This document shows positions 1 to 46,701 of a DNA stretch of 46,701 nt, piece after piece. Origin of the DNA: Bacteroidales bacterium (GTDB lineage: Bacteria; Bacteroidota; Bacteroidia; Bacteroidales; JAIPAP01); NCBI GenBank assembly GCA_021740045.1, contig JAIPAP010000015.1, forward strand, positions 1 to 46,701. Reading direction: 5' to 3'. Each line of letters starts with the position of its first letter. Positions within the stretch are counted from its first letter, which is position 1. Both the position numbers and the translations under genes were made by a program. The notes below the pieces were generated by a model. The model was given only the letters and a program-made list of their open reading frames with translations. It had not been told where the DNA came from and did no database searches.

Positions 1-1346
1 TGACGTTCCTCACGCCGGGATTTTTTCTCCGAATCCCGCAATTCATTAACATTACGGGTGAGCTTTTCATTGGTCTGTTTTAAGCTGTTGATGTAATCGT
101 CTTTTGATCGCAATGAAAAGGTCAGGCACATTTCGGGCTTGGCCAGACCTTTGGCAACCGAACGGGCAAACTCACCACAGCTTTCAAAGCCACATGATTC
201 GCATCCAATATTCTCACCCGGTTTGCGCCCAATAAGCTTCAGCACTTCATTCACCTTTTCCTTCGCCGGTTCCGGCAATCGCTGGTCATCGTTTTGAAAT
301 TCCGTCTTCAGGTCGAGCTTGGAGTATTCTCCCATATGCCCCTGCCAGGCTTTATGATCAAAATCCATTAAGCGCTTATTGGCATAATCGGTTACCAGTG
401 AGCGCCGAAGGTATTTCTCGCCTCCCGGCGAAGTCCCCGGCCCCATTATGCATCCTTCGTTATAAAATACATTAATATGTTTCCTGATCTGTTCGGTATG
501 CTGTTCAAATTGTTCAACAGCATGGAGGGCATTGCGCTTTCCTTCGGCAGTAACCACGGTTCCCTCAAGCAAGTCTTCACTGATATCACCGGCTTGTAAA
601 ATCCCGTTACTAATGGGATATAGTGACCCCTTGTATCCGATGGGAGGATCGAAATCGGAATACTCCAGGCGGCTTTCTTCGATATGGTTCTCGGTAAATA
701 GCTCCCTTAGCTCCCTGAAGGTTAGCACCGCATTCACATAAGCATCTCCTTCATAACGCCTGGCTTCTTCTTTTGTGGCGATACAGGCCCCGATGAAAAC
801 CACCTTTAGATCTTTCCCATACTTTTTCCGTACCACTTTGGCTGTGGCGATCATGGGTGATACGATGGGTGACAGGTTATCGAGCAGGTCGGGATGGAAC
901 TTTTCCACATAGGCCACCATAGCCGGACAATTCGCCGTGATGTAATATTTCCCCCTGAAATCATCAAATAGTTGCTTGTATTCTTTAGCCACCAGGTCAA
1001 CCCCAAACGAAACCTCGCTCACGTATTCAAAACCCAGCGCCCTGATCATCTCCACAAATTTGCGGTAGTCGGTTATATCGCCGAATTCTCCCGAAATACT
1101 GGGATCTACAATAGCAGCAACTTCCTCTTTGCCTTTCAACAGATCATTCACTTCCTTTTTTGACTTTCGATAGCTAATGGCATCATCGGCGCAAACGCCA
1201 AGACAACTCCCACAGCCAATACACCGGTCATGAATCACCTTTGGGAAACCATTCTCATGTTCCAGGGTTATCGCCCTTACCGGACAGGAGTTAATACAGG
1301 CCTGGCATTGGGTACATTTTTCTTTATCGATGCGGATCAAATCCAT
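1..1346 (-). CDS. Sensory-type [FeFe]-hydrogenase homologue (partial, runs off left edge)
   Basis: The reverse strand translates from ATG at 1344-1346 for 448 codons to the window edge without a stop. Residues 11-54 hold two 4Fe-4S ferredoxin motifs (CTQCQACINSC, CIGCGSCLGVC). An H-cluster domain follows, with L1 TANCPAM (Cys140), L2 GACIATKEEAR (Cys188) and L3 FYNEGCIMGPG (Cys299). A further CxxCGxxxC iron-sulfur motif (CESCGFESC) and the start of a charged, helical linker come after it. This order matches the sensory (group C/D-like) hydrogenases, which usually continue into a PAS, kinase or phosphatase output domain; that part is outside the window. The residue that should be the first L3 cysteine is Tyr295, so the cubane lacks one expected ligand. 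The proton-relay cysteine before Cys140 is Asn139. A catalytic role is doubtful; redox or hydrogen sensing is inferred. It follows the ferredoxin-like gene by 8 bp. Confidence 0.85.
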   Translation of the reverse strand, partial: MDLIRIDKEKCTQCQACINSCPVRAITLEHENGFPKVIHDRCIGCGSCLGVCADDAISYRKSKKEVNDLLKGKEEVAAIVDPSISGEFGDITDYRKFVEMIRALGFEYVSEVSFGVDLVAKEYKQLFDDFRGKYYITANCPAMVAYVEKFHPDLLDNLSPIVSPMIATAKVVRKKYGKDLKVVFIGACIATKEEARRYEGDAYVNAVLTFRELRELFTENHIEESRLEYSDFDPPIGYKGSLYPISNGILQAGDISEDLLEGTVVTAEGKRNALHAVEQFEQHTEQIRKHINVFYNEGCIMGPGTSPGGEKYLRRSLVTDYANKRLMDFDHKAWQGHMGEYSKLDLKTEFQNDDQRLPEPAKEKVNEVLKLIGRKPGENIGCESCGFESCGEFARSVAKGLAKPEMCLTFSLRSKDDYINSLKQTNEKLTRNVNELRDSEKKSRREER

Positions 1347-1354
1347 AACTGGCC

Positions 1355-1615
1355 TCAATTGTTAGGGTTGAAAAAATTATCCAAAATACTGCTTACATTT
1401 TCAGGAGTAACCTGCTCGTAAATCCGGTCGTTGATCTTAAGCACCGGCCCTTTATCACAATCGGAAAAACAATGGTTTCCGTGAAAATAAACACTATCCT
1501 CCAATTGATACCGCTTAAGGTAATCGCTGATCGCACGCAGGGTTTGTTTATTTCCTCTTGAAAAACAGGAACTTCCCAGGCAAATCACAATTTCATAGGG
1601 TTTGGTGCTGCTCAT
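1355..1615 (-). CDS. Thioredoxin-like [2Fe-2S] ferredoxin (NuoE/HydC C-terminal-like)
   Basis: This 86-residue protein consists only of the thioredoxin-fold 2Fe-2S domain seen at the C terminus of NuoE-type subunits. The four probable ligands are visible as CLGSSC (C-x4-C) and CFSDC (C-x3-C), followed by GPVLKINDRIY, the usual strand after the cluster. It is the first gene of the leftward unit and lies just upstream of the sensory hydrogenase homologue, so it probably passes electrons to or from that protein. The 60-odd bases before its start lead into the shared divergent regulatory region. The family assignment is firm. The partner is inferred from position. Confidence 0.85.
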   Translation of the reverse strand: MSSTKPYEIVICLGSSCFSRGNKQTLRAISDYLKRYQLEDSVYFHGNHCFSDCDKGPVLKINDRIYEQVTPENVSSILDNFFNPNN

Positions 1616-1788
1616 GACTCATATTTGTCAATATCTGTATACTTAATCGTTATTCCCTATCATTTAGTTCCATAAAGAAACAACAATTGCATAATTTATA
1701 GTCCTTTTAAATAATCGATCATTCCCTTCTAAATAGTTAAATTTCAATATACAAATAACGTCATTCCGAATTAATCCTGCAATTATTA

Positions 1789-1806
1789 GTGTTATTTTTT
1801 TAACAA
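1789..1806. promoter_or_regulatory. Rex-like operator 1 (hydCBA region)
   Basis: GTGTTAT-TTTT-TTAACAA matches the Rex consensus TTGTTAA-n4-TTAACAA at 12 of 14 half-site positions, with a perfect right half. A rex gene lies 8 kb downstream in the same locus and a 13/14 match precedes the hydG unit. Binding is inferred. Confidence 0.6.
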
Positions 1807-1823
1807 TGTTATATTTTTCACAA
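1806..1823. promoter_or_regulatory. Rex-like operator 2 (hydCBA region)
   Basis: ATGTTAT-ATTT-TTCACAA carries a perfect TTCACAA right half, as in the TTGTGAA/TTCACAA form of the Rex site, and a TGTTA core on the left. It shares base 1806 with the first site, so the two are in tandem 17 bp apart. It is weaker than site 1 and is supported mainly by that spacing. Confidence 0.45.
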
Positions 1824-1830
1824 ATAAGTT

Positions 1831-1861
1831 ATTGATTCTAAGCTTTCGTTGTTTAAATTTG
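1831..1861 (+). promoter_or_regulatory. Bacteroidota-type promoter for the hydCBA operon
   Basis: The -7 element TAAATTTG (1854-1861) matches TAnnTTTG exactly. A -33 ATTG (1831-1834) precedes it by 19 bp, the usual spacing. Transcription would start near 1868, about 95 bases before the chosen hydC start. The Rex-like sites lie just upstream of the -33 box. Confidence 0.55.
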
Positions 1862-1963
1862 CGAAATATCAATTATATGTTTATATAATTTGATCATCAG
1901 CAATTTGCGGATGAATAATGATTATTGGTTAAAAATAGTAAATATTTATCATTTAGAAGTGTC

Positions 1964-2428
1964 ATGGATAACCCTTTAGACCGCATATTAAAACAATACC
2001 CCAATACCAGGCGCGATAATTTACTTCCATTATTGCAGGATATTCATGATTCCCTGGGATATCTTTCGGAAGAGTCCATCATTAAAGTGAGTCAACACTT
2101 ATCATTACCTTCCAGCAAGGTATACGGGGTAGCCACTTTTTTCGATCAGTTTCATTTTGAACCACAGGCCCATTTTGTGATCCGGATATGCTCCGGAACC
2201 TCATGCCACCTTAGTGGCTCAGCCGAGATAATGGATGAATTTAAAAAAACGCTCAATATCAGGCCGGGCCAAACCACACGCGATGGCGTTTTCAGATTAG
2301 AAGAAGTACCTTGCCTGGGAGCTTGCGGCCTGTCTCCCATTGTGGAAGTTAACGGTGAATCCCACACCGGTTTCTCCGTTCAACAGATTGCCGACCTAGT
2401 TGAAGCTTGTAAAGAAAATGTTGCTTGA
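1964..2428 (+). CDS. hydC: NADH-linked [FeFe]-hydrogenase subunit C (NuoE-like, [2Fe-2S])
   Basis: This is the NuoE-type thioredoxin-fold subunit of a trimeric [FeFe] hydrogenase; it holds a 2Fe-2S cluster and feeds electrons to or from the flavin subunit. An N-terminal helical bundle contains the family signature LPLLQDIHDSLGYLSEESI. The cluster ligands are CSGTSC and, 40 residues later, CLGAC. I chose ATG 1964, which gives 154 residues beginning MDNPLDRI. The longer frame from TTG 1925 adds 13 residues that do not look conserved. The last codons overlap the alternative TTG start of the next gene, and the real ATG of hydB follows 2 bp after the stop, so translation is probably coupled. Confidence 0.9.
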   Translation: MDNPLDRILKQYPNTRRDNLLPLLQDIHDSLGYLSEESIIKVSQHLSLPSSKVYGVATFFDQFHFEPQAHFVIRICSGTSCHLSGSAEIMDEFKKTLNIRPGQTTRDGVFRLEEVPCLGACGLSPIVEVNGESHTGFSVQQIADLVEACKENVA

Positions 2429-2430
2429 TT

Positions 2431-4380
2431 ATGGAAAAAACCCTATCCGACACATATAAGGACATTCTGATCAACGAGGTGTTGAATAACCCGGATAAGA
2501 AGTTTAACGACAATACGAATAACTTGCTCTCCGCACTTCGCCGTGATACTATCGACCGTCCTGTTATTTTCGTGGGCAAAGGCAGTTGCGGAGTAATTGC
2601 CGGAGCTAATGGCACCTATGATGCTGTAAAAGAATATATTTCGGCAAGGAGTATCAATGCCGAATTACTGGAGGTGGGTTGCGGCGGTTTTTGTGCTGCC
2701 GAGCCTGTTGTAGAAGTTCAGTTACCGGGCAGAAGTCGCATAGCTTTCCAACAAGTAATGGCTGATCAGGTGGACCACTTTTTGGATCAAATCTTCAATA
2801 ACATCCTCGACCGCGAAAAAGCTGTAGCTCAATACCGGAATCAATACCATGAACCCTGGGAGGGTATTCCGTTTTTGGATGAGTTGCCATTTTTCGCCCA
2901 CCAAAAGCGGATTGTATTGGATCAATGCGGATTGATCAACCCCGAGCGTATTGAGGACTACATTGCCCGCGAAGGTTACCAGGCTTTCATAAAAACCATT
3001 CGTAACTATACGGCTGAGTATCTTTGTTCATTAGTGGAAGAAAGTCAACTTCGTGGACGTGGTGGCGGCGGTTTTCCGGCCGGTAAAAAATGGCGAAGCG
3101 CGCTCAAAACCGCCAGTGACAAGAAATATGTGATCTGCAACGCCGATGAAAGCGATCCCGGCGCTTTTATGGACCGTTCCATTATGGAAGGGAATCCCCA
3201 CCGGCTTATTGAAGGGATAGCCATTGCAGCCTATGCCATCGATGCCAGCAAGGCATACATTTACACTAAAGCTGAATATAGCCTGGCCCTTTACCGATTG
3301 GAAAATGCCATTCAGCAAGCTAAGGAATTCGGCTTGTTGGGCGAAGATATTTTCGAAAGCGGTTTCAACCTGAATATTGAGATCAGGAAAAGTGCCGGCG
3401 CCTTTGTGTGTGGTGAAGAAACCGCCCTTATCAGCACCATTGAAGGAAGAAGAGGCATGCCCTCACCCAAGCCCCCCTACCCTTCTGAAAAAGGGCTTTT
3501 CGGAAAACCTACTATTGTAAATAATGTTGAAACACTGGCAAATGTCCCGGCGATCATTCACAACGGGCCCCAATGGTTCAACAGGATCGGGACGGAAACC
3601 AGTAAAGGGACCAAACTATTTTCCTTAACCGGAAAAGTAAAGCACACTGGGCTTATCGAGGTGGAAATGGGTACCAGTCTGCAAGACATTATCGACAAGA
3701 TCGGAGGGGGCATCAGAAATGACAAAGAAGTAAAAGCCATTCATCTTGGTGGACCAACCGGTTCAACCATCCCTCCCCAGCATTTCGACACGCCCGTTTG
3801 CTTTGAAGCCCTTAAAAAAGTCAATACTCTTATGGGATCGGGTGGAATGGTAATTTTGGATGAGGATTCCTGCATGGTGGATATGGCCAAGTTTTTCATG
3901 GATTTTATCCGAAAGGAAAGCTGTGGCAAGTGCATCCCCTGTCGTGAAGGGACGCTCCGTATTCATGAGATTCTCGAAAACATCACCCGCCGGCCCGAGC
4001 ATGAATCGGGGCATCAAACCCTGGAGCGCTTCAAAGGGGTGATGCAATTGGAAGGGCTTGCAGAGGTAATCAGGGATACTTCATTGTGCGGTTTGGGAAA
4101 GACAGCCCCCAGCCCGGTCTTATCCACCATGAAGTGGTTCAGGCATGAATACGAAGAGCATATTTTCGACCGCAAATGCAAGGCGGGTGTATGTAAACAA
4201 CTAAGAAGCTTCTATATCGATGTGGATAAATGTACCGGATGCATGATATGTGCAAAAAAATGTCCGGTGAATGCCATTATAGGATCGGAAAAGAAACCTC
4301 ATTTTATCATTGATGAAAAATGTATTGGATGTGGCATTTGCCTGGATGTGTGTAAATTCAACGCTGTTTACGTAAAATAA
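2431..4380 (+). CDS. hydB: NADH-linked [FeFe]-hydrogenase subunit B (NuoF-like, FMN, 4Fe-4S)
   Basis: This 649-residue NuoF-type subunit binds NAD(H) and FMN and is the likely bifurcation site in trimeric HydABC enzymes. In order it has a thioredoxin-like N domain (about 43-130), the NuoF core with the FMN/NADH loop GRGGGGFPAGKKW (about 210) and CNADESDPGAF (about 238), the N3-type cluster motif SCGKCIPCREG (about 500), and two C-terminal ferredoxin clusters (CTGCMICAKKC, CIGCGICLDVC). The N domain has only three cysteines at the expected sites (Cys53, Cys84, Cys88), where related subunits have four, so its 2Fe-2S cluster is uncertain. ATG 2431 is preferred over the in-frame TTG 2425, which overlaps hydC. 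Whether the complex bifurcates with ferredoxin or is simply NAD-dependent cannot be read from the sequence. Confidence 0.92.
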   Translation: MEKTLSDTYKDILINEVLNNPDKKFNDNTNNLLSALRRDTIDRPVIFVGKGSCGVIAGANGTYDAVKEYISARSINAELLEVGCGGFCAAEPVVEVQLPGRSRIAFQQVMADQVDHFLDQIFNNILDREKAVAQYRNQYHEPWEGIPFLDELPFFAHQKRIVLDQCGLINPERIEDYIAREGYQAFIKTIRNYTAEYLCSLVEESQLRGRGGGGFPAGKKWRSALKTASDKKYVICNADESDPGAFMDRSIMEGNPHRLIEGIAIAAYAIDASKAYIYTKAEYSLALYRLENAIQQAKEFGLLGEDIFESGFNLNIEIRKSAGAFVCGEETALISTIEGRRGMPSPKPPYPSEKGLFGKPTIVNNVETLANVPAIIHNGPQWFNRIGTETSKGTKLFSLTGKVKHTGLIEVEMGTSLQDIIDKIGGGIRNDKEVKAIHLGGPTGSTIPPQHFDTPVCFEALKKVNTLMGSGGMVILDEDSCMVDMAKFFMDFIRKESCGKCIPCREGTLRIHEILENITRRPEHESGHQTLERFKGVMQLEGLAEVIRDTSLCGLGKTAPSPVLSTMKWFRHEYEEHIFDRKCKAGVCKQLRSFYIDVDKCTGCMICAKKCPVNAIIGSEKKPHFIIDEKCIGCGICLDVCKFNAVYVK

Positions 4381-4407
4381 TCCGGGTTAGTTAAACCAGT
4401 TTGAACT

Positions 4408-6132
4408 ATGGATTTTGAAATAGAAGTTAACAACCGCAAAATAACAGCTCACCAAGGTGAGACCATATTATCGGCTTTGCACCGGAACGGCATACAGGTT
4501 CCCACGCTATGCCATATGGAAAACTTCACGCCCACCGGAGCATGCCGTATGTGCATGGTGGAGGTTGAAGGAAAGTCCGATCTTATCCCGGCCTGTTCTC
4601 ATCCGGTGGAAGAGTGGATGAAACTAAAAACGCATTCACCACGGGTGGTAAAAGCCCGCAAAACCATTGTGGAATTACTGTTGGCCAACCATCCCGATGA
4701 TTGCCTGTTTTGCGTGCGCAATAATAACTGTGAGCTTCAAACCCTTGCTGCCGAACTAAATGTAAGGGAACGCCGTTTCCCGGGCAAAAAGGAAAAGCAT
4801 AAGATCGATCCATCAAGCACCAGCATATTCCGCGATCCTGAAAAATGCATTTTATGTGGTCGCTGCGTAAGGGTTTGCGAAGAAACCATAGGCGTTTCAA
4901 CGGTTGATTTTATCGGCAGGGGCCATTCCACTATTATTGGACCCACATTTAATAAATCACTTAATCTTTCCAATTGCATCAATTGCGGGCAATGCATCAG
5001 GGCCTGCCCTACCGGGGCATTGCATGAGAAAAGCCATTTCCCCGAGCTACAGGAAGCTCTTCATAATCCCGATATACAGGTGGTTGTCCAATACTCTCCT
5101 TCGATACCCGTAACGCTTGCCGAGGAATTCGGTATGAAAGCGGGAAAAGACATCAACGGAATACTCAATGGGATTTTGCGGAAAATAGGGTTTGATAAAA
5201 TATTCGACACCGCCTTTGCCGCCGATCTTTACACTGTGGAATTGGCTGCCGAACTGCAACAGCGCATTGATTCAGATGAGCAACTCCCCCTTTTCACCAG
5301 CGATTGCCCGGGATGGGTCAAATACGTCGAGCAATTCCGCCAAAATCTGCTGCCAAATATCTCACATTGCAAATCCCCACAGCAGATGATGGGAACCCTC
5401 ATTAAACAGCATTATGCTAAAGAAGCGGGTATTTCACCGGACAAGATCTATTCGGTAAGCCTGATGCCTTGCACGGCCAAAAAGTTCGAAGCCCAGCGCG
5501 AGGAAATGACCCATAAAGGCATATCTGAAGTCGACGCCGTGCTTACTACACGTGAACTTGCCGCATTTATCAAACTAAACGGTATTGATGTGAGTGATAT
5601 TGAAACCGAATTTTCGGATAAACCTTATGGTGAAAAAAGTTCGGCCGGTAAAATATACGGTGTGAGCGGCGGTGTAACCGAATCGGTAATGCGGACTCTG
5701 TATTACAAAAACATGGGGCGTGAATTAACGCCCAAAAAAGTCAAAAAAGCTCGCGGCAGTAAGGGACAACGGGAAGGTTCACTCAAGATGAAGAACCTGG
5801 AATTGCATTACGCGATAATCAATGGTATGGGTCATGCTAAAGAACTGCTTGACGAAATTGAAAAGGGCGAGAGCAAATATCATTTTATTGAGGTCATGGC
5901 TTGTCCGGGTGGTTGTGTAAACGGTGGCGGACAGCCCATCGACTCCCGCAAGGAAGACATTAAAGCAAGGGGAAAGGAATTATACAAGATTGATGATCAG
6001 AGCAGTATCAACAGGGCGCACCGTAATCCTCATCTCGATTCATTGTATGAAAACTTACTGGAAGCACCCAGGAGCGAGATCAGCAGCCGCCTGTTGCATA
6101 CCACTTATAAGAAGCGCGATGTTTTACCCTAG
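4408..6132 (+). CDS. hydA: [FeFe]-hydrogenase catalytic subunit A
   Basis: This is the catalytic subunit for reversible H2 production or uptake, 574 residues. The N terminus has a plant-type 2Fe-2S domain (CHMENFTPTGACRMC, residues 35-49), then a His-Cys3 4Fe-4S site (HPDDCLFC...C, 95-108) and two ferredoxin clusters (147-157, 190-200). The H-cluster loops are L1 FTSDCPGW (Cys300), L2 MPCTAKKFEAQR (Cys355) and L3 EVMACPGGCVNGGGQP (Cys499, Cys503); all four cubane ligands are present. The usual TSCCPGW proton-relay cysteine is replaced by Asp299 (codon 5302-5304). Domain order fits the group A enzymes that partner NuoE/NuoF-type subunits. It has no extra C-terminal 2Fe-2S domain, unlike the longer Thermotoga-type subunits. 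It follows hydB by 27 bp in one operon. Confidence 0.95.
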   Translation: MDFEIEVNNRKITAHQGETILSALHRNGIQVPTLCHMENFTPTGACRMCMVEVEGKSDLIPACSHPVEEWMKLKTHSPRVVKARKTIVELLLANHPDDCLFCVRNNNCELQTLAAELNVRERRFPGKKEKHKIDPSSTSIFRDPEKCILCGRCVRVCEETIGVSTVDFIGRGHSTIIGPTFNKSLNLSNCINCGQCIRACPTGALHEKSHFPELQEALHNPDIQVVVQYSPSIPVTLAEEFGMKAGKDINGILNGILRKIGFDKIFDTAFAADLYTVELAAELQQRIDSDEQLPLFTSDCPGWVKYVEQFRQNLLPNISHCKSPQQMMGTLIKQHYAKEAGISPDKIYSVSLMPCTAKKFEAQREEMTHKGISEVDAVLTTRELAAFIKLNGIDVSDIETEFSDKPYGEKSSAGKIYGVSGGVTESVMRTLYYKNMGRELTPKKVKKARGSKGQREGSLKMKNLELHYAIINGMGHAKELLDEIEKGESKYHFIEVMACPGGCVNGGGQPIDSRKEDIKARGKELYKIDDQSSINRAHRNPHLDSLYENLLEAPRSEISSRLLHTTYKKRDVLP

Positions 6133-6153
6133 GAATAAGAAACCAGCATCACT

Positions 6154-8190
6154 ATGAGCCACTCCAGCAGAAAACAGCTTGTTACAACCGTGAAAGACCG
6201 ATGCCGGGTATGTTATACCTGTGTAAGGGAATGTCCGGCCAAGGCAATCAAGATCATCAATGGGCAGGCCGAGGTACTGAGTGAGCGCTGCATTGGTTGC
6301 GGTAACTGTGTAAAGGTTTGTAGTCAGAATGCCAAGATCATTCTGAATTCGATTCAGGAGGTGTACGATTTGCTGAATTCCGATAGTAAGGTTGCTGCTA
6401 TCATTGCCCCCAGTTTTCCGGCCGAGTTTTCGGAGATAGAAGACCATACCGTAATGGTGGGCATGATCAAAAAATTAGGGTTCGATTACGTATCGGAAGT
6501 TTCTTTTGGCGCCGATATGGTGGCCAATGAATACAAAAAGATACTGAAGGAAGGACATGCCAAGCCGACTATATCATCCGATTGCCCGGGCATTGTGTTT
6601 TATGTTGAACATTACCATCCTAAGCTTGTGCCCTCGCTGGCAACTATAGCATCGCCCATGGTAGCTATGACACGCATCATGAAAAAAAAATACGGCAGCA
6701 ACACCAGGGTAGTGTTTATTGGTCCGTGCATTGCAAAAAAGGCCGAATCGGATGAAGTGGATGATGCCATTACCTTTAAAGAACTTAGGGAAATGCTGGA
6801 AACCAATAACATCAATCCCGAAACGGTTACTCCCTATGATTTTGATCCGCCCAAAGCCGGAAAAGGAGCTATTTTCCCGGTAAGTCGCGGATTACTTCAA
6901 ACGGTGGATGTAAAAGAAGATATTTGTGAAGGCAGTATCCTGGTTGCCGATGGGCGGGTAAACTTCGGTATCGCCATCAAGGAATGGGAAAGCGGTTACA
7001 TCAGCGATCAGCATCTCGAACTGCTTTGCTGCAAGGGTTGTATAATGGGACCTGGCATGTCGGCTAGTTCTCAGCGTTATTCCAGGCGTACCCGTATCAG
7101 CCAGTATGTTCGGAATAAGCTGGAACGCCTCGATCAGCAAGAATGGAAACAGTATGTTGAAGAATTCAGCGCTGTGGATTTTTCGCAGGAATTTCGCCCT
7201 ATCGACCGCCGGATACGCACGCCCTTGCGCAGCGATATTGATAAGGTACTCAAATCGATGGGTAAATTCGAGCCTAAAGATCATCTAAACTGCGGCGCAT
7301 GTGGTTATGAGACCTGTAAAGAACATGCTGTTGCTATTGTTCAGGGTTTGGCCGAAAATGAGATGTGTCTTCCCTACACCATCGAAAAACTGCACAACTA
7401 CATCAGCGAGTTGAATATTTCGAATGAAAAGCTGGCCTCCACCCGTCAGCAGTTGATGCAGTCGGAAAAGCTGGCCAGCATGGGACAGCTCTCGGCAGGA
7501 ATTGCCCATGAGTTGAATAATCCGCTGGGGGTTATCATGATGTACAGCAACATCCTGAAAGATGAAATGGAAGAAGGTAATCCTTATCGCAATGACCTGG
7601 AGCTGATTGTAGAGCAGGCTGACCGGTGCAAGAAGATCGTGAGCGGGTTGCTCAACTTTGCCCGGAAAAGCCAGGTGAATTATGTGGAAACCGACTTCCA
7701 TGCCTTTGTGCAACGTAGCCTTGAATCCATGATTAAACCCGATAATGTTGAATTGGAATTCAAATCGAACCTGTTCAGCAAAAATGTGATGATCGATAAG
7801 GAGCAAATGATGCAGGTGCTGACCAACCTGGAGAAAAATGCCGTGGAAGCTATGCCTGATCAAGGCGGTAAGATTGAAATAACCTTGGAGGGGAATCCTG
7901 AAGAGGTTATCTTCACCATCAGTGACACGGGAACCGGTATTTCGAAGGAAAACATGGAAAAGATCTTTACGCCCTTCTTCACTACCAAAGGCATTGGTAA
8001 GGGCACCGGCCTGGGACTGCCGCTCATATACGGCATTGTAAAAATGCATAAGGGACAAATTTCAGTCGATTCCAATGCCGACCCGGATCAAGGTCCTACA
8101 GGTACAACATTTTCTTTACGACTTCCGCGTCAGAATTACAATAAGCAGGAAGTTAAAAAAGACCCGGTTGAATATGGTAAAGAGCAATAA
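6154..8190 (+). CDS. Sensory [FeFe]-hydrogenase fused to histidine kinase
   Basis: This 678-residue fusion probably senses H2 or redox state and signals by phosphotransfer. Residues 17-56 carry two 4Fe-4S clusters. The H-cluster domain has L1 SSDCPGI (Cys144), L2 GPCIAKKAE (Cys192) and L3 LLCCKGCIMGPG (Cys292, Cys296), so all four cubane ligands are kept, but the loops diverge from catalytic HydA as in group C sensors. Asp143 replaces the relay cysteine. A third iron-sulfur motif (CGACGYETC, 380-388) is followed by a coiled linker. The kinase has an H-box with His452 (GIAHELNNPLG), an N-box (NLEKNAVEAM) and G boxes (DTGTGIS, GTGLGL). No PAS domain is obvious, since the linker is short. It starts 21 bp after hydA, and two receiver proteins follow, so the three form a plausible phosphorelay. 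Confidence 0.9.
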   Translation: MSHSSRKQLVTTVKDRCRVCYTCVRECPAKAIKIINGQAEVLSERCIGCGNCVKVCSQNAKIILNSIQEVYDLLNSDSKVAAIIAPSFPAEFSEIEDHTVMVGMIKKLGFDYVSEVSFGADMVANEYKKILKEGHAKPTISSDCPGIVFYVEHYHPKLVPSLATIASPMVAMTRIMKKKYGSNTRVVFIGPCIAKKAESDEVDDAITFKELREMLETNNINPETVTPYDFDPPKAGKGAIFPVSRGLLQTVDVKEDICEGSILVADGRVNFGIAIKEWESGYISDQHLELLCCKGCIMGPGMSASSQRYSRRTRISQYVRNKLERLDQQEWKQYVEEFSAVDFSQEFRPIDRRIRTPLRSDIDKVLKSMGKFEPKDHLNCGACGYETCKEHAVAIVQGLAENEMCLPYTIEKLHNYISELNISNEKLASTRQQLMQSEKLASMGQLSAGIAHELNNPLGVIMMYSNILKDEMEEGNPYRNDLELIVEQADRCKKIVSGLLNFARKSQVNYVETDFHAFVQRSLESMIKPDNVELEFKSNLFSKNVMIDKEQMMQVLTNLEKNAVEAMPDQGGKIEITLEGNPEEVIFTISDTGTGISKENMEKIFTPFFTTKGIGKGTGLGLPLIYGIVKMHKGQISVDSNADPDQGPTGTTFSLRLPRQNYNKQEVKKDPVEYGKEQ

Positions 8191-8200
8191 TAGGAGACAG

Positions 8201-8617
8201 ATGAATACATTTAACGAAAAAACATATATGAGCAAGAAGAGAATTTTGATTGTGGATGATGACATGGATTACCTTTTTCAGTTAAAAACCAAGGTGGAAC
8301 AATTTGGATTTGAAACCATCACGGCCGAAAGTCAGCTGGAAGCAGAGGAGTTGATTGTGCAAACTAAACCCGACCTGGCTATTCTTGATCTGATGATGGA
8401 AAACGAGGACAGTGGTTTTATCCTGAGCCGGAAACTAAAAAGCAAATACCCGGATGTTCCCATCATTATTGCCACAGGGGTAACTGCTGAAACAGGCATG
8501 GACTTCAGCGTTAGCGGCGAATCGGATAAGCAATGGATCAAAGCCGACCTCTTTCTCGACAAAGGCATCCGGGCGGATCAATTACAGCGTGAAATCAATA
8601 AATTGCTCAAGCTTTAA
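8201..8617 (+). CDS. Single-domain response regulator (receiver)
   Basis: This CheY-like receiver of about 130 residues has the acidic pair in ILIVDDDMDY, the phospho-acceptor Asp in LAILDLMMENE, and Thr in the IATGVT switch strand. It has no output domain. The start is uncertain: ATG 8201 has AGGAG four bases upstream and gives nine extra residues, while ATG 8228 gives the usual MSKKRILIVDDD beginning. It lies 10 bp after the hydrogenase-kinase gene and 2 bp before the receiver-kinase hybrid. It most likely relays phosphate from the first kinase, but its final target is unknown. Confidence 0.9.
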   Translation: MNTFNEKTYMSKKRILIVDDDMDYLFQLKTKVEQFGFETITAESQLEAEELIVQTKPDLAILDLMMENEDSGFILSRKLKSKYPDVPIIIATGVTAETGMDFSVSGESDKQWIKADLFLDKGIRADQLQREINKLLKL

Positions 8618-8619
8618 CC

Positions 8620-9738
8620 ATGGCGAATTTTAAAATATTGGTGGTTGATGATGAAATGGGGATCAGGGCAGGAGCTCAGCGTATCCTTAAAAATTTCACT
8701 GTGGATTATCCCTTTATGGACGAGGAAATTAATTTTGAAGTGCTGGAAGCTGCCACCGGTGAAGAGTCCATCGATATCATCGACAATGATAAACCCGATA
8801 TTATATTGCTCGACAATAAACTCCCCGGCATTCAGGGCATAGAAGTTCTGAAATATATCAAACAAAAACAATACGACATTTATGTGGTGATGATCACCTC
8901 TTACGCTTCACTTGAACTGGCGGTGAAAGCCACCAAAGACGGGGCTTTGGATTTCATCCCAAAACCTTTTACGCCCAAGGAGCTCCGGTCATCCATCGAA
9001 AATATTACCAAACAATTATTCCTGAAACGGATGACCCAAAAGCTTAACAAGGAAGGTAAGCAAATCCGGTTTCAGTTCCTGTCGGTGCTTTCACATGAAT
9101 TAAAAGCCCCCCTCAATGCGGTGGAAGGATATTTGACCATGATGAAAGAAAAACAGCTTGGCGACCAGGTGGAAAACTATAACGAAGCCATCGACCGGTC
9201 AATGGAGCGCTTAAAAGGCATGCGAGGCCTGATAAAAGACCTGCTCGACTTAACCAAGATCGAAACCGGTAAACCAACCCAGAAACTCAAGCAAATTCAA
9301 CTGGAGAAAATTGCCCGTTCATCAGTGGAAACCTTTAAACCATATGCCATACAAAAAGATGTTGACATCTATTTAAATACCAGCGATTCCATCAACATGA
9401 AAGCCGATCCCGAAGAAATGGAGATCATTTTTAACAATTTGATCTCAAATGCTGTTAAATACAACAAAGATGGTGGAAGAGTGGATATTGGTATAAAAAA
9501 CGGAGAAAACAGCATTAGTATAAAGGTTTCCGATACAGGCATCGGCATGGAACAGCAGGAAGTTGACAAGTTATTCCAGGATTTTTACCGTATTAAGAGC
9601 ACCAAAACCAAGCATATTAGTGGTAGTGGATTGGGTTTGTCAATCGTAAAAAAAATAGTCGATCTATATGAGGGTGAAATACAGGTAGAGAGCGAACCGG
9701 AAAAAGGCAGTACATTTTTTGTAGTATTTCCGAAATAA
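8620..9738 (+). CDS. Receiver-histidine kinase hybrid
   Basis: This 372-residue protein has an N-terminal receiver (about 1-125; KILVVDDE, phospho-acceptor in IILLDNKLPG, conserved Lys in FIPKPF). A HisKA domain follows with H-box FLSVLSHELKAPLNAVEGY near residue 160, then a HATPase domain (N-box NNLISNAVKYN, DTGIGM, GSGLGLSIVKKIV). There is no membrane segment, so it is a soluble relay component. Receiver-first architecture suggests that it is controlled by phosphate from the upstream sensory hydrogenase kinase rather than by a direct ligand. It is the last gene of the hydrogenase operon. The downstream output is not in the window unless it acts on the leftward sensory unit. Confidence 0.9.
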   Translation: MANFKILVVDDEMGIRAGAQRILKNFTVDYPFMDEEINFEVLEAATGEESIDIIDNDKPDIILLDNKLPGIQGIEVLKYIKQKQYDIYVVMITSYASLELAVKATKDGALDFIPKPFTPKELRSSIENITKQLFLKRMTQKLNKEGKQIRFQFLSVLSHELKAPLNAVEGYLTMMKEKQLGDQVENYNEAIDRSMERLKGMRGLIKDLLDLTKIETGKPTQKLKQIQLEKIARSSVETFKPYAIQKDVDIYLNTSDSINMKADPEEMEIIFNNLISNAVKYNKDGGRVDIGIKNGENSISIKVSDTGIGMEQQEVDKLFQDFYRIKSTKTKHISGSGLGLSIVKKIVDLYEGEIQVESEPEKGSTFFVVFPK

Positions 9739-9817
9739 ATAGCTTATTTTTATTTTTTAAATGTAACAAACTTATATATAGGACATAAAAATTTGGTTTT
9801 GAATAAAGATAAAGCAA

Positions 9818-10444
9818 ATGAAAAGACTTCCGGATAAAACAGTAGAACGACTGAGCCAATACAGGAGGGCTCTGTTGATCAGTCATTCACAAGGAAAACA
9901 ACACATATTCTCACATGAATTGGCCAAGTTGTTGCATATCACACCTGTACAGGTGCGGCGCGATATTATGCTGATCGGTTATTCGGGAACACTGCGCAAA
10001 GGCTATAATGTTGCCGAACTTATTGAATTGATCGGAAAGATCATTGATACTGAAGAAGGTTTACAGGTTGCCGCAATCGGTATTGGTAATCTTGGGCGAG
10101 CTATTATCAAATATTTTAAGGGAAAAAGAACCAAGCTCAATATTGTTGCAGCTTTTGATACCAACCCGGAAAAAGTGAACCGCCTTTATGCCGGAGTTCA
10201 ATGCTATCATGTGGAAAAGCTCACCGAGGTGATTAAAGAGAAAGATATTAGCATTGGGTTGATCACGGTGCCGGCTTCGGAAACAGCCGAGGTTGCCGAA
10301 ACATTGGTAAAGGCAGGCATAAGGGGAATACTTAACTACACGCCCACCCCGCTAAATGTACCTGATCATGTTTACCTGGAAGAATACGATATGATCACCT
10401 CACTGGAAAAGGTGGCTTATTTTGTAAAGAAACAAGCAAACTAG
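9818..10444 (+). CDS. rex: Redox-sensing transcriptional repressor Rex
   Basis: This 208-residue Rex protein binds DNA when NADH/NAD+ is low and is released by NADH. The N-terminal winged helix (about 1-80) has the family signature LLHITPVQVRRDIMLIGYSG. The Rossmann domain follows with GIGNLGRAIIKYF and the Asp of FDTNPEKV for the cofactor ribose. The C-terminal helix (YLEEYDMITSLEKVAYFVKK) is the usual domain-swapped dimerisation arm. It follows the kinase hybrid after 79 bp of AT-rich DNA in which I saw no convincing Rex site. The operator-like sequences before hydC and before the hydG unit are its likely local targets. Confidence 0.95.
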   Translation: MKRLPDKTVERLSQYRRALLISHSQGKQHIFSHELAKLLHITPVQVRRDIMLIGYSGTLRKGYNVAELIELIGKIIDTEEGLQVAAIGIGNLGRAIIKYFKGKRTKLNIVAAFDTNPEKVNRLYAGVQCYHVEKLTEVIKEKDISIGLITVPASETAEVAETLVKAGIRGILNYTPTPLNVPDHVYLEEYDMITSLEKVAYFVKKQAN

Positions 10445-10469
10445 CTAAAAGACGAGAGAAGATAATGTT

Positions 10470-11411
10470 ATGCGCATATTTACAGACCTCGATGAAGTTG
10501 GGAGCATAAGAAACCCGGTAGTCACTACCGGGTCATTTGATGGAGTTCATATAGGTCATAAAACTATTATCAACAGAATTAATAACCTGGCGAAACGAAT
10601 CGACGGCGAATCGGTGCTTATCACTTTTCACCCACATCCGCGTAAAGTGCTTTATCCTGAGACGGCCGGAAAGGATCTGCGCTTAATTGCTACACAAAGG
10701 GAAAAGATACAGCTCCTCGAGAAAACCGGCCTCGATAACCTGATCATCATTAAATTTACCAAGGAATTTGCCCAAATCTCTTCCATTGATTTTATTCGGA
10801 ATATACTGGTTGGAAAGTTGCATGCCAAAAAAGTTGTTATTGGTTTTAACCATCACTTCGGGCACAATCGTGAGGGCAATTTCGAATACCTGTATGAACT
10901 CGGCAAATACTACAATTTTGAGGTGGAAGAAATACCCGAACAGGATATTCATAACGAGTCGGTGAGCTCAACAAAAATACGTAAAGCATTAAAGGAAGGG
11001 AAAATACAACGGGCTAACGCTTACCTTGATCATCATTATATTATGAAGGGTAGGCTTTGCCGGGGCGCTGAGATGTGTCGTAATCTCAACTTTCCCACCT
11101 ATCGTCTGCCGGTTGAAGAAGATGTTAAGCTGGTCCCGCCCGATGGCGTTTATGCGGTGTCGGTTAAATTTAATGCTGAGACGTTTAAGGCTATGCTCAA
11201 CATCAAACATGCCGAGGGAGAAAGCCGGGAATCAGCCGATGACATATGGATTGAATTATACGTGTTAGCAATGGATGGCGATTTAAATGGCAGGGATTGC
11301 ACGGTGTACTTCCAAAAACGTATTCGTAACGAGAAGGAATTCACCGACCTGAAAGCACTTCAAAAACAGTTGTTAAATGATAGGGAAGCCATTGATGAAC
11401 TGATCTACTGA
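10470..11411 (+). CDS. ribF: Bifunctional riboflavin kinase/FAD synthetase
   Basis: This 313-residue RibF makes FMN and then FAD from riboflavin. The N-terminal nucleotidyltransferase domain shows TTGSFDGVHIGHK (about 18-31) and TFHPHPRKVL, with the later SSTKIRKAL motif. The C-terminal kinase domain has GRLCRGAEMCRNLNFPTYRL, a variant of the usual GxxxGRxLGFPTAN pattern, then PPDGVYAV. It lies 25 bp after rex and 2 bp before the next gene. RibF is a general housekeeping enzyme, but here it sits among genes for a flavin-dependent hydrogenase, which may help FMN supply to HydB. Confidence 0.93.
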   Translation: MRIFTDLDEVGSIRNPVVTTGSFDGVHIGHKTIINRINNLAKRIDGESVLITFHPHPRKVLYPETAGKDLRLIATQREKIQLLEKTGLDNLIIIKFTKEFAQISSIDFIRNILVGKLHAKKVVIGFNHHFGHNREGNFEYLYELGKYYNFEVEEIPEQDIHNESVSSTKIRKALKEGKIQRANAYLDHHYIMKGRLCRGAEMCRNLNFPTYRLPVEEDVKLVPPDGVYAVSVKFNAETFKAMLNIKHAEGESRESADDIWIELYVLAMDGDLNGRDCTVYFQKRIRNEKEFTDLKALQKQLLNDREAIDELIY

Positions 11412-11413
11412 TC

Positions 11414-12265
11414 ATGAAAAAAGCACAATCACAAATAGCCACCGCTAAGCCCTCTGAGAAACTTAACACGGAAATGACCAGAAGTAACCTCGAGGTTGTC
11501 TTCCTGGGTACCGGCACGTCTATTGGTGTTCCTGTAATTGCCTGCGATTGCCCGGTTTGTTGCTCCCAGGATATGAAGGACAAGCGCTTCCGGTCGTCCA
11601 TCTTGGTAAGGAAAGGAGAAACCACCCTGGTGATTGATTGTGGCCCTGATTTCCGGTTTCAAATGCTCAAGCAAAAGGTGGAAAATATTGATGCGGTGGT
11701 TTTTACCCACGAACATCGCGACCACATTGCCGGCCTGGATGATGTGAGGGCATTTAACTACATCTGGAACAAACGCATCAACATATATGGCTGCAAGCGG
11801 GTAATGGATTCCATCAGGAATGAGTTTCCCTACATTTTCAATGAAACCCGCTTTTTCGGTGCCCCGCAACTCGACATCAACGTTATTGATAACAAGCCTT
11901 TCGAGGTAAAAGACATGGCGATTGAACCCATTGAAGTGATGCACAACAAGCTTTGCATCTTTGGTTACCGCATTGACAACTTCACCTACATCACCGATGC
12001 CAGTGCTATTTCGGAAACGGAAAAAGCCAAGATCAAAGGTACCAAAACATTAGTGATCAACGCCCTGAGGAACTCCAAACATGTTTCTCATTTCTCACTG
12101 AAACAGGCCCTCGGGGTCATCGACGAAATCCAGCCCCAAACCGCCTACCTCACCCACATCAGTCATTTCCTGGGCATCCATGAAGAAGTGCAAGCCTCTC
12201 TTCCGGCTAATGTGCATTTGGCGTATGATAATTTGAAGATTGAGGTTGGTGGGGAGAAGGCCTAG
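11414..12265 (+). CDS. Metallo-beta-lactamase-fold hydrolase (PhnP-like)
   Basis: This 283-residue MBL-fold protein shows the di-metal motif THEHRDHIAGLDD and a second-sphere GPDFRFQ, with a later conserved His in HISHFLG. An early cysteine-rich insert, CDCPVCCSQD, is shared with PhnP-type phosphodiesterases, where such cysteines bind a structural zinc. The substrate is unknown. ATG 11414 abuts ribF by 2 bp. A second ATG at 11474 gives MTRSNLEVVFLGTGTS, closer to the usual family start, so the first 20 residues may not be made. Confidence 0.85.
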   Translation: MKKAQSQIATAKPSEKLNTEMTRSNLEVVFLGTGTSIGVPVIACDCPVCCSQDMKDKRFRSSILVRKGETTLVIDCGPDFRFQMLKQKVENIDAVVFTHEHRDHIAGLDDVRAFNYIWNKRINIYGCKRVMDSIRNEFPYIFNETRFFGAPQLDINVIDNKPFEVKDMAIEPIEVMHNKLCIFGYRIDNFTYITDASAISETEKAKIKGTKTLVINALRNSKHVSHFSLKQALGVIDEIQPQTAYLTHISHFLGIHEEVQASLPANVHLAYDNLKIEVGGEKA

Positions 12266-12298
12266 AGCACAGAGCATGGAGCATGGAGCATGGAGCAC
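12264..12298. repeat. Short tandem repeat, GCATGGA units
   Basis: About four 7-bp GCATGGA-like units follow the stop of the MBL gene. The same unit recurs at 33332-33373 beside the accessory island, so it is a simple-repeat class of this genome rather than a gene-specific element. Confidence 0.8.
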
Positions 12299-12448
12299 AT
12301 GTTCTGAGACCCGCTACCCGCTAACTTTAAACTTTCAACTTTAAACTTATTATAGCGAGAAAAGTGCTGATCGCACGGCAATTTTCCGCTCAGTTATTAT
12401 GATCTTCATTGTTTACCCAATAAATCATTCACCGATTAAAAAATATAT

Positions 12449-12456
12449 TACCTTTG
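12449..12456 (+). promoter_or_regulatory. Promoter -7 element of the TM1266-hydG unit
   Basis: TACCTTTG matches TAnnTTTG exactly. The -33 region about 19 bp upstream lacks a clear TTG, so this promoter may be weak. The Rex-like operator overlaps its last three bases, which would allow direct steric repression. Confidence 0.55.
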
Positions 12457-12471
12457 TTAACGTAATAACAA
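12454..12471. promoter_or_regulatory. Rex operator of the TM1266-hydG unit
   Basis: TTGTTAA-CGTA-ATAACAA matches TTGTTAA-n4-TTAACAA at 13 of 14 half-site positions. It overlaps the -7 element TACCTTTG. This is the best Rex-like site I found and ties maturation gene control to the rex gene 2 kb upstream. Confidence 0.7.
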
Positions 12472-12508
12472 TAGAACTTTAACCAGATAACTGAGAAAAG
12501 ATCCGGAG

Positions 12509-12613
12509 ATGAACAATCCGCATTTTTTCGAGGCTTCAATAAAAATGCAATCGGATCCCGAGGGAGAGCCTGATGGAAAAGAGAATAGGAACAGCAATAT
12601 TGCTCATCAATAA
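12509..12613 (+). CDS. Possible 34-residue leader ORF
   Basis: ATG 12509 follows a CCGGAG sequence directly and opens a 34-codon frame (MNNPHFFEASIKM...). It overlaps the start of the TM1266-type gene in another frame. I do not recognise it. It could couple translation to the next gene or be chance. It lies within the predicted transcript, since the promoter is near 12449. Confidence 0.25.
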   Translation: MNNPHFFEASIKMQSDPEGEPDGKENRNSNIAHQ

Positions 12614-12821
12614 GCGCGACAACGTAAGTCGCCTCAATTCCATTTTATCGGAACATGCAGAAGTGATTCTCGGCCGGCAAGGCATTCCGGTCACGGAACA
12701 GGGTGTGCATATCATCTCGCTGGTGCTATACGGCACTACCAATGATATTGGCTCCCTCACCGGACAACTCGGGCGTTTGGATGGCATTAAGGTTAAATCG
12801 GTATTGATCAAAAACGATTAA
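12573..12821 (+). CDS. TM1266-type [FeFe]-hydrogenase system regulator
   Basis: This 82-residue ACT-like protein belongs to the small family named after Thermotoga TM1266, found next to [FeFe]-hydrogenase maturation genes and presumed regulatory. The family look is seen in KRIGTAILLINKRD, ILGRQGIPVTEQGVHIISLVLYG and GQLGRLDGIKVKSVLIK. It has no DNA-binding domain and no cysteines. It precedes hydG by 13 bp and clearly shares its transcript. A GGGAG sequence lies about 8 bp before the ATG. The molecular role of the family is not established. Confidence 0.85.
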   Translation: MEKRIGTAILLINKRDNVSRLNSILSEHAEVILGRQGIPVTEQGVHIISLVLYGTTNDIGSLTGQLGRLDGIKVKSVLIKND

Positions 12822-12834
12822 AAAAGCAGCCATT

Positions 12835-14271
12835 ATGATATTTACACCCGAAGAACTCAAGATCAAGGATGAAAGTATGAAGCCTTTCATCGACCCGGAA
12901 GAGATACAGGAAACATTGAATAGCACCTTATCCTCACCTGAAAAGGTAAGGGAGGTTATTCAGAAATCGCTGAACAAAAGCCGGCTAACCCTCGAAGATA
13001 CTGCTGTGCTCCTCAACGCCAACGATCCCGAGCTCATTGAAGAGATCAAGGAAGGCGCCCGCACCCTGAAGGAGCGGGTCTATGGCAACCGTATTGTGCT
13101 TTTTGCCCCGCTTTATGTGGGTAATAAATGCACCAACAACTGCAGCTACTGTGGATTCAGGGTTTCCAATAAAGAAGCTGTCCGTAAAACCCTGAGCGAC
13201 GAGGAAATCGAACAGGAAGTGGAAGCTCTCGAAGACAACGGGCAGAAGCGTTTGATCCTTGTATATGGTGAACACCCCGATTACGATGCGGATTATATAG
13301 CCCATACCGTTAACACGGTTTATAAAGTAAAGAAAGGCAATGGAGAAATACGGCGTGTGAATATCAATGCAGCGCCGTTAAGCATCGAAGGCTTTAAAAA
13401 AGTGCATGAAGCAGGAATTGGCACCTACCAGATCTTTCAGGAAACCTATCATCCCGAAACCTACCGCCATTACCACCTGGGAGGCAAAAAACGGGATTTC
13501 GATTACCGCCTCACTTCCCTCGACCGTGCCATGGAAGCCGGCATCGATGATGTAGGCATAGGGGCTTTGTTTGGCTTATACGACTGGAAATACGAAGTAT
13601 TGGGGTTGGTTCGCCATACCAATCACCTGGAAGCATGCTATGGTGTGGGGCCCCACACCATCTCTTTCCCCCGTATACAGGATGCTTCGACGCTGAACTG
13701 GAACCGCGAGCACATTGTTTCGGATGAAGATTTTACCCGTTTGGTGGCTATTCTCCGCCTGGCTGTGCCCTACACCGGCCTGATCCTCACCGCCCGCGAG
13801 AATCCCAACATCCGCAAGGAAGTAATGCATTTTGGCGTATCGCAGATTGATGGCGGCACCAAACTGGAGCTGGGCAGCTATTCCCAATCCTTAAACGAAG
13901 ATCAAAACCTGAACAAGGAGCAGTTTTTGATCAATGATTCACGCTCATTGAACGAGATCATTGATGAATTGCTCACCGATGGATATCTACCCTCCTTCTG
14001 CACGGCATGTTATCGGCTGGGGCGGACCGGTGAGCATTTTATGGAATTTTCCGTTCCCGGCTTTATCAAACGATACTGTTCCCCCAATGCAATCTTAACC
14101 CTGAGTGAATACCTGGTTGACTACGCACCGCAGGAGACCAAAGAAAAGGGCTGGAAGGTCATCGAAAAAAACCTTCAAGACCTGGAAAAGGCAAAGGAAA
14201 AGGTGAACACCAGCGAAATTCGCCGGAGGATCGAACGCATCAAACAAGGTGAGCGGGACCTGTATTTCTAA
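12835..14271 (+). CDS. hydG: [FeFe]-hydrogenase H-cluster maturase HydG (radical SAM)
   Basis: This 478-residue HydG cleaves tyrosine to provide CO and CN- ligands for the H-cluster. The radical-SAM CxxxCxxC motif is CTNNCSYC (about residue 99). The C-terminal region carries the auxiliary cluster motif CTACYRLGRTGEHFMEF followed by a later Cys (KRYCSPN), as expected for the cluster that builds the Fe(CO)2CN synthon. Length and order match known HydG. HydE and HydF, also needed for maturation, are absent from the window and must be elsewhere if the hydrogenases here are active. Confidence 0.95.
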   Translation: MIFTPEELKIKDESMKPFIDPEEIQETLNSTLSSPEKVREVIQKSLNKSRLTLEDTAVLLNANDPELIEEIKEGARTLKERVYGNRIVLFAPLYVGNKCTNNCSYCGFRVSNKEAVRKTLSDEEIEQEVEALEDNGQKRLILVYGEHPDYDADYIAHTVNTVYKVKKGNGEIRRVNINAAPLSIEGFKKVHEAGIGTYQIFQETYHPETYRHYHLGGKKRDFDYRLTSLDRAMEAGIDDVGIGALFGLYDWKYEVLGLVRHTNHLEACYGVGPHTISFPRIQDASTLNWNREHIVSDEDFTRLVAILRLAVPYTGLILTARENPNIRKEVMHFGVSQIDGGTKLELGSYSQSLNEDQNLNKEQFLINDSRSLNEIIDELLTDGYLPSFCTACYRLGRTGEHFMEFSVPGFIKRYCSPNAILTLSEYLVDYAPQETKEKGWKVIEKNLQDLEKAKEKVNTSEIRRRIERIKQGERDLYF

Positions 14272-14667
14272 AATAGATTTAACCGGCTGCTATAATAAGA
14301 TGAGAATTAGAGCCTTCAAGCCATCAGGCAGGCAGGCAGGAATGAATGATTGGTTGATTGGTTGATTGGTTGAATGATTGATTGGTTGATTGAATGATTG
14401 ATTATTGATTGGTTGTATGTCCTCGAACGGGAATGATTAATAAACCTCGCTGGAGTTTAAATTGGCCAAATTCCAGAAGGCTGGTGATCTTCTACTCAAT
14501 CAATCATCCAAATGCCCAATCCTACGTATAAGTAATAGCCTCCTGCTTTATTATCCTGCCTATTTGCTTATTTTCAAACCATTTCGCCGGTTCCGGAATT
14601 TTTCCTATCTTCATGCCTCGATTAACCTTAAAACAAATTGATAATTGCTAACCAAAACAATCGTCTT
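14272..14667. other. Intergenic region with simple repeats
   Basis: This 396 bp gap holds GGCA tandem units (about 14326-14340) and a GATTGGTT-rich tract (14341-14415), then unremarkable DNA leading to the exported-protein gene. I saw no RNA gene or exact TAnnTTTG promoter. Confidence 0.6.
14341..14415. repeat. Degenerate GATTGGTT/GAATGATT tandem repeat
   Basis: Short units of GATTGGTT and GAATGATT follow one another for about 75 bp. A longer tract of the same composition lies at 15653-15839, so the intervening gene is bracketed by the same repeat class. Confidence 0.85.
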
Positions 14668-15648
14668 ATGCGAAAAGCTTTACTTTTTACATTAGTCTTA
14701 AATTTAGTAACACTCGGGGCTTTTGCCCAAAGTAAGATAGCCCATACCCTGCATCAGCAGTTTGCATCGCGGATTTATTTTCTGAATCCCGATGGTAGCA
14801 CCATTACCTATTACGAATACGAAAACTATCGCCTTGAAGATCTCACATTGGTGGATAATGAATTATATGTAGCTGATGCCTTTGCTCCTATGGTGCTGAA
14901 AGTGGATATGGAAACCGGCGCCCTGGAACAATTCATTTTTGATTTGTGGCCCACATACTATTATGGCCTGGCCTCCGACGGTGAATATTTTTATGTGGAA
15001 GACTGGGGCACCTTATACAAATATGACATGAACGGCGATGAAGTCGGAACCCTCGACTTTGATGAAACCATATACGGCATGGCCTGCGATAGTGTTCACT
15101 TGTATACCATTATCGAAGACGACGACACCATCCGTTGCTGGGATTTATCAGAATGGCCACAGATCACCGAAGTGCCCCAAAATTCTATTGCCAAACCATC
15201 AGCGGCCTGTCGCGGGTTGACTTATGATGGTAAGCACTTTTGGACTGCCGAAGCCTACGACGGGCAAAGTGGCAATATTTATCGTTTTGATAAAGAAGGT
15301 AATGTACAAAGTGAATTGGAAAGCCCGTCCTATACAGGCTGGAGTGCCTGCTACATTGAAGACACCACCAATACGGGCATTCCCGAATATTCAACCGATC
15401 AAATCAGAATGTATCAATCTCAAAGAACCGGAAATCTTATAGTTGCAAGCGAACTGGATAAAGATCTGCAAATCAAAGTACACCTATACGATATGCAGGC
15501 ACGGCGGGTGAAAACCTATCAAACAAAGTTATCCAAGGGACAAGCCCGGAGACCCATTGGAACGCCTCAACTTAAAGCAGGTCAATACATCTACAGGATC
15601 ATTACCGGTGAAAAGAAAGTTTACGGGGGAAAGATGACTGTGAAGTAA
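14668..15648 (+). CDS. T9SS-exported protein with C-terminal sorting domain, beta-propeller-like
   Basis: ATG 14668 gives 326 residues starting with a signal peptide (MRKALLFTLVLNLVTLGAFAQ). The middle has repeating blocks such as DNELYVADAFAPMVLKVDM, DGEYFYVEDWG and YDGKHFWTAEAYDG that resemble propeller blades of the glutamine-cyclotransferase or NHL kind. The C-terminal 80 or so residues (KVHLYDMQARRVKTY ... GQYIYRIITGEKKVYGGKMTVK) form a type A Por sorting domain, so export by the type IX system is expected. The earlier in-frame TTG 14638 is rejected because it would put ten polar residues before the signal peptide. Function is unknown. Confidence 0.8.
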   Translation: MRKALLFTLVLNLVTLGAFAQSKIAHTLHQQFASRIYFLNPDGSTITYYEYENYRLEDLTLVDNELYVADAFAPMVLKVDMETGALEQFIFDLWPTYYYGLASDGEYFYVEDWGTLYKYDMNGDEVGTLDFDETIYGMACDSVHLYTIIEDDDTIRCWDLSEWPQITEVPQNSIAKPSAACRGLTYDGKHFWTAEAYDGQSGNIYRFDKEGNVQSELESPSYTGWSACYIEDTTNTGIPEYSTDQIRMYQSQRTGNLIVASELDKDLQIKVHLYDMQARRVKTYQTKLSKGQARRPIGTPQLKAGQYIYRIITGEKKVYGGKMTVK

Positions 15649-15652
15649 ACTG

Positions 15653-15839
15653 TTTGGATGATTGAGTGATTGGATGATTGGTTGAATGGATGAATGAATG
15701 ATTGATTGATTGATTGGATGATTGAGTGATTGGATGATTGGATGATTGGTTGAATGGATGATTGGATGATTGGTTGAATGGATGAATGAATGATTGATTG
15801 ATTGGATGATTGATGGATTGGATGATTGATTGAATGATG
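15653..15839. repeat. GATTGGAT/GAATGGAT tandem repeat tract
   Basis: About 187 bp of GATTGGAT, GATTGGTT and GAATGGAT-type units begin right after the stop of the exported-protein gene. The tract leaves open reading frames on the reverse strand rich in Asn, Gln, Ser, His and Pro, which are artefacts of the repeat. Confidence 0.9.
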
Positions 15840-15979
15840 GGGGCCATATCTATCTATCATTGTCTGGCAGGCAATTAGCCGTTCATCCATTCATTCATTT
15901 CTCCTATAAATTTCTATAGCCTATATGCCGCTTTTTTGTTTAGGATGGATGAATCTGCTGAAAATAGCACCGGCAGCCA

Positions 15980-17287
15980 TTAGGGCGTTCCGGTAAGGAT
16001 GGTTATCACACCGGTATACTTATCGGTTCGGTAAAAGCCGTGGGCATAGAGGACGTAAAAATAGGTTCCGTCGGAGAGGCCTCCGCCCTCCCAATCACTC
16101 AGGTAATTGCTGTTTTCATATACCTTTCGGCCATGCCGGTTAAAAACAACCAGCTCCAGCCTCAGGAACTCCGGCTCGATGGTAGGCTGGCTTTCATGGG
16201 TTTCATTAATGATCTTAAAAACATCATTCACCCCATCGCCATTGGGAGTGAAAGCATTGGGAATTTTCAGCTGGGCTTCCATTACCGGTAGCTCCACAAA
16301 AAGCGTGGTGTCGCATCCTTCGGCATTGGTCACCGTAAGGCTCACCGTGTAATTATCGCCTTCATATTCCTTCACTTCTTCATACGTGTGCACCGGATCA
16401 TGAACATTAGACGTATCGCCGTCGCCAAATTGCCAATACCAGTCGATGATTTCGGTTGATGATTCATTGGTAAAGGCAAACTCAATGGTGGGATTTTGAA
16501 TGTAGACCGTTGCCATAGAGTCATCGTTGGTAATGGGGGCGGTGCTAATAACAACATCAGTAGCCGGTAAGGCCGAAATGTTAAAATTGGTATCGAGGGT
16601 GCATCCCACCGAATCGGTAAGGGTAAAGCGGTTTTCGCCTTCACATAAGCCGTCTTTTATAGAATCAAAAAGCGAAGGCGTTCCGTTCCATAAAAAGCGA
16701 TCGTAGGGGGGAACTCCACCACTCACATAAGCCCGTGCCTGCCCGGCACATTCTCCCGAGCAGCCTTCGGTAAATTGCTCTATTTCAACATCAAATCGGG
16801 GATATACCCGCAATAGCGTGGAATCCTCACAAGTATTGATACCATCGGTTACCGTTACCGTATAAACCGTACTATCCGAAGGGCTTACCTTAATTGAAGA
16901 TGAAATATCACCGGTAGGCTCCCAGAAATATTCCAGGGTATCGGGGTGAACGGAAAGATTAATACTATCATTAAAACAAACCGTAGTATCGTTCATTTCC
17001 CGGTCTTCAACCAATAGCTTAAAATTCAGGATATTCACATAAGCCCTGTCGGTAGTATCGTTTCCATTCTGATCGACCAGTTCCACGATATAGGTTGCCG
17101 TTGAATCTACCCATATCTTTTGCGTGCTGTCGCCGGTATTCCAGTCATAGCTCACAAATCCCTCACCGGCATCGAGCTGCACGCTGTCGGTTTGGCAAAC
17201 CATAAGGGTATCGGGCAATTCCGGGTCTTGCGCCGATGCAATTATTCCGGCTGTGATGAAAAGTAAAAGCAGCAATAATTTCTTCAT
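15980..17287 (-). CDS. T9SS type B (gliding motility-type) sorted protein with PKD domain
   Basis: This 435-residue exported protein starts with a signal peptide (MKKLLLLLLFITAGIIASAQ). Several Ig/PKD-like segments follow, including DSVQLDAGEGFVSYDWNTGD and WYWQFGDGDTSNVHDPVHTY, the classic PKD core. The C terminus has the CHU_C signature IPNAFTPNGDGVNDVFKI and ends GTYFYVLYAHGFYRTDKYTGVITI, so it is a type B substrate of the type IX system. It is probably a cell-surface or secreted adhesin-like protein. It is convergent with the preceding exported-protein gene. Confidence 0.85.
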   Translation of the reverse strand: MKKLLLLLLFITAGIIASAQDPELPDTLMVCQTDSVQLDAGEGFVSYDWNTGDSTQKIWVDSTATYIVELVDQNGNDTTDRAYVNILNFKLLVEDREMNDTTVCFNDSINLSVHPDTLEYFWEPTGDISSSIKVSPSDSTVYTVTVTDGINTCEDSTLLRVYPRFDVEIEQFTEGCSGECAGQARAYVSGGVPPYDRFLWNGTPSLFDSIKDGLCEGENRFTLTDSVGCTLDTNFNISALPATDVVISTAPITNDDSMATVYIQNPTIEFAFTNESSTEIIDWYWQFGDGDTSNVHDPVHTYEEVKEYEGDNYTVSLTVTNAEGCDTTLFVELPVMEAQLKIPNAFTPNGDGVNDVFKIINETHESQPTIEPEFLRLELVVFNRHGRKVYENSNYLSDWEGGGLSDGTYFYVLYAHGFYRTDKYTGVITILTGTP

Positions 17288-17390
17288 GCTCCTGCTGTTG
17301 TTGGTTTTTCAAAAGCTTTCTGCTTTCGTGCTAACGCCGCAAAAATAAAGTTTTTTCTCACATAGTTCATAAGCCATATCCTATCAATCC

Positions 17391-17753
17391 TTAAAATGTT
17401 CCATATGACAACATCATCAAGGTACAGCTCATGACTGTTTGAATACCTTGCTGCTCGGCCATCAGTTTTAATTCATCATTTTCCGTTCCCGGATTAAAGA
17501 TGATTCGTTCAGGCTTTAAGCCAAGAATGTAATCGTAATATTCCTGCTGATTTTTGGGACCAAGATACAAGGTAATAGTATGTACATCCTCCATTTGTGG
17601 TTTGCCCTTTTGGATGGGAACGCCATCAATTTCCCCTTCTCTATTACCAAGAGCTATTACAGGATGTTGATGCTGTGTCAGTTCTTTGACACACTGATGA
17701 GAAAAACGCACGGGCTTTGGACTTGCCCCAATCACTAAAGTTTTCTTGCCCAT
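17391..17753 (-). CDS. CoA-binding domain protein (YccU-like)
   Basis: This 120-residue protein is a stand-alone Rossmann-type CoA-binding domain: KTLVIGASPKPVRFSHQCVKEL at the N terminus and the later RIIFNPGTENDEL match the CoA_binding_2 family. It has no catalytic domain. Its start is preceded by a striking nested inverted repeat (17759-17827). Physiological role is unknown in the family. Confidence 0.85.
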   Translation of the reverse strand: MGKKTLVIGASPKPVRFSHQCVKELTQHQHPVIALGNREGEIDGVPIQKGKPQMEDVHTITLYLGPKNQQEYYDYILGLKPERIIFNPGTENDELKLMAEQQGIQTVMSCTLMMLSYGTF

Positions 17754-17758
17754 AGATT

Positions 17759-17827
17759 ACGGGATAATGTATTTAAACAGTACCGGAATAAACGCCGGTA
17801 CCATTAATTCTATTGCCATTATCCCGT
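17759..17827. repeat. Nested perfect inverted repeats (double hairpin)
   Basis: The outer arms ACGGGATAATG (17759-17769) and CATTATCCCGT (17817-17827) are perfect 11-bp complements. Inside them GTACCGG (17780-17786) and CCGGTAC (17795-17801) form a second perfect 7-bp stem. The element fills the gap between two leftward genes, just upstream of the CoA-binding gene. It lacks a T-tract, so it does not look like an ordinary terminator. Confidence 0.75.
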
Positions 17828-17838
17828 TAAATCGGTAA

Positions 17839-18510
17839 TTATACGTTCTCGAGGATATTGTCGAGCTTATCAAATTTATTCTTATAATCCTCCACTGATC
17901 GCCGGATAATATCGCGAGCTTCATCCGTATCGTAGGTATGAGTAATCTCAGTGTCGCGTTTATTTCCAGGAAGGTCCTTATAAGTCAGGAAGTAATGTTT
18001 CAAGCGTTCGATGGCCATGGGTGGACAATCATCAATGCAGGTGTAATCCCCGTAAACGGCATCATTTTTCATTACGGCTATAATCTTGTCATCGGCTTCA
18101 TTGCCATCGATCATCCGGAAACCACCTATCGGAATGGCTTTCACCAATATGTCACCATGAGAGATGGTTTTTTCGGAAAGAATACAAATATCCAACGGAT
18201 CACCGTCGCCGGTTATCTCTCTGTTGTCGAGTTTTTGAATACTGGCCTCGGCCACTTTTGGCCCGCTAAGGGTTTGAGGGATAAAGCCATATAATGCCGG
18301 CACTGCGTTGGAATACTTCTGCGGTCTGTCGATGGTTAGGTATCCGGTAACTTTATCGATTTCATACTTAACCGTATCGGTGGGCACCATCTCCACAAAA
18401 GTAGTTACAACATTAGGCGCTTCTTTTCCAATTTCCACACCATGCCAGGGATGTGACTTGTAACGCAGTCCCATCAGCCGGCCGATGGGGTCCATAATTT
18501 TGTTTCCCAT
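17839..18510 (-). CDS. ppa: Inorganic pyrophosphatase (family I)
   Basis: This 223-residue soluble enzyme hydrolyses PPi to phosphate. The signature GDGDPLDICIL (three acidic metal ligands) is present, with upstream YEIDKVTGYLTIDRP and Lys/Tyr-rich SNAVPALYGFIPQTL. It is longer than the ~175-residue bacterial enzymes, with an N-terminal extension (GLRYKSHPWHGVEIG), as in other Bacteroidota. It is divergent from clpB across a 219 bp gap in which I identified no specific element. Confidence 0.93.
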   Translation of the reverse strand: MGNKIMDPIGRLMGLRYKSHPWHGVEIGKEAPNVVTTFVEMVPTDTVKYEIDKVTGYLTIDRPQKYSNAVPALYGFIPQTLSGPKVAEASIQKLDNREITGDGDPLDICILSEKTISHGDILVKAIPIGGFRMIDGNEADDKIIAVMKNDAVYGDYTCIDDCPPMAIERLKHYFLTYKDLPGNKRDTEITHTYDTDEARDIIRRSVEDYKNKFDKLDNILENV

Positions 18511-18729
18511 ATACTAATTGTTGTTTATTTCTTCAATTCCTGATTTTTGAGGTTAATTATGTCCTAACTGAACAAGGCATTTATTGTTCATAAAACGCCA
18601 TAATGTCAGTTCAAAATTTTTATAACTGTCTTTATGACAGTTTTATACCCTGCGAATTTGCTTGGCGTGCTTATTGATAACGCTTGGTTGCTAATTTTAT
18701 TAACGAATTAAATATTAATTAAAGCGAAT

Positions 18730-21339
18730 ATGAACCTGAATAATTTCACCATAAAATCGCAGGAGGCCATACAACGGGCACAAGAGCTTGCTACACAACG
18801 CGAACAGCAAGCCATTGAAAGCTCACATTTGCTCCGCGGTATGCTTGGTGTTGATGAAAATGTAGTTCCTTTTCTGTTGAAAAAACTCAATATCGACACC
18901 GGAGCCTTTACCAGGGAATTGGATAAGCAAATGGATTCTCTCCCTAAAGTATCGGGCGGTGAGCAATACCTGTCCAATGATGCCCGTAAGGCCTTGACCA
19001 AAGCAAATTCGTTCCTCAAAGAATTCGGGGATGAATTTGTTTCCATTGAACATTTATTACTGGGAATTCTGGAAGCAGGTGATCGCACATCGCAACTACT
19101 TAAAGACTACGGTGTTACCAAAAAAGAATTGATCGTTGCCATTAAGGATCTTCGTAAAGGATCGCAGGTGAAAAGCCAAACAGCCGAAGACACCTACAAT
19201 GCGTTGAACAAATATGCCAATAACCTGAATGAACTGGCCCGGCAAAACAAGCTGGACCCGGTTATTGGGCGTGAAGACGAGATCAGAAGGGTGTTGCAGA
19301 TCCTCTCGCGCCGGACGAAGAACAACCCCGTTCTAATAGGTGAAGCCGGTGTAGGTAAAACAGCTATTGCCGAAGGCTTGGCCCACCGTATTGTTAGCGG
19401 CGACGTGCCGGAAAACTTGAAAACCAAGCAGATTTACTCCCTGGATATGGGAGCGCTGATCGCCGGCGCCAAATACAAGGGTGAATTTGAAGAGCGCCTT
19501 AAAAGCGTGGTTAAGGAAGTGGTTTCTTCCGAAGGCGATATTGTGATGTTCATTGATGAGATACATACGCTGGTTGGTGCAGGCGGTGGCGAAGGCGCTA
19601 TGGACGCTGCCAACATCCTGAAGCCGGCATTGGCTCGCGGTGAACTGCGCGCCATAGGAGCAACTACCCTCAATGAGTATCAAAAGCACCTGGAAAAAGA
19701 CAAGGCACTGGAACGCCGTTTTCAAAAGGTCCTGATAGATGAACCCAATGAAACCGATGCTATTTCGATCATGCGCGGTTTAAGGGAGCGTTACGAAGCC
19801 CATCACCATGTAAGGATCAAAGATGAGGCGATCATTGCGGCGGTTGAGCTATCGCAGCGCTACATAACCGAGCGTTTTCTCCCTGACAAAGCCATCGACC
19901 TGATCGATGAGGCCGCTTCAAAAATTCGCCTCGAGATCAATTCGGTTCCCGAGATCATCGATGAGATCGAACGCAAGATCACGCAGTACGAGATTGAACG
20001 TGAAGCCATTAAGCGTGAAAACGACAAGGAAAAGCTTCAGGAATTGAATAAGATACTGGCCAACCTGAATGAAGAACGCAACAGGCTGCGCGCCAAGTGG
20101 AAGGAAGAAAAGGAGATTGTTGAGAACATTCAGAAGAACAAGAACAACATAGAGCAGTTCAAGTTCGAAGCTGAAAAAGCCGAGCGTGATGGGGATTATG
20201 GCAAAGTAGCCGAATTGCGTTACGGTAAGATCAAGGAAACCGAGCAGGGGTTGGAGGAACTGCAAAAGCAATTGCAGGAAGTCCAGGGTGATAACCCACT
20301 GATCAATGAGGAAGTCGGTTATGAAGAAATTGCCGAGGTTGTTTCGCGCTGGACGGGCATACCGGTTGCCCGCATGTTGCAAAGCGAACGTGAAAAGCTG
20401 CTTCGGTTGGAAGATGAGCTGCACAAACGCGTAGTCGGTCAGGATGAAGCCATAGGTGCCCTTTCCGATGCAATCCGCCGTTCACGCGCGGGATTGAAGA
20501 ACGAAAAGAAACCCATCGGTTCGTTTATCTTCCTGGGTACCACGGGCGTTGGTAAAACCGAACTGGCCAAAACGCTGGCGCAGTTCCTGTTCGACAGCGA
20601 GGATGCCATGATTCGCATCGACATGTCGGAATACCAGGAGCGGCATACGGTGGCGCGACTCATTGGAGCACCGCCGGGGTATGTCGGTTATGACGAAGGC
20701 GGACAGCTTACCGAAAAAGTTCGCCGCAAGCCTTATTCGGTCATACTGCTCGACGAGATCGAAAAGGCCCATCATGATGTGTTCAACATCCTGCTGCAGG
20801 TGCTCGATGATGGCCGCTTAACGGATAATAAGGGCCGCACGGCCGATTTCAAGAACACCATCATCATTATGACCTCAAACATTGGTTCATTGCAAATACA
20901 GGAGAAATTTATGAACCGGGGCGAAAAGGATGAAGATGCCATTTATGAAGAAACCAAGCAGGAGGTGTTTACCATGCTGAAGAAATCCATCCGGCCCGAA
21001 TTCCTGAACCGTATTGATGAAACCATCATGTTCAAGCCGTTGAAGCGTGATGAGATCAAGCAGATCGTTGGCCTGCAATTCAACCAGATACAGGAGATGC
21101 TCCGGAAAAACGGCATCAGTATTGAAGCCACCGAAGCGGCTACGGAGAAGATCGCCGGCATAGGCTTCGATCCGCAATACGGTGCCCGACCCATACAACG
21201 GGTATTGCAACATGAAGTACTCAATGAGCTTTCGAAAAAGATCTTAAGCAACGAAGTCTCAAAAGACAGCAAACTGGTCGTTGATGTAGAGAACAATCAG
21301 TTTGTATTTAAGAACAAAGAAACAAATGTACCGACATAA
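18730..21339 (+). CDS. clpB: ATP-dependent disaggregase ClpB
   Basis: This 869-residue Hsp100 chaperone rescues aggregated proteins with DnaK. The Clp N domain (about 1-150) is followed by AAA module 1 (Walker A GEAGVGKT, Walker [12 protein letters not shown]), the coiled-coil middle domain (about 405-530, charged Glu/Lys-rich) that defines ClpB rather than ClpA/C, and AAA module 2 (Walker A GTTGVGKT, Walker [16 protein letters not shown]). Length and order are normal. A strong terminator follows at 21371. No CIRCE-type heat-shock site was seen upstream. Confidence 0.97.
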
Positions 21340-21370
21340 GCCGGCAGGAGCTCACTTTAGCTATTGTACA

Positions 21371-21408
21371 AACCGGAAATCCCATGCATGAGATTTCCGG
21401 TTTTTTTT
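21371..21408 (+). terminator. Intrinsic terminator after clpB
   Basis: AACCGGAAATC pairs with GATTTCCGGTT over 11 bp around a 10 nt loop and runs into eight T residues. It separates clpB from the AT-rich ATPase gene. Confidence 0.9.
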
Positions 21409-21422
21409 AATTCACACTCCTC

Positions 21423-21453
21423 TTTCGATATTGTTTTGTATTGCGTATCTTTG
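21423..21453 (+). promoter_or_regulatory. Bacteroidota-type promoter of the ATPase/TOPRIM pair
   Basis: TATCTTTG (21446-21453) is an exact TAnnTTTG -7 element, and TTTC lies 19 bp upstream where TTTG is expected. The predicted transcript begins about 13 bases before the ATPase start, so the pair has its own promoter. Confidence 0.5.
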
Positions 21454-21472
21454 TGTTTTAGATTAGGAAAAT

Positions 21473-22720
21473 ATGGCAAGCAAAAAACATAAAGATAGGG
21501 TATTTATTGAGAAGGTATATTTTAACGGGTATAAGACTTTAAATAATGTTAAGATTGATCTGATGCCCGATATAAACATATTAATTGGAAAGAATGGAAC
21601 CGGAAAATCGAATTTCCTGGAGTTTTTGGATCATTCCGTATATATGAGTTCACGAATAATTGCACCCTATAGTTCCTTTCTACGTATCAAAAAATATGGG
21701 GTTGCTTACCTTTTATCGCTAAAAAGCAGTAATCATATTTCTTCATCTAATGGCCACGAATTTATTGAACCTGAAAATATTCAGTATTCTTTAAGAAGGA
21801 TTGAAGAAGAAGCTGGTAAAGAAAAAAAACATATTATCCTAAAAACGCATAACAGAAGAGATTTTGTTTTCAAACTTAGGGATCTTCTGATTAAGCCAAA
21901 TGTGATTCTAATAAGACATGGAATTCCGGGAGAATATCCATTGATCAATCAGCCGTTGAGTTTCTCTGTAGAGAAAGATGAAACATCAATAGCGTTGTTG
22001 GAGCTAATTATGAGGAGAACAACTCCCTATTTTATCAAATATATGCTCACGCTATTATTTAATAAATCACGAGAAATTCAAGGCAGATTAGCCACTGATA
22101 ATATCGATAATGAAAAACTTAAGAGTATTTTTTTAAATATCTTCAATCAATCGGACGAAATAAAGACAGCTTTAATAAATTATGCTAAAATTCAGGATTA
22201 TAAAATAAATTCGTCATTTAATGTTAGTACTGATCATAACAAACAATCATTCAAGATTTACAACCTTTTTTTTGAGTTCAAAGTAAATGGAGAATGGTTT
22301 CCTTTTTCAAGTTTATCCGATGGAGTGCAACGCATGATTTATCTGATCTCTGAAATTGCCATCCCTTCAAAATTAAGGTTTGATGAATACAGTTTTGGCA
22401 TTCGTGAGGATGAGGAACAATCCGTAATTCTTCTTGAAGAACCTGAATTAAGCATTCATCCCCATCAACTGGATAAGCTCCTTCAGTTTATCAGAGAATA
22501 CTCCTCCCAAAAACAATTTATCATCTCTACACATTCTCCGCAGGTACTGGATATCCTTAATGAAAATGAGCTAGACCGGATTATTCTGGCAAACCTTACG
22601 AATGAAAATAATACCGTTTTACGGCATCTGAATAAAGCAGAAATGGAAAAGGCTAAACGCTATATGAAGGAAGAAGCGAATCTGAGTGATTATTGGAGAC
22701 ATTCTGACTTAGATGAGTAA
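21473..22720 (+). CDS. AAA ATPase of the OLD/AAA_15-21 type, candidate defence component
   Basis: This 415-residue ABC-type ATPase has Walker A GKNGTGKS (39-46), a long AT-rich helical insert, an ABC signature-like LSDGVQRM, Walker B VILLEEPELSIHP and the H-loop FIISTHSPQVLDIL. This is the layout of OLD, RecF-like and PARIS AriA-type ATPases. It has no C-terminal TOPRIM domain of its own, but the next gene, overlapping by 8 bp, carries TOPRIM-like motifs. Codon use is AT-rich compared with clpB. A two-gene anti-phage or toxin role is inferred from this architecture and not shown by the sequence. Confidence 0.8.
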   Translation: MASKKHKDRVFIEKVYFNGYKTLNNVKIDLMPDINILIGKNGTGKSNFLEFLDHSVYMSSRIIAPYSSFLRIKKYGVAYLLSLKSSNHISSSNGHEFIEPENIQYSLRRIEEEAGKEKKHIILKTHNRRDFVFKLRDLLIKPNVILIRHGIPGEYPLINQPLSFSVEKDETSIALLELIMRRTTPYFIKYMLTLLFNKSREIQGRLATDNIDNEKLKSIFLNIFNQSDEIKTALINYAKIQDYKINSSFNVSTDHNKQSFKIYNLFFEFKVNGEWFPFSSLSDGVQRMIYLISEIAIPSKLRFDEYSFGIREDEEQSVILLEEPELSIHPHQLDKLLQFIREYSSQKQFIISTHSPQVLDILNENELDRIILANLTNENNTVLRHLNKAEMEKAKRYMKEEANLSDYWRHSDLDE

Positions 22721-23285
22721 AGTAACTATTGGACTTATTGGTGAAGATCCACTTGACACATTGTCAATCAGGAACCTTTTAATAAAAAGGTATAAAGCAG
22801 TTTACATTCCTCTGCTAAAAAGGGTTAAGGGAACTCAATTGGATAACATCAAATTTCAAAGAATGCTCAAAGCAGAACTGTCCACACGAAACCTGGATTT
22901 GCTGATTTTTATACGCGACTTGGATGGACTGGAAACTGAAACAGTTAAAATCAAACAACGAAATAATTGGTTTAAAAAGCTTTCAAATTATACAAAAGCA
23001 AAATGCCTGTTTTTACTGAATATTTATGCACTTGAAGCATTGATTATAGCTGACATAACTACGTTTAACAGCCTGTATGGATCAGCTTCAAATTTCAAAG
23101 GCAACCCTATGAAGGTGAAAAAGCCCAAAGAAGAGCTTATCAGCATGACGAGAAAGCTACCTAAAAAGTATACCGTTTCCCAGAATCCTGAAATATTCGA
23201 TGCGCTGCGAATCTCCGTATTACAAAACAACTGCCGGTATTTTAATGACTTTCTGACAAAAATGGATGCACATCGTAAAATGTAG
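22713..23285 (+). CDS. TOPRIM-like protein (DUF4276/DUF4435-like), ATPase partner
   Basis: This 190-residue protein begins inside the last codons of the ATPase gene (ATGAGTAA overlap), so the two are translationally coupled. Motifs fit a minimal TOPRIM fold: Glu in GLIGEDPLDTLSI, the DxD of FIRDLDGLE, and a later YALEALIIAD resembling the EAWxxAD segment of DUF4276. Such partners of AAA_15/21 ATPases can be nucleases or effectors. It is shorter than typical AriB. The family call rests on motifs read by eye. Confidence 0.6.
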   Translation: MSKVTIGLIGEDPLDTLSIRNLLIKRYKAVYIPLLKRVKGTQLDNIKFQRMLKAELSTRNLDLLIFIRDLDGLETETVKIKQRNNWFKKLSNYTKAKCLFLLNIYALEALIIADITTFNSLYGSASNFKGNPMKVKKPKEELISMTRKLPKKYTVSQNPEIFDALRISVLQNNCRYFNDFLTKMDAHRKM

Positions 23286-23388
23286 CTTTTTTTTACGTTA
23301 AGCTTTCGTTAACTCGTACACTCTTAACGTTTATTAAAACCTTGTTCGCTGTAAAAGGCTTTATTTTTATGCTCAAATAATTAACCCT

Positions 23389-23946
23389 ATGGCCCATATA
23401 GAAGTAATTGAACCGGAAGAAGCAACAGGTCGGCTTAAGGAGATTTACGACGACCTGGCCAGGAAGCGTGGAAAGATCGCGGAGGTGCATAAGATCCAGA
23501 GCCTGAATCCAGAATCCATTGTGCACCATATGGACCTGTATCTTACCATCATGTTCGGGAAATCACCCCTGAAAAGGGTGCAGCGTGAAATGATGGGAGT
23601 GGTGGTTTCTAAGGCTAATCAATGTGAATACTGTATTACCCACCACCTCGAAGCCGTTAAGCACTATTGGAAAGATGATGCATTGGCCCATCGATTCAAG
23701 GAAGATTATACCAAAGTTGATCTAAGTCATATCAATACAGCATTATGCAATTATGCCTGGGAATTGACCATCAAACCTGAGATCATGCAAGGGGAGTACG
23801 CACTCGATTCCCTTCGCAAAGCAGGGCTGGATGATCGCGCCATTTTGGACGCTACCCTGGTGGTAAGCTATTTCAATTTTGTAAACCGGATGGTGTTAGC
23901 CCTGGGCGTGGATTTGGAAAGTAATCCCGGCGGCTATACGTACTAA
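23389..23946 (+). CDS. AhpD-like/carboxymuconolactone decarboxylase-fold peroxidase-related protein
   Basis: This 185-residue all-helical protein matches the peroxidase-related branch of the AhpD/CMD family. The redox motif is CEYCITHHLEAV (about 80-91), a CxxC followed by the conserved His, with the preceding REMMGVVVSKANQ helix. The C-terminal half includes LDDRAILDATLVVSYFNFVNRM, the second helix pair of the family. It probably acts in thiol-dependent peroxide reduction. It stands alone about 100 bp after the AT-rich pair and returns to host-like codon use. Confidence 0.85.
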   Translation: MAHIEVIEPEEATGRLKEIYDDLARKRGKIAEVHKIQSLNPESIVHHMDLYLTIMFGKSPLKRVQREMMGVVVSKANQCEYCITHHLEAVKHYWKDDALAHRFKEDYTKVDLSHINTALCNYAWELTIKPEIMQGEYALDSLRKAGLDDRAILDATLVVSYFNFVNRMVLALGVDLESNPGGYTY

Positions 23947-24578
23947 GCGAATCATTTATACCCTAAGTTGAGCGATTCCAATAGGGCAAGGTTGTGTTCT
24001 TTTTTAGCGAATCCATCAATCCATCCGGAATTGTGGAGGCTATGAAATAGGCTTTATCGGGATGAATTATCTTGAATTGTTCTGACATTTGAATGATATG
24101 TTGTGATAAATATACAATAATACCAAAGGTTAAATCAATGAATTTTTATGAAAGAAGGAATATAGGTCTCGTTACAAACGGGAGAATTAACCGGGCACGC
24201 GTTAAGGTCGTGCATTACGATGCTTTAGAACAATTACTAATCCTTGTTGCAATCCGCTTAAAAAGCGCGCCAACCCTCGCCTTTGCAAGAAGCTTGGGCT
24301 GAAGTGTAACAACGCTTACCTAATCAATTGCTCAATTCTTATTATTATATAACCCGCCGGCTGGCGCGCGTTTGTAGCGTGCCCACATAATTCACTCGCC
24401 TACCTTTGTGCCATCTGGCTTAATATTTATTTTTATATTTATTTCCAGGCCAACGGATTTATTCCAGAAGAGTAGCTCTGCTTGGAAGGAGGGCTAAGCC
24501 CGACTGGAAAGCAGCGCTACGGGGCGGATTATGAATGAACCCGCCCTTTTTAAGCAATCCTTTAATTTCCATCACCTA
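23947..24578. other. 632 bp intergenic region, no gene supported
   Basis: I found no convincing coding frame. The 69-residue frame at 24093-24302 has no family resemblance. The only structure seen is the imperfect inverted repeat at 24472-24520. The region lies downstream of both the AhpD-like gene and sucC, which converge here. Confidence 0.6.
24472..24520. repeat. Imperfect inverted repeat downstream of sucC
   Basis: GTAGCTCTGCTT pairs with AAGCAGCGCTAC at 11 of 12 positions, and a GGGCT-AAGCCC palindrome sits in the middle. It might act on the sucC transcript 3' end, but there is no T-tract on that strand. Confidence 0.5.
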
Positions 24579-25766
24579 TCAAATAACCTCAGACACCAAC
24601 TGCGCCGCATCCTGCAAGCGGATAGCCGATTGTACCTTGAGGCCTGATTTGTCGATCAGTTGCTTACCTTCTTCGGCGTTGGTGCCTTGCAAGCGCACGA
24701 TAATGGGAACATTAATTTCACCTATACTTTTGTAGGCATCTACCACACCTTGCGCCACGCGGTCGCAGCGAACAATACCACCGAAGATGTTGACCAGAAT
24801 ACCTTTTACATTGGTGTCTTTCAGGATAATACGGAAACCTTCCTCAACGCGTTTGGCGCTGGCCGAACCACCTACATCCAGAAAGTTGGCCGGATCACCG
24901 CCCGAAAGCTTGATCATATCCATAGTGGCCATAGCCAGACCGGCGCCATTTACCATACAACCCACATTGCCGTCCAGTTTGATGTAGTTCAGGTCATATT
25001 TATCGGCTTCCACCTCAATGGGATCTTCCTCGCTGAAGTCGCGCATTTCCTTAATGTCGGCATGACGATACATGGCATTATCATCAATCGTCACCTTGCA
25101 ATCGGCCGCCAGGATTCGATTATCGGATGTTTTGAACAACGGATTGATCTCGAAAAGCTTAGCATCCGAACCCTCATAGGCCTTATAAAGGTTAGGCACA
25201 AATTTCACCATTTCTTTAAAAGCCTTTCCGCTCAAGCCCAGGTTAAAGGCAATTTTGCGTGCCTGAAAAGCCTGCACACCAACCCGGGGATCGACTTCTT
25301 CCTTGAAGATCTGCTCAGGGGTTTCTTCAGCTACAGCTTCAATGTCCATCCCGCCTCGCGGCGAATACATGATGATATTGCGGCCGGTAGCACGATTGAG
25401 CAACACACTCATGTAGATCTCTTCCGGTTCGGCTTCACCATCATAAAAAATATTCTGCTCAATCAATACTTTGTTCACCTTCTTTCCTTCAGGTCCGGTT
25501 TGGTGGGTTACCAACTGCATCCCGATAATGTTCTTGGCATGTTCCTTCACCTCAGCAAGGGTGGAAGCCACTTTAACACCACCGCCTTTTCCGCGGCCAC
25601 CGGCATGGATCTGGGCTTTTACCGCCCATTTTTGCATTCCGGTTTGCGCTTGTATTTCCTTAGCTGCTTCTACAGCCTCTTCGGGAGTATGAGCAACTTT
25701 TCCCTCCGGCACCTGAACGCCAAACTTCTTCAAAATCGATTTTCCCTGGTATTCGTGCAAATTCAT
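24579..25766 (-). CDS. sucC: Succinyl-CoA synthetase (ADP-forming) beta subunit
   Basis: This 395-residue subunit contains the ATP-grasp domain (MNLHEYQGKSILKKFGV start, then AQIHAGGRGKGGGVKVA) and the C-terminal CoA-ligase domain (NGAGLAMATMDMIKLSGG, NFLDVGGSA, GILVNIFGGIVRCD). With SucD it interconverts succinyl-CoA and succinate plus ATP. sucD is not adjacent here, which is common in Bacteroidota but worth noting. The long antisense frame over it is a codon-bias shadow. Confidence 0.96.
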   Translation of the reverse strand: MNLHEYQGKSILKKFGVQVPEGKVAHTPEEAVEAAKEIQAQTGMQKWAVKAQIHAGGRGKGGGVKVASTLAEVKEHAKNIIGMQLVTHQTGPEGKKVNKVLIEQNIFYDGEAEPEEIYMSVLLNRATGRNIIMYSPRGGMDIEAVAEETPEQIFKEEVDPRVGVQAFQARKIAFNLGLSGKAFKEMVKFVPNLYKAYEGSDAKLFEINPLFKTSDNRILAADCKVTIDDNAMYRHADIKEMRDFSEEDPIEVEADKYDLNYIKLDGNVGCMVNGAGLAMATMDMIKLSGGDPANFLDVGGSASAKRVEEGFRIILKDTNVKGILVNIFGGIVRCDRVAQGVVDAYKSIGEINVPIIVRLQGTNAEEGKQLIDKSGLKVQSAIRLQDAAQLVSEVI

Positions 25767-26000
25767 AGATTAAACATTTTATGTTTTGTATAGGTCATTT
25801 TTGTTAAAATCAATAAAATAATTTGACAACTTCATCATTTCAAATTATCCCACATTTGTTTTGTTGCCAGTTATGGCTCTCTATAATAAAATCCCAAAAT
25901 TAAAACCTTTTGTTCTAACAAAAAAATCAAACATTTCTCTCCCCTTTTAGTTCATTAAGCGGTCAACATGGGTATAATTAAGAATGATTATAAGAATTAA

Positions 26001-26032
26001 TTTAGCATTTACACGTTATGTAATTAATTTTG
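26001..26032 (+). promoter_or_regulatory. Promoter of the DUF5916 gene
   Basis: TAATTTTG (26025-26032) fits TAnnTTTG exactly, with TTTA 20 bp upstream in place of TTTG. It places the transcript start near 26039, which rules out the TTG at 26030 as the start codon and supports ATG 26057. Confidence 0.45.
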
Positions 26033-26056
26033 CAAACGGTGGAACAGAAGCGGAAG

Positions 26057-28528
26057 ATGACAATGACCAGGAGATACTTACTGATTTTTACCATACTGAT
26101 TTTAAACACAAGCCTTTTAGCCAAGGTTTATAAGCGAAGTGCCGAAGCACAGCGCATCGATGAAAACAAACCCACCATTGACGGGCAGTTGGATGAAGAC
26201 TTTTGGCAGTCGATAGCGCCCATCACTAACTTTATGCAACATAGTCCGGATTTTGAAGCGCAGCCTTCGTTCCGAACCGAAGTGCGTATAGCTTATAGTG
26301 ATCATGCGGTGTATGTTTCGGCCCTGATGCACGATCCCAATCCCGACAGCATCCTTACACAACTGGGTAACCGGGATGATTGGTTGAATGCCGATTATTT
26401 CGGCATCCGCTTCGACACCTATAATAAAATGCAGGATGCCTACATTTTTGAAGTAACGGCATCGGGTGTTCAACGCGACCGCCGTATACAAGACCATACC
26501 TATGACGCGGTGTGGAAAAGTGCAGTGCAAATCACCTCCAAGGGATGGGTGGCCGAAATGAAGATCCCCTACTCCGCCTTGCGTTTTCCGAAAAAAGATA
26601 TACAGGAATGGCGCTTGCAGCTTACCCGTTCTATTCGCCGTTACCGTGAATATGACCAATGGGCTTTGGAGGAAAAAGGTTCGTCCAATAAGTTAATTTA
26701 TTGGGGAACACTCAATGGTATCAAAAATATCGAAGCTCCTCTGCGTCTCTCCATCACGCCTTATTTATCGCTATATGGAGAACATTATGATGACGGTAAT
26801 CACGAGACCGGGAATATCTCCCGTGGTTTTAGCGGTGGCATGGACCTGAAATACGGCATCAACGAAAGTTTTACCCTGGATATGACCTTGCTGCCTGATT
26901 TCAGCCAGGTGAAGTCGGATAAAGAAGTGAAGAATTTATCGGCATTTGAGACCGTCCACTCGGAAAACCGGGAATTTTTCAAGGAAGCCGTTGACCTGTT
27001 TCATAAAGGTGGCTTGTTCTACTCCCGCCGAATAGGTCAAACGCCCATCGATTACGGCGCCGTGGATGATTCACTGAACCAGGGAGAGGAGATCATCGAA
27101 AATCCTTCCAAAGCAAAACTGATCAACGCGACTAAAGTCTCGGGCAGGACTAAAAAAGGCCTTGGCATGGGCATGTTGAACGCCGTAACCGGAAAAAGTC
27201 ATGCCGTGATCAAAGACAGCCTGGGAAATAAACGAAAGATCATGACCGACCCCACCACCAACTACAACATCATGGTTTTTGATCAGGCCCTGGAAAACAA
27301 TTCCTCGGTTTACCTGATCAACACCAGCGTGCTCAGGGGAAATCATTACAAAAATGCCAATGTGACGGGTTCGGGCATCTCGCTGATTAATAACTCAAAC
27401 ACATTCCGGCTTAATGGCTCGGGGGTTTTAAGCCAGATCTATAATGCTGAAAAGATTGAAAATATTGAAGCTAAGCCCGGCAAACCTTCCCTGGGTTACC
27501 GTTACAACCTCTCCCTGGCTAAAATAAAAGGTAATTTCCATTTTAATGTTTACCGAAGGGTAAAGAACGATACCTATGACATTAACGACCTTGGCCTTAA
27601 TCATCGCAATAATGAAGTGAGAAATGGTGTATGGATGAGTTACCGTATATATGAGCCTTTTTGGGAACTCCGTAACTTATACAACAGCCTTTCGCTAAGG
27701 CAGGTTAAGGATTATACCACCCATGAAAATATTAACCTGGTGCTTGATTATGATGGCAGGGGGACCTTCAGAAACTACCTGAGTGTGTGGTACGGAATTA
27801 ATCACTCACTTAAGGAACGTTATGACTACTATGAACCCCGTGAAGAAGGACGCTATTACCTGCGCCCGCAATACACTTCGGGAAACATCGGGCTTTCATC
27901 GGATTATCGCAAACCGGTAGCGGTTGATCTCAGGGTTCGCATGTCGCAGGCGAAAGATGGTTATAAAAGCCAATCCTATACGCTACGGCCTGTCTTCAGG
28001 GTAAGTGATAAGTTTTCATTCAATCACCGTGTAAGGTTCACGGAGCAGGAAAATGATAAAGGCTATGTGTCCAGCTCCGACACCACTTCGAAAATTATTT
28101 TTGGCAACCGCGACCTGACTACCTTCGAAAATACCTTTACCAGCAAGTACATCTTTAAGAATAACCTTTCGTTAAGTTTATGGATGCGCCACTATTGGTA
28201 CCAGGGCGACTATGATGAATATTACCGGCTTACCGAAGAAGGACGACTGGAAGATGAAGGTTACTATAATAAAGATAACGATTTCAATTTCAACTCCTTC
28301 AACATCGACCTTGTGTTTGGCTGGGAGTTTGCCCCGGGTAGTAACCTGAGCCTGGTTTGGAAAAACGCCATTGTGGATGAAGATGATCAACTTATCGATG
28401 ATTTTTACCGGAATATCGAAAATACCTTTAGTGCTCCGCAAAAAAACAGCCTTTCGCTCAAGGTGCTTTACTACCTCGATTATCAAAAGCTCGAAAAAGA
28501 AAAACTTCGTGATATATTTTCAACGTAA
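26057..28528 (+). CDS. DUF5916 outer-membrane protein with CBM9-like N-terminal domain
   Basis: About 823 residues: a signal peptide (RRYLLIFTILILNTSLLAK), a family 9 carbohydrate-binding/DOMON-like domain (about 25-210; PTIDGQLDEDFWQSI, FEVTASGVQRDRR, WVAEMKIPYSALRF) and a long C-terminal DUF5916 region whose alternating aromatic strands suggest an outer-membrane beta-barrel ending near the C terminus. The family is common in marine and gut Bacteroidota, and its ligand is unknown. ATG 26057 is chosen from the promoter position; ATG 26063 is equally possible. It lies 12 bp before the ABC ATPase gene, probably by chance co-transcription. Confidence 0.85.
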   Translation: MTMTRRYLLIFTILILNTSLLAKVYKRSAEAQRIDENKPTIDGQLDEDFWQSIAPITNFMQHSPDFEAQPSFRTEVRIAYSDHAVYVSALMHDPNPDSILTQLGNRDDWLNADYFGIRFDTYNKMQDAYIFEVTASGVQRDRRIQDHTYDAVWKSAVQITSKGWVAEMKIPYSALRFPKKDIQEWRLQLTRSIRRYREYDQWALEEKGSSNKLIYWGTLNGIKNIEAPLRLSITPYLSLYGEHYDDGNHETGNISRGFSGGMDLKYGINESFTLDMTLLPDFSQVKSDKEVKNLSAFETVHSENREFFKEAVDLFHKGGLFYSRRIGQTPIDYGAVDDSLNQGEEIIENPSKAKLINATKVSGRTKKGLGMGMLNAVTGKSHAVIKDSLGNKRKIMTDPTTNYNIMVFDQALENNSSVYLINTSVLRGNHYKNANVTGSGISLINNSNTFRLNGSGVLSQIYNAEKIENIEAKPGKPSLGYRYNLSLAKIKGNFHFNVYRRVKNDTYDINDLGLNHRNNEVRNGVWMSYRIYEPFWELRNLYNSLSLRQVKDYTTHENINLVLDYDGRGTFRNYLSVWYGINHSLKERYDYYEPREEGRYYLRPQYTSGNIGLSSDYRKPVAVDLRVRMSQAKDGYKSQSYTLRPVFRVSDKFSFNHRVRFTEQENDKGYVSSSDTTSKIIFGNRDLTTFENTFTSKYIFKNNLSLSLWMRHYWYQGDYDEYYRLTEEGRLEDEGYYNKDNDFNFNSFNIDLVFGWEFAPGSNLSLVWKNAIVDEDDQLIDDFYRNIENTFSAPQKNSLSLKVLYYLDYQKLEKEKLRDIFST

Positions 28529-28540
28529 CCGGATCGCCTT

Positions 28541-29194
28541 ATGATCAAAGCCGAAAATATCTGGAAATCTTTTAATAGCCTGAATGTACTCAAAGGCATC
28601 AACCTTCAGGTGGAAGAAGGGGAAATTATTTCCATAGTGGGAGCTTCGGGGGCCGGCAAAACCACCCTCTTACAAATTATAGGCACATTAGACAGGCCCA
28701 ATAAAGGATCAGTCACTATCGGGAATATTCAAGCAGAAAAGCTGAACGAGAAAAGACTCTCCGATTTCCGCAACCGCCGCATTGGTTTTGTTTTCCAGTT
28801 TCATCATTTGTTACCGGAATTCACGGCTTTCGAAAATGTTTGCATTCCGGCCTATATAGCTGCAACACCCCGCAAAAAGGCCGAGGAACAAGCCAAAAAG
28901 CTTCTTGGTTTTTTGAACCTTACCGATCGTATGGATCATAAACCCTCGGAACTATCGGGTGGTGAACAGCAACGTACGGCCGTGGCAAGGGCATTGATCA
29001 ACAACCCCTCGGTAATATTGGCCGATGAGCCATCGGGCAACCTCGACAGTAAAAACTCCCGTGAATTGCACGAACTTTTTTTCAACCTGCGCGATCAGTT
29101 CAATCAAACTTTTATCATCGCCACCCATAATGAAGAACTCGCCAACATGGCCGACCGGAAACTAACCATAAAAGATGGAATAATTGAGCATTAG
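28541..29194 (+). CDS. lolD: ABC transporter ATP-binding protein, LolD/MacB type
   Basis: This 217-residue ATPase has Walker [11 protein letters not shown]-loop [18 protein letters not shown], signature [19 protein letters not shown], Walker [13 protein letters not shown] and H-loop [10 protein letters not shown]. The LLPEFTA and PSGNLD segments are typical of LolD, which powers lipoprotein release from the inner membrane. The permease (LolC/E) is not adjacent, so assignment within the LolD/MacB/FtsE group is by resemblance. Confidence 0.88.
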
Positions 29195-29276
29195 CCCTTA
29201 TGATCATTCAATATTCCACTCATTTTTGCGTTCACCTAAAAATCATTTTCGCTATTGAGAAACCGGAAATTTTATT

Positions 29277-31583
29277 ATGCAGCAACCGTTTCGTAAGGGA
29301 TTTATCACAAGCACACTGTTCGGGCTTTTAACCATAGCAGTGGTTACCGTATTTGCTCAAAACAATCAATCGGGAAACAGTGATGAATATGAGAAATTGA
29401 TTGAACAAGCCGATGATCTGTTGCAGGACAAGCAATACGGTGAAGCACTTGAGCTTTACCAAAATGCCCTGTCAATGGATGCCGGTAACAACTACGCCGC
29501 AAAGATGATCGATTCCGTTAACCGCATCATCGAAAGCCGCAAGACTTTTGAAAAGGTGATGACGCAAGCGGCCGAACATCACCGCAATAAAAACTATAAA
29601 AAGGCCAAAGACCTCTACGAAAAAGCCATCAAGCTTAATCCCGATGCGGAATTTCCCAAATACAAGCTGGAACAGATCCGCGAAGTCTACACCGATCCCG
29701 AGGAACTTGCCGCTTACAACAATGCCATAGAGAAAGCCGATAACTACTTTGATAACGGCAAATTCGAAAAGGCCATTACAAAATATGAAGAAGCTGCCGG
29801 AATAATGCCCGATAAGTCCTATGCCGGTGAAATGATCGCCAAAAGTAAGATCAGGCTAAAAGAATACAAAAAGATCAAGGCCCGGTACGACAGTCTGATC
29901 AACCAGGCCGACCGGCTCTATGCCAATGATAAGCTCGAAAATGCCAAATCCGTCTATCAACAGGCGCTGGATTTAAGGATTGAAAATGCCTATCCTGAAA
30001 AGCGCATCAGCACCATCGACAGCATAACCACTGCCCGCGAAGCACGTGACCAAGCTTATAAGGAAGCTCTTCAGCGAGCCGATAGCCTGTATGTGGATCA
30101 ACGATTCGCCGAAGCTAAGACCGCCTACCAGGAAGCCCTGAAAATAAAACCGGAGGAACGCTATCCCGGAAACATGCTGAGCCGCATTGACGAGAAGATC
30201 CTGGAAATGAAGGATCGCGGCCGCAAGTATGAAGAAGCGATTACCGATGCCGATGACCTGCTGGCTTCGGGAAAGCTCGAGGATGCCCTGATCATGTATA
30301 AAAAGGCCAAAAACCTGAAACCTTCCGAAGAATACCCCAAGCAAAAAATCGCCTCCATCAATGAGCAGCTCGATGCCATCGCGGCCAAGGAAAACAAATA
30401 CGATAGCCTGGTCAGTGAAGGAGATGAAGCCTATACGGCAAACGCTTATAAGGACGCCAAAGGATTTTATAGCCAGGCCCTGGAGCTTAAGCCCCAACAA
30501 ACACATCCCCAGGACAGGCTCACGGTGATCGACAGCATTTTAACCGCCCGCCAGGTGAAGGCCGAAAATTATGAGGACGCCATTGCCGCGGCCGATCAGC
30601 TCTTTAACGAAAAATCATACGAAAAGGCCAAAGCCAATTACCGGGCAGCGCTCGGTATTAAGCCGGAGGCCACCTATCCACAGCAAAAGATCGATGAGAT
30701 TGATAAACTGCAAAAAGAGCTGGCCGAAAAACAAAAGAAGTATAATAACCTGATCACTGAGGCCGATAAGCTGTTTGAAGCTGAGCAATATGATCAGGCT
30801 AAAGAAATTTATAAAACCGCTTCGGGGGTTTTGCCGGATAATACTTACCCGGAAGAAAAAGCCGCCGCAATCGACAGTATTTTTAAGGCCCGTAAAGAAC
30901 GGCAAGCTAACTTCGAGGAAGCCCTTGCCAAAGCCGATCAGTATTATGAAGCGGAAAACTACACGGATGCCCGGGAAAAATATGAAGAAGCATTGGAATA
31001 CAAGCCGGGGAACCAGCATGCGCAAAAACGCTTCAATAACGCTGATGCCATCATTAAAGAACGGCAAAGGGCTAAGCAGGAAGCCTACGACAAGGCCATC
31101 GCCAATGCCGATCGTCTTTACCAGATGCGGGTGTACGACAAAGCTATGGAAGCCTTCAGAAAAGCCCAAAGCATTAAGTCCGGGGAATCCTATCCGGGTA
31201 CCATGATCGACAAGATCAAGGAATCGCTCGATAGCCAATCAGTACTGGATTTGGTTGAACAAAACATGGTGATCGAAGATGCCACCGAGAAGAAACTAAG
31301 CTTTGAACCTTTGGCCGCCAGCCTGCGAAATAATAACTTCATTCGCCTCAAGCTCAAGAAAACCGGCGATAGCAATCCCAAGCTATTCATCAACTATGGA
31401 AAAGGCGACCGGAAAAACGGCGGCGTGGTGATCAATAACATCGATAACGATCAAACCGACGACTACATCATTAACCTGAGCGAACAAGACCGCTGGTTCC
31501 GGTTGGAGAATAACTGGATCAGCCTTTATCCCGAGGGTGGAGACGTGGAGATATCACTGATCCAAATTTCCACAAGCGAATGA
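29277..31583 (+). CDS. Exported 11-repeat TPR protein
   Basis: This 768-residue protein starts with a signal peptide (GLLTIAVVTVFAQ). From about residue 37 to 655 it contains eleven tandem units of about 57 residues, each a TPR pair plus an extra linking helix, with the recurring pattern YxxAIxxADxLYxxxxYxxAKxxYxxALxxKPxxxYPxxxIxxID. A C-terminal beta-rich domain of about 110 residues (KLSFEPLAASLRNNNFIRLKL ... VEISLIQIS) follows; I do not recognise it. The uniform repeat length is unusual for TPR proteins, which normally have 34-residue units. It is likely a periplasmic or surface scaffold. The partner is unknown. Confidence 0.8.
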   Translation: MQQPFRKGFITSTLFGLLTIAVVTVFAQNNQSGNSDEYEKLIEQADDLLQDKQYGEALELYQNALSMDAGNNYAAKMIDSVNRIIESRKTFEKVMTQAAEHHRNKNYKKAKDLYEKAIKLNPDAEFPKYKLEQIREVYTDPEELAAYNNAIEKADNYFDNGKFEKAITKYEEAAGIMPDKSYAGEMIAKSKIRLKEYKKIKARYDSLINQADRLYANDKLENAKSVYQQALDLRIENAYPEKRISTIDSITTAREARDQAYKEALQRADSLYVDQRFAEAKTAYQEALKIKPEERYPGNMLSRIDEKILEMKDRGRKYEEAITDADDLLASGKLEDALIMYKKAKNLKPSEEYPKQKIASINEQLDAIAAKENKYDSLVSEGDEAYTANAYKDAKGFYSQALELKPQQTHPQDRLTVIDSILTARQVKAENYEDAIAAADQLFNEKSYEKAKANYRAALGIKPEATYPQQKIDEIDKLQKELAEKQKKYNNLITEADKLFEAEQYDQAKEIYKTASGVLPDNTYPEEKAAAIDSIFKARKERQANFEEALAKADQYYEAENYTDAREKYEEALEYKPGNQHAQKRFNNADAIIKERQRAKQEAYDKAIANADRLYQMRVYDKAMEAFRKAQSIKSGESYPGTMIDKIKESLDSQSVLDLVEQNMVIEDATEKKLSFEPLAASLRNNNFIRLKLKKTGDSNPKLFINYGKGDRKNGGVVINNIDNDQTDDYIINLSEQDRWFRLENNWISLYPEGGDVEISLIQISTSE

Positions 31584-31814
31584 TTTCCATTATGCTCAAT
31601 CCTTTTTCCACACAGCGGCCTGTTCTCCTTCCCGGGTTCGGGGAAGAAGTTAGGGGTTGGGGTAAATCCATGCAGTGAACTCCTTAACCCCTCCAAGCAC
31701 TTATACCAAGGCCTATGCTTCCGGCCATCTCAAATATTCAGTATAAATAACCCACCCATGTTAATCTTTTGTAAATTTTTCTGAAATTTGCCCTCCATAG
31801 CTAAGGGAGCAACT

Positions 31815-33275
31815 ATGGAAAACTATTTTGAAACTTTCAGGAAAAAAACCATTGGTCATCATCATAAGTTTAAAACCCCCTATGGGGAAAAGGAACTGAT
31901 CTATGCCGACTGGATTGCCAGCGGCAGGCTCTATAAACCCATTGAAGACCGCATTGCCAATGTGCTGGGGCCATATGTGGGCAACACCCATACCGAGACC
32001 AGCGAAACCGGCACCCTTATGACCAAGGCTTATCACTATGCCCATAAAAAGATCAAGGATCATGTGCATGCCGGCCCGGATGATGTGCTGATCACTTCGG
32101 GTTTTGGCATGACCGGCGTGGTGGTGAAATTTCAAAGGATATTGGGCCTAAAGACTTGTGGTAAGCTAAGCGACCGCGAATGCCTTACTGAAATCGAGCG
32201 GCCGGTGGTTTTTCTTACTCATATGGAGCATCATTCCAATCACACATCATGGTTCGAAACGGTGGCCGATGTGGTACAAATCCAACCCCGCCAAGACCTG
32301 CTGGTCGATCTGGATGAATTGCGCCGGGAAGTTGAAAAATATAAACACCGCAAGATCAAGATCGGTTCCTTTACAGCTTGCTCCAATGTTACGGGTATTG
32401 AAACCCCATACCACGAAATGGCCAAAATCATGCATGAATACGGCGGAATGGCTTTTATCGACTTTGCCGCTTCGGCGCCTTATGTGGATATCGATATGCA
32501 TCCCAATGATCCGATGAAAAAGCTGGATGCCATCTTTTTCTCACCGCACAAATTCCTGGGAGGCCCCGGCGCTTCCGGTGTGTTGATCTTCGATTCCAAG
32601 ATCTATAAAAACAAAGTCCCCGATCAACCGGGAGGTGGTACGGTGGATTGGACCAATCCCTGGGGCGAATACAAATACATAGATGATATTGAAGCCCGCG
32701 AAGATGGCGGAACGCCGGGCTTTTTACAAGCCATGCGCACAGCCCTCGCCATAGAAGTGAAAGAACAAATGGGCACCGAAAATATGCGCAAGCGCGAAAA
32801 GGAATTGGTGGAAAAAGCCTTTTATGAATTCGACAAAATTCCCGGGCTCCATATCCTGGCGGATCATACCCGCGAACGCTTAGGCATTATTTCCTTTTAT
32901 ATTGAAGGGATCCATTATAACATGGCTGTAAAACTGCTCAACGACCGCTTTGGCATACAAACCCGCGGGGGCTGTGCTTGCGCCGGTACCTACGGACATT
33001 TCCTGCTGGATGTGAGCTACAACCAATCCCGCGAGATCACCGAAAAGATCACCATGGGCGACCTGAGCGACAAGCCGGGTTGGGTGCGCGTATCCCTCCA
33101 CCCTACCATGACCAACGAAGAACTCAACACCATTACCGATGCCGTAAAGCAGGTAGCCAAAAATCACAAAGAATGGGAAAAAGACTACCGCTACGACAAA
33201 CATACCAATGAATTTTACCACTTCGCCGAAACCGGGGAGAAGGATAAGCTGGTTGAGGGGTGGTTTAGGCTGTAG
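31815..33275 (+). CDS. Class V aminotransferase-fold PLP enzyme (cysteine desulfurase-like)
   Basis: This 486-residue PLP enzyme has the class V Schiff-base motif FFSPHKFLGGPGASGVL, the substrate-side His in LTHMEHHSN, AFIDFAASAPYVDIDM with the cofactor Asp, and GGCACAGTYGHFLL, a cysteine-rich loop placed as in desulfurases. It resembles SufS/CsdA-type enzymes but is longer by about 80 residues, and no iron-sulfur scaffold gene is next to it. ATG 31815 is used; the in-frame TTG 31788 would add nine residues. Confidence 0.85.
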   Translation: MENYFETFRKKTIGHHHKFKTPYGEKELIYADWIASGRLYKPIEDRIANVLGPYVGNTHTETSETGTLMTKAYHYAHKKIKDHVHAGPDDVLITSGFGMTGVVVKFQRILGLKTCGKLSDRECLTEIERPVVFLTHMEHHSNHTSWFETVADVVQIQPRQDLLVDLDELRREVEKYKHRKIKIGSFTACSNVTGIETPYHEMAKIMHEYGGMAFIDFAASAPYVDIDMHPNDPMKKLDAIFFSPHKFLGGPGASGVLIFDSKIYKNKVPDQPGGGTVDWTNPWGEYKYIDDIEAREDGGTPGFLQAMRTALAIEVKEQMGTENMRKREKELVEKAFYEFDKIPGLHILADHTRERLGIISFYIEGIHYNMAVKLLNDRFGIQTRGGCACAGTYGHFLLDVSYNQSREITEKITMGDLSDKPGWVRVSLHPTMTNEELNTITDAVKQVAKNHKEWEKDYRYDKHTNEFYHFAETGEKDKLVEGWFRL

Positions 33276-33373
33276 AAGGTAGAAGGTGGAAGATAGAAGG
33301 TAGAAGGTAGAAGGTAGATAGTATTGCAGGGAGCATGGGGCATGGAGCATGGGGCATGGAGCATGGAGCATGG
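33272..33373. repeat. Two simple tandem repeats (TAGAAGG and GCATGGA/GCATGGG)
   Basis: TAGAAGG-type heptamers (33272-33320) are followed by GCATGGA/GCATGGG units (33332-33373) that run directly into repeat C1. They start at the stop of the PLP enzyme and mark the boundary between host-like DNA and the accessory island. Confidence 0.85.
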
Positions 33374-33560
33374 ATGTTTGCTTCGCCCGCTTCAAAACAC
33401 CTTCCCGAAAACATACAAAACGTCGTAAAATGCATAGACAGGATATGGATTTTTACCCTGTGGAACTTTTTATTCCATCAGGATCGTTCAAGCGGTTTGA
33501 CCACATTCTGCGGGTGTATACTCGCTGGGTGCTGCGCACCGTTCATATTCCTATATATTA
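33368..33560. repeat. Repeat C, copy 1
   Basis: This ~193 bp segment is clearly similar along its whole length to 35324-35520, with shared blocks such as CGTAAAATGCATAGACAGGA and GGATCGTTCAAGCGGTTTGA. Its last ten bases contain the stop codon of the PLD-fold gene, and similarity to copy 2 ends there. A short frame (MHRQDMDFY...) is open in both copies but base changes do not favour third positions, so coding is unlikely. Confidence 0.85.
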
Positions 33561-34786
33561 GGGTTAGTTTTTTTATCCTTTAGTTCGTCTTTTACTTGCC
33601 AATATATAAAGTTTAAAAAATGGTCAGTTTGTCCTAAAGATTCAAATTCACAGGTATTCATTAAGCTTACAATCAAACTGCAAAAATCTTCATAGTTCGT
33701 AGATTTAAAATTTTGAGAATGTGGAAATGATTCTAATCCAAATGCTTTTATGCTCGTTAATGGGTTTTGGTTCAATACGGCAAATTTATTTGGAGCAAAA
33801 GTATTCAAGATCTCAGTTGCAATGTTTATACCGAGTCCATTTATTTTTTCTTTTTTCCCTGATTTAATATACTTTTCTATCATTTCAAAGATTTCTTTGG
33901 GAGATTTATTCAGGTTAGCATGAATTTCATTTAACATTGTTTTAAATTCAAAATGATTTTTCTTAACCTTATTTTTATCTCTCGCAATAGAACCGGAATG
34001 CCATAATGATTTAACACCGGCTTTTCCGACCAGCTTTTCGTAATTGCTGAAAAATGTTGGATTGTCAATATTTTCAGTTCGAATGAATTCGAGAATTTCA
34101 TAAGCTTTTATGTAATTCTGTTTTCTAAGAAAATAGTTATTTTGTTCGTCTTTGTTAGCCGAGTAGTCTTTCAAATATTTTTCAATAGCTTTAATGTCTA
34201 ATTGAAAAATGGTATTAATTTGCTTTTCAACATTCTCTTTTGCAGTGTTTTCATTCTTTTTAAATATTTGATACTTTCTTGTATAGTTGCTTAAAGATAA
34301 GTCGTTTATAACAGTTGCATTTTTTAATAATTTTTCCTTTTCTTTTAACATTTGTTGATATATGTTACCTTCATTGTTAAAAGTAAAGTTTATAGATAAT
34401 TCACAATTGAGAGTTAACCCGCCATCTGTCAAATTTGCTGAACCAATTATTCCAAAATGTTCTTTTTTATTACTGAACAAATACATTTTTGGATGGAACA
34501 TTTTGTTGGTTTCTTGCTTGTAAATTAGAATTTCACAGTTTTCATAACTCTTTTTTAACGATTGCAGCTTTTTCAAGGCCTCAGGTTCAGTTTGATAGAA
34601 GTCTAGTCCTGTTATAATTATAAGCTTGACTTTTCTTTCAAGAGCATTTTTTAAATCTGTTACGATTTTTTTTAATCCAGAGTTTTTAAAGAAAGCAACT
34701 GCAATAAATATTTCTTCAGCAGTTGAAATTTTTTCTTTAATTACTTTTAGATGATTTTCAGTTGTATTATTACTAGTTATATTCAT
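33551..34786 (-). CDS. Phospholipase D-fold (HKD) nuclease-like protein, cassette cargo
   Basis: This 411-residue AT-rich gene encodes a single PLD-fold domain at the N terminus: AEEIFIAVAFFKNSGL, then FHPKMYLFSNKKEHFGIIGSANLT (His-x-Lys and GSxN, about 97-121). The Asp usually found five residues after the Lys is Ser here. The C-terminal half has a helical domain with INGLGINIATEILNTF and NKFAVLNQNPLTSI, seen in some restriction-type proteins. A nuclease role in defence is inferred. The stop lies in the first bases of repeat C1 and the start is 26 bp from the edge of repeat A1, so the gene exactly fills the space between the two repeats. Confidence 0.7.
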   Translation of the reverse strand: MNITSNNTTENHLKVIKEKISTAEEIFIAVAFFKNSGLKKIVTDLKNALERKVKLIIITGLDFYQTEPEALKKLQSLKKSYENCEILIYKQETNKMFHPKMYLFSNKKEHFGIIGSANLTDGGLTLNCELSINFTFNNEGNIYQQMLKEKEKLLKNATVINDLSLSNYTRKYQIFKKNENTAKENVEKQINTIFQLDIKAIEKYLKDYSANKDEQNNYFLRKQNYIKAYEILEFIRTENIDNPTFFSNYEKLVGKAGVKSLWHSGSIARDKNKVKKNHFEFKTMLNEIHANLNKSPKEIFEMIEKYIKSGKKEKINGLGINIATEILNTFAPNKFAVLNQNPLTSIKAFGLESFPHSQNFKSTNYEDFCSLIVSLMNTCEFESLGQTDHFLNFIYWQVKDELKDKKTNPNI

Positions 34787-34811
34787 GCTGCTGTTTATTT
34801 CTTGTAAAATT

Positions 34812-35195
34812 AACTGCCAACGTGCTTACACCCCCACCTTTTTTCCACATAGCATTCCAAATACGGATGCTAAAACACCTTTTATCTGTTTTATCATAGG
34901 TTGAAATCGTCGGTTGGGTTCTTTATGTTAGGTTCATTCTTCATGCTTCACGGGTTATATTACCTGTTGTTTAAAGCCACAAGCCCTTTACTGCTTATAG
35001 GACTTATGCCATACCTTCATTCTTACCATCAAATCTACAATAACATTTCCAAATACAGTAATGGAATACCGTATTTTTTTCAAAAAGTTATTCACCACAG
35101 CCGTAAGCTCCGGAGGAGGGGGCAGTTTAGTGCGGATTATCCGGCAAGGGGAAGCTGGTAGTTTAGTTGGCAAAAGGCAGTTGGCAGTTGGCAAT
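34812..35195. repeat. Repeat A, copy 1
   Basis: About 380 bp similar throughout to 45407-45789. It opens with AACTGCCAAC (34812-34821) and near its far end has the exact reverse complement GTTGGCAGTT (35180-35189), so it has 10-bp terminal inverted repeats. Similarity to copy 2 begins at the AAC-core and not inside the flanking gene leader. No reading frame is kept open in both copies. Confidence 0.85.
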
Positions 35196-35323
35196 TCTAG
35201 CTCCGGGAGGCCTGTTTGTTCTCACAGGCTTTTGCCGTTGTTCCGGGGTTTAAAAACGTCATGAACAAATTATTGAAAAATAGCGAAATGCAGAAAAATG
35301 GTGATGCTAAATAAGCCTTCTTA
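35196..35323. other. Spacer between repeats A1 and C2
   Basis: This 128 bp stretch joins the two cargo blocks. It contains a short frame of 17 codons starting MNKLLKNSEM, which is probably chance. I saw no match to the DNA beyond repeat A2. Confidence 0.4.
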
Positions 35324-35520
35324 GCATGGCTGTTTGCTTCCCCCGCTTCAAACTACTTTCCCGAAATCATAAAAAAAGGTCGTAAAATGCATAGACAGGA
35401 TATGGACTTTTATCGCATGGAATCAGTTTTCATTCCACCGGGATCGTTCAAGCGGTTTGACCACGTTCTGCGGGCGAATACTTGCTGGGTGCTGTGTGCC
35501 GCTGATATTCCTGTATATTA
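35324..35520. repeat. Repeat C, copy 2
   Basis: This ~197 bp copy is roughly four-fifths identical by eye to 33368-33560. Its last three bases (35518-35520) are the original stop codon of the small gene now split by IS21, so similarity again ends at a gene 3' end. Confidence 0.85.
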
Positions 35521-35636
35521 TCCATTGTTTTTCTTATTGTAGTCTTCAAATTGTAAATAGCAATAAACAATCATCAATTTTTCGCAATATTAAATCACCA
35601 GTTTTTCGCAAGGTTAAATCATCAGTTTTAGCTCGG

Positions 35637-35697
35637 CAGCAATGTCCTTCATTCCTTTGTGAAGCGTAGCGGAACAAAGGAATGAAGGACATTGCTG
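35637..35697 (-). repeat. Perfect 24-bp hairpin after istB inside IS21
   Basis: Arms 35637-35660 and 35674-35697 are perfect complements around a 13 nt loop. It sits between the istB stop and the left terminal repeats. With no T-tract it may act as a transcript-end or anti-readthrough structure. Confidence 0.85.
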
Positions 35698-35705
35698 TGA
35701 TTTTC

Positions 35706-36491
35706 TTATTCATTTTCATAATCCTGTTCTTTTGATTGGTCAAAAATAGTCTGCCGGTTTTCCATCCTGTAACTCCGTCCCTGTAGCTTTACCACCTCAC
35801 AACGATATAGCAACCTATCGAGTAAGGCGGTTGATAAAACCTCATCATCAAGGGATTCGGACCATTGTTTAGGCGATTTATTAGTGGTAATGATCACAGA
35901 ACTTTTCTCATGCAAATAGTCAATCAGGTTAAAAAAGGCTACTGCTTCGTGCTTTTTCATGGGGAACATCATAATGTCATCAATGGCGATAAGGTGTGCC
36001 TTAAGTAATCGGTTGTACTTACCCAAGGCGCTGGATGTAACCTCTTTGAGCTTTAATATGGTAACTACTTCTTCCATGGTCATAAAATAAGCACGAAAGC
36101 CCTGTTTGATGGCTTCATAGATTAACCCGGAAGCAATAAATGTTTTTCCGGTACCTGAGGGCCCCATGAAGATAATATTGTAGTTCTGTTCCAACCATAC
36201 CAGCTCTCTTAGTTGTTTAAGTTCCGCCTTTGTTATACCATTGGATACGCTAAAATCATAAGCATCCAGATCATGCCCTTTGGGTAAAGTGGCCATTTTC
36301 AGCCTGCGCTGATAATCGGTCCGCCGGCGCATTTCCACCTCTTTTGCCAATAGCTCATGGGTATAGTCAAGGTATGAGGGTTTATCAACCTGGGCCTGGT
36401 GGATCGTTACTTCGGTATGTTTTTTTAAATACGTCAGGCGCAAGGCTTCTGCGTATTGTCTTATGCTTTCTGTTGGTTTTTCCATCATCAT
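35706..36491 (-). CDS. istB: IS21 helper ATPase IstB
   Basis: This 261-residue AAA ATPase directs IstA to target DNA. Walker A is GPSGTGKTF, Walker B LIAIDDIMMF, and the sensor region VIITTNKSPKQWSE is typical of the DnaC-like IstB family. Its ATG overlaps the istA stop by one base (TAATG), the usual translational coupling. It appears intact. Confidence 0.96.
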   Translation of the reverse strand: MMMEKPTESIRQYAEALRLTYLKKHTEVTIHQAQVDKPSYLDYTHELLAKEVEMRRRTDYQRRLKMATLPKGHDLDAYDFSVSNGITKAELKQLRELVWLEQNYNIIFMGPSGTGKTFIASGLIYEAIKQGFRAYFMTMEEVVTILKLKEVTSSALGKYNRLLKAHLIAIDDIMMFPMKKHEAVAFFNLIDYLHEKSSVIITTNKSPKQWSESLDDEVLSTALLDRLLYRCEVVKLQGRSYRMENRQTIFDQSKEQDYENE

Positions 36492-38044
36492 TAAAAGAAT
36501 TTTTCGTAGGTATGAATATCACTTTTCGAGACGCTTGTATCGAAGATAGTCAAATCAGAATCTGGCTGTTCTTTTTTGGAAATCCCCGGAGGGGATAGGG
36601 TTTGCTCTTGTTGCTTTTTATCCATAAGATTTATCAAGTCTTTGCCATTATAAATTTGATTTTCCATGCACATATGCAGTGCATCGGTAATCACCTCTTC
36701 AGTATACCCCCTGTAATTTTTGATAATGTATTGCAGGTTATCACGGTAATAGCGTGATTTGTGGCTCTTGAACTGTTGGAGATAATCCTGGGCCAGGGCA
36801 TTGTCCCCTAAGCGTTCTAAAACCTGCTGATGAAAATCGTTTATGGTTTTTGATTTTTCTCTTCCATGATCGGTTTTCCATATGGTTTTGCCTTGCTCAT
36901 TACTGATCTGATGGATGCAGATCAGGGTGGTTTTATCCAGGGCGTATACATGAAGTTCGTTCTGGGTTGCCTTCAATAATACACAGCTTTCCGGTCCTTG
37001 ATACGTACCGGTGGGCAGTGAATAATAATTGCTTTTGTAACAAATGGTATGATCTTTCCTGACCTTATAGGAGGAAAAGGCTTCTTCCAATTGCTTTGAC
37101 TTAAAGGGTAACAAATGTGCCTTTTCTATCTCCCATTCGCTTTTGGGAATAAGCCGTGTAGCGGAATGCTCTTTTGCATTAGCCGTACGATCAAGCCAGG
37201 CTATAGCCTGTTGATTAAGCACCTCTATATTGACAAATTCCCGACCCCTGGTAAAGTTCTGTTTGACATATTTGACTACGTTTTCCACCTTCCCTTTACT
37301 CTGGGGGTCTGCCTTGCGGCAAAATACAGGCTGAAAGCCCTGCTCATTACAAAAGGTATTAAAAGCACCGGTTAGCAGGTAATCGCCCAGGTTCTCATCA
37401 TGAATAAACACATTATCCTGGTCGTAAAGAATTTCATGGGGAACACCACCAAAATATTCAAAAGCCAGGTAGTGAGCCATTACGGCTGTAACCGCTGTAA
37501 ACGACTGCTTTTGGAAATACACAAATTTATAGCGCGAGCGCGAAAGCACCATTGTAAAAAAGTGAACTTTATGACGGCGGCCTGCTTTATCTTGCATCCA
37601 GGTTTCACCAAAATCCACCTGGGCTTGCTGGCCATAGGGAGGATCCTGAAGTTTGATAAATATGCGGGGAGCTTTAACTGGCTTGGATATACCGTATTCC
37701 TGGCGAATGGATTGCACAAAGTTATACACTGTTTTGCTATGCACCTGGGGTAAATCATCATTGGCTTCTTTTAAGCGATCTTCTACCTGGGCTGATGATA
37801 AATACGGCGCCTGGGCCAGCATCTGCCTTACCTGCTGCTGATAAGCTTTAAGCTTTTGCGGTAGGTGAGTTTTGTGTTGTATCCAACCATGGAAGGCTTC
37901 CTCATCCATTTGTTGATACTTCTTTATAGTGGCCCTGTCCAGTCCCGTCTCTACACGGATCTGGCTCTTGTTAAGGCCTTGTGCTGTGAGCTCTTGTACT
38001 TTATACCACATCTTTATTCGCGTTTTTTGTTTTTGTTTCATCAT
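36491..38044 (-). CDS. istA: IS21 transposase IstA
   Basis: This 517-residue DDE transposase has an N-terminal helix-turn-helix (GLNKSQIRVETGLDRATIKKYQ) and the catalytic core with Asp in QQAQVDFGETW, Asp in ILYDQDNVF and Glu in DPQSKGKVENVVKY. The C-terminal beta-barrel region follows. Full length and no interruption, so the element may still move. Confidence 0.96.
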   Translation of the reverse strand: MMKQKQKTRIKMWYKVQELTAQGLNKSQIRVETGLDRATIKKYQQMDEEAFHGWIQHKTHLPQKLKAYQQQVRQMLAQAPYLSSAQVEDRLKEANDDLPQVHSKTVYNFVQSIRQEYGISKPVKAPRIFIKLQDPPYGQQAQVDFGETWMQDKAGRRHKVHFFTMVLSRSRYKFVYFQKQSFTAVTAVMAHYLAFEYFGGVPHEILYDQDNVFIHDENLGDYLLTGAFNTFCNEQGFQPVFCRKADPQSKGKVENVVKYVKQNFTRGREFVNIEVLNQQAIAWLDRTANAKEHSATRLIPKSEWEIEKAHLLPFKSKQLEEAFSSYKVRKDHTICYKSNYYSLPTGTYQGPESCVLLKATQNELHVYALDKTTLICIHQISNEQGKTIWKTDHGREKSKTINDFHQQVLERLGDNALAQDYLQQFKSHKSRYYRDNLQYIIKNYRGYTEEVITDALHMCMENQIYNGKDLINLMDKKQQEQTLSPPGISKKEQPDSDLTIFDTSVSKSDIHTYEKFF

Positions 38045-38164
38045 CCTGAGTATTTGACCTTATCTTCTTTTTTCCAAAGGTCTCACTCTTTAATTTTGGT
38101 GATTTAACTTTGCCAAAATTTGATGATTTACAATTGCGAAAAATTGAGGATTGCAAGTTACTGC

Positions 38165-38644
38165 TTACACAAATTCCTTATCTATTGCTTCCATTTCTTC
38201 ATGGGTAATTCCAGAAGGTACTCCATTCGAGGTATACCCTGCTATAAAAGCGAACATCTCATCACTCCAAGGTTCTGATTCGATTTTATTTTCTTTCTCT
38301 TTCTGTTCTTTTCTCCATTTCCGTTCTTTAGTCAAATCCTCTATGGACCTTTTTATCTGTTCCTCATATCCTTCAGTTATTTCAATTCCGAGCATTCGAA
38401 GTTCTTTTATTGCACATATCTTATCTACACCAAACCATTTACTGTACCCTTTTACGATATGTTTTCCGTTATAAGTTTCAAGCCACTTTTTTCCTGAATT
38501 TAGCCTGTTCTTTCGAGAAAGCCTTTTTCTTTTAGGTGTATTTCCTTTCTTCATTTTCATGTTTCTATTGCATGAGGCACAACGTTCGGGCATAAACCCA
38601 GTAGCCGCTTCCACTATCGTTTCATAAAAGTACAAAATTTTCAT
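38165..38644 (-). pseudogene. Small Cys-containing conserved protein, 3' end displaced by IS21
   Basis: The gene reads MKILYFYETIVEAATGFMPERCASCNR..., a CxxC segment, a basic KRKRLSRKNR stretch, KHIVKGYSKWFGVDKICAIKELRMLGI, a charged helix and WSDEMFAFIAGYTSNGVPSGITHEEM. I recall this C-terminal FIAGYTS..G pattern from a widespread uncharacterised family. IS21 entered at the codons for EF near the end. The present frame gains Val and a stop from the IS end (159 residues). The pre-insertion frame joins 38170-38644 to 35518-35546 and ended EFEDYNKKNNG, 167 residues. Loss of eight residues may or may not matter. Translation could also start at Met18. Confidence 0.75.
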
Positions 38645-38707
38645 TCAACTTCATCAGTATCCTATGAAACCCTTGCGGCTATTGGGTTTGATATCTTGTT
38701 AGTCTTT

Positions 38708-38723
38708 CCCCGAAATGTCGGGG
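38708..38723. repeat. Short palindrome CCCCGAAATGTCGGGG after the Fic gene
   Basis: A compact inverted repeat just beyond the fic stop (38735, minus strand). Stem CCCCGA/TCGGGG of 6 bp with a 4 nt loop. No T-tract follows, so terminator function is uncertain. Confidence 0.6.
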
Positions 38724-38734
38724 CAGACTGTCCT

Positions 38735-39835
38735 TTATTTTTTCAGTATTTCAATCAATTCTTTATTTATATATAAAGTCTCTCTTCCGACTTTTTGAGA
38801 TTCAACAATTCCGATATTTTCAATTTCTTTTAAATATCGAGAAGCTGCTTTCCTTTCCACACCTAACTTGTTTACCACAAATTCAATTTTCGAATAGGGT
38901 TGCTCGAAAAGTAATTCAACAAGTTCTTTTCTATAAACTTTCGGAGCTTTTTCTTGAACTTTTATTATCGTGGAATCAAGTTGGTCTTTGATATTTGTAA
39001 TCCTTGTAATTGTATTTTTTGATGTACTTTCAACAGCTTTAAGCATAAACATTATCCATTCTTCCCATTTTCCTGTCCGGTTAGTTTGGTTTAACAATCG
39101 GTAATATTCTGGTTTATTTCCAATTATATAAGAACTTAAATATAAAATAGGAACATCAATTAAGTCGTTAAGTATTAAATACAAGATATTTAAAATCCGT
39201 CCAGTTCTTCCGTTTCCGTCATAGAATGGGTGAATGCTCTCAAACTGATAATGTAAAATAGCCAAATTTATCAATGGTGATAAATTATCCTGTTGGTTAA
39301 AGTGGTTAATGAAATTTGTCAGCAGGTCAAGTATTTCAGCTTTATCCTGTGGCGGAGTATAAACTATTTCACCAGTTGTGTCATTTTTTAAAACAGTTCC
39401 AGGAGTGCTTCTTATTCCAGCTGTATTGTCAACCAATTCTTGTTGAATGCCTACAATGTCATTCACTCTTAAAAATCCTTGACTTTTGGCAATGTCATAT
39501 CCATGAAATATTGCTTTGCGATAATTTATAACTTCTTTGGTCTCTGGTGAAATATGAGTCTTATTAACAGTTAATGCTTTGTATAGCTCATCTTGGGTAG
39601 TAATAATATTTTCAATCTCAGAGCTATCTTTTGCCTCCTGTAAAACTATTGCATTAATCAGCATTGCTTGATTAGGAATTGTCTTTGCAATCCCTTTTAA
39701 TTCTGCCAATGCAGCACTGGATTTGTTTGTTTGTCGAAGAATTTCAATGGTTTCCACTTTTTCTCTGAGAGGTGGAAGTTTTTCAAGCCTGCCTGACTGC
39801 GAGGCAGGTTTATAATGTGGTCCATTTTGTCCCAT
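38735..39835 (-). CDS. Fic-domain protein (class II, predicted AMPylator)
   Basis: This 366-residue protein has a Fic_N domain, the Fic motif HPFYDGNGRTGR (about residue 200) and a C-terminal winged helix (KIEFVVNKLGVERKAASRYLKEIENIG). The N-terminal helix contains SSEIEN, which fits the inhibitory [S/T]xxxE[G/N] motif, so the enzyme is probably self-inhibited. Such proteins usually transfer AMP to a target Ser, Thr or Tyr. Codons 10-16 (PASQSGR) are encoded by a CCTGCCT...AGGCAGG palindrome (39788-39808), perhaps an insertion of a small repeat. A 73 bp leader separates it from the attC-like element. Confidence 0.9.
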   Translation of the reverse strand: MGQNGPHYKPASQSGRLEKLPPLREKVETIEILRQTNKSSAALAELKGIAKTIPNQAMLINAIVLQEAKDSSEIENIITTQDELYKALTVNKTHISPETKEVINYRKAIFHGYDIAKSQGFLRVNDIVGIQQELVDNTAGIRSTPGTVLKNDTTGEIVYTPPQDKAEILDLLTNFINHFNQQDNLSPLINLAILHYQFESIHPFYDGNGRTGRILNILYLILNDLIDVPILYLSSYIIGNKPEYYRLLNQTNRTGKWEEWIMFMLKAVESTSKNTITRITNIKDQLDSTIIKVQEKAPKVYRKELVELLFEQPYSKIEFVVNKLGVERKAASRYLKEIENIGIVESQKVGRETLYINKELIEILKK

Positions 39836-39908
39836 ATTCTTTCTATTTGTCCCAAAAATACAAATTATGGTACAATTATCAGCGATTGCAGTAATCTTTT
39901 TGCATGAA

Positions 39909-40042
39909 ATCTAACGGTTTAAATATGGTGCGTTTGGCATTTCAACGCTCCAATCTTTCAATTTTCTACTATGTTTTTTTATTGCTGTCATCTTCATTTT
40001 TAGCACCATCTGCCAAATGCACTTTATTTTTTGTTGGCGTTC
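39909..40042. repeat. attC-like inverted repeat 1 (between Fic and membrane gene)
   Basis: Left end ATCTAACGGTTT (39909) and right end TTGTTGGCGTTC (to 40042) carry inverted cores, and the adjoining arms pair imperfectly: AAATATGGTGCGTTTGGCA with TGCCAAATGCACTTTATTT. The length is about 134 bp. The stop of the upstream gene (minus strand) lies 2 bp outside the GTTGGCG end. The layout is that of an integron attC site, but the cores (GTTGGCG, CTAAC) differ from the canonical GTTRRRY and no integrase is present. Confidence 0.55.
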
Positions 40043-40044
40043 CG

Positions 40045-41424
40045 TTATTTCTTTTTCATTACATCCAATGCTGTCGATAATAAATCTTTTGCTGTTTCCA
40101 GCATAGAGTTATCATCTTTTGTCTTTTTAGTCTTTTGTATTGTTGGCGATTTATAAACATTCCCAACAGAATTGAATATTAATTCATCCTTTAATTCGTC
40201 TTTTTGAATTATATCAGAATAAGCCTTAATAGTTAGTGCAACAGCAGATTTAAACGCATATTCTTCTTGAAAATTCCTTTCCTTATTATATTGTGATATT
40301 GAATAAAATAAAAGGAAGAAAAAAGGAAGTGTTTTTATGGAATTCATTATTAGTTGAGTAATAGTGAATTCTTTTGGGATTTCACCCCCAATTAATCCAA
40401 ATACATTTGTAAAAATTGTGATAATGGCTAAAAAAGTTAATATTGCCATCCCAATCACTACTTTCTGCCAGTTATTTACAGGATTTTCTAATTCTTTTTT
40501 CCTTTGTTTAAATGTTTCAAATAATGAAACTCCAACTTCTCTTCCAATAAGTTCTTTTAAATAATTATTTCGCTCTTCAAAATATGCCTTTTTACTTTCT
40601 ACAAATTTGAGTTTCTCATTAAAATCATCTATTTGAGTTTTTATTGTTTCAATGTTTTCTGCACTTATACTTTCTTGTTCTTTAAATATGCTTTTTTGCT
40701 TTTCAAATACCTGGTTCTCTGTTTCGATTTTTTTCTTGATATTTTCTAGACTCTGCGTTTGTTGTGTTAAAATACTATTTATTTTTTCATTAGTAGATGT
40801 GCTATTATTTAACAGTTTTGCAATCTGACTAGTATTGGTGTTTGATGATTGAAGATTAGTTGCTATTTGTTGAAGTTCTTTATTCTTCTGATTTATGAAT
40901 TGAGTTAAATTATCTTGTTCTTTCTTTAATGAGTTTATTTGAGTTTTAAGCAAGTCTGAATTTGAAGATAATTGATTTGCTATTACATCTAATTGGTCTT
41001 TTAATTCACTAATTTTAATTTCATTGTATTTGTGAACTTTTCTTGTCGATTTATCCCAAAATCCATTGATAATTTGATAGTAAACAAGTCTATTAATAAA
41101 CCCGATAGTATTGTTGAGATTATTTGGATTTTTTGCATTAATGTTGTTAATAATATTCTGAATGTCATTATTAAGAGAACCTGCTCCAAATTCATTTTGA
41201 AAGTTGTATTGAAATGGAAGATAATCGCCATTTTCATTTATTTCGTTCTTAAATTGCTTAAACAACCTTTTTGTAACAGAAATATATTCAGGCACTGTAT
41301 ATTGTCCGATACGAATATTTTGAATATCCTGATTTTGAAAAACTGCTGATAGTATTTCTTCTACATTTATTTGATTGAAGTTCTCAATCTTAGCTAAAAT
41401 GTCATTTATCTGATTTTTATTCAT
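40045..41424 (-). CDS. Coiled-coil membrane protein of unknown function, cassette cargo
   Basis: This 459-residue protein is not recognised. The first 130 residues are mixed helical. Residues about 135-300 form a long Gln/Asn/Lys-rich coiled coil. Two membrane segments follow (VVIGMAILTFLAIITIFTNVFGLI, split here as VVIGMAILTF and LAIITIFTNV, about 320-348, and TLPFFFLLFYSI). The C-terminal cytosolic part has NFQEEYAFKSAVALTIKAY and a Lys-rich tail. It looks like a membrane-anchored sensor or effector of the type found in phage-defence islands; that is inference. The start is 18 bp from the next attC-like element, and the stop touches the other. Confidence 0.7.
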   Translation of the reverse strand: MNKNQINDILAKIENFNQINVEEILSAVFQNQDIQNIRIGQYTVPEYISVTKRLFKQFKNEINENGDYLPFQYNFQNEFGAGSLNNDIQNIINNINAKNPNNLNNTIGFINRLVYYQIINGFWDKSTRKVHKYNEIKISELKDQLDVIANQLSSNSDLLKTQINSLKKEQDNLTQFINQKNKELQQIATNLQSSNTNTSQIAKLLNNSTSTNEKINSILTQQTQSLENIKKKIETENQVFEKQKSIFKEQESISAENIETIKTQIDDFNEKLKFVESKKAYFEERNNYLKELIGREVGVSLFETFKQRKKELENPVNNWQKVVIGMAILTFLAIITIFTNVFGLIGGEIPKEFTITQLIMNSIKTLPFFFLLFYSISQYNKERNFQEEYAFKSAVALTIKAYSDIIQKDELKDELIFNSVGNVYKSPTIQKTKKTKDDNSMLETAKDLLSTALDVMKKK

Positions 41425-41442
41425 ATTCTGTTCCTTTTAATG

Positions 41443-41582
41443 AACGCCAACGGTTCGCAAGTAAAATTTCGTGCGGGCTTTTGGTAACCTTTCCTGTCCA
41501 CCGAAACGCAAAGGCCATAAAAGGCTGAAAATGTTGAATTTACCTTGTCAGCCCGCATGAATTTTACTTGCTGTTAGCGGTT
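41443..41582. repeat. attC-like inverted repeat 2 (between membrane gene and DUF262 pair)
   Basis: The ends are AACGCCAAC (41443-41451) and GTTAGCGGTT (41573-41582). Inner arms CAAGTAAAATTTCGTGCGGG and CCCGCATGAATTTTACTTG pair almost fully. About 140 bp overall with an unpaired centre, like an attC site. The stop codon of the DUF262 gene lies inside its right arm, so the last residues (TANSK) are encoded by the repeat itself, as is common in gene cassettes. Confidence 0.65.
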
Positions 41583-43717
41583 TGTTCTTTTATTTCTTTT
41601 ATCAAGTCAATCAATATCTCAATCCTATCTTTTCCAGCCGTTTCTTTCAAAAGATGATACCCGTCTTCTTCGGTCAGCGTAAATTTCTTTATTAAGTCAG
41701 AGTCTGTTTTACCGTTTAAATTGTGAATACGCCATCCATTTTCAAAAGAGAATATTTGTAAGTCCTCATACTGCAAATAACTATCTTCCACTCCTTGCAC
41801 AATGTAAGCTGTTCCACCGTCAATTTCCGTTGATATGGTCTTTATGAGTGGTGAGATATGGTAAGCGTTTAAGTTACTTCCTCCCATTTTTTCAATTCTG
41901 AAATCATCATGCCAGGCATAAATATTATTGTCTCTTGACAAATCATTATTCGTTTCAGTCATGCTTGAATATTTGATAAAATAATACCTCCAGTCTTTTT
42001 CATCATTGTTAGTTAAGTATTCTTTCACCATTTTTTGCAAATCACAATCATTGCTGTCATAGGTTTCAATAAAGGATTTATAGAAATCTGAATAGCTGAA
42101 TTCTTCTGAACCGAAAGCCGTTAAAATCACTTCCCAATAATTTTCCTTGCCAAAAAAGTACTTGTTCCCCAACCATGTCCAACCTATGTACATTGTATAG
42201 TCATCAATGGTCAACATTGCCCGAATAACCTTGTTGGCTTTTTGGGAATATATTTCTCTAATAGTCTTATTATATAATTTCAACTTACTTTCGTCAGGCA
42301 AAAGAAAATTCCTAATGTCACCCTTGAGATATTTATAATCCTCTAAACGGAATATTTCACTTTTGATATTCTTATTAGCTTGGATGATTTCTGCTTTATC
42401 AATTTCATGTTTAAGTGACGCTTTAGTTATTGGGGAACCAGCTAAATCAGCGTTTTTCAAAAGGGACGGGTTGTCATATACGCTTTGATTTGTCCAATTC
42501 AAAAATATACCCAAAAGAGGATTTATATCTTCAAAGCTCAAGTCAACGGTATAAGTAATATTTCCTCTCTTCAAGTGTTTAACTCTATAAGTCAAATTTC
42601 TTGCAACTCTTATCAAATCCTTTAATTCACTGTTTATGTCATATTGAGTAAGATGTTCAATTATTAAAAAAAGTAGAATTCGCTGTTGTATATTTATCGT
42701 CCTGCCCTCAACTATTTTTTCAAGCAAGTTGGTTGCTTCATCGAACAAACAAACCTTTCCATCTTCATATTCATTCTTTGAAAATATTTCGTCAAAACTT
42801 TTACTGACAAGCTCAAGTTTGTCAAATGATTTGAACAAAAACTCAATGTTTTCCTCAGATCTAAAAATTTGCTTGATTTGCTTAAAATCGAGTTCGCTTT
42901 CTAAAGGTTCGGAACTTTCTCTGTTATGAAGCATTTCCGCAATGTAATGTATGTACCGAAGCAAAAAATCATCAACCAAATAACTCCCATCTTTAACACA
43001 GTATTTCCAAAAAAAATCGGTCCATTCATTGTCAATTTTTCGAGCAAATTCCTGTTTCAATTCGTCATTGGTTTCCTCTAAGTGCTGCTCAAATTTCGCT
43101 TTAAAGTTTTCAAAATCCGTAAGAGACTTTCCTCTTGCATTCATCTTGATATACAAATCATCATCCAGCCCAAACTCTTCCAATTCGAAAAAGTGAAATG
43201 TGATTAATTCAAGATTTTCATAGTAATTATCTTCTTGGAACTTATTGTGGATTGCATCTATCATTGTCAACATAGCCCGAATGGTTGGGTCGTTTTCCCA
43301 AAATGCTAAGAACCAATTACTGTCTCTGATCGAACTACTGATTTTATCATTTGTAAAATCTATTTCTGCACATAACAAATTCGAACAAAACTCTCGTGAA
43401 CTCGCTCTTGTTTCATAGGTGAAGTTTTCCAGAAAGTCAATGTCTCTGTTTTCTTTCTTGCCAAAGTACCAATAGAGTAGAAATAAGGTTGTTAATCTTT
43501 GCTGACCGTCAAGGGGAATGAATTTTCCATTCTTAATACTGCCATAAACAAAATCAAGATGTAATGCTTTTTTGGTACTCAGGGTTTCTGAAATTGCATC
43601 TAAAAAAAGAGTTCTTACTTCAGTAGATTTCGTATCATCCCTGCCTTGAGCATAATCCCTTTGAATGATAGGTATTCGAACCTGATGCTTTCTTATTACT
43701 GTTTCAAAATTTGTCAT
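41564..43717 (-). CDS. DUF262 (GmrSD-type) protein 2, without HNH motif
   Basis: This 717-residue protein begins with a DUF262/ParB-like NTPase domain: IPIIQRDYAQGR and FIPLDGQQRLTTLFLLYW, the motifs used for NTP-dependent action in GmrS-like proteins. MNARGKSLTDFENFK is also family-typical. The C-terminal half is long and unlike DUF1524, and I saw no HNH nuclease signature. Its ATG overlaps the stop of the upstream DUF262 gene (ATGA), so the two are coupled and probably form a complex. The stop is inside an attC-like repeat. A restriction-type defence role is inferred. Confidence 0.8.
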   Translation of the reverse strand: MTNFETVIRKHQVRIPIIQRDYAQGRDDTKSTEVRTLFLDAISETLSTKKALHLDFVYGSIKNGKFIPLDGQQRLTTLFLLYWYFGKKENRDIDFLENFTYETRASSREFCSNLLCAEIDFTNDKISSSIRDSNWFLAFWENDPTIRAMLTMIDAIHNKFQEDNYYENLELITFHFFELEEFGLDDDLYIKMNARGKSLTDFENFKAKFEQHLEETNDELKQEFARKIDNEWTDFFWKYCVKDGSYLVDDFLLRYIHYIAEMLHNRESSEPLESELDFKQIKQIFRSEENIEFLFKSFDKLELVSKSFDEIFSKNEYEDGKVCLFDEATNLLEKIVEGRTINIQQRILLFLIIEHLTQYDINSELKDLIRVARNLTYRVKHLKRGNITYTVDLSFEDINPLLGIFLNWTNQSVYDNPSLLKNADLAGSPITKASLKHEIDKAEIIQANKNIKSEIFRLEDYKYLKGDIRNFLLPDESKLKLYNKTIREIYSQKANKVIRAMLTIDDYTMYIGWTWLGNKYFFGKENYWEVILTAFGSEEFSYSDFYKSFIETYDSNDCDLQKMVKEYLTNNDEKDWRYYFIKYSSMTETNNDLSRDNNIYAWHDDFRIEKMGGSNLNAYHISPLIKTISTEIDGGTAYIVQGVEDSYLQYEDLQIFSFENGWRIHNLNGKTDSDLIKKFTLTEEDGYHLLKETAGKDRIEILIDLIKEIKEQTANSK

Positions 43718-45384
43718 TCGCCAAAACTCTTTATTACGTTTTTTACTTCTTTCAGATAATCTTTCCGGTCATCTTGATTCCAGAAATATAGATTATCTAC
43801 CTTACTGCTATAATATTTTAGAAATACATTTTTTGTGCATATCGGAACGAACTCACCCAATTTGTCTTTGGTTATTAAAATCTCTCGTTTAATTGGGAAA
43901 ATATTGTTGCTCAATGATGAGTTTACTTGACCAGATAATAAGGCCAAATTGTCAATTGTGTTAATATCAGGCTCATCACCAAAGAATTCGAAAACTTTAG
44001 TTTGAATAGAAAGAAACCTTTCATCCTCTCCTTTAATTTTTTCTTGCTGCAATAAGTCGTTAATTTCATCAATGATTTCCTTTTTAATTTTGTTCTTTTC
44101 ACTTTTTTTACTCCCCAATTTGATTCGATTGATTTGTTGATTAACATCTTCAAGCCACTTTTTTATGGCATCACTTCGTGTGAAGCCTTTGTCCTGTTGA
44201 GCATGAATATGCTCTATGCTCCAATTTTCTTTGTTAAACTTGTCGTATGCAAATCTGATGTAACTATTTCGGTTGTTTAAAATCGTTGCAATATTGAACA
44301 AAAGTAGAGCCCGAAAAACCTTTGACTTTTCATAATTATAATCCAATTCGCCAAGGGTATTAATATCAAATTCATTTTTTATCCTGTCGTACAATTCTCT
44401 TTTAAACTCGTGCTTTCGCATGCTCTTGAAAAGCTGATAAATTTCGTTTACTGATAGCTTTTCAGAAGCTACTAAATACCCAATGAGATGATACAATTCT
44501 CGATTTTCGTACCAATGTTTAAGACTTAAGAAGACTTTCTTTATATTCTCATCTTCTTCTGCCCAAAGTTTTACAATGTCATCCTGCTTTGACAAGTACT
44601 GGTAGGAAGTATCTCTGGAATCTTTGGCTTCCTCTGAAAAGATGTCAAATACTAACTTTATCCTTGTTGGATAGTCTTGATATTTATTAAGAAAATACCA
44701 CAATTCATTATTCTGCAAGGTAAATTCTATTTCATCCCATTCTTTTGCAATTTCAATCTGTCGGAGATGTTTTTCATCTTCTGTAAAATTCCTCCCGTTT
44801 AAAAAGAGAGCTTTTATTAACTCTGCTTCCGTCAGTTCGATTTTTCCACTATTGATTCTGGTAAAAACATCAATTTCTACTTCGTCAGCAGCGATTTCAT
44901 ACCAAATTACTTTTGTGTACTTACCCAAGTTTATATAGAATTCATCTGCAATCGTTGCTTCGTCATCTTCCTTTTCTTTAAACCACTCTTTAATGTAACG
45001 ATAAGCATGACTAATATGATAGAAGTCGATGTTTTCTTCATTAATTTCATCGGATAGATTTTCAAGAAATTCCTTACTTCTTTCTCGTGTCTCAAATTGG
45101 ATGGCGAATTTTTTTCTGTTGAGATAAGATAGGATTATGTAGATTGTAGTAAGCCGTTGTTGTCCGTCTATCAATTTATAATAATCGCCTTCCTTCTTGA
45201 CAATTACTGGTTGTAGGCAGTAAAACTCCCGGTCTTTTTTATTGTCTTTAAACTCATTGATATCTTCGAGTAGTTCAATAATTTGTCTCTGGTCCCATCT
45301 GTAACCTCTTTGGTATGATGGGATGAAAAATTTATAGCTTAACAGATCATTGATTGACTTGAGTTTTATTTTATTTTCTTCCAT
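43714..45384 (-). CDS. DUF262-DUF1524 (GmrSD-type) protein 1 with HNH-like motif
   Basis: This 556-residue protein has the DUF262 domain (FFIPSYQRGYRWDQRQI, YKLIDGQQRLTTIYI, FTRINSGKIELTEAELIKALF) and a C-terminal DUF1524-like nuclease region with NWSIEHIHAQ and the later NTIDNLALLSGQVNSSLSN, the segments around the His-based active site. GmrSD relatives cut modified phage DNA, so an anti-phage role is likely but unproven. It is the first gene of the larger cargo block, starting 23 bp from the edge of repeat A2. Confidence 0.85.
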   Translation of the reverse strand: MEENKIKLKSINDLLSYKFFIPSYQRGYRWDQRQIIELLEDINEFKDNKKDREFYCLQPVIVKKEGDYYKLIDGQQRLTTIYIILSYLNRKKFAIQFETRERSKEFLENLSDEINEENIDFYHISHAYRYIKEWFKEKEDDEATIADEFYINLGKYTKVIWYEIAADEVEIDVFTRINSGKIELTEAELIKALFLNGRNFTEDEKHLRQIEIAKEWDEIEFTLQNNELWYFLNKYQDYPTRIKLVFDIFSEEAKDSRDTSYQYLSKQDDIVKLWAEEDENIKKVFLSLKHWYENRELYHLIGYLVASEKLSVNEIYQLFKSMRKHEFKRELYDRIKNEFDINTLGELDYNYEKSKVFRALLLFNIATILNNRNSYIRFAYDKFNKENWSIEHIHAQQDKGFTRSDAIKKWLEDVNQQINRIKLGSKKSEKNKIKKEIIDEINDLLQQEKIKGEDERFLSIQTKVFEFFGDEPDINTIDNLALLSGQVNSSLSNNIFPIKREILITKDKLGEFVPICTKNVFLKYYSSKVDNLYFWNQDDRKDYLKEVKNVIKSFGE

Positions 45385-45406
45385 TCTGTTTTGTCGTTTT
45401 AAGAAT

Positions 45407-45789
45407 AACCGCTAACTTGTTTATACCCCCACCTTTTTTCCACATAGCACTCCAAATCGGCATGCTAAAAACATCTTTACTCTGTTTTATCATAGGTCGA
45501 AATCGTCTGTTGAATTCTTTATAGCAAGTTTATTTTTCATACTTCGCCGGTTATAATTCCTGTTGTTTAAAGCCATAGGCCCTTTACTGCTTATAGGACT
45601 TATGCCATGCCTTACTTCTTACCATCAAATCTACAAAACATTCCCAAATACTGTAATGGAATACCGTAATTTTTTCAAAAAGTTATTCATTTAGGCCGTA
45701 AGCTGCGGAGGAGGGGGCAGTTTAGTGCGGATTAGCCGGCAAGGGGCAGTTGGCAGTTTAGTTGGCAAAAAGCAGTGGGCAGTTGGCAA
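45407..45789. repeat. Repeat A, copy 2
   Basis: About 383 bp, similar along its length to 34812-35195. It begins with AACCGCTAAC (45407-45416), a variant of the AACTGCCAAC of copy 1, and contains GTTGGCAGTT near the other end. Both copies abut a minus-strand gene leader at this core and then diverge. Confidence 0.85.
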
Positions 45790-45791
45790 AT

Positions 45792-45896
45792 GATGAAATC
45801 TTGTACTGTTCAGGGGTTTGGGAAGATTTGGATCAGCAAGTATTTAATGAACTAACCGAAGACCTTCGCAACAACAGGAAAAAAAGAAAGCCATAG
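45792..45896 (+). pseudogene. C-terminal gene remnant (35 codons)
   Basis: A frame beginning at the edge of repeat A2 reads DEILYCSGVWEDLDQQVFNELTEDLRNN and ends with a basic tail and stop at 45896. The composition and the xGxWED pattern recall the C terminus of small antitoxin-type proteins, but the N-terminal part is missing. It is the only plus-strand coding trace near the island and may be the host gene broken when the island formed. Confidence 0.4.
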
Positions 45897-45945
45897 AACA
45901 CCATGAGTGAATGCCTTTTATATACTGATACTTATTGCCTGATAG

Positions 45946-45983
45946 ATGAAAAAAGCCACTCCCGGAATCGAGGAGCGGCTTTT
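45946..45983 (-). terminator. Terminator of the T9SS-sorted protein gene
   Basis: On the minus strand AAAAGCCGCTCC pairs with GGAGTGGCTTTT with one mismatch, followed by further T residues. It lies about 50 bp past the stop of the leftward gene at 46035. Confidence 0.85.
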
Positions 45984-46034
45984 CGAGTTAGTTTAACTAA
46001 CTACTGCCTGAAAGGTATCTTATGAGAAAATTTG

Positions 46035-46701
46035 CTATTTGATCAATAACTTCTTCATATATGAGGTCCCCTTACTTATCATCCTGATGTAATAGATGCC
46101 CTGTGGCAATTCATTTACATTTAGGTTGATTTGTTCCCGGCCGGGATTGAGCTTACGGATAAGTTGTCCCTGCTGGTTCAGCAGGTTTAATTCATCCATT
46201 AGCCCGCTCGAGGATATTTGCACCTTACCGGTCGCCGGGTTGGGATAAATACTCAGTATCAGAGCATTATTTTCATCCGTTGAAGCTGCTTTCCGCTTAA
46301 TGGCTGCAAGGCCATATTTGCCATCACCCCCGGGGAATGTTGCTGCTGCATGAGCATGAACAATGGGTATCATTTCGAATGCAAGCTCCTTGAGTGTTCC
46401 ATTACGGTAAACTTTTAAAGTAACCGGATCACCGGGATCATAGCCTGCCTCATCAAGTAATTGATTGTAAATGGCCATTTGGTTGTTTTTCCAGCTCTTA
46501 TCCTGTATTCGAAGGGCTCCCACCATCTTTTCACCGTCAAATGCAGCAACCTCATCGCCGGCTTCCAACTCGTTTCCGGGATCCAAATAAAGCGTATAGA
46601 CCGGTTCGGCCGGGTTGCCTCCTTTAAAACGAATGTGTTCCAGCGGTTTTTCAGTTGAAACGGAGGCCGCTTTCAATCCCGTTTGATAGACCAATGTTGC
46701 C
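46035..46701 (-). CDS. T9SS type A sorted protein, C-terminal part (cut by right edge)
   Basis: The frame is open to the window end; the TTG near 46694 is not a credible start, so the gene continues beyond it. The visible 220 residues include a beta-sandwich-like segment (DPGNELEAGDEVAAFDGEKMVGALRI, then WKNNQMAIYNQLLDEAGYDPGDPVTLKVY), seen near the C termini of large Bacteroidota surface proteins. A type A Por sorting domain ends it (SIYPNPATGKVQIS, LLNQQGQLIRKL, LPQGIYYIRMI, SYMKKLLIK). Export by the type IX system is expected. The full function cannot be judged. Confidence 0.85.
   Translation of the reverse strand, partial: ATLVYQTGLKAASVSTEKPLEHIRFKGGNPAEPVYTLYLDPGNELEAGDEVAAFDGEKMVGALRIQDKSWKNNQMAIYNQLLDEAGYDPGDPVTLKVYRNGTLKELAFEMIPIVHAHAAATFPGGDGKYGLAAIKRKAASTDENNALILSIYPNPATGKVQISSSGLMDELNLLNQQGQLIRKLNPGREQINLNVNELPQGIYYIRMISKGTSYMKKLLIK

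Follow-up and report, generated by a model that had tools for sequence, protein, structure and literature searches.

Repeated loss of proton-pathway residues in a Bacteroidota clade of trimeric [FeFe]-hydrogenases that keeps its metal-cluster ligands

The proton-donor cysteine of [FeFe]-hydrogenases has been described as strictly conserved wherever the enzyme is catalytically active (PMC9563086). In the stretch of DNA analysed here, a 46,701-nucleotide contig of a Bacteroidales bacterium (referred to as the window), the HydA subunit of a HydABC-type trimer has an aspartate at this position, which raises the question of whether this HydA is a working hydrogenase with a natural carboxylate relay or a protein with another role. 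The original prediction considered the former, i.e., an Asp relay with altered pH or oxygen behavior in an enzyme with all four cluster ligands kept.

The window HydA and its gene locus

The genes of the locus are as follows.

3-1358, minus strand: HydS2, a divergent second sensory hydrogenase-like protein (open reading frame; PF02906 at 438-1124; the contig end cuts the gene)
1355-1615, minus strand: Fd2, a small four-Cys protein, the gene partner of HydS2 (open reading frame; recurs with HydS2)
1925-2428, plus strand: HydC, the NuoE-like [2Fe-2S] subunit (PF01257)
2425-4380, plus strand: HydB, the NuoF-like flavin subunit with C-terminal ferredoxin clusters (PF01512, PF10589, Fer4)
4408-6132, plus strand: HydA, the M3-type [FeFe]-hydrogenase subunit of a HydABC-type trimer (PF02906 with Fer2_4, NADH-G_4Fe-4S_3, and Fe_hyd_SSU)
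6154-8190, plus strand: HydS, a sensory hydrogenase domain fused to a histidine kinase (PF02906, FeS, HisKA, HATPase_c)
8075-8617, plus strand: response regulator with a receiver domain only (PF00072)
8620-9738, plus strand: receiver plus histidine kinase (PF00072, PF00512, PF02518)
9818-10444, plus strand: Rex-like NAD(H)-sensing repressor, the name being inferred from its domains (PF06971, PF02629)
12835-14271, plus strand: HydG, the H-cluster maturase (TIGR03955, 516.5 bits vs. a cut-off of 312.15)

HydF is located elsewhere, outside the window. At the position of C299, HydS2 has an Asn (TANCPAM), and this protein is typical of the operon type described below.

HydA is an open frame of 574 amino acids, numbered as CpI from about 209 to 510 in PDB sequence alignments, in which the best-scoring CpI chain is 6glz, itself a C299D variant. 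GAT at 5302-5304 is codon 299 and aligns on CpI C299, so that the predicted Cys-to-Asp substitution is real and natural; the H-cluster ligands C300, C355, C499, and C503 are likewise all present. Besides D299, TTG at 5242-5244 encodes Leu279 in place of the second relay glutamate (CpI E279), a position that is Glu in CpI and in 78/78 aligned rows outside the clade of the window. The outer relay residue Glu282 (GAA 5251-5253) and S319 (TCA 5362-5364) are kept, and positions 279/282/299/319 read L/E/D/S. K358, M353, M497, E361, S323, P231, and Q325 are also retained.

By profile, the window HydA belongs to group A (TIGR02512, 445.7 bits vs. a cut-off of 405.95), and it has the H-cluster ligand Cys of that group as well as the HydB and HydC partners of group A3 HydABC, with their flavin-type domain and cluster Cys (Pfam, motif counts). 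It scores below the cut-off of NF040763, the model for NADH-dependent group A6 (729 vs. 765 bits). The group A proton pathway C299-E279-S319-E282 is interrupted by D299 and L279. The absence of group A pathway residues is a trait of groups C and D, which the window HydA shares only in part, as S319 and E282 are present; it has Met353, which is replaced in groups C and D and in 32/71 rows of the clade of the window, and it ends in Fe_hyd_SSU instead of a C-terminal extra cluster and output domain, with no FeS, PAS, or kinase match at 1e-3 (Pfam). The AlphaFold2 model has a mean pLDDT of 82.4 and a pTM of 0.75.

We give hardly any weight to a sequencing error, an assembly error, or a pseudogene, although the genome is a draft in 161 contigs. 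D299 does not look like chance or a simple read error, since Cys to Asp takes two base changes, the frame is open, Asp occurs in 7 other non-redundant relatives, and there are 5 Asp/non-Asp changes on the tree. Further, the frames are open throughout the operon, Asp and Leu279 are common to relatives, and a related pair of Asp-bearing genes is under strong purifying selection.

Pathway loss and its pattern in clade II

Of the 295 genomes of the order that we searched, 183 gave matches at E up to 1e-60; 30 loci were taken from this search and 80 more by coordinates, and two duplicates of the window (L003 and L004) were removed before residue reading and before building a 112-row tree. With the pathway columns excluded, this tree consists of two sister groups, clade I (42 rows) and clade II (56 rows, including the window). 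All 42 rows of clade I have E279, E282, C299, S319, M353, K358, and F417, while the same positions vary in clade II. Among the best 80 loci of a wider contig scan, all 43 outside Bacteroidota by label (including 2 with no phylum given) are pathway-intact, and 17 of the 37 Bacteroidota loci are altered. The 37 Bacteroidota loci and 8 others (45 of the 80) entered a combined tree of 149 rows, obtained from 157 by removing 8 rows more than 97% identical. In this tree, built without 10 pathway and pocket columns by a short search with SH-aLRT as the only support value, clade II comprises 71 rows (SH-aLRT 97). Among the matches listed, clade II is, judged by its named members, restricted to Bacteroidota.

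Within clade II, E279 is lost in 62/71 rows, C299 in 38/71 (S10, D8, A8, N4, H4, L2, R1, F1), and E282 in 28/71, and each of the three is lost in 0/78 rows outside. Either E279 or C299 is lost in 66/71 rows vs. 0/78 outside, and at least one of 279, 282, 299, and 319 in 70/71 vs. 0/78 (Ser to Thr at 319 scored as kept). On the tree, position 299 has switched between Cys and other residues at least 15 times, and E279 has changed at least 6 times. The ligand Cys 300, 355, 499, and 503 are kept in 71/71 rows, as are 100% of the Cys of the other HydA clusters, with the ferredoxin-type cluster Cys and His95 retained. Of 99 columns that are near-invariant outside clade II, the nine most changed inside it are A427, T275, A230, E279, V423, M327, G408, F417, and T297, and C299 ranks twelfth; from this ranking, the losses center on the H-cluster pocket and the proton path and not on the cluster ligands. 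That the pathway has been lost many times with the metal-cluster sites kept suggests a slow sensing or regulating role over fast hydrogen turnover. Five rows weigh against this: L165 is the sole clade II row with an intact pathway set and has the same operon type, and L183, L189, L103, and L105 keep E279 and C299, although not E282.

The original prediction called for an alignment of Bacteroidota HydAs at this column, and that alignment places Asp in only 8 of the 71 clade II rows, among eight types of residue replacing C299. With Asp, Ser, Ala, Asn, His, Leu, Arg, or Phe at column 299 in close relatives, the pattern looks like a lifted constraint and not like selection for a carboxylate relay. 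Given Leu279 and these mixed replacements, we dropped a selected Asp299 relay as the main reading.

Asp299 may nevertheless work as a natural relay, with water bridging the gap at E279; the enzyme would then be an ordinary NADH-coupled hydrogenase that has a lower pH optimum or is biased toward H2 evolution. We consider this doubtful. As the original prediction stated, engineered Cys-to-Asp enzymes do retain part of their activity (PMC3485046, PMC6226526): C299D in CpI/HydA1 is reported at 30-90%, whereas E279A/Q and C299A/S are below 1% (PMC6226526). The eight Asp-bearers (the window HydA, L007, and L012, L015, L016, L020, L063, L078, and L080) keep the pocket best, with M353 in 6/8 vs. 2/30 of the proteins with other replacements at 299, and Lys or Arg at 358 in 8/8. 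This retention would make Asp the mark of the mildest stage of loss, in line with a saturation screen in which Asp was the one replacement that kept high activity (PMC3485046), and to that extent the predicted relay has a basis. All eight, however, lack one of the glutamates: E279 is absent in L007, L012, L015, L016, L020, and L063, and E282 in L078 and L080. The authors of the C299D structure stress an otherwise intact pathway (PMC6226526), which the window HydA, with its Leu279, does not have, and in the same paper no extra water bridges the gap in CpI E279A. Nor is Asp fixed even in the 11-row subclade of the window, where the column has changed 3 times. A pattern search for Asp299 with both glutamates matched 0/395 genomes of the phylum, and the Cys version 19/395, the pattern also demanding Met277 and so covering only part of the family. 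The other expectation, altered oxygen behavior, is without support, as C298D of C. acetobutylicum HydA is reported to have the wild-type oxygen half-life (PMC3485046). We also considered residue 476 as a conserved Asp-specific partner, since it is His or Tyr in 5/5 Asp-bearers of the window's subclade and Asn in its 6 Cys-bearers and in 71/78 rows outside clade II; this candidate was rejected, as His/Tyr is missing from the other 3 Asp-bearers.

Around the H-cluster, K358 is kept in 41/71 and M353 in 39/71 clade II rows. M353 is replaced by Ser or Thr in 25/71 rows, 23/38 of those without C299 vs. 2/33 of those with it, and such a replacement is reported as typical of the putative group D sensors (PMC8163306). 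The covariation of 299 with 353 and 358 is strong by counts, yet not significant on independent branches (C299 with M353, independent-pairs test: 6 pairs, median p 0.25), and was set aside. These pocket losses bear on a rather unlikely alternative, namely that the hydrogenase domain is being lost and the H-cluster serves only through its [4Fe-4S] half, in a complex that is an electron wire (NADH, ferredoxin, or HydS) without H2 chemistry. The four Cys prove only the [4Fe-4S] site, and, besides the many rows lacking K358 or M353, E361 and M497 are also lost in L106 and L113. The window HydA, in contrast, keeps all seven of the further residues named above, and HydG is encoded in the same window. 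L106 and L113 are the most eroded HydAs of the set (Leu299, Gln353, Gly358, Leu361, and Thr497, with the four ligand Cys kept), and these two, by their residues, may no longer bind the [2Fe] part.

Another reading, likewise unlikely, is that protons travel by another route in clade II, as has been suggested for group D (TamHydS E252/E289), in which case turnover can be substantial. Ser at 230, a residue adjoining the [2Fe] site by CpI numbering, was gained in 49/71 clade II rows, just under the threshold that we used; no residue is newly conserved in at least 70% of clade II and rare in clade I, and ionizable residues were gained in more than half of the clade solely at columns 206 and 288, with mixed identities. 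A conserved replacement pathway was thus not found at 70%, the borderline Ser230 and the weak gains at 206 and 288 being the candidates.

Constraint and context of the operon

The fraction of clade I-invariant columns retained in clade II is 0.793 for HydA (183 columns), 0.805 for HydB (253), 0.688 for HydC (54), and 0.982 for HydS (184). In clade II HydBs, the C-terminal cluster Cys are kept in 53/53, the flavin-type motif varies in places (Gly215, for instance, is found in 35/53), and N-terminal Cys are lost in up to 20/53. The glycine-rich FMN-type motif of the window HydB is intact, and Gly243 in the DEGDPGA stretch close to the flavin site is replaced by Ser, as in 52/53 clade II HydBs (Gly in clade I), a possible sequence marker of altered flavin chemistry.

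In nine genome pairs, clade II HydA has a dN that exceeds that of the L002-type HydA (the type of the TSCCP enzyme on contig C90 described below) by a factor of 1.9 to 3.5, HydA dS being saturated in 8/9 pairs; for the last three pairs, HydS was left out (identity 0.30-0.36), as the ORF was probably wrong or truncated. The one unsaturated pair, L015/L016, both with Asp, has a dN of 0.02 and a dS of 0.67, and purifying selection is seen in this one pair. Taken with the column retention, these figures indicate that the kinase is held, the trimer is relaxed, and the HydA gene is not dead. The low conservation could also be plain decay of a redundant enzyme.

The conserved HydS itself has an Asp, Asp143 (GAT 6580-6582), at the position equivalent to HydA 299. 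The original prediction had pointed to this residue, and it is there, but it is no local coincidence with HydA: Asp is the norm of this Bacteroidota kinase family, occurring in 33/36 HydS beside the intact clade and 43/48 beside the altered clade.

For loci with at least 4,000 bases upstream or at least 4,600 downstream of HydA, the divergent HydS2 is present in 41/47 clade II vs. 0/32 clade I loci, Rex lies downstream in 43/47 vs. 4/31, and HydS follows HydA in 45/53 clade II and 36/39 clade I loci. Rex is also found upstream of pathway-intact HydABC in other phyla, which weighs against a slow regulatory role and, with the 4/31 clade I loci, weakens Rex as a marker of clade II.

No genome contains both clades (42 clade I and 55 clade II genomes). 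Another full-strength HydA occurs in 54/55 clade II vs. 24/42 clade I genomes, and a separate L002-type HydA in 52/55 vs. 0/42, with second-HydA types told apart in these counts by hit length alone. One clade I hit of L002-like length (G259:C796) was set aside as a contig-end fragment, and G088, also in that range, was excluded from the 52, its HydA (L100) being of a different pathway-intact type by sequence; G129 (78% complete) has the TSCSP type only, and G060 (70% complete) no further HydA. Sequence confirmed the L002 type for 29 of the 30 genomes checked, each of them pathway-intact, with TSCCPGW (20) or TSCCPAW (9). The associations with operon type and with a second HydA set one clade against the other and so rest on few independent events.

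In the genome of the window, contig C90 encodes two further HydAs, with TSCCPAW and TSCSPGW; a HydB, a HydC, and a further sensory homologue lie between or next to these. Its canonical cluster (L295, 9359-19870) runs HydC, HydA (TSCCPAW), HydB, a small ATPase, PHP-like and sensory genes, and HydA (TSCSPGW), the product names other than those of the hydrogenase genes being by-eye calls.

A putative slow H2/redox module and its relation to known systems

Based on these patterns, we propose, with a probability of roughly 0.5, that clade II HydABC has been released from fast H2 turnover while remaining under purifying selection, and that it probably serves as a slow H2/redox module of a sensor-like kind next to a conserved hydrogenase-kinase. 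In the window HydA, two stations of the group A pathway would have been dismantled (C299 to Asp and E279 to Leu), with the H-cluster ligands and iron-sulfur wiring retained, and the losses in clade II would have been repeated, after or together with a separate pathway-intact HydABC in the same genome. In the H-cluster that the window HydA presumably assembles, Asp299 would probably hydrogen-bond the bridgehead amine, as in the CpI C299D crystal structure, in which the carboxyl is reported to hydrogen-bond the H-cluster amine and a conserved water (PMC6226526). Asp299 could then take up and hold a proton from split H2, and Leu279 would hinder its quick exit, making turnover slow. The complex would act as a slow, sensor-like or gating module, responsive to H2, NAD(H), and ferredoxin, in concert with HydS, HydS2, and the Rex-like repressor, and the locus would read its long-lived redox state through HydS or through NAD(H) and Rex. 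E282A in CpI is reported to have a mild effect only (PMC6226526), and this weighs against a slow module.

A bolder and more tentative version, which we regard as possible, is that group A3 HydABC has given rise in one Bacteroidota clade to a third, independently evolved H2/redox sensor, wired to NAD(H) and ferredoxin, with a deliberately slow H-cluster whose redox state is passed to HydS, and with Rex, while the separate HydABC catalyzes.

HydABC, C299D mutants, and sensory hydrogenases are already known. The best PDB sequence match of the window HydA is the HydA of Thermoanaerobacter kivui, from a trimeric group A3 HydABC (8a6t, E 8.8e-162). Both have the same domain order and all cluster ligands, and 8a6t superposes on the AlphaFold2 model with Z 52.1 over 533 residues and an rmsd of 15.0, a value due to the different placement of the N-terminal cluster domains; the T. 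kivui HydA has the pathway Cys and both glutamates, whereas the window HydA has D299 and L279. CpI C299D (PDB 6glz, 8pvm) carries the same substitution as the window HydA, but it is engineered, in a monomeric enzyme, and keeps E279 where the window HydA has Leu279.

Groups C and D show that an H-cluster can occur in the absence of the group A path, and their putative sensors TmHydS and TamHydS, like the window HydA, are reported to lack group A pathway residues and to keep the ligands (PMC8163306, PMC10055695, PMC10407848); part of clade II also shares the M353 to Ser/Thr change with group D. Unlike these sensors, the window HydA is group A by TIGR02512, belongs to a trimer that includes flavin and NuoE-like subunits, lacks a sensory output domain of its own, and has M353, M497, and K358 in place. 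The retained M353 and K358 weigh against a slow module. In the BfuABC sub-type with a group C3 'T' subunit, described in Hydrogenedentota, HydABC lies beside a PAS/kinase sensory hydrogenase, as here; its P1 motif, xTSCxPxWx, keeps the Cys, unlike the window HydA (PMC11406978), and the 3 Hydrogenedentota loci that we examined are pathway-intact. In the open-access literature, subscription papers lying mostly outside the search, no publication turned up that describes pathway loss in a clade of group A trimeric HydAs. The group A3 HydA of B. thetaiotaomicron is reported to have low activity in one set-up (PMC12578642).

Clade II provides a large natural series of evolving pathway variants (Asp, Ser, Asn, His, Ala, Leu, Arg, or Phe at 299, with or without E279) on a scaffold that is otherwise group A, and the intact sister enzymes can serve as controls. 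These variants and sisters make it testable how fast an H-cluster works once its proton wire is gone, and how a catalytic hydrogenase turns into a sensor. In genome annotation, H2 production should not be taken for granted from a gene for a trimeric HydA.

A separate variation concerns ligand position 300, where Ser (TSCSPGW) occurs in bifurcating-type HydAs (L001, L107-L112, L115, and 11/78 rows outside clade II) and is reported as common (PMC11406978); Cys300 is kept in 71/71 clade II rows.
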